A model generated the notes under the pieces. That model saw nothing but the letters and a program-made list of their open reading frames with translations, was not told where the DNA came from and did no database searches. DNA of 64,000 nucleotides from Bryoerythrophyllum caledonicum (Eukaryota; Streptophyta; Bryopsida; Pottiales; Pottiaceae): assembly GCA_963971425.1 (NCBI GenBank), contig OZ020516.1:37746199-37810198 (forward strand), written 5' to 3'. The number at the start of each line of letters is the position of its first letter. Within the stretch, counting starts at the first letter, position 1. A program made the position numbers and the translations under genes. Shown in pieces: positions 1 to 64,000 of the stretch.

Positions 1-1213
1 TGGTTCAAAGCTCTCAATTTTTAGTCTCTTGCACAAGTGATCATTAGCACAACTTCCTATGGAAGTAGAGAGTTTTGTATGTCGAGAATGGGTCACAACT
101 TACTATCCACTTTGAAAATTTGTAGCAATTTCAATATGAAGAAATAAATGGTCACGACAATTGCAATATTCATGAAATCCTATTTTTAATTCCCAAAAAA
201 TTCTTACCACGTATACAAATGCTATAAATAGGTCAGCAAGCTTAAGTTGGTGGTTACAGCCTATAGGTCATCCAACCTTACAACTTCTAGCCCAAGTCAC
301 ATGCATGCCTTAAGACTTTCTGGCTGGAATGAACAGAGGGTTTGTCGCTCCAAATCCTAAGATCTGTCTGATCCATCCATGCACTTTTTGTTCATCTACA
401 TGGGATCATACTTGCGGCGACTGATGCATCAATGACAAGCAATTTTGACTACAATAATTTCAGAAGGAATTTCTACATTCATTCCACAACTAATGAATAC
501 AGCCCTTATTTTTTCGTCGAACTGGAGCCAAATTGCGATTTGTTTCCCCCAAAAAGGAACTTTCCCAAAAAAGTGGGAAATTTGTGATTTAATGTTGCCA
601 AAACTTCATTGATGGCCATTGTTATATCGCCATATTGCCACTAATGAATAGCCGGGACTCCATCCTATTGCTGAAAAGGATGTACAATTTTATATTAATG
701 GAGAAAATTTCGTACTGTATGGTTTCACGAGAAAGCCAGAAGTGCTATAGCTCCCTGGCCTATGTAGCCATTGTGGCTATCCCACTAAAACAAAAAATAA
801 GGGTTGGATGAATCTAGGCCGGGGAACTATTCCACACATCACAAAAATGATCTTAGAATCAGTGGGCAGTACTGTAGTTAGGGGGCACTTGTATGGGGCC
901 CACCTTCTGATATTCTACTACAATATATATATTTATAAAACTTGTCATCCACTGGAATTTCCACAAGCTTGGCAGAGTTCACTCTGTTAAGCCTTAATCG
1001 TTAGAAGGTGCTGCTGGTGGCCAACATATTCTACATGTATGGTGTCCTATCTGAACATGATAAGGTTTAGATATTGAAATGACTCCCAAATGAAAGATGT
1101 TAGTTGAAGGTTCTTCAATCCAAAGGTGTAAGTAAGTCTTGCTAAAGTTTTATACATTTTATGTATTCTATAGAGTAAAACACCGTCTTGTATATATGGT
1201 TCCCAACTGACGT
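1..1213. other. Intergenic, no gene recognised
   Basis: AT-rich sequence with only short, unconvincing open frames. I see no conserved protein motif, RNA gene or clear repeat boundary here. The first recognisable object is the TTAA-flanked element that starts at 1,214. Confidence 0.5.
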
Positions 1214-2000
1214 TTAACCCTTTAGCGCCCAGGGATGTTTATGGAAAAACCAAGATTTCTGCTGATTTTTTCTTTGAACCGGAATTGATGGAAATACAAT
1301 GACTAATATTAATATCTAACCTTACAAAATTGAACTTAACCCATGATCTCAACTTTGGGGAAATTTTGCACAACATCCAACTGTTGATGGAATAGATTAT
1401 AGTGTTTAAAGTTACCGTATATTGGTAGTGAAAACTATGGAATTTGGAGGGTGTACTACTTTAACTATCAATAGAGTCTTGCAAGAATTTTTTTACTTTG
1501 AATTAGAGTAGTTCACATGTGCACTAGGTTGATAGCTTCGCATTGACATATTATATGTGAAGAAAATATTTATACCCAATTATTGGTGGTTTTTTTCTTT
1601 TTTCTACTTGGTTGTATACAAAAATGTTCCAACCTTATACGAATCAAAACGGAAGTTTCATATGTGAGGAGAGAGATCAAAAATCACAAAACAATGAAGA
1701 ATGTCTTAAAGACCAAGTTCAATCAAAATTTAAGACCAAAATCAATGTGCATGTGTGTGAAATACAACATAGTATGTGGCATAGTATTCACTGTATTTGA
1801 GTGTATTTGGTGTATTTTGTGTTGTATTCCTAGCTTTTCCAAGAGTTCTATAAATCCAAATCATGATCAGATTGTTGGAGAGTGGTTGTGTAATGAGTGT
1901 GCAAATCTGAACCTCGTATCTCGAAGCATGGATTTCATGCAAATTGTGTTTGAGCACCTCCGAAGTCCCATTTCGGGCTTCCTGGGTGCTAAAGGGTTAA
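1214..2000. mobile_element. piggyBac-like MITE, copy A (TTAA target site)
   Basis: A 779-bp body (1,218-1,996) is bounded by TTAA on both sides (1,214-1,217 and 1,997-2,000). Its terminal inverted repeats match at 15 of 16 bases: the left end reads CCCTTTAGCGCCCAGG and the reverse complement of the right end reads CCCTTTAGCACCCAGG. TTAA target duplication with CCC-starting termini is the known signature of piggyBac elements. The open frames inside (for example 1,583-2,164) resemble no transposase, so this would be a non-autonomous copy. The superfamily assignment is inferred from the ends alone. Confidence 0.7.
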
Positions 2001-3333
2001 GGGTTAAGGTAGTCCTGCCCATCACCGCCACCTTTCCTATCTCTGCCACACTATATTTGGTCCCAATTCCACCCCATATCCACCCCATTTCCACCGATTC
2101 ACTTTGTCAACTCCAAATTAAGGCTTACTATCGGTCAAGACCCCTAACTTTTGGTCGGCGCTAATTGGGGGTACCTAGTGGCAGAAATAGGCCAAACATG
2201 GCAGCACACTTTGAATATTCATAACTAATTCAATTTTTGTCAGAAAAATATGAAATCACTTGGGTTGAGATTGTAATTCTATTGGTTATCTTCTATGCAC
2301 GTTGCTTAATCTGTCAGTCATTTTGGGAGGGGGGCGGGGTATACCTTGATGAGTTGTACTTTCAACCAACTCAAACTTGAGTGAAGATTCAGGAATCACA
2401 AAAACAGTACCAAAATTGACTCACGTCACTTGTATAATAAGTTCCAACATAAGAATTCAGAGAATAGACCACTCATCCACAGTAACAAGGCATGCAACTC
2501 AGGCTAAATTTTTGCAACCCGTAGTACCTTTGTGATCAAGCAATACAATCGAGTGAAACACTACTTTCTTTCTATGGACATTTTACCTGAAATTCGAAGG
2601 TGAGAATCCTGGGAAGGCATCCTTCTGGTGCGTATCACAATAAATGACACCGACCGAGCCACACCTTCAATTAATAGGTTTCTGAACCAACAACATTCTA
2701 CTCAGTAGCCCACTTTCTGGAAAAGCAGACTGAAGAGCCCATAGATCGAAACCCTGCGTCCTGCAGCAAAAAGTACAGCAGTCAGAACCACACTCTTTGA
2801 GTCGCTCATGATTGTAAAGCACTCAAAAACAAAGCATCTATTGAGGGTTCCAATAACCCAATCACTTTCAAAGATTCAATCGTCCACGAAATATACAACA
2901 AGGATAACAAAATTCACAAAAACACAGAAGTAAACCTATTATCTAGTTTTGTCCGACTCGGACTAATAACAAAAACTGAGGATAATTTTAGAAATTTATC
3001 AAAGTCGAGTTAGATTGATCGAGATAACATGTAGGTTTCACTTTGTATTACCTACATAACTCTACTAATTTGTGGTAAAAAGTTGGACTAATCGTGGCTC
3101 TCAGTGTAGATACCTCAAATTTCATAAAATCACCTCAAACATTTACTTTAATTCAGCCGAGGAAAACAGCCGAGGAAAGGAAAACCATTTGGCTAACCTT
3201 CAGGTTGACGAAACTTTCCGATTCCTTGGTCGTCTCCAGCAAGATGGGCACCTCCTTCAAGGTGTGCAGCTCCTGCTACACTTGTTGTAAGGGAAGAATG
3301 CTAGTGTTCAAGTTTCTGCTGTAAACCAAGTCC
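2001..3333. other. Intergenic, 3' flank of the CRM gene
   Basis: No gene recognised. The short plus-strand frames at 3,072-3,324 overlap the presumed 3' untranslated region of the minus-strand CRM gene and look like chance. A further TTAA directly after copy A (GGGTTAAGG at 2,001-2,009) repeats the element's terminal motif. Confidence 0.4.
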
Positions 3334-6117
3334 TTAGGTTTTTCTTCGGATATCCTTGGATCCTCCATGTGCTACTCTTGTTGGAATGTCGGTATCACTT
3401 TCAGTCTCATCATCAGGGGCGTACACATCACGCTCCCACTCATCACTGCTCTCCATATCACTGTATTCACGGCTTGAAGCAGCACTATTTGGAACATCTT
3501 CATCGCTATCTGGATACTCGTAATCGCTGTCTGAATCATATTCCGGCCCTAGATCGTCCATTGTGGTTATATCATCGTCGTCGTCAGAAAAATCTGAAAC
3601 TTCTTCAGAGTCGTAGTCACTTAGCTCGGTTGCCACTGGAGCAGGAGGCTCTGGAGGTGCCATGCCAGGATTCTCCTCCAACCAACGAGCTCGCTCAGCC
3701 GCCTCACGCCCCATGTCCGCCCGCACTTCTCTCAGCTCCTTCTCCCATTTCCGTATTTGATCGTTTAACGAACCAATGGATTGCTCATGCTTCGATTTAA
3801 GAAGGGCCTGTCAACAAAGAGGAGATCCGATGGGTTAATAATGGCAACCACAATGAAACGCTCTATGAAAGTCAAAATGTATCCAAATGCCCAAGCAAAG
3901 AGACTTCGAACCTTTACAAATAGAAATAGAAATCCCCTATGCAACCCAACTACCCTATGATGTAGGACGAAGTTCTTCCTTTCCGTCGGTATATAGATTG
4001 GGCCCTTTGAGGTTGAATGAGCTATGGCAACGGGCATTTCAGGTTAAAGAGCAAAAACACTTGGAAAAGTATCCTCAGAGAGTGGAAGGAAAGAACTTTA
4101 CCTTTCGTTTGTTAAAATTCTTGAATATGATGGGAATGTCAATTTTTGGCCGCTTGTAGTTTCTCCCACGCCACATGATAATGGTGGTCCCTTGATGGAT
4201 GTCAATGACAGTGCCGCCGCTGAGCCGCTCCAGCGTCTCGCCCATCCCTTTGATTTTTTCCTTGGGAAAGTTGTCACAGTCGATCCGGACCGTCTCGTGT
4301 TTCTTCCAGTGCATGTGGATGTTCTGTATGGTCCCCCCGTATATGCCTCTCCTGCCAACCGGCACGTAATTCTTGTTCTTGTACCCGAGCTTCTTCAACG
4401 CGTGCAGTTGCTCTGCGGTGACAATCTCCGGGTCCGGGTCAGGCTCCGGCAACGGCGGCAGCTCGAACTTCTTGAGCCGCTCCTCATGCAATGATATCTT
4501 TTTCTTGCACTGAGAAACCACCGTCAGATAAGGTTGAGTAACATGTAATCTGACTGCCTCCGAGGCATGTTCTTGCTAAAAATGTCAGTGTGTCATCCAC
4601 TAGACCAAAACAATCTAGGCTGATGAAAGTTATAAGCGACAATTGAGTTCTTCGTGAAGTCACCCAACGTTTTAAATAAGATACCGCGTCTCTGATTTCT
4701 GATACTACTATTTGTTCACTCGTAACTCTTCATAGCAGATTGATATGGAAGAACTTGGTGGTATCTCAACTCAAAGAGCTTGGCGGTCTTTCAGCTCAAC
4801 TTAGCCGCCTTTAAGAATGAAGAAGGAGAGGTCATGCTGTACCATTAACCTTAGCTGATTGAAGATACTTAGGGCTGATTTCAATTATTTAACTCATGAC
4901 CTCACTTCACAAACAACCGAGACAACACAGGTTACAGACACAACCTTCGCGATCCGCCAGACCAATGCCTGCTCGGGTGTCATGCTGAGTTTCCTCAGCT
5001 TCTTCGCCAAACGGATTTGCCGAAGCTTGAGACGAACCGTCTTGGCTTTCTTCTTCTTGGCGGACCTCTTCGCTTTCTGCTCAGCTTTGTTATATTTGGT
5101 CTTGAACCGAATCCCACCTGAAAGAAATGGGCTCACGGACGATGAAGGCCGCAAAAAGCCTCTGCGACTCCATGCCAGCTCAGAACTATCAAACGCAAGC
5201 CCATTGTACTCCCTTACATATCCTCGCGTTTGCAGAAACAGCTCTCGCCGTCCAGTTCCCAGTAGAAGGTGCTGTTCTACATTGCTGCAAAACCTCAGAA
5301 CTCATGGCATTCAAAATCATCCACTTGCCAACACCATCGACTTCCAGTCAATGAAGAGATGCTGATTCCACCTATCCTTGACATAGCAAATCGATCACCA
5401 AAGATCACAACACATATGACAACAAACCCTCTCCCATAAACCCTAAACCCTAAAACCCTGATCAGAAGTTATTGCAGCAAAACTTCATAAACTCGTCATT
5501 CAGAACCTTCCAAATTGCTTATTCCGCCCTACTCTAATCAATGAACAAATGCTAGTTGCACCTGTCCTTTAACAAAAGAATCGATCACCAAGACCACAAA
5601 ACGCAGAACAACAAAGCCTCTCCCATAAAATGTCCCATAAACCCTATTCCGATACCAAATTAAAAATGTAGACTGCTATGGATCAAGCAGACGTTCCACT
5701 TGCGAACACCGTACTACTCCAGTAAATAAATAGATGCTGATTACACCTATCCTTAACACCTAAAAATCCACCACAAAACACATCACCTTAAACCCTATTC
5801 CCAAAGCCCTAAACCGCTGCCAAATCGTAACAAAAATGAACCAGCAGGCACTTCACAAAACCCACATGATCTCTGTACGCAGTCCCAGAATGCAAGTCCG
5901 CATCAAAGTAGCGATGGCCAGATCCACCACACCTGATTACAACAGTAGACGGCGCAACAGCAGCGGGGGAAGAAGAGAAGCCAGGCTGAGCATGATCGCA
6001 CGAAGAGGGAAGCCTGGATGCGGAAGGCTCGAGACGGGCCAGGAGCGCGCGCGAGAGGTATCGGGCGGACGCGAGGAGCGAGGTGGAGATAGGCCGCGAT
6101 GATGATGCCCCGGCCAT
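3334..6117 (-). CDS. CRM-domain RNA-binding protein, organelle-targeted, 4 exons
   Basis: Reconstructed exons are 6,117-5,862, 5,117-4,945, 4,509-4,102 and 3,807-3,334 (436 residues; splice phases agree). The first exon encodes a Ser/Ala/Arg-rich leader starting MAGASSSRP, typical of a mitochondrial or plastid transit peptide. Exon 2 is very basic (KKKKAKTVRLK). Exon 3 carries a complete CRM (CRS1/YhbY) RNA-binding fold, with VPVGRRGIYGG, NIHMHWKKHETVRI and a TTIIMWRGRNYKRP ending. The last exon adds a helical segment (KWEKELREVRADMG) and a strongly acidic Asp/Glu/Ser tail. The single CRM domain with a long C-terminal extension matches the small plant CRM family to which Arabidopsis At3g25440 and At4g13070 belong. 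Members of the wider family act in organelle intron splicing or ribosome assembly; the target here is unknown. The exon 1 donor at 5,861 is the least certain boundary: it was chosen for phase, and a small missed exon in the 740-bp first intron is possible. Confidence 0.88.
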
Positions 6118-6291
6118 CGCCGATCGCCAACCTCGCAACGTGGGAATGCGAGCGCAACGTCTATCGACGATGGTGGAGGCAAAATGGGGCAGAGAAATGC
6201 TAGGGTTTATCACGGGTTTAAGCGACGGTACTAAACCCGTGTGTGAAATGAGATGGATGGACCTATAACCGTTGGCATCTGTGGACGTGAC

Positions 6292-7028
6292 TTAACCCTT
6301 AAAAGGACGGAGCCTATGACCGTGCCACAATCCCAATTTCCGTACTACCTTGTGTTCTAATTTTCATCAAATATAAGTGGAAGTTTTTTATTTCATTTTT
6401 CAGAGATTAGACCACATGTTTTGTTTGTGTCACAAAAATTACAATTTTGTTTGTGAATATTTGAGTTTATTGTGGGTTTTTGAAAAAGAAGTGAAGAAAG
6501 TTCATATCAAGTACAAAGTATGCTAAATTTTTTTGAACGGTTCACCAATGGTACTATAGGGAATCTTGTAGTGTCAATGAAACTTCCGTGTTTAGCTAAA
6601 ATTAGAAAATTGGTCAACCATGGTTATAGGCCTAAAGTTAAAATCGCAATAACTTACTCAAAACAATTCAAAATTTTATGTCTTTTTCAAAATTTCAAAT
6701 TGGAATGGAAACTAGACTTCATAAACTTCATTTCAATAGTTGGACTCAAAATTTTAAAATATCATTTTAATGACTCAAATTCAAATTTAGAGCTAGAGCG
6801 AGAAGTTCTTAAAATTCACTACGTTGAGATCCATGTCACAAATTTTTTCTTATTTAGATATAACATGATTACTTCAATGAGGCAAGTTTCATCATACTCT
6901 AATACTTACACATTCGATGAACTCTCCACGAAAAGAATTGAATGAAAAGTGATTGTAAACAACAATGATCATCTTCAAAATGTCATCCGAGAAGCCCCTT
7001 TTTGGGTGCTCCGGCGTTTCAGGGTTAA
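6292..7028. mobile_element. piggyBac-like MITE, copy B
   Basis: TTAA at 6,292-6,295 and 7,025-7,028 flank a 729-bp body. The ends start CCCTTAAAAGG and, on the complement, CCCTGAAACG, both continuing into CGGAGC. The match is imperfect, with one gap. The interior (6,370-6,960) is strongly similar to a reversed, end-eroded copy at about 39,640-40,125. The element begins only about 175 bp upstream of the CRM gene start codon, so it sits in or beside that promoter. The frame at 6,520-6,945 encodes no protein I recognise. Confidence 0.6.
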
Positions 7029-7040
7029 CACTTTAATCCT

Positions 7041-7339
7041 GTAACCCTTTAACGACGAAGGAACTAGAACATGGTCGATGAGAACAATTTTTGGGGAGCC
7101 ACGCCTGATTGAATAGTTGGATTGATTTGCACCAGTTCAAGAAATTGTGCACTATGCTTTCTTCTATCTAACCCATCTTTCTGATCTCCAATCGGTTGAG
7201 GCAATAACGAACTACAATTAATTCTATGAAAAATGCGGACAATGAAATGTACTCATTGTGTAGTTGTTGTTGTGCAGAATCTATTTAATCGTAAAAAAGT
7301 TTTAGGGCCCCATGCATGGCCTTGTTGTTAAAAGGTTAA
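7041..7339. mobile_element. piggyBac-like MITE, copy C (short)
   Basis: A 291-bp body (7,045-7,335) lies between GTAA (a decayed TTAA) and TTAA. Left end CCCTTTAACGACGAAGG and complement of right end CCTTTTAACAACAAGG match over most positions. It lies only about 15 bp from copy B, so two elements are back to back. The interior segment around ATGAAATGTAC (7,244-7,254) through TTGTGTAG recurs in copy D near 54,200. Confidence 0.55.
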
Positions 7340-9000
7340 GGCCAATGAGCTTTCTTGGTATGAGATTTTTCTTGTGTTTTAGATCATGCAAAACGCCATC
7401 TATACAAGAAGTACATTTTAGTACAAAAATCTATGATTCCACTTCCCAAAAATCAGCGTAGCTCACCAATGCTTGCACCAATTGTTGTGACGATGGTCTC
7501 AATAGATGCCCATCTTCCTCCACCTCTATGTCATGGTGTATTTTTTACTTTGAGGTAGCCTGCAGCGCTTGCTACAAAGGTTCTTGTGTCAAAATGACCC
7601 GTATATGGTCGATAGGCCTTACAAAGTTAAGGACGAGCGACCATGTAAGGAAAGTAAAATTTATCCATTGTCTTGATATGATGTTCAACATAATCTATTA
7701 CGCTCATAAATTCTCCCATTGTCCAAAGTTTGCTCATCCTTAAAGGATAAGTGCCGTGCTTGCATAAGAGAGAGGAGAGTTGGAATGACATAAGATAGAA
7801 CGGCACAAAATTGAGCAATGACCCAACACCATCCACTTCTATACCTTTCATAGATTCCAAAGAGAAAATGTACTCAATTTTTTTATGACTTCAGCAGTTG
7901 ATGAAAAAGGCAAAAACATTTTTACCAAAGGTGACATGTATTAGAAAAATGGCATCATTACAATGCATAGTCACAAATAGATAAAGAGAGATAGAGCTTA
8001 TACCATGAGAAGAAATTGGTAGGAAATGAAGCTAATGCCTTGCAAATGAGATTTTGTGTTGGAGAGGTGTTGGAGGAGGTTAGAAATGGCAACAAGATAT
8101 ACAAGGTGGGATAGTTGACAAATGATTAAGAACATTAGCACCACCCACTCTAATGGGTAGAAAATCCAAAAATGTTGTTGAATCTTCCCACCATAAGTTT
8201 TTTTCTAAGGATGTGGGGACAACAAGGGAGGTTAACGAGAAGGTCGCAGACACGGCAAGAAGCTTTGACTGACCATGGTTATTGCAAGTAGAGAAGGATT
8301 GAGTGTTGTAGTCAGGATGACCAATGAGAAGAATTTTTGAGAGAAGATGACGAGCATCTATTTTCAAGCATGATGTACTTCACACAAGATCATTGCATCA
8401 CTTGTAATCAACAATGCGCATTTGTCTCCTGGAATTCCATCCACAAACACTACAACATCAATCACCCGAATGAAGAGTGGCTTAGAGGATTCTTGGAGAT
8501 GAATTGAAGAGCAACCATTAGATACAATGTTGCACATTTCATTGGCATTCACGCACAGATTGTGAAGCAAAATTGGTCTCGTACGTCTACTGTGGACACA
8601 GTGCAAAAGTCACATGAGCTATATAGGCTCAAGCACGTGGAAGGCTTAGATTTTTGTTTGAGCATTGTTTGGTTATTTTGGAGACCATCCAAAATGGCAA
8701 GACGGGTGAAGCATGGCAAAGGCTTCAACGTTTGCAAAGCAAAAACCTGCGTCCAAAGTTAATAGTCCAGTGACCATGAATAGAATGTGTCTATATGTGA
8801 GGGAGGGGTGCGTGAATCCGACCAAGAACTTCACAATTTTCTGTTGTGTTTGGTAGTGCGGAGGCTGTGAAGGAGGATTGACGCATGACCAAGGTGCAAG
8901 AGGCCGCAATGTACATACAAGTTGAGGCAACGAAGTTCATGGCTTAGGCACACCATTCCGAGGCCAACCTTCTTCAAGATTATAGGGTCATAGAACGCTA
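7340..9000. other. Unrecognised, probable old repeat
   Basis: Several medium open frames lie on the minus strand (7,627-7,860, 8,080-8,367, 8,364-8,606, 8,673-8,930). They follow one another as pieces of one decayed reading frame would. I recognise no domain, so no function is offered. Confidence 0.3.
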
Positions 9001-10439
9001 AGGTTACTCACTTTTGGGCAAAAACAAAGAATACAATAAAAGTTTGAAAAAAATTATTTTACAACTTCGTTGATTGGTGGAGAAAGTTAACTTGATTCTA
9101 CATGAAAGCCCAATTTTTGTTGTTGTTTAATCCCTCCTATAAGGAATGTTTTAAGAACGCTAAACTTGAGAGGTGGTACTTGTGACACTAAAAATTTCTA
9201 ATTTTGAGTTCAAAGTTATTTCAAAGACAAACTAATTTATTGAAAATTAGGCCAACCTGTACAATCTTGTTAGCTTTCAAATTTTTATTGAATTCCTTGT
9301 TTTTAGCAAATAAAGTGAACAAAACCAAATATTGATTTCAAATGGCAAATTGCCCTAGGATCCTAGGATCCATTAGTAATGTCAATCTTTACACCAAATT
9401 CTCTAATGTAATTTTCTACATTTATGTACTTTTAATATAAATTTGTTTCTAATATGGGTTAGTGTGGCATTAAAAGGTGGGGTATCTTAGTGTTCTTATA
9501 CCCTATAACTTGCTTCTGCTAATGACTATGTTGGGCGCACAGATCACAACCTTGGAGACACTTGAATTCCTTGAATTTAAGAGGTAGAGGAGCTGTGCGG
9601 ATTCAGGAGGCGGCTTGCACACAATAAGCAAAATGAGCGCCTAGTAGAGAAGGCGGCGGTAGAGCAAGCCGAGGCGCTGAAGAAGGTGCGCCACAAGGAG
9701 GAGCGACGCTAATCCGATGCCAACCATGCCGAGAGTCGGAACTCAATTTTTGGGGTCCTTAGACAACCCTCGAGGCATAGGGCCGAAATTTGTAATCAGT
9801 AGGGCATGGGAGAATCTTGGGTTTTAATGATGCAAATCACATTAAGGGAGGTAGTCTTGCGGCAAAGCAAGCATTCAATCCAAAGGTGAGACCTCCAATG
9901 AAACCAAGGATGCGCAAGCAATTGGTTGGGTAGCACTTAATTACGATAGGACATGGTTATTGTAGTCACGGTGGAGTCATGAGTTAATATAGCAAAGGGG
10001 GAGACTTCATGGAGAAGGGCAGCCAATGCATGTGACGTCGGTGCACATGGAGTCAATTTATTCATGTATCTTCAAGATCTTTACGGTATGTTGTTGGTTG
10101 CCATTGGTTTAGGATTTTAAACCAATTATTGAGCAATGACAATTTTTGGTAGAGCAAATCAATCTAACATTTCTTTTCAAGTTCTTCAAGGCCACGCTTC
10201 AACATTTTTTTTTGATAGCTTCATTGATGTTGTTCTTGTTTCTACAGTTGCCATTGCATTACAATTACTTAATTTTAGGTCTAATTCTAAACCCTAAACT
10301 TCCCTAATATTGACAAGTAGATGGGCAACAAAAACATTGACAACAAACTCTCGAGTCTCCACCAATTTTTGGAACAATCCCATCATCACAGATTCACAAA
10401 AAACATGCCTAATCAAGATCCGCACCAGACATTACATAG
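9001..10439. other. Dispersed repeat, upstream part of a LINE-like ruin
   Basis: A stretch beginning AGGTTACTCACTTTTGGGCA at 9,001 recurs at about 26,890. The segment 9,181-9,330 is recognisably similar to 56,450-56,720. A Lys/Glu-rich helical reading frame around 9,600-9,710 is interrupted by stops. I read this as degenerate repeat DNA in front of the LINE tail below. Confidence 0.4.
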
Positions 10440-11135
10440 GATATGCCCGTAAACATCTCTTCTTTGGTATATAACAACTTCAATCTATGGCATGCTCCAT
10501 ATGCACCACCACCGACCCAAAGACATGGCTACACGTACTCGTCAAATGCCAAAACCACCACATCTACTTCCTCATTGTCCAATGACACAATAAAGCACTT
10601 TGGAAAAATTGTAAGCTAATTGTATCCTCTAATAAGTCTTGGCCATTCATCCTCATGAATGCATGTACCTTCAATACCAATCCACAAGGAAGTATGGTCC
10701 CTAGGTGGCTACTCCTGTGCACATGTGGTACCCCACGATGTCATTGTAATACACGATTCAAACCCGACATACTATACGTTCGAGGCCTATCATATAACGA
10801 CCCCCCACCAGGCCAAAAAGCCACATGTCTCACCACCCAATTTGTTGAATTCACTTACTCCATGATAGATTCTCACCTGAAACCTTTGCAAACAAAATAA
10901 ATTATTACGAGCCATGTATTAATGACATCATTGCACTTGGTTGGAGGATTGATCCCCTTATTGTCATCACAGCTGGCACCAAAACCGCTATCTTTATCCT
11001 ATCAATGACATCTCTTTGAATTTTTTTTAATATCCCCATCACTTTAATTTGGAATACCTTCAAAAACATAGACACCATTGCAATTCAATATGCTATGTCT
11101 ATACTTCTACACAAGCAGAAAATTAAAAACCAAAC
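10440..11135 (+). pseudogene. LINE (non-LTR retrotransposon) C-terminal remnant
   Basis: The plus-strand frame reads ...SWPFILMNACT, then CHCNTRFKPDILYVRGL, FVEFTY and, after frameshifts, NDIIALGWRIDPLIVITAG. I recognise this string of motifs from the tail of plant LINE-type polyproteins, although I cannot name the clade. Stops and frameshifts show it is dead. The part from about 10,990 to 11,130 is repeated at 56,820-56,990 in more decayed form. Identification is by motif memory, not by alignment. Confidence 0.45.
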
Positions 11136-11267
11136 ACCTCTCCTAGATATAGAAAATCACTCCTTAAACCCACTCACACCACGAACCTTCATATAAACAC
11201 CGTTAATCTTGGGTTCTTTGTTTCATCTTGTGTATTTGGTTATTTATTACGTGCTACATAGTGTTTA

Positions 11268-11375
11268 TTCTTGTGAAGAGGAAGTAGTTCCACACTACTA
11301 ACCTATGTCCTGTAGACACAGATGTAGTGGTCGAATGAACAGACATTTTACTCACGCCAGTCCCCCTCGGCACTA
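11268..11375 (+). mobile_element. Short hairpin/(TTC)n retroposon, degenerate copy 1
   Basis: GAAGTAGTTCCA ... GTAGTGGTCGAATGAACAGACA ... CACGCCAGTCC follows the same order as the intact copy at 37,006-37,138. The 3' hairpin and TTC tail are lost and I see no target-site duplication. This is the oldest-looking member of the family. It begins about 130 bp after the LINE tail. Confidence 0.5.
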
Positions 11376-12689
11376 AGGATCTCATTAAAAGGGGGCGCCA
11401 CCTCCTTGCCCAACAACCCTACTTGCCCGCCGTCTTCTTTCCTCTTCCCCGATCGCGGCTCTCTCCTCTTACCTTGTTCTCGATCTTGAGGCGCTGCCCG
11501 CTTTGCTCTTCATGTCTGGCCCTATCAATATCCTCTCAACTGAGATACCCGCCCTTACATGGTAGCCGATTCTTGCGGCTCGCCCTTCGTCCCTCATAAG
11601 ACAACGTCACGACTATTGTAGGTCTTTAACATATCCAACTCTAGAAATCCAAAGGGCTTGAGTTCCTGAAGCCACAACTAGATGTCGTAGTCTAGTGGTT
11701 CGTAATTCTCAAAGCTAACCGAAATTAACCTTAAGTGAGCCCACCTAACCAAATCGTTTCCAGGGATTTTTATCGTGCATCAAACTCTTTAAATCTTAAC
11801 AACAATTCACACTTAATACCTCAACACATCCCGGAAGATGGCTTCCCCGGTACCTTAGTAATCGGTAACAAGTAATCACAAGTATTTCAGTTAAAATTTT
11901 GTTGAGCGTCAGTAGTTTTCCGGTGAGTTTTCACAGTGCCCGGAAAGTCACTACCGTCCGTTCCCGCAGTCCAGAGGACACAATATCCACAATCTAACCC
12001 TACACCTTGAAAGATTTAAAAATGTTGCAGCGGGTTTTCTGGTCCTCACAATCTACTGAAAACTTGTCTCGGTAAACCGTTGACGCAAGCCCGGGTTCCA
12101 ACTACAACCACACCCAATGAATCAAACAAAGGAGATACAAAACTCACAACAAGGCAGTGCTAAGTAAATCCGATGAGCAAGACAACCTTCCACGGGGATT
12201 GTTGGAACTCATCCACTGCAAGGGTAAAAATCCCGGAATTCTCCGGACTTAGGTTTAACCGGAATCTCTCCGCGTGTACCAAAACGAGGAATATCATCCC
12301 TCCTCCCCACCAATCCAAACACTTCCCACTTAAGTGAGGCTATCATGAATAGCCGTGGGCTTTCCGGATCCCATCTTATAAAGCAACTGTTCCTGGTCCC
12401 ACTAGTGAAGGGTCTAGAGTATAGATCCCAAATCTTACTCCACCTATCTAACCTGGATATCCTACACCCTCGGGAGGTCTCTACTCACACTCAATCACAT
12501 AATACACAACAAGTCACAACCTTGCACACCTAGCAAAGACACTCTACAAGGACTCAACTTTCTCCCGTTCTACTCACACAAACTCAACAAAGACTCTAGA
12601 CACAAGCAATAAAGGCAAGACACAAACAAATCAACAAAGAGAAGGATACTTAACACAAAATCCCAAGGCTGCTTAAGTACACAAAGGCT

Positions 12690-12869
12690 ATTAGCTACCC
12701 TTCAAAACTACATCCCCAAAAGGTGGAAATGGCATCTAGAAAGTGCACTTAAGTCAATAGCTACCCTCCAAACTAGATACCCAAAAAGTGGAAATGACAT
12801 CTACAGAGTGCACTAAAGTCAATAGCTACCGTCCAAAAGTAGATCAACAAAAGGACAAAATGGCATCTA
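12690..12869. repeat. Tandem repeat, about 66 bp x 2.7
   Basis: TAGCTACC recurs at 12,692, 12,758 and 12,823. Each is followed by a similar stretch (…AAAAGGTGGAAATGGCATCTAGA…), giving a period of 65-66 bp with scattered substitutions. Confidence 0.75.
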
Positions 12870-14123
12870 GATCCTAAAACCAAGGGTAGCCTAGTCACCG
12901 GCGAATTACCGGTAGACCGGTAAACCGAAAGACTCTCGGTCCGGGACCGGTGAACCTTTCTCTAACAAAAGTAAGTAGTTGGAGAAACCACTGAAGTGGT
13001 AGTGGTCGGGTGCTCAATAAAGCCCCATCGACATCACTACTCTCACCCTAGTGTTTAATCTAACAACTTTAACAACATCCCATTAATTGGTGGGATAAAT
13101 CAACAATAACTCATATCATATAACAAAGGCTCAACCAAAAGATCCATCTGGAAGAGTGGAATTATCTTCCGGTAGATCCATGGAAAGATTGACAGTCAGA
13201 AGATTGAGTTTAAACACTCAACCACCTTCCTCAAGTATTCCTTTTGCAATTCCTTCTCACTTGTTCGAGTGAATCTTGGAAAGCGTCCGTATTATCGGTA
13301 GAGTCATGTTGTCCGAGATAGACTTACTTCCGGATGTGCCTTGTATTTACACCAATCTCAATATCAACTTGTCACAATCTTCGGTCTGGCCTAGAAAATA
13401 TAATTATACCCGACAACCGATGTACTATTCCGGAACACTTTGCTAGAATACGTGGATATAGGTATCTCATGTATTAACAGCACACTAACGAAACAATATC
13501 ACATATGATCATTACAAGGAGATAATTTGAAAGAACAAGCCTTAGAAAGAGATTTTCCCGATTGGTTGAGGGGGCCGGAAAAATGATAGAAAATTTGGGC
13601 AAGACTTAAAGAAGATAGGAAGATGGAGAAAAGCTAAAGGAAAGACTTGCGACAAGGCTAAGACAATAGAAAACAAATATTATGACACCAACATAGACTC
13701 ATACGTATAAGAAGTCACAATATGGTCTAGATAGAGTCCACCGGGGGACTTTTTTTCTAGACCGGAGAGGATGTTACCGAAGGTCACCCCAATTGAAAAA
13801 GAGAAAAAAAGACTTACAAACAAAGAAGTTTGCACAAACAAGAGAAATTCAACATGGGCAAGAATCACCTTAGTTTTCCAACTCCTTGTTGCACCCGCAC
13901 CCTCCGTAAACTTTTGTCTCTTTGATCTTCTCGCCGTGGCCACGAACCTCTTTGCACCACCAAATCCTAGGTTGAGCGCACGTCTTCCACCACTTTCAAG
14001 GCACTTGAAGAAGCCTCCAAAAAGTCTCTTAAGCCACCTTGAAATCTTCAAAAGTCTTCTTCAAAACTTCTTCTTCTTCCAAACCCTAGTTGCATCACCT
14101 CCTCTTCAAAACCATTTCTTCTT

Positions 14124-14215
14124 CTTCTTCTTTCCTGCACTAAACCCTTTTGAACCTCCTCCTCTTCTTCTTTCCTGCACTAAACCCTTTTGAACCTCCT
14201 CCTCTTCTTCTTCAA
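14124..14215. repeat. Direct duplication of about 40 bp
   Basis: The segment containing TTTCCTGCACTAAACCC followed by TTTTGAACCTCCTCC occurs twice in immediate succession inside a TTC-rich tract. Confidence 0.75.
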
Positions 14216-15818
14216 AACCCCAACTCCAGAAAAAGACCCAAATAGAGAGAGAGTGAGAAACTATAAGAGAGAGAACTAGAGAGGGATATGGAAGGAAAAT
14301 TTGAGGGGAGGGAAGAATTTAGAAAGGAAGCAAGAGAAGAGAGTTTTTGGAGGAGAAAAAAGAGTTTTTAGAAGGGGGGGTCCAAATTCTGGAGGGGGGT
14401 AGCCGGTTATCAACCCATTCCTAGGTTGATACCCAGACTGGTTCATACCTGGATTGATACCCGGATATGTTTTTTTTCCTTCTTTTTTCTTTTCCTCATG
14501 TAAAATTTAGTGTCCATAAATGGGGACTTAAACCTCTACAACAATAATCCTAAAAACCTAACAACTATTACTATAACAACTAAGTATACTATCTAGATGA
14601 TGAAGACTTTCACTAGTTTGTTTAGTCTTTAAGTGGTGATTTGGACTTTTGTTCCAGAGATCCTTCCACGTCATTCTTGTTAGGTCTTTCCGGGCACAAC
14701 TTTGGTAGTTTTGAGACCCGCTTTTATCACTACTTAAACACTAATTAACTAGTTAAGGATTCACCGTCTTTCACTAATTATTATACAACGTGCTTCTACG
14801 TAATACTAACTACTTTCCCGATTATCTAAGACTAAAATTCACAAATTAACTAATTTTTTTGGTAGGGGCAACCAAGTGGGAGTTTCAGACTCCCACACCA
14901 AACCTAAAATTTTTTCACTCTGGGTACTATTATCTTTCAATCTGTACAATCAAATTTGGCAATTTTTATTGCATCATTTCATATAAGTTTAAAAGAAGAT
15001 CCCACAAAAAAAATTTGAAAAAATTTAGTCCTGGTTAGAGTTAATCAATGGAGTAGAGAGTCTTCTTAAATGTCGTGGTATTTTAGAGGCTAACACGCCA
15101 TCTACCGTACGCTAAGGTCAGTTTCGGCAGGCAAGTGCCGAAGCATTTTTTAATTTTTGGTCACATTGATACGACACAATGGATATCACATAGGTATTGC
15201 ACAAGTATCACCTAGATCTTGCGCGGGTGTCACCTTGGTATTACATAGGTATCGCCTAACCAAATCTCTTGAAATTTCCAAAATTTTGGACAAGTCCCCA
15301 TTTTGAATTAATTATGTACGAAACTGACCATAGCGCAGGGTAGTAGTTGTTATAGTAATCAATTTACTTATCCAATGAGAATTTATGTCTTACATAGGTC
15401 TACAATTGGAAAAAAAATAACTTCAACCACTTCATTTGTATGTATGATTATTGCACATGAGATTATAACTTTCATCATACATGAATTCAAATGCAATTTA
15501 AAACCACACAAGTCCAATTTTATTGGACAAACATTTGATGGTCACAATTTTTGCAAGAAATTCATGTTGCACCTCCTTCCACTAAAGTCTTTGTAGCACA
15601 ATTCTCACAAGTTACGTTGAGAAGTTTGCAAAAGATGGCTTGCTTTTGCTTTGAAAAAAATATAAGCTTATGACTCATGAGAGGGCTGCTTGAATGGAGG
15701 CTGAGAATCTATTGTTGAATTATTGAATAGCAATAGTTCCTCGACGAGGAAGTTCAATGGTGGTACGTCTCTGGAACAAAAAAGCTACAAAAAATGATAT
15801 CTTGAAACCTTGAATAAT

Positions 15819-18530
15819 TTATAACTTGTGCTTCTGATCACCTTTAGTGTAATCTCCAATAGAAGCCTCAGCGTTTTGTAATAATGTCTTTGCTTCTCTA
15901 ATTGCACTAAGCAACTCCATACTATTTTTATGGGTGGCTGAAGGTTCTCTAACCTCTATGTCCATACTTGTTGGAAAAATGGGTGCTACTTCAGAAATAT
16001 TATCTTCCATTATCATCATGTCCTCCACCACTTCATTATGATGTGATGCTTGAAAATATTCTTTGACAATCCATTATATCCATAAGACATTGGATGCGGT
16101 CAAGTTGATATGATGTAAATATCTTCTCGCCTTCTTTTAATCAACGTCAATGTCCTTTATCATTTGCTCTTCTTGAAAACCTCTCCGAATCATCTATGCA
16201 TAAAAATATGAATTAGTTTTTAACTCTATAGAAAAATAAAACATTAATATGAAAAAATGAAAAGTAAAATAAATACTCACTAATACGTTGTGTCATTTTA
16301 AATTGATTTGATAGGGTAGGTTGACCAACGTGGGTTTTATCTTTTGCGCTCCAATGATGGCTACAATGAGGTCTGTAAGAGAACGGTTGACTTTGTCTTG
16401 AAACAAAGTATACTTAATCAACTCTCAATGACGCTCCACATGATAGGTGGTATCCATACCACCATAAGAGAAAAGTCTGCCAAACTCAGGCCATAATCTT
16501 CTCCACGATACATTTGAACCAGCCCAACCTTTAAATAAATATGATCCAAAGGCTTGAACGTGTTGAAATTCCTCTCCAAACCTCTTCGAGTTCTCATCTA
16601 AATGACTTTCATATGGACAATGCATCAACACATTAAACGCTTGCCAAACTTGGTCTTTATCAGCCATTGGAACTCCTGTAAAAAGATTTTTACTCCACAC
16701 TTTGATAACATGCGTTCAAACTAACTCGAGAACAATTTCCTTGTGACTTTCTTTGACATCGTTTTTGCATGACATATAAAAGACAGGAACTTCTTTCCCA
16801 TCTTGATTGGGAACAATTGCAATATGGAGAGGGAATTCATATTGATTTGTCTTGAATGTTGAATCAAGAGCCCATGACTATTAGGTAAAAACCTTTGTGC
16901 CACATCCTTCAAAAAATCATACTGAATAACAACAACGAAAGTTTTCTTTCTCGGATTGATCTCTTCAAGTGCATAAGGTTGATAGCAAATAACATTTCTT
17001 AGACCTTGCAACCTAGTAATTTCAACTTGTGCTGCATCCCAATCGTCTTTGCAAAGGGAATCTCTGATCCATACATTACACAAATATCAAATGTAATGAA
17101 AAACAATTGTCACTTATAAAATGTTTTTTTTTACACAACATAATGAAATTATATTTTGATACTCACCATTAACTCTCATAAAATACGCAAGTACCTAAAC
17201 TTAGTCTTGATGATATAAAATCAATGAATAAAACGTTCAAGTTCTCCAACACTTTGGGAAAAAGCTCTTATTTTCGTTCCGATGCTGATGCAACTAGTGT
17301 TGTTGACTACATGCACTTTAAATTTTCCATGGCCCATCATATAACCTAAAGATGAACACATAAGAAACAACTATCAGCATTAGAGCCATGTTCATGCCCA
17401 GAATGTCATGTGTGCACATATATAGTTGCATGTGCTTCACCTTTGACCTCTTCGTCTGAATCTTGCACTGTTCAAGGCTCTACTACCTTGATTTCAAAAG
17501 AGCAATTGCATAACCTAGACATTCTATCCCGTCTAGAATTCTTATCCCGCAATGCAAGTGCATCACTTTTCTTGTTTGAGCACGTTTCTTATGCCCTCCT
17601 CTATAACAACGATAATACGTAATCTTTTGACGCTTGTACTTCAAACATTAAAATTTCTTTTAGAATATAACCTGCTTAAAACATAGTGCATTAAGATTGC
17701 TAGATAATTCCTCCCTAGAAACCGTAAGGATTTCATCCCACCACTTAGACCCTTCACAACGCTAACAAGATTGAAGACAATTATGATCAAATGATAAATG
17801 AATCCCCTCCAGATGAATATTTCTATTCCATTGCAAAATGCATTCACTGGGGTGAACAATAGATGTTTTCCGCTAGCTTTCATATGCTCATTTTTCACAA
17901 TTGAGTGCCAATAGTCAATTGGAGGAATCAATCTACTTCTTGCCTCATGCATTGGAGATAAAGCAATGTCATCAATTGTTTGTATCACCTCAATTTTTCT
18001 TGAAGCTTTTTCCAACGTTCAAAGGAATAAAATGGAATATTGCGAGCTATGAATATTCAATAGTGGAATAAAATTTGCATGTGCTTCATGAATCAACGTA
18101 TAAGTAGGGAGAAATCCTCCTTGCAAACATTCAATCATAAGGTTCATACTAGCATGTGTGAAATGAACATACTTTGGAAAAGTGTAAGAAGAAACATATT
18201 CAAATAGAAATGGCTCCTACAAATCATCAACAAAATCATTGATTGTAAAATTTTCATGTCCATAATAAATATCCTCCCATTCCACCCATGTTCTTCTCTC
18301 TCATCCTCCCGTGCCCCCTCATGTCCTCTCTCATCATCATCGCATTCCTACGTGTCCCCTCATGCACTTCTCTCTCATCATTGTTACATTCCTCCCGTGT
18401 CCCTCCATGTCCTTGACATTCATCATAATTTTGAAGCTGAACATAGGTGTCCTGCAATGTTGAAATAGAAGAAGATGCATCGCCATCCACATGCACACAA
18501 AGAAAAATTCCTCTGCTCCAACCAAATTCT
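15819..18530 (-). pseudogene. MULE-like transposase ruin
   Basis: Fragments on the minus strand, read in order, include KTFVVVIQYDFLKDVAQRF (about 16,880-16,960), then GWAGSNVSWRRLWPEFGRLF and SYGGMDTTYHVERH (16,425-16,560). These continue past a stop into ELIKYTLFQDKVNRSLTDLI (about 16,370-16,435) and end near TLLQNAEASIGDYTKGD (15,819-15,890). I recognise this order from large plant MULE/SWIM-type transposase proteins. The expected DDE-region motif after FLKDVAQRF is in a shifted frame, and several stops interrupt it, so it is inactive. No terminal inverted repeats were identified. The 5' limit is approximate. Confidence 0.5.
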
Positions 18531-18919
18531 CTGCATCATCTTCAAAATCGGAGAAAATAGAAATTAGAATATGTCTCCATCCAAGAACTCCTCATTGTTT
18601 TCCATACTTGAAATCAAATGCCCATGAAGAGATCTGGAATAACATGCACACATTTTAGAGAAATAGTATGCAATAAATATGTTGCACCTTATATCTAAAC
18701 AACCTTAGCCCTAAATACCTAATCCTAAATGCAAAACACCAAAAACAAAACCCTAAAAGAAAAACCCTAGAATGTTGTTGCATATTCTTTCCTAGAACTT
18801 TGATACAAACAAACCTCCATTTCTTAAGTTGAAGCATTTAATTTGCAAACTACATACACAAAATATATCTATACCAAAATCATGCATTTTATAAACTCCT
18901 ACATTTATATGTTGACTAA

Positions 18920-19002
18920 ATCGTGGGCATGGTCTTAGTGGTGGAACAAATAGACACTTTATTCAGGTCAGCCTCCTTCGGAGGCCGGTGTTCTTCTTCT
19001 TC
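18920..19002 (+). mobile_element. Hairpin/(TTC)n retroposon, copy 2 (5'-truncated)
   Basis: An 83-bp insert is flanked by perfect 10-bp direct repeats TGTTGACTAA (18,910-18,919 and 19,003-19,012). It begins inside the family sequence at ATCGTGGGCATGGTC. It carries a 3' stem-loop (GCCTCC TTC GGAGGC, 18,971-18,985) and ends in four TTC units. 5' truncation, a simple-repeat tail and target duplication together indicate target-primed reverse transcription. Confidence 0.85.
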
Positions 19003-19012
19003 TGTTGACTAA

Positions 19013-20543
19013 CTTGTTGTAACAAGTGCAACGAGAGATGCAAAAAAAAAACACTATCACCCATTGAGGTTCACATTACTCAACCAAAAAAATGAGCTAC
19101 TTCAAACTCAAAAGGAACTAACTACACTTGAAGAGATTACACTTACTTGGTGAAGATATAGGAGGAACCGAAGGTATTGGAGGAGTTCTGGAGCTTTTGA
19201 AGGCGTCCTCTAGCTCGTGTTGTCCCTACTGGCTAGCCCAAGTTGAGAACTGAGTGGGTAGGGTTTCCCACCGGAGGGTATCCCGCCAGTAAGGGCTAGG
19301 AACGGGGAGGAGAATCGAGCGGGTATCGGAGACACACGCGCCGAGGTCGGGCCACGGAAGGCGGAAGCGGGGTAGCGGGCCAGGGGAGGAAATCTTGATT
19401 AGGAAGCCGGGTAGCCTGGCTCGTTAGGGAGGGGAGACGCCCTACCCCTTTTCCATGCCGCCCTTAGTGGCGATGGTTGGCCCCCATTAGAAACTCTAGT
19501 TCTTCTTCTTTTACTTCTTCAAATAGAAATCTTTTTTGAGATCCTACGGTTGAAAGTCCAAAATTTCACTCTAAAATGTGATCTTCATGCCACTACATGA
19601 CAATAGCAGTTTTGAACTAGTTTTTGAGCGTAATCAGCGGAGTCTCATTATTCAAGAGTAGCGTAACAATTCGCACCACATCGGTACAATCCTCTACACG
19701 AGATTCGGAACTGTCATCCTTGCAGCTTATGTTCCTCGAGCTCTTGTATACATCAGTTCTAAACTAAAACCTGGCTATGACAAACATCCAAAAAGTCTGA
19801 AGGCACAACATCAGGAGCCTTATCCTCAAATTGTGAAGAATCCTCCCTAATAAAAGTGACAGATAAATTGCAGCTACACACTCAAGAGCATCACAACCCG
19901 CATTATTAGCAACCCTGTCGCTCCTTTACACTACTTCAAGCATTTTAGAAGGAGTGAGGAGCGACAGGGTTGCTTGTCATATCAGGAGCTAGCCTCAATC
20001 AAGTGCTGATGTGCAGCTTCCTTTCATAAGCTGCCTGTGTGGGCCGAGCATTTGCTTCCTGTCAATAGAGCAAATTGTTCACAACATGAGTCCTTATTGC
20101 ACAAAAATACCTACAAAAACTCTAAAATGTATAATGGCTAATCGGTTATATAGGCTAATCTTTAGTGAAGGAGCTACCTTCATTAGGTACACTAATCACA
20201 AGTCAAATCAACGGAGTTTTGCAAGTGTAATCAATATGGTGACTCCGTTTACATTACTATTCTGAGGCTGTGCAATATTGATATCAAATTAAGGAAGATG
20301 ATGTTTACTGATGCCTGCACTTGAAACTCCAACATATAAAAGCAAGATGAGAATACAAGATATACTAAGTCGCAGTAAGTTTGTGGAGTAACATAAATGT
20401 TGTTTACATACCGGCAAAGCGGCTGCTAGGAGGTCCATCTGCTTCTGTGACACGGTGGGGAACTGCCAAAATGCCACCACAAGAATATCATCAGCCCCAA
20501 GTGAGAGAAGCTAAATTTTCCAGCGAAAAAATTCAAGTGTCAC
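19013..20543. other. Intergenic, 3' flank of carbonic anhydrase gene
   Basis: No gene recognised. GC-rich sequence lies at 19,200-19,490, and a perfect 18-bp inverted repeat at 19,908-19,974 is listed separately. Short frames at 20,011-20,265 and 20,381-20,635 look accidental. Confidence 0.4.
19908..19974. repeat. Perfect 18-bp inverted repeat (hairpin)
   Basis: The left arm AGCAACCCTGTCGCTCCT (19,908-19,925) and right arm AGGAGCGACAGGGTTGCT (19,957-19,974) are exact complements around a 31-base loop. The transcript of either strand would fold into a stable stem. The stem is short for a typical plant miRNA precursor. No associated open frame is seen. Confidence 0.85.
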
Positions 20544-22511
20544 TCAAGCTACTACGTTCAAAGTTTCGAAAAAACAACAAAAATAAGCATCCGTTGCCAC
20601 AAAGTAATCAGGCCTATCGAAATCTGCCAGTCTGATCATGTAAACGGTTTCTGTATTTCCGGAATATTGAATTGAAGTTTTTCCATTTAGATTCTGAATC
20701 ATACAACCGTTCAATGGATGGATCTCAGAACATAGATTCCGAAGTTGGGAGTTTCCAAAAGAATAGTCTGGATCAAAATCAGGTTAGGAAATTAGTCCAA
20801 AACTTACATCCCACAACTTGAGAGACCAGGTGACATTTTCTGAGCACGGTGGAGTGGTGAGGGAACCCATGTATCGGCCATAGGTCCCTTTAGTGGACAG
20901 TATCATGATCGGGTCAATATGGTACTTTTCAACCTCGGACCCAGGAGTATGTTTCGGGAGCTTGTCAATGAACTGCACAATTCCCACATGAGCTCATCAG
21001 GTCGGGTCTAATTCTAAATACATCAAAAACTTCAGAGGATACTAGGAACCAGTCAATAATTCAGAGGATACTAGGAACCAGATATTTCGGCCCAGGTGAA
21101 CAAATGTACCTGGGCCAGGAAAGGACTGTCTTCTCCGAGGGTGAAGAGCCAACCAATCACTGCAATCTTTTTTGTCTCCGGTTCAATGTGAACCAAATGA
21201 AGCTCCAGTGGGAACCTGCAAAAGTTTTAAACAACGATATCGGAGCTCGTTAGATGTTTCTCATCGGCGTCCCTGTCGATTCATCAGATTCAAAGGTAAG
21301 TCACGTGATTTTATGATAATTTATCTGTCTGTGTAGACAACCCTGATTACAGTTCTCGGCTGATGTCTAGGTGATGCCATTGTGAAACTTGGGCAGTCAT
21401 GTACAAGTTTCCAGCGGTCTGGATTCTGATGAAGGATGGTTGACTATATTAACTTACGTGTAGCCAAAAATGGTGTGCTCACTGGGATAGTGAAAGTGCA
21501 TCTGAGCGCTCTTATACTTCACTCCGTCGATCTTCAGATTTAATCCAGTCACACCGAGCTGTCCAAAAACAAGATGACAATCCACGTCAACAACCAGTGG
21601 ACACTGATAATATTCCAAGTGAGTCTCAGTAACTGATTCCAATCATTATTCTAGTTTACAAGTGAGTCTCTTGAGGCGATTCTAGTAGTGTTGATAATGA
21701 TATCAGAAATGATATGGTAGCAATGATGTCTGTGGTGACTAACACTGCTTGATTACCTCGATGGTGTGGCCGTTGTTGGAGATGGTGGCCGGGATGGGGC
21801 GCTTAGGGTGGCTGGAGCGCAGCTTGGAGTCCAGGTCATCGTCCGTGACCATGAGGTTGGGGGTGATGACCATGGGCGACTGCATCATGCCCGTCTTGCA
21901 CGTCTCCCATCCGGGAACGTTGCCCCAGTTTGCCGGCCCGTACGTCCCATTCGTGTAGTCGAATCTCACTGCAACAAACCACACCAGTTTCTTCATCAAC
22001 CAATACTTCTAGTTTCTCGACCTGGTTAATCCCTGGCACGTACTTCGATATTATCGCATCTGTTTCTTCAAGCAATATTCCAAAATCCCCACATGATAAT
22101 ACTCACAACTTGAAAGGGTCGACACGAGGAGACAATGATAAACTCCAGTTTGAATCTTTACACTAGAATCTGAGTAGGCCTCTAGAATACTACTGCTAGA
22201 ATTGGGGGGGGAGGGGTTCTAGGCAACGTCAAAAGCGGACCCCCTGGTGTCGCTAAAAGCGACCTAATACGTACTTTCACGGACAGAATGTATTACTATT
22301 GTATCGACAAGTTTCGGAATCTGTATCGGTGAAGAGTCATGAAAGTTGCCTCGACCAACTAGCTAGAAGGTTCCACGATTTGATTATAAGCTCAGTGTGC
22401 AAATTATGACTCGACCGAGTTCCAACCTTTTCCATCTGCAGCTTCAGTGAAGCTGAAGCCCAACACCAGGGCCGCGACCACGCAAATCGCCGAAACATGA
22501 AATGACTTCAT
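20544..22511 (-). CDS. Alpha-type carbonic anhydrase, secreted or organellar, 6 exons
   Basis: Catalyses CO2 + H2O to bicarbonate and a proton at a zinc centre. Exons: 22,511-22,427, 21,968-21,757, 21,558-21,458, 21,215-21,110, 20,972-about 20,804 and 20,767-20,544 (about 298 residues). Exon 1 encodes a hydrophobic signal peptide (MKSFHVSAICVVAALVLGF). The three zinc-ligand histidines are present: QMHFH (two) and ELHLVH (one). Also present are the proton-shuttle region NNGHTIE, the gatekeeping PSEHT, the TTPPC motif and both cysteines of the usual disulfide (WETC, PPC), so it should be active. The exon 5/6 junction is uncertain: the strong donor GTAAGT at 20,807 gives the wrong phase, while the next GT (20,803) keeps the family-like IHPLNG ending open. 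A 29-bp segment is duplicated in intron 4 (21,031 and 21,060). Destination is apoplast or, as for some plant alpha-CAs, chloroplast. Confidence 0.9.
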
Positions 22512-23704
22512 GTTTGCGCGTGAACTTGAATGCTGAGAACGATCCTCACCTGGCTGCACCATCGAGAATGAGTTAGTAATTCAAGGTGTGAACCTGGACA
22601 CACACAGTCTCAGACAATGGCACTACATTGGAAGAGAGTCAATGGCACTACATTGGAAGAGGTATTGTGAAGATCGACATGTACCAAGACTCCTGGCTAG
22701 TTCAAAGCATCAACTACTGAACCTCGAACTTGGACACGCACAAACTAGAAGAGATTCACCTTCCATGACGTACAATAACCATTGGAAGAGAAGCCACTAG
22801 ACGATCATACCTGAATGGCGCTGTCACTGTAGATGTGCTCCCTGTGGTGGTAATTGGAATGGTTTATATATTCTCATGAACGAGAAAGTTCCTGTGATTC
22901 CTGTAAGGAGCAGCTTTGTTGGTTTGGATAACCCAGACGGATAATCAGTTGTGTGACTGTCGTTGAGTTTTTCTGAGGATCTGTATCTGGCTGGGATTTT
23001 GCACTGAATCTTGTGTGAGAGCAGTAAGAGTAGAGGTAATTCCTCTGGTTTCTTAGCTGGATTCTTGGTAGACATCGGTCGAATTTCGCAATGGATTAGT
23101 CATCGGGATTAATGATCTCGGTTTGTCAATTGCGCATCTCCAACATCACGTCCATGTATGAGTAGTGGATTCTCTGCATGGGGTCGACCCTTTCTCCCCG
23201 GATTCCATGCCAAAGCCTGTGCTTTGTAGTGTGTGGTGGTGTGTGCGGTGGTGTGTGAAATCAGAGCTGATACGTTTTCTCATCCACGAGCAGAAAAGCA
23301 TTACTTCCGTTTGCGCTTTTTAACTGCCACACGACGGACTACAGTTATCACCCGGCTCTTAGTAAAGGAGCTGGTGCATGTATTGAAGTGGGAATATTCC
23401 CTGCTCCTAAAACGAATTTCAACGTCAGTCACAAATTATCCAGTTCCTTAACAAAACTCAACGATAGTCACACAACTCATCTCACATACTCCCACTCAGT
23501 TATCCACTCCGAGATAAGCTCATTTCAGGAATCAACCGTTTGTCGGAGATACACAAGTGTCACCTACTAAATAATTTATTTCCGAAAGGACCGGCGCGGA
23601 CAGGATATCCCTTCGCTGGGACGATGAATGCCGCTTCTTTTTTTTTTTTTTTTTTGTTGTGTGGCGCACAGGAGTTGCTAGATTGGCATCTTGCGGCAAT
23701 CCAA
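22512..23704. other. Intergenic, 5' flank of carbonic anhydrase gene
   Basis: No gene recognised. It contains a 25-bp direct duplication starting CAATGGCACTACATTGG at 22,615 and 22,640, and a 19-base T run near 23,638. The promoter should lie directly above 22,511, but no motif is distinctive enough to annotate. Confidence 0.4.
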
Positions 23705-24630
23705 GGGCCGGTTTACATTAGGCCTGGGGTTGGTTGGAAGGCTGGGTGGATTTGCCTTCAATTCAGCCTCCAATCCGGCCCCAATTCTTCCATCCGGCCC
23801 CAAATAATGTAAAGCATTGAGGCCGGGTTCTAGGGCCGGATTTCAAATTCATCATCTTGGCCCTAGTCAATGTAAAGTGTTGGGGCCGGATTCTAGGGCT
23901 AAATTTCCAATTTTGAAGTGTCTTAGATTTTCATAAGGCTCAACTAAAAATTATAGAAGCACATGTGTCAAGCCTTTGTCTTTGTTTCTTTCCAAGTTTA
24001 AAGAAAAATAGGTTTCATGTATTTACTTTATATGTTTTCTTTCCTTACTACATTTAAAATTTAAAAATAAATTAGAGTATTTTTCAATTTTCATAATTTT
24101 TTTCCCTTTTCTCTTATTTTTTATAGGTCTAAAATAAAAGAGTTTTTTTTTCATATACATGCAACTTCTAATTCCTCTTCCTATTTTGACTAATGGAAAA
24201 AAGAGTTTTATTTACTTTATTTGACCAAATCCCTTTTATTGGGTGCATATCCAACAGGAAGGAGTATTTTTACTTTTTTAAAATATAAAATATAAAATAA
24301 AAATAAAAATGAAAAATTATTATTTTAATGTAAAAACTTATTTAAATATATATATATTATTAATTGACGGTAGCGATTTGAAGGATCCAACGGAGGAACC
24401 GAATCCGGCCCTAGATGGGAGTTTGGGCCACCTTAAACCTCGTCCCGATTGCTCCTTTGGGGCCGGAAGGATTGGCACCAAAACCATGCCACCTAAGGCG
24501 ACACGTAGGATGAAATGTAGTACCGGCCGGCCCCAAGTATAAAGCTCTTGGGTTGGATTTTGAGAGATTGAGAGACCCTATTGGTTGAAACTTGGAGAGG
24601 TCCGGCCGGCCCTCAGTATAAACCGGCCTA
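23705..24630. mobile_element. Possible TIR element with GGCCGG-rich subterminal repeats
   Basis: GGCCGGTTTA at 23,706-23,715 is inverted at about 24,619-24,628. Both ends hold several GGCCGG/GGCCC copies, and the left part contains a near-tandem AATGTAAAG...GGCCGG unit. The interior is AT-rich and without coding potential. No target-site duplication is visible, so the boundaries and even the class are tentative. Confidence 0.35.
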
Positions 24631-25094
24631 GGAATTGAACCCACAACCATTCCATTCCGAGATACACTGGGTATCTCCCACCATCATTTGGGTTGTTTAG
24701 GGTCATCTTGGACCGAAATGCGGTATTTTGGTTTTCCTTCGAAAACATTACCTAGGGAGCTATCGCCGCACCGTCCGTGCACATGCCCTGGTGCAGCACG
24801 TCTTTTGTTCCCCTAGCCCGTAGAATGCAATTTGGATGCAAATGTTCCCGCTCCGTGATGCGATATTTTTTTGTTTTTTTGGAGCAAATTTAACGAAATT
24901 TAATTGCAAAGAAATTGTTGGATCCTAATGCAATGAACAAAAAAGGAAACAAAAACTTTTATTTCTAATTTTGGGTGTAGGATCTAAGTTAAGACTTATT
25001 AATTAGCATACTCACAAAGTGCCATAAACTTTGACCACACAGATTGAAAGATTATAGTGTTTGAAGTCAAGCAAATAGTTGAATTGATTAGTTC

Positions 25095-26035
25095 CTTATA
25101 CACCAGAAGAAGAAGAAGAAGAAGAAGAAGAAGAAGAAGAAGAAGAAGAAGAAGAAGAAGAAGAAGAAGAAGAAGAAGAAGAAGAAGAAGAAGAAGAAGA
25201 AGAAGAAGAAGAAGAAGAAGAAGAAGAAGAAGAAGAAGAAGAAGAAGAAGAAGAAGAAGAAGAAGAAGAAGAAGAAGAAGAAGAAGAAGAAGAAGAAGAA
25301 GAAGAAGAAGAAGAAGAAGAAGAAGAAGAAGAAGAAGAAGAAGAAGAAGAAGAAGAAGAAGAAGAAGAAGAAGAAGAAGAAGAAGAAGAAGAAGAAGAAG
25401 AAGAAGAAGAAGAAGAAGAAGAAGAAGAAGAAGAAGAAGAAGAAGAAGAAGAAGAAGAAGAAGAAGAAGAAGAAGAAGAAGAAGAAGAAGAAGAAGAAGA
25501 AGAAGAAGAAGAAGAAGAAGAAGAAGAAGAAGAAGAAGAAGAAGAAGAAGAAGAAGAAGAAGAAGAAGAAGAAGAAGAAGAAGAAGAAGAAGAAGAAGAA
25601 GAAGAAGAAGAAGAAGAAGAAGAAGAAGAAGAAGAAGAAGAAGAAGAAGAAGAAGAAGAAGAAGAAGAAGAAGAAGAAGAAGAAGAAGAAGAAGAAGAAG
25701 AAGAAGAAGAAGAAGAAGAAGAAGAAGAAGAAGAAGAAGAAGAAGAAGAAGAAGAAGAAGAAGAAGAAGAAGAAGAAGAAGAAGAAGAAGAAGAAGAAGA
25801 AGAAGAAGAAGAAGAAGAAGAAGAAGAAGAAGAAGAAGAAGAAGAAGAAGAAGAAGAAGAAGAAGAAGAAGAAGAAGAAGAAGAAGAAGAAGAAGAAGAA
25901 GAAGAAGAAGAAGAAGAAGAAGAAGAAGAAGAAGAAGAAGAAGAAGAACGCCGGTCTTGGAGGGACCGGCGTATATAAAGTGTCTGTTCGCACCACCACT
26001 AAGACCATGCCCACCAGGCAAGGACTTATACACCA
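25095..26035 (-). mobile_element. Hairpin/(TTC)n retroposon, copy 3, with giant tail
   Basis: Perfect 11-bp direct repeats CTTATACACCA (25,095-25,105 and 26,025-26,035) flank the insert 25,106-26,024. Read on the minus strand, the body (26,024 down to 25,949) is the family sequence GTGGGCATGGTCTTAGTGG...CGAACAGACACTTTAT. It ends in a perfect 8-bp stem (CGCCGGTC/GACCGGCG, 25,949-25,971) and then continues directly into (TTC)281. The tail therefore began as the element's own 3' repeat. Confidence 0.88.
25106..25948. repeat. (GAA/TTC)281 microsatellite, 843 bp, uninterrupted
   Basis: A pure GAA run on the plus strand, with no interruption visible in the given sequence. It opens long poly-Arg, poly-Leu and poly-Phe reading frames that are not genes. 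It arises from the 3' tail of the retroposon at 25,949-26,024. Long GAA/TTC tracts can adopt triplex structures. Confidence 0.97.
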
Positions 26036-26409
26036 ATTTTTAGAGGTAGAGGAAAGGTGTAGCATATTGAAAACAAATGAGCAAGGAGTGGAGGTTCAAA
26101 AATTGCCATTTCAAGTTATATTTTTGTGAACTTAATATTTTTTTAACTTTTTTTTTCCACAACAATATGTGGTGTAAACCTTCTTATTAGCCATTTGGAT
26201 AATCAATCTGAAACATATAAAGATCTCTAAGTTTTATGTGGTACCCAAATTTTTTTACATTGTTGGGTAAAAATTGCGCTCTTACTTAGGCTTTAGTCAT
26301 GCCCTTCTATGATAAAAAATTCAAAGAGGAATCTTAGAAATTGACACCATAGGAACCGGACCAAACCTTGAAAATGCAATTTTAAAACACTTGGTCCTTT
26401 AGGGTTACA

Positions 26410-26823
26410 TGGGTCAATGTATGGAATGCAGAGCGTGCATGCAAGGAGGCGGGCTTTATATGGCAAATCTGGCATAAGCGACATGCTATTAATTTGTGGA
26501 GGAGCTGGGTCTTCCCTGATGCCGATGGAACGTCTATGGTGTGCACCAACAATGCACAAGAGAGCGTTTTGTACCACTTCTGCAGTTGCCCGCAAGCTAG
26601 TGAAATGTGGAGTTATGTTTACGAGATGCGGTTTCTAAACTTGAACTGGGACGAGTCACAATACCACGATGACCATGCACCGCCATATTTAGAAGATGTC
26701 CGGATCCCATGTTGTCACATTCACTTGCCCTACACGAAGATACTCGTGCAACCATTGTTCCAAGCCGAGCCATCGCAGAGACTAGTGATTTATCCGAGAA
26801 ATGATTTCCCTACTCTGAAATGA
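26410..26823 (+). pseudogene. LINE zinc-binding (zf-RVT) domain remnant
   Basis: The frame reads WVNVWNAERACKEAGF, then IWHKRHAINLWRSWV, ESVLYHFCSC and QASEMWSYV, ending at a stop at 26,821-26,823. The Trp-rich lead and the E-x3-H-x4-C pattern fit the reverse-transcriptase zinc-binding domain at the end of plant L1-type LINE ORF2. The second cysteine of the expected CxxC is replaced (CTNN). The reverse transcriptase proper is absent upstream, so this is a 5'-truncated or eroded piece. It lies next to retroposon copy 3, which is in opposite orientation. Confidence 0.6.
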
Positions 26824-28699
26824 TTTCTAAATTTGAGCAAATTACTTTTTTCCCAGAAAAAAGAAAGAGACAGTGGTAGAAGTCCACTAAGGTTACTCAC
26901 TTTTGGGCAAAAAACATATACTCCGGAGTATATTTGTTTTGGAGCCCTTTGTTAAATTGTTGTTGAATGCCAACCGTCCATTGATTAGATGTGAAGAAAT
27001 CATGGCCAATAAAATGTTAGGTGAACAGAAAATATCTCGAAGAATGTGCTGATTTTTTGGACTTTGGATTGTCATAATACATGTCATTCTATAGGTGGCC
27101 CAACCCTTGCCCAAGATAAGTTATTGCATATCGCAGAGACTGAAAATATACCAAATATACTACGCAGTATATATGTTGAATCAAGGCACCAAAAACTAGG
27201 TTTTGAAGAAAATGATGGAAGAAAAAAGTTTTTTTGAAAACACTTTATGTATCAAGATAGATTTTTGTATACTAAAGAAGGTTGGATAAGAATTTGGAGC
27301 AAAAAACAACATTAATTTCTTACTTAGGCTTCTTGAAAAAATAACTTATTTTAAACAATAAAAGCCAAATTAAGTTTTGGATCTAGAATTTTCAATTATA
27401 ATGTAGGAGCACATTATGGTATGAATGTCTTCCAAAATTTTCTAAGTATTTTACCTCCTGAAACTCTCAAAAAAGTATATTTGTCTGATTTGAGACAAGT
27501 TTCTCCATAGTACTTCAAGTCTGCTTAGAGTTAACTTGAAATTACCCCACATCTATCCCAAGATAAGTCACCATAACATTATTATTTATACAATAAATCT
27601 GGTATGAATTAGAGAGCAAGAAGCTGAAATTTCATTGTGAGTTGTGAATACTAGATAGACAAAGTTATTACAAATTTACACAATACTTAAAATGTTATAT
27701 TTAAATCACCAAATAGAGACCATTGAATGTGATTAATGTAGAACCTAACTCCCAGCTAACCTTTCAACTGTTTTAAGAATATTTCTAATTAAAAGACCAA
27801 CATCTTACAAACAAAAGAACTCCTTAAACAATAATTCGAGACCAATATGTTAATAGTCATGCATACAACTCATCAAACTCATATTTTGGCTTCATCAAAG
27901 TCTCTTGCATTTGAAGAAGGGATAAATAAAAAGCGAAAAGGGCAAAAAGAACCTAAAAATATCAAATATTGTATATCCTTTAGTCTCCTTAATCTTAATC
28001 GTTTTTGTGAAAACAATTGAAGATTGTTTCTCAAGTAAAAGGAAACAAGTCATGGCGACTGATTCATATGATTTCCATGATATTTTGCCACATTCACTTG
28101 TCATGCTCCAAGAAACAAAAAACCAAGTTCCATAAGGATGCGCAATCTAAGAAATAAAAATGAACAAACGCTGTATAGATGTCCATCCACAAAAACTAAG
28201 GTAGAGGCACCCAATTCCAATCACTTCAGCCAGTTGGGGACTTAAATGACATTGTATGTTGAAAACATTTATGTAGAAAGATGCGGAATTAGGAATGAAA
28301 CTCAACAAATATTTTTTCAAATTTAATCTTAAAGATTTGGAATTGATATAGAATTTTGAAGCCCAGAAACCACCGGAGCCGATAATAAAACTGTAGTGTA
28401 AGTGAGATTTGGTGCCCTCCTTTGTCCAATGCCAATAAGTGAGAGTAAGTAAAAGAGATAAGACATGCCATGGATAACTAACTCATAGAGGGTACCCAAT
28501 GCCGATAAGCTTTGTTCAACTTTTGAGGCAAGGCCACCAATGAGAGGTCAATTGAGGTGGAGCAACCCAAAATTGCACACTTCATGACCCAATGTCGATA
28601 ACGACTAGAGTTTTCAAATTTTGAGTTTTTGGTTTTGGGTCGCTTCATGCACCATTTAATGCATTTACCATTTTTATGCATCATGCCATGATTAAAAAT
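26824..28699. other. Intergenic, no gene recognised
   Basis: AT-rich. It begins with the AGGTTACTCACTTTTGGGCA segment shared with 9,001, and an 18-bp perfect palindrome ATATACTCCGGAGTATAT lies at 26,916-26,933. Short minus-strand frames at 27,895-28,104 and 28,478-28,714 have no recognisable domain. Confidence 0.4.
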
Positions 28700-30740
28700 T
28701 GCCATTTTAATCAAAGCATTTCATACTCATCATCCATTGCCATTTTCCAAGCTCTTCAGTCGGAAAACATCATAGCTTCAACATATCTGATTGGTTCTTC
28801 TTGTCTTGTTCACTCTTCATTTGTTTCAGCTCTGAAATCTTGTAAGCATGTGTCATCAACTCCTGAACCTCTGTCATTGAATCTCGTATCCTCTGAATGC
28901 AAATCTTCAATACTTTTGAACTTTGTATTCTTTCCCTCGCTTTCAATACTTGAAGTGTCCATTTCCCCATGCACAATAATGACCATATTATCATTGCCCA
29001 AATCCCCCACTGATACTAGTTCATTACTATCTTTGGTGAGCTCATCTAGTGTGCTTCTACCATTTTTGGTAAGCTCAACTGTAACTCTTTGTTGACTCCC
29101 ATCAAATGTCAAAGGAACCACTAATATAATTGTCTTATCCATCAGGTTTCCGCTATTATCAAATGTATCTTCATTTGTTTCTACTCTTGTATGAGTAGGA
29201 CGAGAACTTAAACATATCTCCGGGTTAACTCTAATTCATCTTGCTTTAAATCATGAAGTTCTCCCACCAGTTCACCAAACATCATGTTATTGCTCTTCTT
29301 CACCTTCTTTGTCTCTAGATCCCGAATTCTATATGCGTTGCTAGTATCACTATATCCGACAGATAAAACCTGCTTGCTCTTAGGTTCCAATTTGCTTCGT
29401 GCACTGTCTCTAACAAACAAATATGCCAAGCATCCAAAAACCAAGTAATATTCCACTCAAGGTTTTCTTCCAAATATTTGTTCAAAAGGCGTCTTATAAG
29501 TACACCTGCTATTGATTGTCTTGTTCAATACATGAACTGCCCAGTTGACTACTTCCGACCATAACTTGACTAAAAGCTTTTTAGCATGTAACATGCTCAA
29601 CAAGTAGACAATAAGAGAGATGCACACTACAAGATGTTTGGAACATTTTGGAGTTTTTGAAGCTAGAGAGAAGGTAAATAAATTATGTCTTGGGTGTATG
29701 TTTGGAAAACAACACAGGAAGTTAGAGTACGTCATCCTCTCATGCAATAATTGTAGAGGAAGTCTCTAAATGACTCTCATTTGTGTATACAACATTTGTT
29801 TCTGAGTTTGTACGTAAACCTACTTCAATCAAGAGCAAGTTTTGCCTCCCTTTCCAAAATCCTTCAAGAACTATCTTCACATCATCATCTTATATTCGTA
29901 ATTCACACTTGTTTCTAGTACTTATATACGTGAGCCCAACTTCTGTAGCTTGACCAATAGAGAACAAGTTGCGCTTCAAATTTAGCACATATAATACTCC
30001 TTTGAGTACTCCTTTCTTCTCAATTTCATTAACCATTCTTTGAATCTCTATATCACCTTTTCCTTCTATAGAAAGACTGCAATCATTTGCTACTATAATA
30101 GAGTGTTGCCCTCTTTCTAAGGTTATCATGGTAGCAAACCAATCTTTCTGATCGGCCATATGTTCCGATGCACCACAATCAGCATACCATGTTCTTGAAT
30201 CACACTGTGCTGTGAATCCACATGATAACATAGATGCACAACAATCATGTTCATCATTGGAACTACCAAATATGAGTCCAAGATTGCTTATCTGATCAGC
30301 AACATTTGTTGAGCTCTTTGCCTTTCCAACTTGCTTGAAATTTGGTTTGAGTGGCTCTGGACACTCATCGGACCAATGTTCCTTCTAATTACCACAATTG
30401 AAGCACTTCCTCATGGTCTTCAAGTCTTATATGTACTCCTCATCACATTCCTTCTGTTGCGTCTTGTTGAATATTTCTCCTCTTGAAGAACTTGGAAGAA
30501 ATCTACCATTTTTGGTGAAGAATGTTGAGTCCTTGCTTGATACATCTCCTCCTTGTATCTTATGCACTAGTTCATGTCTAAATAGTCTGGGAGACAAATT
30601 TGTCAAACTCTTGGACACAGAAGTCATTTGGAAGAATTGGTACCATCAGCAATCATTTGCCTCTAGTATGGTAGTGGATCTGTTATCTAACATTGATATG
30701 TCCATTCTTACAAGAGGGGTTTTTTTCAACAAATTTTGAC
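28700..30740 (-). pseudogene. Copia retrotransposon ruin (gag end, protease, part of integrase)
   Basis: Read from 30,740 downward: gag tail; CCHC knuckle CFNCGN-stop-KEHWSDEC (about 30,380-30,420); protease region TWYADCGASEHMADQ (about 30,160-30,200), in which the catalytic D-S/T-G has become DCG; NLKRNLFSIGQ; late integrase VVNWAVHVLNKTINSRCTYKTPFEQIFGRKP (split around 29,457-29,560); and the post-integrase FGCLAYLFVRDSARSKL...VGYSDTSNAYR (29,208-29,440). No reverse transcriptase or LTRs found. Stops and a deleted integrase core show it is dead. It is a different lineage from the 31.8-38.6 kb element. Confidence 0.8.
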
Positions 30741-31785
30741 ATTTTTGTCTATCAGCTTCTAAATTGTACGCTTAAGAACAAGTTGTTGCCCGACGTGACA
30801 TTAAGCCAAGACCATGTTGGCGATGCTAATACTTCCACGTACGTCTTGGTTGCATCTCTGCATGAAGTCTTTTACGAACGACTACAATTTACGAGGGTTC
30901 TATGGAAACAACTCCCAGCATTTGGAAGTCTAAACAACAAGTCACGAGGAGAGGCAACATGTGGCATCAGTACACCACGACAAGAAGGCTTTGGCTGACA
31001 TATGCCTTCCCTTATTCAGCGACAAGCTCCTTATAAGTGGATGGTCTACCTTTGGGTATGTTGTGTAGGGGATCTCAAAGGTAATCCTCCTCCATCTTGA
31101 CAACGGGGAGGCATTGGAAGAGGTTCTCTAAATTAGCTGAAGTTATCACTTTCAATCCTTGTTTCCATTTACCTCTAGCGCTCCATTGCGACTAGAAAAG
31201 ACGGTATGATGATTCAGGGAAAACGCTTCCCTACCTTCAACATTGGGAGGATGTATGGTAGGGCATCAAAATCATAGAGCCAGAATTACTCACCAAAAGT
31301 TAACGTTATTAGTCTTAGTCCCTAGTTACATGTGATTTCCTCACGTGCTTTAAGCTTCATTAACCCTTTGACGACATATTGGATGCAACCATGTATTTTT
31401 AATTGTTAGCAACGCAGCATATGGGGCAAGTTCACATTCACCTGCAATTCATGCATCAATTGCCCTTTTTTGATTGGGTTTTAGCCAATTGGATTGTACT
31501 TCCTGCATATTTTTGAAACCGTATAGTTATCACACTGACTTGCTACACCGTAGAACCCACCGCCGAAATTGGCAACGACCTCCCTTTGATGGACATGTCA
31601 TTTTTTCCTAACATGCCCTCTTGCACCTACGCCACAATTGAGCATATTTGCAGTAGTACATGAGAGATATCAGGAATCTTATAATGATAATGAATTGCAT
31701 CTAGAAAGTTCTGCCAATTCAATGAGAACACCTGTACGAAACACAACCAATCATACATCTCTTCAAATTTAAGCATATGCAATGA
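30741..31785. other. Unannotated spacer between two Copia elements
   Basis: No gene recognised. A lone TTAACCCTTTGACGACA at 31,360 resembles the left end of the TTAA elements but has no partner end nearby. A short minus-strand frame after a splice-like TTTCGTACAG at about 31,733 was considered as a P450 continuation and not accepted. Confidence 0.35.
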
Positions 31786-31958
31786 TGTTAGTATACCATG
31801 TCCTCATCATGGTACCTATCATATTCCCGTGTAACGTAGTCCGTCCACTCTGTAAAGCTTCTCGATAGAACCTGTGACACTGTGTATATACTACGGCCTC
31901 AAGGCCCTCGTACATCACTTGTCATGTGTAATACACAGTGGTATTCTCACCACCAACA
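31786..31958 (+). repeat. Copia 5' LTR
   Basis: Starts TGTTAGTATACC and ends CACCACCAACA. It aligns along its length with 38,392-38,554 (shared CCGTGTAACGTAGTC, ACGGCCTCAAGGCC and TGTAATACACA). Confidence 0.9.
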
Positions 31959-31972
31959 TGGTATCTAAGCGA
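31959..31972 (+). other. Copia primer-binding site (tRNA-iMet)
   Basis: TGGTATCTAAGCGA directly follows the 5' LTR. It differs by two bases from the usual plant Copia site TGGTATCAGAGC, which is complementary to the 3' end of initiator methionine tRNA. Confidence 0.85.
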
Positions 31973-32764
31973 TCTCGCTCAGTGAGCAAGTCTCACTCTT
32001 CACCTCGGCGCTTTCTTTTGTGACCGATTTCTTCTCTCACCGAGTAATCTTACTCAACACATACCCTGTCCAGTGTTATGCACACACCTTAGAATTCTCA
32101 TATTCTACTACACATGGTCCAATATTGATAAGACCTAGATTAGATCTCAGATTGGATCCCATCCAGATCTATACACTCAACTATTAGCAAGCTTCTTGGA
32201 TCACACTCAGTTAGACCACAGATCTACTCCATAGACGCTCAATACCGGTGAGCAACCGAGGATACCAATGCACTCCACAGTGGACAGCGCCACTTTCGAG
32301 ATGTGGTCCACGTTCTTAATGGAGATTTTCATCACTGTCTCCAACTCTTTTTGAGCAAGGTCATCACCTCCTCTTCTTCCTCCATCTAGGAAAGGCAACG
32401 CTCGTCATGTGGCCTCCATGAGGTTTAGTGCCACCGTCTCCATTCTACTCAGAGAAGATCTGGAGATTCTTTGGTGATTCCATTTTCTTGTTGTTGTCAC
32501 TCACTCTCACGCTTTGGTTGTAGTTGCGGTGACAGCGACACTGTTGGTGACAGCAAATCAAGATGGTGATCACATCGCGTCATCAGGCGCCGCATACCTT
32601 CCCACGACAACAAGGTATTTTACACACCACTGCAATAATTCGGCATCCGCCACCAAGCAAGTTAGCAACATTGCCATGGGAGCGCATCTACATCAAACCA
32701 TTAGGTTTTGTTAAACTTGTTATTTTTCTTATCTTGCACTTACTAATATCATTAGCCAGTTCAA

Positions 32765-35700
32765 ATGGAATCTTCCATACAAGGTATAGATACTGGTGAA
32801 AGCTCTAAACTTCAACGGCTCACAATTACTCATTGTGGTCTTTTAAGATCAGTATGACACTAAATGATAAAATCCTCTAGCACCTAGTAGATCCAGATTC
32901 TACTGGAACACCAATCTTAGAAGTACCTACCTCCACCACATCTGACGTCGAAGAGTCATCAATCGCCACTACAACAAATCATGTGGCACATTTCGGAAAA
33001 TCCAACATGACTAATCATAACACTCTTGATCTTCAACAACTGCATAAGCAAATGATTAAGGCAATGCGCATCATCGTTTCCACAATTAAGGACTCTCTCC
33101 TTTGTCATGTCATGCATTTGAATGGCCCTGACAAATGTGGAATAAATTGCTCACCTTGTACGAATCAAAATCAATTAACAGAAGGCTAGCCCTAAGAACC
33201 CAATTGCACAACTTGAGAATGATTGAAAAACAAAGCATAGACGAACATAAGCTCTCTAGTAGCACAACTTGCAAATATCATTGTCTTGCTCCCTGAAGAA
33301 GAACTCATTTATTGACTCCTTATGAGTCTCCTAGATAGGTGGTTAAACTTCTGTGAACAAATCTCTATCAGAGTGCACCAAGGCTCTTATCCCAAATTGG
33401 AGTCTCTTCTGCTCCAAAATCATGGCAGAAAATCCCGATACAAAAATCGCAATAATACCAAAGAAGCCTTTCTTGTTGAAGGGAGTTACCGTGGATCTAC
33501 CCGCGGCAGAGGCAATTGTGGTAGAGGAGCTAGCGGCCGAAACAACGGCAGGAATAGCGGGTCTTACCCCAATGGCGATGACAATCCCGCAACCAACAAG
33601 TCGGCGTCAACAAGAGACAGTTCGGCATCTACTTGAGGCAGTTCGGCGGCTAACGGCGGGAACCCCACGACAGCCAGCAACCACCATTCTTTCAGCGCCC
33701 GCAACACTAATTCTAGCGCCATGTATGCTCCCAATCAACCCCGAAATTCCTCAAACTCGTATGACTAGATGGTCTGCCACAAATGTGGCAGCCCGGACCA
33801 TGGAGCAGATACTTGTAAGATCAAACGACTTGAAGAGCGCATTTGCAAAATTCGTACTGCCAACAATTATCAAGGAGACACGAACTCTTAGACTCATGTT
33901 GCAAAAACTAATTCTCTAAACACCACCACAAAAAAGGCAAGAAGAATATGCAACAGATGAATTGCAGCTAGATTTAAGTCTATGCTTTTGGAGAGCATAA
34001 ACTTATCAACTGGTTCAATCCAAGCAACTTTTAAGTCTATGCTACTGAATTACCTGTAATTATGTGCCTAAGGAATATGCAACTGGTACTTAGATAGCGG
34101 AGCGAGCACTCATGTCAGCGGCAACATAAATCTTCATTCTGATTTAGAATGACCCAATTTGCTAATCACTACAAGGAATGGTTGCTCTCTACCTATAAAT
34201 GCACAAGGTGCAATTATTTTACCTGGAAATAAACGGATATCCAAAATTCTCTATGTGCCTCGCTTGTGTAAGTATCTCCTGTCAGCTCAAAATTTTGTAG
34301 ATGAGGATCATTTTACTTTATTTGGACCTCAAAATTGTTGGGTATTTGCCAAAGACAACCCACACAAGATCATATTCACTGGTTCCCGACCCCACTCCAA
34401 CAGTCTATATAGACTCAACACATCACTTTTAGGAAATGTTGATCAATTCACCTCTCACTTAATGTTGTCTCTCTCACACCTCCAAGCTTGACAGAACTAT
34501 GGCACAAGCGACTAGGGCACCTAAACTTTCAAACCTTATACAATTTCTTTCGTCAAGGTCTAGTTACAAGTCTCCCACTTCTCAAACATATTCAACCCAC
34601 ATGTGAGCCTTGCATCTTAGGCAAGCAATATATACATCTCATACCACCGCTTAGCTTCTTTGAGACCTCATGCCCTCTAGAGCTAGTGCATTCCGACCTA
34701 TGCAGACCTTTTCCACACACCTCCTTGGCAAACTCTTCCTATGCTCTTACTTTTATTGATGACTATTCTAGACGCACTTGGATATTCTTCCTCGCTACCA
34801 AGAATGAATCATTCATCGTGACCTTTCAACATTTTCAATGACTAGCAGAGAAACAAACTTCATTGGTTAGTTCATGTCTCCGCACCGACCATGGGGGAGA
34901 ATATTTATCAATCGACTTCAACAACTATTGTGCTCAGCAAGGAATTCAACGCCATCTGACAGCCGCATATACACAACAAAATGGAATAGCACAAAGAAAA
35001 AACTGTCACCTATGTGAAACTATGCGTACACTATTATTTGGCGCAAATCTACCAACTCTATTATGGGAAGAAGCTCTATGAGCTGAAAATTACATCACAA
35101 ACTGCATGCCTCACCGCACACTTCATTCGACAACAGCTATCGAGTGTTATCCAGGAACAAACTCAACGTCTCACATCTCCAAGTTTATGGTTGCGCGCCT
35201 ACACTCACATCAAGATTGGTACCAAACTTTAGCCAAAATCTATGTTTTCTACTTTTGTAGGCTATGATGATCAATCCAAAGCCTTCCGATGCTTTGATTC
35301 TTAACGCTCCAAGACTTTAATATCTAAGGGCATTCAATTTTATGAACATATCCTTGGTATCCCATCCCCTGCTATCTCAAACGTCTCTAACTACAAAAAA
35401 CTCGACAATTTCTTATTACTCAACAGCCTTTCTATCTCTCAACCTCAGACTTCCGCTTAGCATTCACCTACAACTCATGTATCAACCAGCAAAGGACATA
35501 TCAATGTTTCCGTGGACTCTTGTTCATGCATCCCATAATCCTTCAAACCAAAGCCAGTTGACTCTTCCCTCACCAACCAAGCCAAACCCTAGCGATGGAC
35601 TTCCAACCCCGCCCAGTCTCTGACGCAACCCTCGTCACCCGCCTCTCCTAGGACCTTATCGTAGGATGGCACCCTAGGAAACCCTTGACTCCGGGTCTAA

Positions 35701-37826
35701 GCCGACCCCGGTTGCCGGATATCAACTCGAGTTCCCGCCAAAACCTGGGCCTCTACCAGGAACTTCTCCGAGCCTGGTATTGGGCTCTTCGTCGAAGGAG
35801 CACCCAACCACTAGCCTCCCGCATTCTAGCACTCCGCAACTATAGTCAAGACCTCCTCTCTCCACCGCAACATCTCTACCTACACTCTCAAATAATTTCC
35901 GACACCCTATGGACCCAAACCTTCCCTTTGATGTCTCCCAACACCCTCCACACCGCTCAACAAGGTTTAGAAAGAAAAGCGTGAAATTAGATGACTACAT
36001 CTTATAAGTTATCTGTGACATCGGAAAATTTTGATATTTGTCTCACTGAAATGGACAAGGACATTATGGGAGATGATATAACATGTAAACAAGCCTCTCA
36101 ACATCAAGGATGGATCAATGCAATGACAGATGAAATGAACTCCATTCACCGAAATGAGGTTTGGGATCTTGTAACCTTACCACGTGGAAAAAACCAATAA
36201 CATCGAAATGGATATATAAAACTAAAACCACCTTCCCTGGACAAGCCCCTCAGCTCAAGGCACGCCTCGTCGCCCGTGGCTTTCAACCACGATAGGGCAT
36301 CAATTTTGATGAGGTCTTTGCTTCCAACGTCAAATGGTCCACTATACGGACCCTAGCTGCTCGCACCGCATAATTTAGGCAAAATATTCACCACCTAGAT
36401 ATTAAAACCGCATTCCTCTATGGAAAATTAGATGACAAAGCATATATGGAACAGCCTCAAGGGTTCATAGAGCCTGGCAAGAACATATGGTTTGCAAATT
36501 GAAAAAGGCTCTCTATGGCCTTCGCCAAAGCCATAGACCATGGTATGCACACATCAAAGCGTATTTCATCTTTAAAGGCTTTACACGCAGCGATAGTGAT
36601 CACAATCTTTACTATAAAGGAAAAGATAAAAACAAAACAATTCTCTTGGTTTATGTTGATGACTTATTTATAACCGGCGACAACAAACTTGACATTGCCA
36701 AGCTCAAACATCAACTTAGAATTGACTTTGACATAATACGAAATTAGGCATTGTCAACAAATACCTTCGGGTTCAATTCGAAACCTACTCGAAGGGATTC
36801 TTATACATCAAACCGACTAAACACTTAAACTCCTTGAGACTATGGAATGATGGACTGTCGGGTTGAAATGGTACCTCTTCCTCTAGGTCTTCATCTCCAC
36901 ACTCACATGAGTACTCCACTAGTGGTTCCACCTCCTACTGTCAACTCGTAGGAAAATTAATCTTTCTTACTATGACACAACTCGACATAGCCTTCTCTAG
37001 AAGTCGTCTACCCGAGAGAAAGGGAAGTAGTTCCAGCTTACTAATTCCTTGTCCAGTGGGCATGGTCTTAGTAGTGGAACGAACAGACACTTTATTCACG
37101 CCGGCCTCCTTCCGAAGACCGGCGTTCTTCTTCTTCTTCTTCTCTATAAGTCTTGTCTCCAAATTTATGACAAATCTCCAAACCTCACACCTTGATGTTG
37201 TGCACCACATTCTTCACTACCTAAAAAAAGTGCCACCTATTGCCTCTTCTACTCCCACCATCACTCCACCCCACCTCAAGGCGATACTAATGTGGAATGG
37301 GCCGCGTGCAATGAATCTCGCCGCTCCACGGGGGATTACTGTTTCACTATGGCTGGTGCAGCCATTAAATGGCAATCAAAACGGCAGCCCCCACTGTGGC
37401 AAAATCCTCTATGGAATCAAAATATGTTAGTCTATCCGCTTGTGTCTCAGAAGCCGCATGGCTTCGTCGATTACTTTGCGAAATAACATCAAATCCTACC
37501 TAAACCTCTTCTCCCTTATCTTTTACTCTTACCAGCCCACAGATTAGAATCAATATGTCCAACCCTCCATCCCTGTGCACTGTGATAACCAATCCACCCT
37601 CAAACTTATAAAAAAATATAGGTATTTCATGCCAGAACTAAATACATCAAAATTGCCCATCATTTTGTGCGTAAACACATATTCAGCGGAGAAATTGACC
37701 TTCTTTATATCTACCAACTCACAATTAGCCGATATCTTTACAAAACCACTTGCCCACACCAAATTTGAACTTCATAGAGCTGCTCTAGATATCATTGCCC
37801 TTCGTCCTTCAAACCCTAATACTTGA
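32765..37826 (+). pseudogene. Copia gag-pol polyprotein, broken
   Basis: Domains in order on the plus strand: gag (…LVAQLANIIVLLPEEELIY near 33,260-33,315); CCHC knuckle CHKCGSPDHGADTC (about 33,778-33,819); protease WYLDSGASTHVSGN (34,091-34,132, catalytic DSG intact); pre-integrase ELWHKRLGHLN (34,493); integrase LELVHSDL...FIDDYSRRTW and RTDHGGEY; reverse transcriptase with DIKTAFLYG, LKKALYGLRQS and LLVYVDDLFITG (catalytic YVDD intact, about 36,650-36,677); and RNase H with VHCDNQSTLKLIKK (37,576) and QLADIFTKPL (about 37,725). At least six stops or frameshifts, plus the nested retroposon at 37,006, break the frame. Confidence 0.92.
37006..37138 (+). mobile_element. Hairpin/(TTC)n retroposon, copy 4 (longest), nested in Copia
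   Basis: A 133-bp insert lies between CTTCTCTAGAAGTC (36,992-37,005) and CTTCTCTATAAGTC (37,139-37,152), 13 of 14 identical. Mentally removing it rejoins the Copia frame DIAFS-ISLVSKFM exactly. This confirms both boundaries and that it landed after Copia. The body starts GTCTACCCGAGAG, includes GGAAGTAGTTCCAG and GAACGAACAGACAC, and ends with a hairpin (CGCCGGCCT/AGACCGGCG, one mismatch) and five or more TTC units. I see no convincing tRNA-type A/B box pair. Confidence 0.9.
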
Positions 37827-38383
37827 AGCTTAGATAGTGTAGTGCCTTTCACATGTCCTTCAAGCTTAAATGTTGCCCACTGTACTCCTTCACCTATCGT
37901 TCACACTCCAGTCACAAGTAGAACAATCCTTGAGCAAAAACAAAACAAATAGCCTTTCTCGAATCTCTACAGAACCTAACCTCTCTCTAAACACAGTTAT
38001 TCCTGACAATCTCTCATCCCTTTCCGCACCTCTATCCGTATTCATTTCAACGCTCCCTGGTCTTTACATGCTCCGCACCTCTACCCCATCTACAAAACTG
38101 AAGCACTATTCAAGAGCAGACATTGACCAACGGACTCTTCCCACAAACCTTCCGAAACTTACCTGACGAAGAGGACCCTCCATCACTGCTCCTGCAAACC
38201 TCGATCCTCAAGTTTGGCTCACTGCAACGCCCCTCCACCTGCACTGTTGACTAGTCCAGGATTGTACCAAGCAGTCGCACCACCAATAGCACTAAGGTGT
38301 GCAACCACGCTTAAAGATGCTTATCCTATATCAACCACATGTTGCCTCTCTTGAAGCTTTTTCAATGCTCGGATTCTGACATC

Positions 38384-38391
38384 GGGGGAGG
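38384..38391 (+). other. Copia polypurine tract
   Basis: GGGGGAGG lies immediately before the TG of the 3' LTR, the expected position for second-strand priming. Confidence 0.8.
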
Positions 38392-38554
38392 TGTTAGTAT
38401 ATTTTGTTCTCATCGTGATACCTATCATCCTTCCGTGTAACGTAGTCTCTCTACTTTGTAAAGCATCCCGATGTAGTCTGTGACATTGTGTAAATATTAC
38501 GGCCTCAAGGCCATTGTACACATGTAATACACAATGGTGTTTCCACCACCAACA
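38392..38554 (+). repeat. Copia 3' LTR
   Basis: Starts TGTTAGTATATT and ends CCACCACCAACA. It aligns with the 5' LTR with many substitutions and about 10 bp net length difference. Confidence 0.9.
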
Positions 38555-38589
38555 CATGCAAGGACAAGCAGTCCACGCCATGAGGTTAC

Positions 38590-39202
38590 CTCTTGGTGGT
38601 GAGGATCCGAGTCATGGAATTGGACGTGTCACCGAAAAGCCAGTTCCTGAGGTTGACAGCCATGCCTTGCTTGGCGTCCTCCACGAGCTCTTCCATCATA
38701 TTGTGAATCTCCTCAGCTCGAGCGCCCTTGTAGGTTGCAATGCGCTTGGAGGTGAGCAATCTTCGCACTTGACGCCAGTAACGTCCGTTAGCCTCAGAGA
38801 TGTTCTTGTTCTTGTAGTCGTCAATTATGATAACATAGACTAAGAACTGAGGCCTGTTCAAAATCGTGATGTCAAGTATTTGGAACAGCTCCTTGGACAC
38901 AGCATCCATAGGGACCACGACAATTGGCACAAAATCTCCAGCTTGGCCAGCCAAAAAAGGATTAATAAACCTAGCAAAATCATTTCGACTGCAAAATTTA
39001 TGAGATCCATCCCACCTAGGCGGAGATACATGAGTCTCCCGTACTTGTTTGCCAGGCTCCGGAGAACATGATATGGCAGACCCCCAGTCAAGGCAAGAAC
39101 GTTGCCCACCATTGGCCAGGCGAAAGGTCTCGGTGGGGGGCAGAAGCGCCTCCGCACAACAACGAAGAGCTCTACCAAAGTCACGGACAACTTCGCAAGC
39201 AA
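38590..39202 (-). pseudogene. Cytochrome P450 N-terminal half, truncated
   Basis: Two pieces, 39,202-39,016 and 38,941-38,590, join over a 74-bp GT-AG intron. They give the P450 proline hinge (CPPPRPFAWPMVGNV), then HVLRSLANKYGRLMYLRL, VSKELFQ, ILNRPQF and the helix-C motif GRYWRQVRR. They end at NSMTRILTTKR before a GTAACC donor. This is the membrane-proximal half of a plant A-type (CYP71-clan) P450. The I-helix, ExxR and heme-cysteine motifs are absent: the Copia 3' LTR stands 35 bp beyond the donor. No ATG or full membrane anchor is evident at the start; an in-frame stop lies upstream near 39,248. Probably a dead gene, although a functional continuation beyond the Copia insertion cannot be fully excluded. 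Confidence 0.78.
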
Positions 39203-40530
39203 ACCAAGAAGATTTGTTCTAAAATTAGAGTTCTACAATAAACCCAAATATTCTTACACTATCTCTTAATACAATCAATACAAAATCATTTAACGATTAT
39301 TAACCTCTTTGAAATTCTAAATTCTCAAAAACTCAATTCTTCTCTTTGTTAAACTTCAAGACAATCTCTTTAAAGATAAACATATGAATATAAATTAACT
39401 TGGAAGTTGTCCATTCCAACAATATCTACTTTCAAAAATACAAATTCTTTGAAAATATAATAAAATGCAAGATGTGGGAGAAAATTTTGGGCTTCAGGGC
39501 AGTGCATGGAGCACTATTATAGTCTAATAGATGGTCTCTTTTTAGAGAAAACACAAAGCAAGAGCTTATTCCTTAAACATCGGGACGACCAAAATCTGGT
39601 TGATGGAAGAATGTAAAATGCTCCCACATGATGATAAAACATTACTTTCATCCAAGTTTTTGTGAATGTGTTGTCAATGAGTGCAGATACCCATCATAGA
39701 GTGTAACTTTTTCTCTAAACAATAAAATGTTTGTGACTTGGAATTCAACCCTACAGGGTATTTTAGAAACTTCTAGCTTTAGCTGTAAATCTCGATTTGA
39801 GTCATTGAAATGATATTTTTTGAAATTGAGTCCAACGAATGAAATGAAGTTGATCAAATCTAGTTTCCAATCCAATTTGAAAATTTGAAAAATACATAAA
39901 ATTGAGTACAATAATGTACACCTTCACTGAAATTATCATATTTTTTACACAAAATTTGTATATGATATGCATATTCTTCAATTTTTCTTCAGAAAATCAC
40001 AATAATTTGAATATTCACAAAAAAATCACAAGATTTTTTTGACATGAACCAAACATGTCTTGTCATCTCTGAAAAATGAAATAAAAATATTTCCGCTTAT
40101 ATTTGATGAAGAATATAAGCGGAACTTACAAAACTTACAAAACTTACTTGTATACCACACACGTTAAAACACAAATCGTGTCCCTAACCCAAACCTCAAG
40201 TCACCTCCCTCACAACCAAAGAGAGAGACAGAGGCCCACTCCAAACCAACACCCCCATTAGAGCGCAGATCACACTGCACCATCCGATCCTTCCAAGCCA
40301 TCATCGGCAATCAGAGCCGTGTAATACGCCAAACGAACAAAGCACTTTGCGAAAGTGGACTACATGCCCACGTATTTTATAGAGGTAATCAATGAAAAAA
40401 TGGATCAGTTGTAACCTATGACATCAGTCTCTTCGATTGCTGTACACAAATCCGCTTGCACATTTTCCAGGGCACTCTCCTCTAAAAGGCGAAGAGTGAA
40501 ACAGTTGACAGCACCTCTCTGGATATTACA
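39203..40530. other. Intergenic with an eroded copy of MITE B
   Basis: No gene. The minus strand of about 39,640-40,125 resembles the interior of element B (6,370-6,960). Both contain the same translated-like stretch (NFKLEWKLDFINF versus IFKLDWKLDLINF) and a block reading ATATAAG, GGAA, then TTTATTTCATTTTTCAGAGAT. Its TTAA termini are not recognisable. The eIF4G 3' untranslated region should occupy the last few hundred bases. Confidence 0.5.
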
Positions 40531-43500
40531 TCAATCTTCCTCATCCTCTACTTCCTCCGGAGCTGTTGCTAACCACGTCAACCATTTCATTACCCCCCTG
40601 ATTGCCTGCCACATCACAACAACAACCCCGTCAGACTTCCCCTACCCTCAAACATCCTGCTGCTCTCAAATGCCGCCCCTCAAACCGCCACCCAACCAAT
40701 TCACCATTCACAACAACCAAATATATCTACCCGGAAACATGGGCCCTATGGCACACGCCGTCACCACGTTTTGTAAACCAGGTCATATCATGCAAACCTA
40801 ACACCCACACAACGCGCATTTTTGTTCATCACTCGAGCCCTCACACGTCTAGTGGAAAATGCATTCACCTTGTCTCTTCCTGGTGTTGAATCTCTGACAT
40901 CATCTCGCCAGTTCAAGTACGCGTCCTCCGAGATTACCTACCCAAACCCACCGCACAATTCGTCCATGCGTCAGTCCACAACACATTGGACAACTTGGAC
41001 AGCCACACATCTGAGCAACACATGCATCCGGATGCGCTCGGGGCAATTAGTTCAAGTACCTCTTCCCTGTAGAAGTTGGCGAATAACTTGCTCATCAGAC
41101 CTAGGGGGTGACCACACTCATTCGCAAATAATTGTATTGCGATAATGTCTGCACATCCACATATCGAGGTTAGATACCGCACTCATAAAGCTTGGGCAAT
41201 CCTCATCCATCAACTATCTTCAAACTTGACTCCTCCACATGCTAAGGATCAAGAACAACGCCCCACGGACCCCTCAAGACCGTTGTGCACCGTAGCTTCT
41301 AACAATTCCCACTGCTACGAATGATCCTTTTCCCTGCTCACATCATTCTCAACATTGTGCAACCGCACGCTACGCGACCAACCTGCTATCTACGGACAAC
41401 CAGTTTCGCTCGCGCAAAGCACAAAAGGGCAGCGAATACTCACATTGAAGTTGGTTATCAACGGCGGCTCTCCCCTTCCCTGAAGCACACTTCTTCAACA
41501 AAGGTGCATATGTTTTTGTGTCCACTTCCACATTCGCCAACTGCACCAGACAACCACCCCAAACACTATCAGACCAACCATATTGCACCCACTCCACCCT
41601 GCGCAAACCAGGGTACCGGAGGTCATCCTACCAACGCCACGCCGCACCAATTCAACACGATGCTCTCACCGCCCAAACCAGCAGCGTCCTACGGCTAAGG
41701 TCGCTACTAACATCACATACACCACACATCGTGAACCCCATTCATCGCATATCCATCCGTCTCCGTTGGAAGATGATCACCTTCGATCAGCCAATCACGG
41801 AGACTATATCACATGCAATACCCTCACTAAGTTGCCCAGCATCTGCATGCCACTCCACTCAACATCTACCATCAATCGAGCACGCCGATCCACTCATCCA
41901 CGTAACCCAACCCACGCAACCCTAGCTGTCCTGCTTACCGTAAAATCGGCCGACTTTGGTTCTGGCACGGCGTGTCTCAAAACTTGGGTCATGATCATCC
42001 GTAAGAATGAAGGGTCCGACGATGCACTAGGTACATTTTTCTGACACAGCAAACAACCTACGGTCAGCTTTGCCCATCACCTCAACCGTACAAACTGCGC
42101 CAACTCAAATGCCAAAGCTCGTCCTTTAGGTCATCACCACCTCGCCCGCGCCACACCATTCGGGCCCCGACCTTCCACGGCGGGCCGAGGAAGAACGAGG
42201 GAGCGACTGGCGCGCACGCATACCAAAGTAAAGACCCGCAGTCCCACAGACTCCACAACTCACCCAAATACACCATATCACAAAAACTAAAGTCCAGTGA
42301 AATTACCTCAATCCATTTAACAAGATCCGGTACTGCCTCTTTCCTGTCAAGCGAGTCTCTAACGTGAGTCTCTACAGGGAACATCTGGTAAAAAAACAAG
42401 GAATGAAAACATCAGCTCCATGTCGAATAAACACTCAACTACCCGCTCGATCCACTTGAATCGCCAGCCCACATCTTCCCATAACCACACTATGCAAAGC
42501 ATACAAAGCACGTGTCCACGAGAAACAGGGACGCCATTTATCCCACCGGATTCAGCTTCTGCAGGTTCGTTCCTCGATAAAATACCTCCAGCTTCGAACT
42601 CCTATTCTTCTCAGAAGGTGACACCAAATCCTCCAAATCCACACCGGAACTATTGTAAGCATCCACCATCTGCTCTTCTCCTCTCTCCTTCCGGTATATC
42701 TCCAGGACGGCACCGAAAATCATCAGCGCATGACCTTCCTCTTTAACCTCTCCCGGACTTTCACCAGCCACCTCTAACAACCTCCCTACTTCGCCCAAAC
42801 TAAATACTCCAGAACACGCTAATCTACCTAAGATGACTCCCAAAAACTCCGGAGCTTTCGGAACATCCACTACTGTGTCTATGAATCTTGATAGCACAAG
42901 CTCGATCCTGCATCCAAACAACCACTGTCAGCATCGCCCGACCTCCACTACTCACGCCATCACCATTGAACACACAAAACCACGCTCGCCTCCATGCACA
43001 CAGCTGATCCGAGACAGAAAAAATTAAATAAAAAACAAAGCCAAATGAGCGAACGACGAAGAAACCATACCCCTTCTCCAGCTGATTGCGTGACAGAAGA
43101 ACAGGATCTAATCTGTGAAGATGGAGCAGCAACTTCACCAGCAAATCTCTTTCTCTGTCCTTCTTCTCCAGTGACTCCGACACCCACGTACATACCATCT
43201 CCGGGTGCTGCTCCGAAGCTTTCAGCTCCTCCACGCACAGTGCCGCTTCCTTTAGGTCCGTTACACTGCAACCGAACCGTCCACACCGCACCTCATCAAC
43301 GGCAGCCAAACACCTCCTCGAGCACAACATCGCAAACATCCAAAGCACATTCCATACACCATGCTTCCACGCCTCCTCAAACTGTCATCGACCCCGACTC
43401 CACACACACCAACCCATCCCAAAATAGCTCACCTGTAGTATTCGCTTATCGTTGATTCCCACTTCTTCTTCAGCTCCTCTTTGCTCAAAACCACCGGTGC

Positions 43501-46500
43501 CGTCGATGGACGACCCGACACCACTGGTGCCGCCGACTCGGCCCGTTGCGCCTGGAAGCTGCTCGAAGACACGCTGGTTGAACCAAGCCTCTCTCCTGCT
43601 CTCTGCTGCTCCGGTGTGCTCCGCAAGTCTCGCAGACCTGGGCTCAGCCTGTCACCCCCCATCGATCTGTCCAGTATCGGCCTTTCAGCTGATCGAGGCC
43701 TATCCGCCGATCGAGGCCTCTCCGCACTAGACGGCCGCAGTGGAAGCTCCTCCCGATTCCCAAAAGCGTGTGATCTGTCTTGACCGAACCCCAACACAGG
43801 TCCCGAACTCAACCGACGCATATCAGGACCCGACGTCATCGGTGCCGCATCCGACAGCGCACTCCGCCCACCGCTCAACGGTTGTTGCCGTACTCCTCCC
43901 CTACCCAGTCCGCCCTGTGGACCCAGAGTGATGTTCCCTTCTTCGCCAGCCCTCTGAGACAAAGGCATTGGAACTGGCCGAAGATCCATCGAAAGAGGTC
44001 TATCCTCCATCCGAACGTCCTGCACGAAACCGCCAGCGCCGCGCAATCCCCCTTGCGGAGATGGTGCCCTCCGCATACTGTTCATCGGCGGTCCTGTACA
44101 CCAAACACGCACATCGTGTCACTCATGCAACCCACCCACAGGGGTCACTCAGTCCACCCCTTAACACACCACTCAAGAAGCTCCAAACACAGCTCACTCA
44201 CTCGGTCCGCTCCGACCTAGCCTACAAGCCCAGATGTTCGCAACACACGGAAGGGGCGACCACGGTTCATGCCTCAGCACAAACGCACTCACACCTCGCA
44301 CACGACATACAATCAAACGGATCACTACGGCTCCACCGGCATCATCGCCTATCCGTTCCCGAGCTGCGGTGAGAACTAACCAACCAACCACTCGTGACAA
44401 TACAGACTGCTACGCATCAAATCACACACAAAACTGCTTCAGGGCCACGATGAATCATCATCTCAAGCTTACCAACCCCCATCGGCCCAGAAGAATACAT
44501 CGGGGAAGGCGGACCTCGCATGCCGAATTCCGGACCCGGCCCCATCCTGCCCCGAGCAGACCCTCCCCCCATGCTAGGACCGCGCCCCAGACGATCCCCA
44601 CGGGCGGCCTGCTGCCTCTCCTGGACGGCATCTCTGTGCACCTCGTCGATCTTCTTCGGTCCGTCCACCTTCCTCCTCTCCTGCCACCCGTTTCTCCGAA
44701 GCTCCATGCAATCCTTCAACATGAACCTCAACCGCGACGAAAGCTTCGAGTTGTTCGAAAGGGTCTCCATCCGTCTAAAGTACGCGTCGATGTGCTCCTT
44801 CGCCTTGTGATGGTCGATGATTCGACCAATCGTGCTCATCAACTTGCACAGAGCCTCCACATCTTCCTCATCCGGATTCTGAATGTCGCCTAGCAGCTTC
44901 TTGATACACTCGTGCATGATCCTCTCCGTCAGCATGCTCTTCTTGTACAGCTCACCAATGAAACGGATGTTCCCCAACATTCGCCTTCGGGCCTTCAGGC
45001 GCTTCTCCTCCCGCTCTTCCGGAGTCATCTTTACCTCCACATGCTCCTCCTCATCCTTCTCTGCCTCCTCCTGTTCCCTTTCCCCACGCTCGAACTCTTC
45101 CTGGCACTTGTTCAGCAGGACGCGCTTGAAGGTGATCTTCTCGTCGTTCTCCGTGAACTCCGGCAGGTCTACGGCAAGCTTCGCGCAAAACTGCGCGTAC
45201 ATCTCGCAAAACGTCGGCTCCATCAGTGCCTTGTCAAAGATCTGCGAGATCACACCCGTCAGCGTTGTGGCCGAATCGATGTTCGCTTCCTGCACCTGGA
45301 CGAACAGCTTGTCGAAATTCTGGGGCGTCAGCTTGTTCAGGATCCCCTTGATTAGCCTTTGCTTCGCTTGCTCCTCATCCGACGGCTTCCCCACCTCATA
45401 TCGATTCTCCGCCTTGTGGATTGCAGGCAGAGGGGTGCGAGGTGACGGGATCAGCCCCGGACCCTTTCCCGCCGCCATCGGTTGCCGAAGCCATCTGTCT
45501 CCATCCACACCATTCGGGCTGCGCCCAGGAGGACCAGAAGCCATGAAATGCGGCAGGGGCACGTTACCGGGCCCTCGTTGAACCAACCCCTGAAATCCAG
45601 GCTGCCCCGGCATCCCAGGCCACTGCTGCGGCACCGACGAGATCAACCCCGGCTGCATCCCCTGTCCAGGCCGGAACCCGCCTTGCATTCCTGGCATGTC
45701 CATGCGTGCATCCCCAGGTTGGTTCCTCCCCGGAGAAGGAACTATTCCAGACTGCCTTGTCCACCGATCCTCGTCCGCTCCCTGCTGCATCCCGCTTCCT
45801 CTCCTCTCAAGTCTCTGTCCCCCGCCACTCGCCTGTCGGTCCACGTTTCGCGCAGGGCTTGTCAGTCCATCGACAAATAGCCTGTCCTTGTCCAGCAACA
45901 GATCGGCGATGTCATGCCTGATTTCAAAGTCAGGAGGAAATTCTCTGTTCTGCTCCCTGAACGTCAACAGAAAATCACGCGTGTACTTCCTATCACCGCT
46001 CTCCACGGCCTGGACCACCGCAATCGCTGGCGTCGGCAGCTCGGCGGCATCTTCCCAGTCATCCAATTCCTTTGGCACTGACTTGTCCTGGGCCACAGCC
46101 GAGTCCTTGGCATCATGGCCTGATGAACCTCCACCCGAAACCTCGCTCCGCTTCACCTCCACCGACTTCTTCTCCTCAGGTGCCTTGTATGCGTTATACA
46201 GATCAGCTGTGTTACCAGCTGCATCTGCTCGTGCAAGGAACTCTTTTTTTTTCTTCTTCCTGCTTCCCCCTCTCGGGCCCTCCTGCCCGGAATTCGCATT
46301 CCCGACCACTGCAGCCTCCGCTGCATCCATATCGTTCTCCAGTGCCTGCCCGGCCTCGCTCCCCTCCGTCGCCGAAACTCCAGAGGTACTGCTTAACAAC
46401 GGAGTCGACTCAATGTCTGACCCGGACTCATCCACTGCTGCTGTCACATCCGTGTCCAACCCATATGAATTGCTGGCAGTGGATTCGGCGTGCTCCAACG

Positions 46501-49500
46501 CTCTCAGCTTCGCACCATCATCTTCGTTCGTGCCCTCCGCACCCTCCGCCAGCCTGGACACATCCTTGCTCTGCACCCCATCGCTGCTGAACCCCATCAC
46601 GTCCACCGCTGCAGCATCCGACTGTGGGCTTGCCACCACAGCACCCACCTCAGTAGCCTGCGGGTCCTCCTCGGCGGTGTCCAATACAACAGCACACACC
46701 TCCTCCGCAGACTCCACCTTCTCGGCACCCACAGGTGCGCCCGCATCTGGATGTCTAGGGACTACGCCGGACTCAAGGTCGCTCTGGACAATCTCTTTCT
46801 GTCCTCCATCGCTCTCCTCCGCAGATTGTGCATCACCTGCGGGGACACCCAAGTCCTCGACTGCCACCACTTCACTCTCTAGAGTTTCCAAACAGCCTGC
46901 GCTGTGCCCCTCCGGCAAATCCGTCGACAGTTCCCGCGACTCTGCTGCCGCGGGGATGTCGACTACCACCGATGGTTCTTGCTCTGAGCCTGCCGCATCG
47001 GAACGCGAATCTTCTGAGGCCTTGACGCCTGGTGCACCATCAGACTCCAACAATTCAAGGCTGCGCTGCTCAACAACCTTGGCATTCTCCACCTGCACGT
47101 TGCTCACAATCGGTCCTGTTTCTTTTGCCACCTCCTCCGCCTCAACAACCTCTCCATCAGGCGTCACGGAAGCTGCTGACTCAGGCGCAGCCCTTCCGGC
47201 CTCTGCTCCCACGTTGTTTCCCGCATGTTTCACCGCCTCGTCATCGTCGCGACCCAAGCTGGCTGCAGCGGAGTTTCCAGGAGCTTTAACGTCTTCAGCA
47301 CCGACCTCTTCCGCAGCTCGAACTTCCTCTTCCTTGGCGCCGGCAGGCTCGTCCTTCACAAGCATCGAAGACAGACCGCTGAACGCCGTGGAACCATCTG
47401 CGATCAATACAGACGCATCTGTTTTCAGCGAGCTATCAGACACCACACGCGCGCCTTCCTTCTCCTCTCCTGGACCATTCTGCACAGCATCGGGCTCGCC
47501 TTTCACAGCAACGACCCCTCCGCTCCCTTGAGAATCCATGCTCTCGGACCCCATATCTTCTGGAACGCACAACCACCACCATGTCAACACCCGACCGACT
47601 CTCGAAACCACCCAACACATTCCAAAGCCACGCTATCGTGCAACGCGCTGGAACGTAAACATAAACCGCAACTTCAAACATAAGTACGGGACTCTAACTC
47701 ACACCCACGCATACCCAGGTGCACTCTCCAAGCGACCATGTGCCTGTCAAACCTACAAATGCACTCCACTTCCAAGTAGGCTACTGCTCCCATCCATACC
47801 TTGATGAGGGACCTTGTTAGCCGCTTTTATGTTGCCCGACTTGGACTCTTCCGCCTTAATCCCCAAGCTCTTCACAGGCGCGTACACTGCCGTGCTGCTG
47901 TGAGCTCCAGAATGAGTCCTCTGCAACCCTGGTTTCAGCCCACCGCCAGCAACCGGACCAGCTGGTGAAACAAGCTGATCCAAATTCCTCTCCACCTCGG
48001 AGACTTGCAGATTCGCCGGATGTGATGGATATTGCTGCTGTTGCTGCTGCTGCTGCCGTTGCCTGTCCTTCTTGCTGTTCTTTCTCGAGGTTCCCTTCGC
48101 AGCATCTACTTTTACCTTCTCTCCAAAAGTTCCTGCACCGCCTGTGCCAGGAGGAGTCATCATTTTCGGACTGACACCACTTGCATTCGTAGAGCCTGTG
48201 ACCTGCTTAGGAGGAATAATAGTAACACCAGCCCGATTCATCACAGGAACTGAGGCCCCGGGAGAGCTTAGGCTGCCCACTACACCCAGATATTGCGGAC
48301 CAACACTCGCACTCACAGATTCTACCCCTGTCGATGCATGTCCATTTGCACCGTTCGATGACCCTTCGCTACTTGCTTCGCTGGCTGCACCCGGGGTGGA
48401 ACCCGATGCTTCCACATCCCCAAACTTGAATGCAGGGGATAAATTCCCTGCATTCGGCGAGGGAAGCACAGAGCTCGGAGCTAAGGGCGCAGCAAGCGAA
48501 ACAGAGGGCACGATCAGGTTAGGCGGCCTCCCGTTGGAGGCGATCGGAGAGCTCATCCCCGCAGGAGGTGCGATTGCTCTAGGGTTCCCGATTACAGCAG
48601 GGATGCCTGGAACCGGAGCCGGCGGCACCATGACCGGTGCCATAAGTGGGGCCACAGGAGGCGTACTCAACATCTCACCTAGACTCGGCCCGGAGTTTGC
48701 AGACCCTAACGGAGCAACGGCCACGAGTTGAGGACCAACTTTTGGACCAGCCGGCACCGGACCGGTTCCTGAGTGTCCGAACCCCACACCTGGCCCAGAG
48801 TGCCCAGGATTATACTGGCTGTACCTCACAGGCGGAGAACTAGAGAGAGGTGCTCCAGTGAAGCCACCTCCCTTTGGCAACCCTTGTTGCTGGAAAACCG
48901 GATGATAATAATACATACTGGAAGGACCCATATGGTGTGACGGGTTGTATCCTACAGGGGCCCTCGGTTGAATCAAACCATTGCTAGCGGGACCCCTACC
49001 CGCGCTTCCGAGACTAGATGGAGGCGCAATGTCTGCGCTCTCCTTCTTTACTGAGTCCAGTTTCAGTTCCTCGTGGGTGTTTGGATCCACGATTTTGATC
49101 GCCCTGCTCTTTGGCTTCTGCGGCATGAATGGGCTTGTGGGAGGAGGTCCATACGGCACTGACATGCCCCCGGGTATTTGCCCGGCCACACCGCCCATAC
49201 TCGGTCCTAGCTGATGTCCCATTGCAGGCATGGGTTGTGCAGATAATGGATTAGCCATCTGGCTACCGATGGGAGTACCTATCATTGGCGAATTGTGGAC
49301 AGAGGCCTGCATCATAGGTGGCGGATACTTCAGGCCCTGGTTCAGGCTTCCTTGCACCATCCCCTGTTGCTGTGGCATCGGCTGCTGCTGCTGCTGCTGT
49401 TGATGGTGTTGGTGCTGTTGATGCTGATGTTGGTGCTGCTGATGCGCCAGAGCTTGCTGCTGATGCTGCATATGTTGGGCAATCTGCGCACCATTACGTC

Positions 49501-52500
49501 AAACAAAAGGTTACCAAACGAAACTCCGCCAGAAACCACGGACACACCCCACAGCTCTGCCATCAAAACTACCGCTCTTCTTCACACCACCTGGCCGCCA
49601 ACACGGCCCATCCAGCCGCCTGCGCTTCCCCCATGTCGCCATGACGGATTCCAAAGACTACGCTTCTAACAACAACTTGTCCCGCAGGCTATCTAAGACC
49701 AAGAAAAATACTGGGCAGCTTCCCTCGATCCGCCGGAGTCCAAGCACAAGCAAACATCACGACCCGCTTTACCGCGCAAACACCCCAGACCCATGTCCTC
49801 GCTCCTAATCTGCGTCGCTCATGTTCACCTACGATGCCACCGTGAGTGGATACAGTTTAAGCCCACACCTGGAGCATGTGAGGCGGCGGAGCTTGCATGT
49901 GCAAGTTGTTCGTCTGCGGATGTTGGGGATACGGCGGCGTTTGACCTAATTGCTGGGGAGGAGGAGCTTTACCCGTCGCTCCCATTGGTATTAATCCCTG
50001 TTGAGAACTCATGCTCGCTGGCATGTGTTGCGCCATTGTCGATGCACCTTGTTGCTCCGTTGCACTCCCCATGTTTCTCATATTAACCACCTGCCACACC
50101 ATCACAACCCACACCAGTTCATCGCACAAACAACACAGTACTCGCCATATGTAGTGGCCCCGAATCACATGTTAACGGAGGAAGAGAATCATGCAGCCAG
50201 TGCAACATCACCCTCCAGATTCGTTCATCATCAGCACAGGGGCCTGAACACCGGCGATGAAGACCCTATTCGCCACGACTCCGCCAAAAGGACAAGAAGC
50301 ACGCGCACAGGCTGCCTTTGCCGTGCAAACATGAAGAAAAAAGGAAAAAAACTTGCACTTCACATGCATCGAGCACGCAGAAACTGCTACAGTAGCCCAT
50401 GTTCGCCGGTGGACGCGGAGGCCAACCCTCCGTCATGCTACCACTCAGAAACTCTTCCCACACAGAGGCACCCGACCTACCTGTGCATTCTGTTGCTGCC
50501 CAGATGCCGCCACCTGTGTCCTTGGCAACGGCCGCTCGAAACGTGCCTGGGCTCACAACATCACCAACATCATCACAATCATTCCCAAGATGCGCAAACA
50601 CACCACGCAAGCCTCTGCTACGTCCAAGTAAACAGCTCCTACTCTACGATCATTCCCAGCAGCAACCCTCAGACCACCCTCACAACGACAGAAACGACGC
50701 TGTGTACCAACCTGTTCGCGTTTTTGCTCGTCCAGATTCGGCGGAGCGGAATTGGTACGTAATGGATACTGTGCACACAAACAACCACACCGCACCCGTC
50801 AGCAACCACGCAAACAAGCCGATTGCGAAAAGACCACCTACCTACACACTGCCACCGACCACCCTCTCTCCGATCCACAATCAGCTGGGCCACGTGTACC
50901 ACGCCAAAACTTAACCAAAATCACGCACAACAAACCACTCGTCTTCACCGCTGCCAACACTCACCCACCGTCCCTGCCCTATCCCACTCAAAGCCTATGC
51001 TTCTATAACTCAACCAAATTTCTGCTTACAGGAGTTGGAGACGGTTTTCCGCTCGTTGAAACGCCGCCAAAGCTGGGCTCAAAGCTCCCAAACTGGAACG
51101 AAAACGGATTTTGCGATGATTGCGAACCTGGAGGTGGTGCACCTGCACACGAAAACCCCGCTCCCCGCAAAACCAACTTAAAATGCTATCATCCCTTAAA
51201 CTGCTGCATAGCCGCCCACAAATCCTGCGCCCATCACCATGTCGCTGCTCGCCAGAAAGACGGCCAAAGGATTCACAATTCTAGTTGGCGAGGTCAGTCT
51301 GAACGAGGTGCTGCGCAGTTGAAGAGAGAACAAGAAGCAACACCTGTCCCACTGAACCATCCGACCCGGCACGGCGATTGCTACTTGGGCCAAACAACAC
51401 TGACCACCATCGCCACAACCATGATCACAAGAACCAAATAGGATCGCTTACCAGAGGTTGTGTCGGTTTCAAAACCGGCGGCTACGCTAGCCGGAGGAGC
51501 AGGAGGTTTACTCGTCGGAAGTTGCCTCGCAATACCCGACGCTCCGAGCCCAGCGTTTCCGGATGCCCTAGCAGTCATTGTGCCCTTCAGATCTGTACTC
51601 TGTTGTGAGGCTCCCATCTGAGAGTGCTGGCTCGCGTCCGCAGACCCCACACCTTGCCGCACCACTGTTGCCAACAATCAGAAGACCGTCAGTCTTTCTA
51701 TGCCACCGGATCCTCCAGCGAAGTACAAGGCCCTTCCTATGACTTATCGCCACATGGTCGACCGACGACTATGCCGTGACTCCCACCGCTTGCAAGCTTG
51801 CACAAACCTAACCACAAACAGAGCAAGCGCACAAAATGCAGCTCATGCGAACTAGTGCTCACCTTGCTGTTGCTGAAGGTTGTAGTGCTGGGGTAGACCC
51901 GGCTGCTGCACTCTGCTGTTGATGCCTTGTTCCAAAGGCCCTGCGCCTGGAGCGCCTCTTCCAGAACCAGAAGGTCCATTTGCTCGCTTTCCACTGCCAA
52001 AAGCAACCCACTCAAGAACAGGTGAATACCCACGTCGAACATACAGCGAGGACGGAAGGTCCAAGCACCCGAGCAGAGGGGAACGACGGATTGCCGACCC
52101 AAACCATCCCGCATCGAACGACCACGGAAGTCACACTAGTGCGTGGCTCCACGAACTCTTCATTCTAAGCTGACCCATATCCTGCCTCGCCCGTCCCTCC
52201 AAGAACACAATGCCTAGTCGCACGTGCTGAGAGGCCCTCGCGCACAACGACGACCTCTAGCATGCACCACGCAAACCGGGCCCAGAAGACAGACCAGTCC
52301 AGAACTACGCACTCCTTGAACTGGCCTTCGTCACAACCCTAGCCAAAGTTTACCGCGCTATGTGGCGAGCACACGGGGCAGCGCACCCACTCCAATCATC
52401 CCCCCCCCCGTCTAGCCAGCCGAGTCCAAACGATTGCCATCGCTGGACCCGAACCCCCGCCTTCTCACGAAAACCTATGCACGGCCCCCTCACAACCTAG

Positions 52501-53100
52501 CTCGACACTCACGTACCCATCTACTACCACAGCTTCACGTTCCCCCCTCCCTGGTGCGATAACGAAATTTTACCATCAGGATCGCCAATAAGAACTCCAA
52601 AACCCTACCACCCGTGGTCAGAGATGCCGGTTGAGAGAACCGCCCCGACTTTCACAGGCCGTAAGGCTCGCGGACGACCAACACGTCCCTACCTCCTGCG
52701 ACAAAACCCTAATAATCTCGAAAAGACCAGGATTGCCTGCACAAACGTCTCCCCCAGGCGAGGATTGCAGGTCGTCCACGACTGCCACCGATCGCAGACC
52801 ACCATAACAAACCGGGCCCAGGCGCTACTACGGAACCCGAAAATCAAGTGCATGCGAGGCTTACCCGCGGTTGGTGGAAGCGGCCACGGCAGTCGGGCGC
52901 GCTGCGGACACGACGGAGGCAGACGGCTGGGGCGGCCCCGCGCCAGAAGGGGCGCTGCTGAAGGGCCCGGGCCCTCCGGCCTTCACAGAAGAAGTCGTCT
53001 GACCGCCCCCGCCCCGCGAATACCCAGCACCACCGCCCGCCCTCCCAGCCTTTTTGAGCTGTGCCTCGCTCCGGTCTCCCTTGCCTTGGTAATGGGACAT
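40531..53100 (-). CDS. eIF4G: Translation initiation factor eIF4G with MIF4G, MA3 and W2 domains, 18 exons
   Basis: Scaffold of the eIF4F cap-binding complex; binds eIF4E, eIF4A and eIF3 in the cytoplasm. Exons: 53,100-52,865; 51,993-51,863; 51,664-51,452; 51,142-51,030; 50,768-50,712; 50,546-50,481; 50,090-49,869; 49,483-47,800; 47,559-44,473; 44,093-43,433; 43,265-43,071; 42,907-42,547; 42,384-42,307; 42,040-41,939; 41,540-41,444; 41,148-41,060; 40,937-40,869; 40,605-40,531. All GT-AG, all phases agree, 2,511 residues. Start MSHYQGKGDRSEAQLKKAGR and the RTNSAPPNLDEQKREQ block are plant eIF4G hallmarks. A Gln/His-rich tract opens exon 8. The eIF4E-binding motif YTRDFLL is at residue 1,433. 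MIF4G spans about 1,640-1,865, MA3 about 2,140-2,368 and W2 about 2,369-2,511 with NWRDD, MKWLTWL and a C-terminal EEVEDEED. Longer than the roughly 1,700-1,800 residues usual in plants. Confidence 0.95.
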
Positions 53101-53556
53101 ATATGAAGCTTGCGTCCCCCGCTTACGCTTCTTAACGGGGATCTCCCGATCCGCCTACCACAACCTACCCGCCCCCCAATCCAAACCACCACCAGTGGCC
53201 CCTGTCCTACTCCAATTCTCGCCCGCACATCTCACCGCGCCTGAAACTCCCTGAAACTCGATCTCCCGATGTCCCACCCGCGACGCCAATGCATCCAAGT
53301 CGACACCGCCCACTCCACCAAACCCTAACGATCACGTGTTCGCAACGTTCGGGGGGAAAGCAGGGAGAGGGAGGAAGAGAAGAGGAGGGAGGGAGAAAAG
53401 GAGCGCCGCGAATTCACGAAGCCGCGAATGAGCCGCGGGCATTCGCGCTCGGCTATGGCTATGGCTGTGGAGATTGTTGGAGTCTGCGTGTCGACGAAAT
53501 GACCCGCTGTGAGGGCCACGCCGGTCTTTTTCCCTTTGGCCGAAGACCCAACGGAA

Positions 53557-53601
<45 letters not shown>
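53101..53601. other. eIF4G 5' flank with (CT)n tract
   Basis: Presumed promoter and 5' leader of eIF4G. On the coding (minus) strand it is rich in CTCTCC/TTCCC and GA repeats. A (CT)20 run occupies 53,562-53,601 and is cut by the assembly gap, so its true length is unknown. No defined core element is annotated. Confidence 0.5.
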
Positions 53602-53801
53602 NNNNNNNNNNNNNNNNNNNNNNNNNNNNNNNNNNNNNNNNNNNNNNNNNNNNNNNNNNNNNNNNNNNNNNNNNNNNNNNNNNNNNNNNNNNNNNNNNNN
53701 NNNNNNNNNNNNNNNNNNNNNNNNNNNNNNNNNNNNNNNNNNNNNNNNNNNNNNNNNNNNNNNNNNNNNNNNNNNNNNNNNNNNNNNNNNNNNNNNNNNN
53801 N
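53602..53801. other. Assembly gap, 200 N
   Basis: Exactly 200 unknown bases between a (CT)n run and GCTCTCGTC. The round number suggests a placeholder, not a measured length. Confidence 0.99.
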
Positions 53802-53856
53802 GCTCTCGTCTATTCAACAAAAGTGAATTGTCAGCAGCAGCAAAAGATAGGGCACT

Positions 53857-54057
53857 TTAACCCTTGACCAATTAACCCTTGACATTAACCATTGATCAAT
53901 TACCCTTGACCAATTAACCCTTGACCAATTAACCCTTGACCAATTAACCCTTGACCAATTAACCATTGACCAATTAACCATTGACCAATTAACCCTTGAC
54001 CAATTAACCCTTGACCATTAACCATTAACCATTGACCAATTAACCCTTGACCATTAA
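53857..54057. repeat. Tandem array of a 15-bp unit TTAACCCTTGACCAA
   Basis: About 13 units, some shortened (TTAACCATTGACCAA, CATTAACC). The array runs into the left end of MITE D, whose terminus TTAACCCTTGTCCAA is a one-base variant of the unit. Confidence 0.9.
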
Positions 54058-54290
54058 CCCTTGTCCAATGCTATTTTTCACCCTCCATGAAAGACTTAAA
54101 CTATGAGAAAGATGGGCATCTATTGAGACAATGGCAACAAAAATAGGTGCCAGCATTGGTGAGCGACGGTGATTTCCGTGAATGGGGGTTGTGATGAAAT
54201 GTACCCTTTGTGTAGGTGTTGTTCTACATGATCTAGAATGGTTGTAGATTCTGGTTAGGCTGAAAAAGCTCATCAACCTTAAAGGGTTAG
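54054..54290. mobile_element. piggyBac-like MITE, copy D (short)
   Basis: TTAA at 54,054-54,057, body 54,058-54,286, then TTAG (a decayed TTAA). Ends CCCTTGTCC and complement CCCTTTAAGG match only at the tip. The interior around 54,197-54,235 (ATGAAATGTACCC, TTGTGTAG, GTTGTTCTAC) is shared with copy C at 7,244-7,285. That shared interior is the main reason for the call. Confidence 0.5.
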
Positions 54291-55123
54291 CACATGGGTG
54301 TTTATTGTATCTATGGTTACTTAGTTTGGAGCGCATCCACATTTGTTGGCGTAGACCATGAGCAGCAGAATTTTCCCATGGTTTGCAGTGTTGTGCTCAC
54401 TTGTAAGGGCAGTGCTTCGTGAGTTGCTATTGTAGTGTGGTTGCGTAGGTGGCATATGATGTGCAATTGGCAACTTTTTGAGGGAGGAAATCAAATTACA
54501 GGCGATGTTGAGGTAAAAATGTAACGTAGCTACATCAAATCACACCACCTTTGAAAAAATGTTAACATTGGGGGACTTAGAATGATCTCGGGGGTTAGCA
54601 TCCTCACCCGCCCCAAACCCGGTGGTTAGCATCCTCACCCGCCCCAAACCCGGTGGTTGATGTGGGGAGTGGGTATTGAAGTGAGGGAGTGCCCCACCAA
54701 GCATCCACACTCGCCTCCAAACCTGGTGGTTGGCATACGGAGTGGATATTACGGTGGGGGAGTGCCGCATCTTGCAGCGGCGTCTGCCAACAGGTACCCC
54801 GGGTTGCCTCATGTCGGCCTCCCGCACGGTAGGTTACCAAGGTTGGCTATTTAGAGAATGGTGATTGGGCAAATTTCTTTCCTAAAAAAACTTTTCCAAA
54901 ATTTTCGTCAATCATGTTCCCCGCTACAGTGAGCACACCACTATTGTACTTACAATGACGCAACAAATTTCAATCCAACAGAATTGGGGTTTAGTCATAC
55001 AAGTTCTGTGACAATAAGTAGTCCATGTTGTTATTGTTAGTCTCTCCGTGTGCACTTGTGGTGTAAACACAACACTTACCGTGTTGGGTAGATTTCGGAG
55101 TAGTTAGAGGGGATCCTACTTGT
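54291..55123. other. Intergenic, no gene
   Basis: Contains a 31-bp direct duplication (GGTTAGCATCCTCACCCG followed by CCCCAAACCC) at about 54,594-54,657. Open frames here come from that GC-rich duplication and have no domain. Confidence 0.45.
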
Positions 55124-56228
55124 TTAACCCCTAAAAGCCCAAGTGTACGTACCACGTACGTTTGGGATTTTGGGCATGTACCTTTGAGTGGAAAAAATAC
55201 TCCGATTCTTATGAAAATTTTACACTACATTGTCCTTGATGAAACCTATATGAGGAATTTTTCAAATATGATTTTGGACTTTTGGTTCAAAAGTTATTAG
55301 CCTTCAAAGGTCAAAATGGGGACTTTGGACTATAGGGGCAGCCAGGTCAACCAATGCAATTTGAGGAGAAAAAAGGGGCAAAATTTTGGGACAGAAAGGG
55401 CAAGGAAAGGAATCCAAACTTCTATGCACGAAGTCTAAGGAGAAAAAGCATTTAGAATTATTAAAAGAGTTATTAAAATATTTAAAAAAAAACGGCAAAC
55501 AACAGCCGTCAGCTGGCCTGCAGGCGTCCCGCGCCAGAAGCGGGCCCGCCAAAAAAAAACTTTTTTTTTTTTTTTTGGTTCTGTCCAGCTGCGATGGCGG
55601 TCAATAACGGGACAAATTGGCCACCCAATTTCAAGCACTGCCCTTTCCTATAATGCTTTATTTATTCCATATATTCATGAAAATTATGGATTTTACTAAT
55701 TTTAGTCGTTTCTTTTTCTAATATTAGTGAAAAATAAATTGAAAGTTTCCACCATTGGGATTCTCAAATGCAACAACTTGTATGAAACAAACAATTTCAT
55801 ATCACTTACTTAGTAATTGTCAACATTTTGTACCCCCTTTCACTAAAGTGTGTAACTCTACATCTATTACCCCTCGAATTGACCTCAAATTTTGCACACA
55901 AATAGCTAACAACATACAAGTCATATTGGTAAAAGATTTGATCACATTTCAATGTAAAAACTAGAAGATATGCCTAGTCAAAGTAGGCTGACCTTGCCGG
56001 GCAAGGAGGGAAAAATACTTTTCTTGGCACTTCAAACGCTATAATCTTCACATCCGTGCGGTGGATTGCAACCAAATTTGTATTGTAAGTTCATATACAT
56101 GTCTATTTTAATATTGTACGGTTAAAAGTCTAAAATTAGACTTTAATGTTAGATTTCGTTGCCACTTGTTGATGATGGCAGTTTTGGAGTGTTTCATGAG
56201 GAAAATGCCTTGGGCTTTTAGGGATTAG
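55124..56228. mobile_element. piggyBac-like MITE, copy E
   Basis: TTAA at 55,124-55,127, body about 55,128-56,224. Ends are CCCCTAAAAGCCCAAG and complement CCCTAAAAGCCCAAGG; the right TTAA has decayed to TTAG. Long internal similarity to copy F on both sides (for example GTTTGGGATTTTGGGCATG near the left end and GTGCGGTGGATT near the right). A T/A-rich and GC-rich patch at about 55,480-55,590 is unique to this copy. Confidence 0.75.
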
Positions 56229-58771
56229 GAGCAAACATCTTTCAAAATCCTTCAATCTCTTTAAAATAAATGTGTGCGTCAAAGTTGAAATCAAGAGTTT
56301 TATTGGCAAGGTCGGTGAATATTTCTTCATAACCTTAAGGGAGCATCCGGCAACGAGCCTTAACATTGACATCGTGGGATTATAAATTCAGAAGCGGTGT
56401 GCGGTAGGGCTTCCACCAAGCTCATCCCCGGTCTATTAGTTTAAACCCTACCCCAACTAAGTTCAAGGTTATTCCAAAGACAAACACAATACTAATTTAA
56501 AAGTAGGCACACATGTAGAATCTTGTTAGCATCTTGTTTAGTCTCACAAGGTTCCTCATTCAAAGTTTAGCATTCCTAAAAATTTCCTTGTAGAAGGGAT
56601 TAAATAATTAAAAAAGTAGATCCATCTATAGTATCTTGTTAACTTCCTCCACCAATCAACCAAAATGTTAAAATATTTAATTTCAAGTTTTAATTGAATT
56701 CCTTGTTTTTGACCAAAACTTGTATACCTTAGCGTACTATGATCCTCTACCACTTATTAAGAACACTATTGTACTCGATGGAAGGTTGAATCTCTTATAG
56801 TCGTCACAACACGTGCTTGAGCTACTATCTTTTCTCATCAATGACAATCTTTGAATCAACATCCTTGGAAAAACATCCCCATTGACTCAATTAGAAACAC
56901 ATCCAAAAACATTCATATTATTGCAATCCAATATGCCATGTATATATTCCTACGTAAAAAAAACTTGAAAACAATCAACTTATTCAAAGTTACAAGGCAC
57001 CAACCCCACACGTTTGATTAATAAACGACGACCAAGATACCTCACCTCGCGTGAGGTATCGTTTCCGGGATAAACTGCTTTGTTCCCGCGCGTCACGAGC
57101 AGGACCCTCGCCCTACGAAGGTTTGAAGAAATTGTATTTGAGGGTTTGGGCGTTACCCCGCAAGAGCCCCGGCTACTCTGGCCTCATGGCAGGGGAGATA
57201 CCCTCCGAGTCAGGCCCGGCTCCCACCCTTACCCTCTGCGTCGGGTATCTCCCCCGCCCTGAGGCCCTCCCGGCCAAGGCTCTTGCTATACTCACAACCC
57301 CTCTCTCTCCCAATTTCCGCTCCGATAGTAGCCCATGGTCATTGGTCCGGTAAGCCAGAGGCCATGGGCCCGACTTTATTGGATGGACTAAATAATAGTG
57401 TTTAGAGGGGTGTTAAATGTGTAATGAAGTCGATTTCTAGGTTGTATTTGGTTGTAAAAACGTTAAGGAGGGGCATGATTATTGAGGGTGTAATAAATTT
57501 TTTTATTTGTTTTTGATGGTGGTGTGTTTATATAATCTCTAATTAGAGTCTATTTTGGATTTTATGGTAAGTGTGTTAGAAGTATGGTGTTTTGAAGTAA
57601 AATATTTTGGTTGTGCCAAGGAGATATATATCTTTGTGGAAGCGATTTATTGTAGGTATTATTGTTAAGTTGCCATTGTGGTGTGGAATTATTGTGGTTG
57701 AGGGCTTCGGTTTGTGGTTTCGGCGTTTATTTGGTCGAGGGCGTGGGGTTCACACATCGGAGAGGGCTTAGGCTCATGACATTCACTTGGGCTTGCAGCA
57801 TTTGACCCCTAAAGGACTGAATATATATTTCACCAAAACCATCCCAAAAGCAGCCTCTCTTAGATGAGACTTTGTAAGACTAATTTAAACATTTTTTTCC
57901 TGTTTTCAATCGTAGGATCTTCAAGCTCACTACTACAAAGAGACAATCAATTTTTTTGTAAACTTTGACCCTACGGATTGTAAGATACATGCATTTGAAG
58001 AGAGTAGTTATGTTTTTTTCCTCCCCTTCGTGAAGAAGATCAACGTACTTCGACCCAAGATAATCGCATATTTTTACACTACAAATTGCATAATTTTCCT
58101 TTAAAACATCTCTACTAAGAGACACTAGGTTGGCCACGCTAGGCTAAAAGACGTCCCATAGAGTGAGAAGGGAGGTGTGCCTACCATACACAAGCTTGCA
58201 ACTCTGCCGGGAAGTAAAGTGGAAATCATGGCATAACGTCAACTCGGTGGCCTAGGGATTTTTACCAAGGCCCAACACCTCGGTGGAGATGCTCGTAGGT
58301 GGTCAAACTAGATCATGACGCTCTTACCCGCGCACGTGGGGCTCCTTGGCCGGCCGAGCGCTGCATTGCATCCCCTTCCGCCAAGCCAAGAGCAAAAGGC
58401 CACCTGATCATCCACCGAACCAACATGGGGAGTCTGGTAGGCGGGGTGGAGATGTGGTACTATAATTTTTTTGTTTATTGTAGGCATGCTACATGATCAA
58501 TAAATGCTATAAACTTTCACTCTCAATAAATATATTTACCAACCATGTTGACATTGATAACCCTCTTTAAGTAGTATAAATAGTTGTACTCTCAAGAAAA
58601 AATTCATCAAAAGTAAAAAGTTATAGCACTTTCAAATCATAAAGTACTACTACACTAGCCATTGAATTTAATATAGTTAATTGGGAAATGAAGAAGAAAA
58701 GCAGCTTCTGTGATAAGTAGAATTCCCTTCCGCATTTGATCTCCTCCTTCGATTCCCTTCCTGAATTTCTT
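56229..58771. other. Intergenic with decayed LINE tail and GC-rich block
   Basis: The part 56,450-57,000 resembles 9,181-9,330 and 10,990-11,130 (for example TCATCAATGACAATC and TTGCAATCCAATATGCCATG against their counterparts), so it is a second eroded LINE tail. A GC-rich block at 57,060-57,360 starts with the perfect 10-bp inverted repeat GATACCTCAC-CTCGC-GTGAGGTATC (57,036-57,060). No gene recognised. Confidence 0.45.
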
Positions 58772-60005
58772 TTAACCCCTAAGAGCCCATTCAACCCACG
58801 GGGGACGTTTTGGATTTTGGGCAGGTACCTATGATTAGAAAAAGTCTTCAATTCTTCGAAATTTCTTACATTAGATAGTCCTTGAGATCTTTGTAGAGAA
58901 GTTTACAAAAATGTATTCGGGCTTACGGTTAAAAAGTTATAAGCCTTCAAAGTATAAATGGGGTCTCTGGGCAGCAGGGGCAGCCAAGTAAACCAATACA
59001 GTACAAACACATAAATCGGGCAGAAAATCCGGTTAGAAAGGGTGAAGAAGAGTGGGCAGCCAAAATCATGGGTGGGAAGGTAGAGAACATGAAGACTAGA
59101 CTTCGAGGCTCAAAGTCTAAAAGCAGCAGTTCTATATAGAAAATTAAAAACAATTTTTTTTAAAAAAAATTTAAAATTTTAATAATTAATATCATTGATA
59201 CTATATTAATATAATGGATATTATATTATTATAATTAATATAATTATTAATATTTTAATAATTAATATAATAATTATTTTTTAATATTTGTTTACTATAT
59301 ATTTTGAAGACACTTCCATATTCCAAGTCAATTCCACGAAGACTGTGACTTCAAAAGGAGTGGGTGAATGACGTGGCTCTTCATATTGTGAAGGGTCCCC
59401 AATTTCAAGCACTGCCCTCCCATATAATGCTTCATATAATCAATAAATTCATGAAAATGAGAGGTTTTACTATTTTTACTCCATTATTTTTCTAAAATAG
59501 TGAAGACATAAATTGAAAGTTTTCACCGTTGGGATTCTCAAATGCATGAGGTTGAATGAAGCAAACAATTACATATCAGTTATGTAGTATTTTGTCATCA
59601 TTTTGAACCCCCTTACACTAAAGTATATATTTCTACATCTAATATCCCTCAAATTGATCTCAAATTTTGCACGCAAATAGCTAACAACATTTGGGTCATA
59701 GTGGTATAAAACTTTTATCAGACTTTAGTGTAAAAGTTAAAAGATATGCTAAGTCAAAGTGGGCTGACCTAGCCGGGCAAGGGGGGAAAAAAACTTTTCA
59801 TTGCACTTCAAACCTTATGATCTTCATATCTGTGCGGTGGATTCCGACCAATTTTTTTCTAGAAGTTTATGTGAATGTCTATTTTAAGATCTTACGGATG
59901 AATGTCCAAAATTAGAGTTTAAAATTAGATTTTATTGCCACTTATCGATTGTGGCAGTTTTGGAGTGTTTCATGAGGAAAAATGCCTTGGGCTCTTAGGG
60001 GTTAA
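58772..60005. mobile_element. piggyBac-like MITE, copy F (best preserved)
   Basis: TTAA target duplications at 58,772-58,775 and 60,002-60,005 are both intact. The terminal repeats CCCCTAAGAGCCCA are identical over 14 bases. The body is 1,226 bp with no transposase frame, and an AT-only patch at about 59,150-59,290 interrupts its similarity to copy E. It ends about 660 bp beyond the PRT6 stop codon. Confidence 0.85.
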
Positions 60006-60661
60006 TAATCTCTTAACCATAGTAAGATCTAGAGAAAGAGGTCGAGGTAGAGATGTAAAAGCGTACAAAGGGTCATTACGAAGACGGTAAACTCCCCTGA
60101 TTTATAATCTACAAGGACAGCTTCAAAGCTGCTGCAGGGGAAGGGTGCCCCCAATTTTTCTTTCGGTTGAAATAAACAATCTTCTTCTTCTGCTTCATGT
60201 TTGTTGCTTGCGCGTCCCGTGTGCCGTGATTGACCTAAAATCCGGGGACGTGTTGCGGATTCCAAGGCGAAAGTAATCCACAAGTGCATGTTTGCTGAGC
60301 AATCTTTAATTCTTTTATATGACATCTATGCTACATTATCCACCAGGATTCGATGCACTTTAATCCACCGAATGGGCAGAAAGCTGCGATGGTGCAAACA
60401 AAAACGCGTAAGACTTTATAGTCAGAAACCGTTCCCTACACTTGGTAAGCAAGTGAAGGTCAGTAGCACATGGGTACAGTTAGGATGATACAAAACGAAG
60501 GAAGAATTTAAAATATGAGAAAATATTCTACATCAGGACATGGATATCCTCACAGGCGAGTGTGGAAAGGAAGGGTTGGACAGTCCGAAAACGTGAATAC
60601 CTCTCCGTGGTGGTCATTGAAGCAAGGCATACGTAGCACCACAGGACCTCAGAATTGGAAC
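60006..60661. other. 3' flank of PRT6
   Basis: No gene recognised. Presumably holds the PRT6 3' untranslated region. The frame at 60,029-60,325 (minus) has no domain. Confidence 0.4.
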
Positions 60662-63600
60662 TCAAAATACAGTGTCCCGAGTGGTGTGGGACAGCACCGG
60701 AGAGCTGTAATCCAGTCCGTGTGCAGCCACCTGCAAAGAATTTCGACAACTCAGCAAGCGGAGAAGGCATGAATAGGACTGTTGAAATGGCGACAGCAAT
60801 TCTAATGGTTTTAGTGGCGCTCATATGGTACCCATACGAAGAACTAAAACGAAATCACTAACACAATCTCCTGCCAAATAGTACCAAAACCACATTCTAG
60901 AGTAATACGAGAATTAGTATCAAAACCACACGGTTAATTCGTGATTTGACCTACTTCTGCGGAAGCTTTGAAGCAATCAGAACGTATATCGAAGAAAAAC
61001 TTGTAAATAACTCTTTAGTGGCTTACCATAGCAGTCAGAGCAGAATATCTTTCCTGACTCAAATACAACGGCTTCCCTCTCCGCAACTCGATGTCCTGTC
61101 AAGAAAATTTGTTAGGGAAAAACATGTCAAGATTTGAAATGCAAATCGCATATAATCAAAAACACTGAATTTCATCTGCATAGAATACACGATGAATCAA
61201 GATTTCTTTCTTGACAACCGAGAGCAATACCTCTTCTCCAAAGGCATCCAGGTAGGGTGACGGCCACATAGTTTGTCGCTCGCACCGTTGCAAGAGGATA
61301 TTGGTCCTCTGAAAGAACAAAATTCTCAGTTAACAAAACTTTGAGTCGTTATTCGTCTCTAACAAGATGATTGCAGCAGCCCATTCAGTAACAAAAAATC
61401 CTAATACTAATTGCATCCAATAACTGGAATTCACGGTGGGAGACATACTCTGGCATCTTTCCGTTTGCTCTAAGAAGCACAGCAGAAAAAATAGATGGAT
61501 ACAATTCACAGGAAAACTTACGCGCAACATCAAAAACACGCCAATCCCTGCTCCGCAGACCATGGCATGCCTATAACACTCTCCTTGCCGGTTGACACTG
61601 TTACAAGAAGAAAATCATCTGAGAGCTTCAGTATTGAGCTCGCTCATCCATCAAGGGAAAGACTTTGAATCGGTAGAAGACGTAACATACAACCAGAAAT
61701 TGATTGACAAAGGAAGTGCAACTTCAAAAGTGCAGAGTAAGGGAAAAACCTGCAGCAAGGACGAGGACTGACTGCACAGCAAAGGGCTCCACACAAAAGG
61801 CACAAGGCTGGCCGATCAGGGACTGTATCACATCGAGGACACCGCTCTTTAACATATCTGCACAACAGACTCACAAAGTTTTAAAGAGCACGTTACTCAC
61901 TTGTACGCATCCTCTTGGCCCTTACAAACCCTAGACTCCATATTGCACGTTTAAATCATCTTACTGATTGAAAAAACACCAGTCAAGGGAAGAGAAGCAT
62001 TTGAAGGCATCAATAAGATCACCCAGAATAATCCTAAATAAACTGAAAGGAACGTAATGTCCTCCTGTCACCTGTTCAGAGGTACTGCTATTTCTACACG
62101 AGATACGTACCGCTGCAGAAGATCCTGAAATAAACGGGGTAACTGCATCATTCTGAATGGAGCAGCTGTTGTTAATCGTGGACCTTGACGAAAGTACCGC
62201 ACCCCTGTGTCAGTCTTCACATGTCTGCACCAACTTAGCACAAGGTTCTGAACTGCATCCTCCTCCAAGATATTCGTCAAAGTTGGAATACTGAATACAG
62301 TTTCTAATTCCTCCAACTCTTGCAGCTCCTGCAGCATCTGTCTCTCTACATCCTCTGAATTACTAGAAGAAGATGAACCTGTAGGAACCCCATGTGGTAG
62401 CTCCCACTGATGAGCCCTAGCAATGGGAAGTACTTGGTCTGAACCTGCCATCAAGTTTTGCAGCAGATAGCAGCGACGGAGAAAAGGCAGCGTCAAGCGC
62501 CTGATTACAACCAAAGGAGGACCCGCAGGTATAGGTGCATTTTCATCATCCAACTGGGGTTGAAGACATGTTCCAGCTAAATTGGAATGCACGGCCGCAA
62601 CGAAAGATATTGCTGATGGTGCCAATTCTGTGTCTAAAGCTAAAAACGCACCGGCTTGCGCTATAACCTGCAGCCAAGCCCATGAATGCCAGTTCAGCAC
62701 AAAGAAAGTGTTCCATACTAAGAAGTAAAAAGAGATCCACTAAAGAGATTAGGTTACAAAGGACCGCCACCAACGAACAGCAGTAGAAAATTCAACCTCT
62801 CACAAGTGCCATACATATTTCTAAGAATACAAAGACTAAGAGACTCTGAGAGGTAGTTTCACAAAGATGAAGCACCTGTTCAAATCGCTATTGTGTACAA
62901 AATGGTCCATTCAAAGTATACCATTCTTAAGAGCAGGCATACCTGAGTGACGGAAACCAAGTAAAATAGATGAACGAGGGCTGTAAATGGAGCTCCGTTT
63001 GCAGGGAACGGTAAAGGCAGGCAAAAGAGCAACCACAAGAACGAGGAGAAAGAATCGTGAACTAGTACTGGATCTGCCATTCTCTTCCAAAACTGTACAT
63101 CTGCCGCATCGTGTCCCTTATCTAGATACTGTAAAAGAGAAGAAAAATTCCCTGCATCACAACACCAATTGGTCGATTACATTAAGAACAACCGAATTAT
63201 AGAATCAATTTACCTTTTACGGGAGACAACTACATGTAGAATGCAGGAATAGCAAATGTAAACAAAGTGATTTAATGCGTTTTGTAAGTTACAACGGAAG
63301 TCCTCAATTTCAAACATATCCCAAAACGAGTATGTTAAAAACACTGCAGATATAATATAGAAACCGACCAAAAGATAAGGCATCGCAGGCCAACAAGAAA
63401 ATTTAGAGTGTTCAAAACTTCCAGTTCACATGTCCTCATGGAATTCACGTCATACAATCAAAGAAATACTTCACAATACTTGAGCTTCTTCCTTACCATG
63501 CAGTGCCTTTTCCGCAAACAAGTCCCTGGAGATGCCATTAGCGATAGAGTCCAGCAGCAGCTGCATGCCCCTCGCTCTCAGTAGAACAGCCTGACGACTC

Positions 63601-64000
63601 TGGCTTCGAGTGGCTTTGGCAGCATGAAGCAGGAGAGGTAAAACAGAGCCATGTGTTGCGTCACCCACATTCACCAATGCAACCAAGCCGTTGGCAATAT
63701 TCTCAGTGATTTTGTGACTCCGAGCAGCCAACTCTGCAGACATGAGCGAGTATCTGAAGACGTCCCAAAGCAGTAGCCCTTGATGTACCCGACCATGTAT
63801 AATGGTAGTGAAAGGGTCCTTTTCAGGATAAAATAACCCACAGAGTCGCTTGGCGAGATCTTCCAGGACCCCCTTCACTGTATCAGGGAGTTGAGGAGCA
63901 ACCACTCTCCGAAAACCAGACTTGGATACTAATTCTTCGGCTTTGACTAGTAATCGCAATGCATGCTCCAGTTGCAGGATGGCCGGGCTACCAGAAGTAC
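60662..64000 (-). CDS. PRT6: PRT6-type N-recognin E3 ubiquitin ligase, C-terminal part (gene runs off the window)
   Basis: Recognises proteins with destabilising N-terminal residues in the Arg/N-degron pathway; in plants this governs turnover of oxygen-sensing transcription factors. Eight 3' exons are visible: 64,000-63,480 (incomplete), 63,128-62,943, 62,667-62,111, 61,857-61,750, 61,597-61,522, 61,308-61,231, 61,095-61,027 and 60,730-60,662. All phases fit. Family blocks in order: SPAILQLEHALRLLVKAEE at the window edge; HQGLLLWDVFRYSLMSAELA; FWKRMADPVLVHDSFSS; PFRMMQLPRLFQDLLQRY; the Cys-rich zinc region RCPRCDTVPDRPALCLLCG with CCSVNRQGECYRHA; MWPSPYLDAFGEE; RRGKPLYLSQERYSALTAM; and the terminal VAAHGLDYSSPVL. 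This is the conserved UBR C-terminal module. The UBR box and RING region lie outside. The reading is intact throughout. Confidence 0.93.

Follow-up and report, generated by a model that had tools for sequence, protein, structure and literature searches.

A plant-type eIF4G gene in which the MIF4G and MA3 domains appear to be followed in frame by a DAP5-like W2/HEAT-3 domain

The window, a stretch of 64,000 nucleotides analysed as a whole, carries on its minus strand an eIF4G gene (40531..53100), which was modelled by hand as 18 exons on the basis of GT-AG borders and Pfam domains. The modelled frame runs from 53,100 to 40,531, encodes 2,498 residues and contains no internal stop, and its 17 introns, all of the GT-AG type, measure 122-871 bases. 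Exon borders were chosen by eye so as to keep the frame open, and at the end of exon 9, where the first border introduced stops, the border was shifted four bases to the next GT; the openness of the frame is therefore partly a matter of construction. Along the frame, the plant motifs 4G-PN1 and 4G-PN2, an eIF4E-binding region, MIF4G, the plant form of H1-CT, MA3 and a DAP5-like W2 follow one another in this order, and the exons encoding them, including the last six, are presumably spliced together in vivo. The start codon was picked for the resemblance of the predicted N-terminus to those of plant eIF4G. About 500 bases upstream of this codon lies a run of exactly 200 N (53602-53801), probably a scaffolding gap, which is adjoined by a 15-base minisatellite of about 14 copies (53857-54069).

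The plant motifs were compared by eye with the consensus strings printed in PMC3352336. The 4G-PN1 motif (PLRTNSAPPNLDEQKREQ), encoded by exon 5 (50712..50768, minus strand), has one residue more than the consensus PARTSAPPNxDEQKRxQ, and the 4G-PN2 motif (IKIVDPNTHEELKLD; 49055..49099, minus strand) matches 10 of the 12 fixed positions of VKITxPxTHEELxLD. According to that survey, both motifs are retained in land plants, whereas the green algae examined there have one or the other (PMC3352336). Downstream, the nonapeptide RKYTRDFLL (45965..45991, minus strand) is predicted to be an eIF4E-binding site of the kind expected in a plant-type eIF4G, and the sole PDB match of the surrounding region at E <=10 was melon eIF4G (5me5_B, E 3.6e-5). 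For the MIF4G/HEAT-1 domain (44690..45358, minus strand; PF02854, E 4.2e-53), the PDB ranking placed human eIF4GII (1hu3, E 5.5e-61) and eIF4G1 (8e-61) ahead of DAP5 (9.5e-52), and since its nearest relatives are eIF4GII and eIF4G1 and not DAP5, the gene is taken to be an eIF4G rather than a DAP5. The domain is followed by the H1-CT motif in its plant form (RRKVDGPKKIDEVHRDA; 44627..44677, minus strand), so that, as judged by eye against the strings of PMC3352336, 4G-PN1, 4G-PN2 and the plant H1-CT are all present. Further along the same strand, the MA3/HEAT-2 match (PF02847, E 2.8e-18) begins at the end of exon 10 (43433..43473), continues through exon 11 (43071..43265) and ends in exon 12 (42586..42907), which, according to the exon model, Pfam and the PDB alignment, also encodes the remainder of HEAT-2 and the start of a linker. 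The succession of MIF4G and MA3 is likewise that of plant-type eIF4G. Thus, the assignment of the gene to the plant-lineage (streptophyte-like) eIF4Gs is supported by its predicted features.

Behind MA3, the original prediction had picked out six small exons with compatible phases and W2-like peptides, and all six were recovered with the same borders and the same peptides. On the minus strand, the W2 region starts with exon 13 (42307..42384), which opens with an ATG aligned to an internal Leu of DAP5, and continues through exon 14 (41939..42040; exon model, PDB alignment and shuffle test) and the mostly diverged exon 15 (41444..41540; exon model and PDB alignment). The remaining three exons, supported by Pfam and a splice-free ORF scan, are exon 16 (IIAIQLFANECGHPLGLMSKLFANFYREE; 41060..41148), exon 17 with the region of acidic/aromatic box 1 (VISEDAYLNWRDD; 40869..40937), and exon 18 with the region of box 2, an acidic C-terminus and the stop (KWLTWLATAPEEVEDEED; 40531..40605). 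An AG lies immediately 5' of all six exons and a GT 3' of the first five, whereas the sixth terminates in TGA; the phases join without a stop, yielding a spliced tail of 169 residues.

The Pfam W2 profile (PF02020), whose application had been proposed as a check, matched this tail with an E value of 2.1e-15 (57 bits; curated cut-off 30), and with 3.7e-14 when the W2 was searched within a longer query. The match starts in the final codons of exon 15 and stops just short of the C-terminus (residues 90-167 of the 169), and it spans profile positions 2-79 of 79. In the PDB, the best solved relative of the tail was the W2 of human DAP5/eIF4G2 (3d3m; 2.4e-17, residues 20-160 of 169), a match that points to a HEAT-repeat fold, followed by eIF4G1 (4.3e-5), yeast eIF2B-epsilon (1.9e-4) and eIF5 (0.018). 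The corresponding scores were 66 bits for DAP5, 26 for eIF4G1 and at best 24.4 and 17.9 for eIF2B-epsilon and eIF5, respectively, and in the C-terminal core 28/73 residues were identical to DAP5 compared with 23/73 for eIF4G1; the comparison drew on human and yeast W2 sequences plus a further eIF5 (6knd), mostly in fragmentary form. The domain had been described as animal-type, which is part of the picture, as the W2 is closer to DAP5 than to eIF4G1. In addition, the MA3 and W2 parts together are collinear with the C-terminal structure of DAP5 (3l6a; 5.7e-22, residues 2-340 of 349), their best solved match, compared with 2.9e-9 over residues 3-344 for eIF4G1. The segments YREEVISEDAYLNWRDD and KWLTWLATAPEEVEDEED align with the matching parts of DAP5, eIF4G1 and eIF2B-epsilon, although the DAP5 chain stops before the acidic end. 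Two acidic/aromatic boxes, as expected of a W2, are thereby predicted in the C-terminal exons. The C-terminal W2 domains of eIF5 and eIF2B-epsilon belong to the same fold family and have the same two boxes; they differ from the W2 here in their lower similarity and in standing without a MIF4G/MA3 context. As far as the predicted coding sequence goes, these matches confirm that a W2/HEAT-3 domain is encoded in frame behind the MA3 of a plant-type eIF4G.

Evidence free of any splicing choice came from a six-frame scan with W2 sequences, which covered all 2,571 ORFs (stop to stop, minimum length 15 aa). With the DAP5 W2, the top three ORFs were those holding exons 17, 16 and 18 (E 0.011, 0.11 and 1.1, respectively; next 3.6), each weak alone yet all correctly placed, and the ORFs of exons 13-15 gave no match at E up to 10. 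The yeast eIF2B-epsilon W2 ranked the exon-18 ORF first (0.042), with an unrelated ORF at 0.61 and the exon-17 ORF among those at 1.3, and the human eIF4G1 W2 recovered none of the six W2 exons among the 2,571 ORFs, its one match being an unrelated ORF (E 9.9). The N-terminal half of the domain is more weakly conserved but exceeds shuffled sequence: a local alignment to DAP5 within exons 13-14 scored 55, and the best of 1,000 shuffles reached 52. Exon 15 shows little W2 similarity. Moreover, codon preference trained on the exons upstream of the W2 exons favoured the true frame in five of the six, the exception being exon 18, in which the better-scoring alternative frame contains a stop. The donors of introns 12, 13, 16 and 17 (3.1, 3.8, -0.6 and 3.6, respectively) each score lower than ten or all 11 of the upstream donors, and the donor of intron 16 stands at the 62nd percentile among minus-strand GT sites.

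It could be argued that W2-like peptides were simply picked by eye from non-coding DNA, given that the exons are short and individually weak and that their spliced product was selected for openness; however, the Pfam and PDB E values (2.1e-15 and 2.4e-17), the placement after MA3 and the top-three rank in the splice-free scan make a chance origin extremely improbable. A different question is raised by intron 12 (42385..42585, minus strand), which in the exon model lies in phase 0 at the MA3/W2 boundary. As anticipated in the original prediction, it contains an in-frame stop (42540-42538), which read-through from exon 12 reaches after just 15 codons. Retention of this intron would yield a plant-like two-HEAT protein without W2, and such a form is possible; angiosperm eIF4G C-termini presumably stop near the position where the intron starts here. 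The eIF4G could accordingly end within intron 12 while exons 13-18 form a separate small W2 gene, the product of a split ancestral gene, or both forms could arise through alternative retention. The short read-through, the ATG that opens exon 13 in the right frame and the weak donor of intron 12, which at 3.1 bits ranks at the 85th percentile of GT sites on the minus strand, would fit either version. Against a separate gene, the acceptor directly 5' of that ATG (TTGTTTTTTTACCAG) is a good one with a pyrimidine run (98th percentile), the stop and the ATG are merely 153 bases apart, and the DAP5 alignment crosses the junction of exons 12 and 13, with the Met facing an internal Leu. Furthermore, a crude scan for AATAAA, ATTAAA, AATAAT, ATAAAA and TGTAA found no site in the 153, 400 or 600 bases past the intron stop, compared with 1, 3 and 5 sites over the same distances past the W2 stop, and a wider list of poly(A)-like motifs gave 2 sites in 446 bases versus 6 in 632 bases. 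Homology to DAP5, in its linker as well as its W2, starts at the first codon of exon 13, and together with the phase-0 position of intron 12 this indicates that exons 13-18 constitute one module. A separate W2 gene or a mixture through retention is therefore considered unlikely, and a single fused protein comprising the MA3 and W2 exons is the preferred reading.

Even in a fused protein, the W2 need not have been inherited along with MIF4G and MA3; since eIF5 and eIF2B-epsilon are present in plants, the gene could have picked up its W2 exons secondarily in this lineage, by fusion with those of a paralogous gene, be it eIF5, eIF2B-epsilon or 5MP. Such a gain would agree with the occurrence of 5MP in every completely sequenced plant genome, as reported in PMC4176352, and with the surveys that describe plant eIF4G as lacking W2 (PMC3352336 and PMC3850090). 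An origin from eIF5 or eIF2B-epsilon is disfavoured by their PDB similarity to the tail, which remains below that of DAP5 (17.9 and 24.4 versus 66 bits), and secondary acquisition as a whole is regarded as quite unlikely. Retention of an ancestral W2 appears to be the simplest reading. A common ancestor with the MIF4G-MA3-W2 order, as in eIF4G and CBP80, is considered likely in PMC9467303, whereas the human W2 is read as a sign of lineage-specific elaboration in PMC5862402. The usual description of plant eIF4G as ending after MA3, without HEAT-3/W2, on which the original prediction relied, is indeed that of PMC3352336 and PMC3850090; charophytes find no mention in the former and are treated in the latter with regard to PDCD4. 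No report of a W2 in a green-lineage eIF4G was found among the matches listed from the open-licence literature, and such genes may already be annotated in public protein databases beyond the PDB. A search of viral contigs with the tail returned four pattern matches and no relatives, and with MIF4G a single locus at 28% identity (L001). Because no relatives with the W2 tail were present in the scanned viral contigs, the ancestral view is favoured and not proven; similarly, common descent with the animal domain in this position is proposed on the strength of the resemblance to DAP5 instead of a phylogeny.

The gene thus combines features of several known systems. Like the plant eIF4G described in PMC3352336, it has 4G-PN1, 4G-PN2, a 4E-binding site of the KKYSRDFLL type, MIF4G, the plant H1-CT and MA3, but the published form stops after MA3 whereas the gene here runs on into W2; ending after MA3 describes the plants sampled and is no functional requirement. 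With animal eIF4G1/eIF4G3 it shares the MIF4G-MA3-W2 order and the closest MIF4G relatives in the PDB (eIF4GII and eIF4G1), and it differs from them in its plant-specific N-terminus and in a W2 less similar to theirs than to that of DAP5 (26 versus 66 bits). DAP5/eIF4G2 provides the best solved match for the MA3-W2 tail but not for MIF4G, which is closer to eIF4G1, and it lacks an eIF4E-binding site, as stated in PMC9726905, whereas such a site is predicted here. Taken together, 4G-PN1, 4G-PN2, H1-CT, the melon match and the Pfam and DAP5 alignments bear out the proposal of a plant-lineage eIF4G with W2/HEAT-3 after MA3. We consider it probable that this gene has kept the ancestral MIF4G-MA3-W2 order, absent from the described plant eIF4Gs, with a W2 fused behind MA3 that would dock a lysine-rich partner of the pre-initiation complex.

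In the proposed arrangement, the N-terminal site would hold eIF4E and the cap, MIF4G and MA3 would hold eIF4A and probably eIF3, and W2 would act as an arm whose acidic/aromatic surface docks lysine-rich segments in a partner from the pre-initiation complex. The likeliest candidate for this partner is eIF2-beta, which DAP5 binds as well, and not Mnk. By analogy with DAP5, docking of eIF2-beta is put forward tentatively, with somewhat less than even confidence. According to PMC4402527, the W2 boxes of both eIF4G and DAP5 bind Mnk, while eIF2-beta is bound by the boxes of DAP5 and not by those of eIF4G, and MNK1 is also listed among the binding partners of the DAP5 W2 in PMC10746786. As described in PMC9726905, DAP5 without W2 shows no association with eIF2-beta and a lower activity, and a chimera carrying the eIF4G W2 replaces DAP5 incompletely. 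Recruitment of Mnk, the role cited in the original prediction for HEAT-3 of vertebrate eIF4G, is unlikely in this gene because, according to a review, plants have no Mnk orthologue (PMC3359775). This reported absence is the sole ground for preferring eIF2-beta over the kinase; the likeness to DAP5 is in itself no argument against Mnk, because the DAP5 W2 is reported to bind Mnk too.

A plant-type eIF4G with W2 argues for an old three-HEAT scaffold and repeated loss, and suggests that the three-domain scaffold was old and later lost, not an animal invention. The DAP5-like rather than eIF4G1-like character of the W2 also suggests that the version binding eIF2-beta may be nearer to the ancestral state. 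If Mnk is truly absent from the lineage, this would provide an outgroup having HEAT-3 without Mnk, in which the original role of HEAT-3 could be addressed. More speculatively, and as a scenario that we regard as doubtful, the early green eIF4G may have been an all-in-one scaffold that joined the eIF4E/eIF4A cap complex to the initiator ternary complex via a DAP5-like W2 on eIF2-beta; in animals, these jobs would later have been divided between DAP5 and an eIF4G1 with its W2 redirected to Mnk, and W2 would have disappeared from most land plants, possibly through an end to the splicing of the phase-0 MA3/W2 intron.

Elsewhere in the window, a Pfam scan of eight other ORFs (41 listed) gave matches for four, and their domains are compatible with a green-lineage nuclear genome. 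These comprise a stretch coding for a CRM (CRS1/YhbY) domain (4075-4572, minus strand; PF01985, 2.5e-17), part of a PRT6-type C-terminal domain (62071-62739; PF18995, 8.6e-20), a cytochrome P450 fragment (38589-39218; PF00067, 1.4e-5) and a beta-barrel domain of a retroelement Pol (29893-30384; PF22936, 3.8e-22). In addition, a perfect (AGA)n array occupies 25105-25948 (844 bases, 281 copies, 100% matches), whose length and purity are unusual among trinucleotide repeats.
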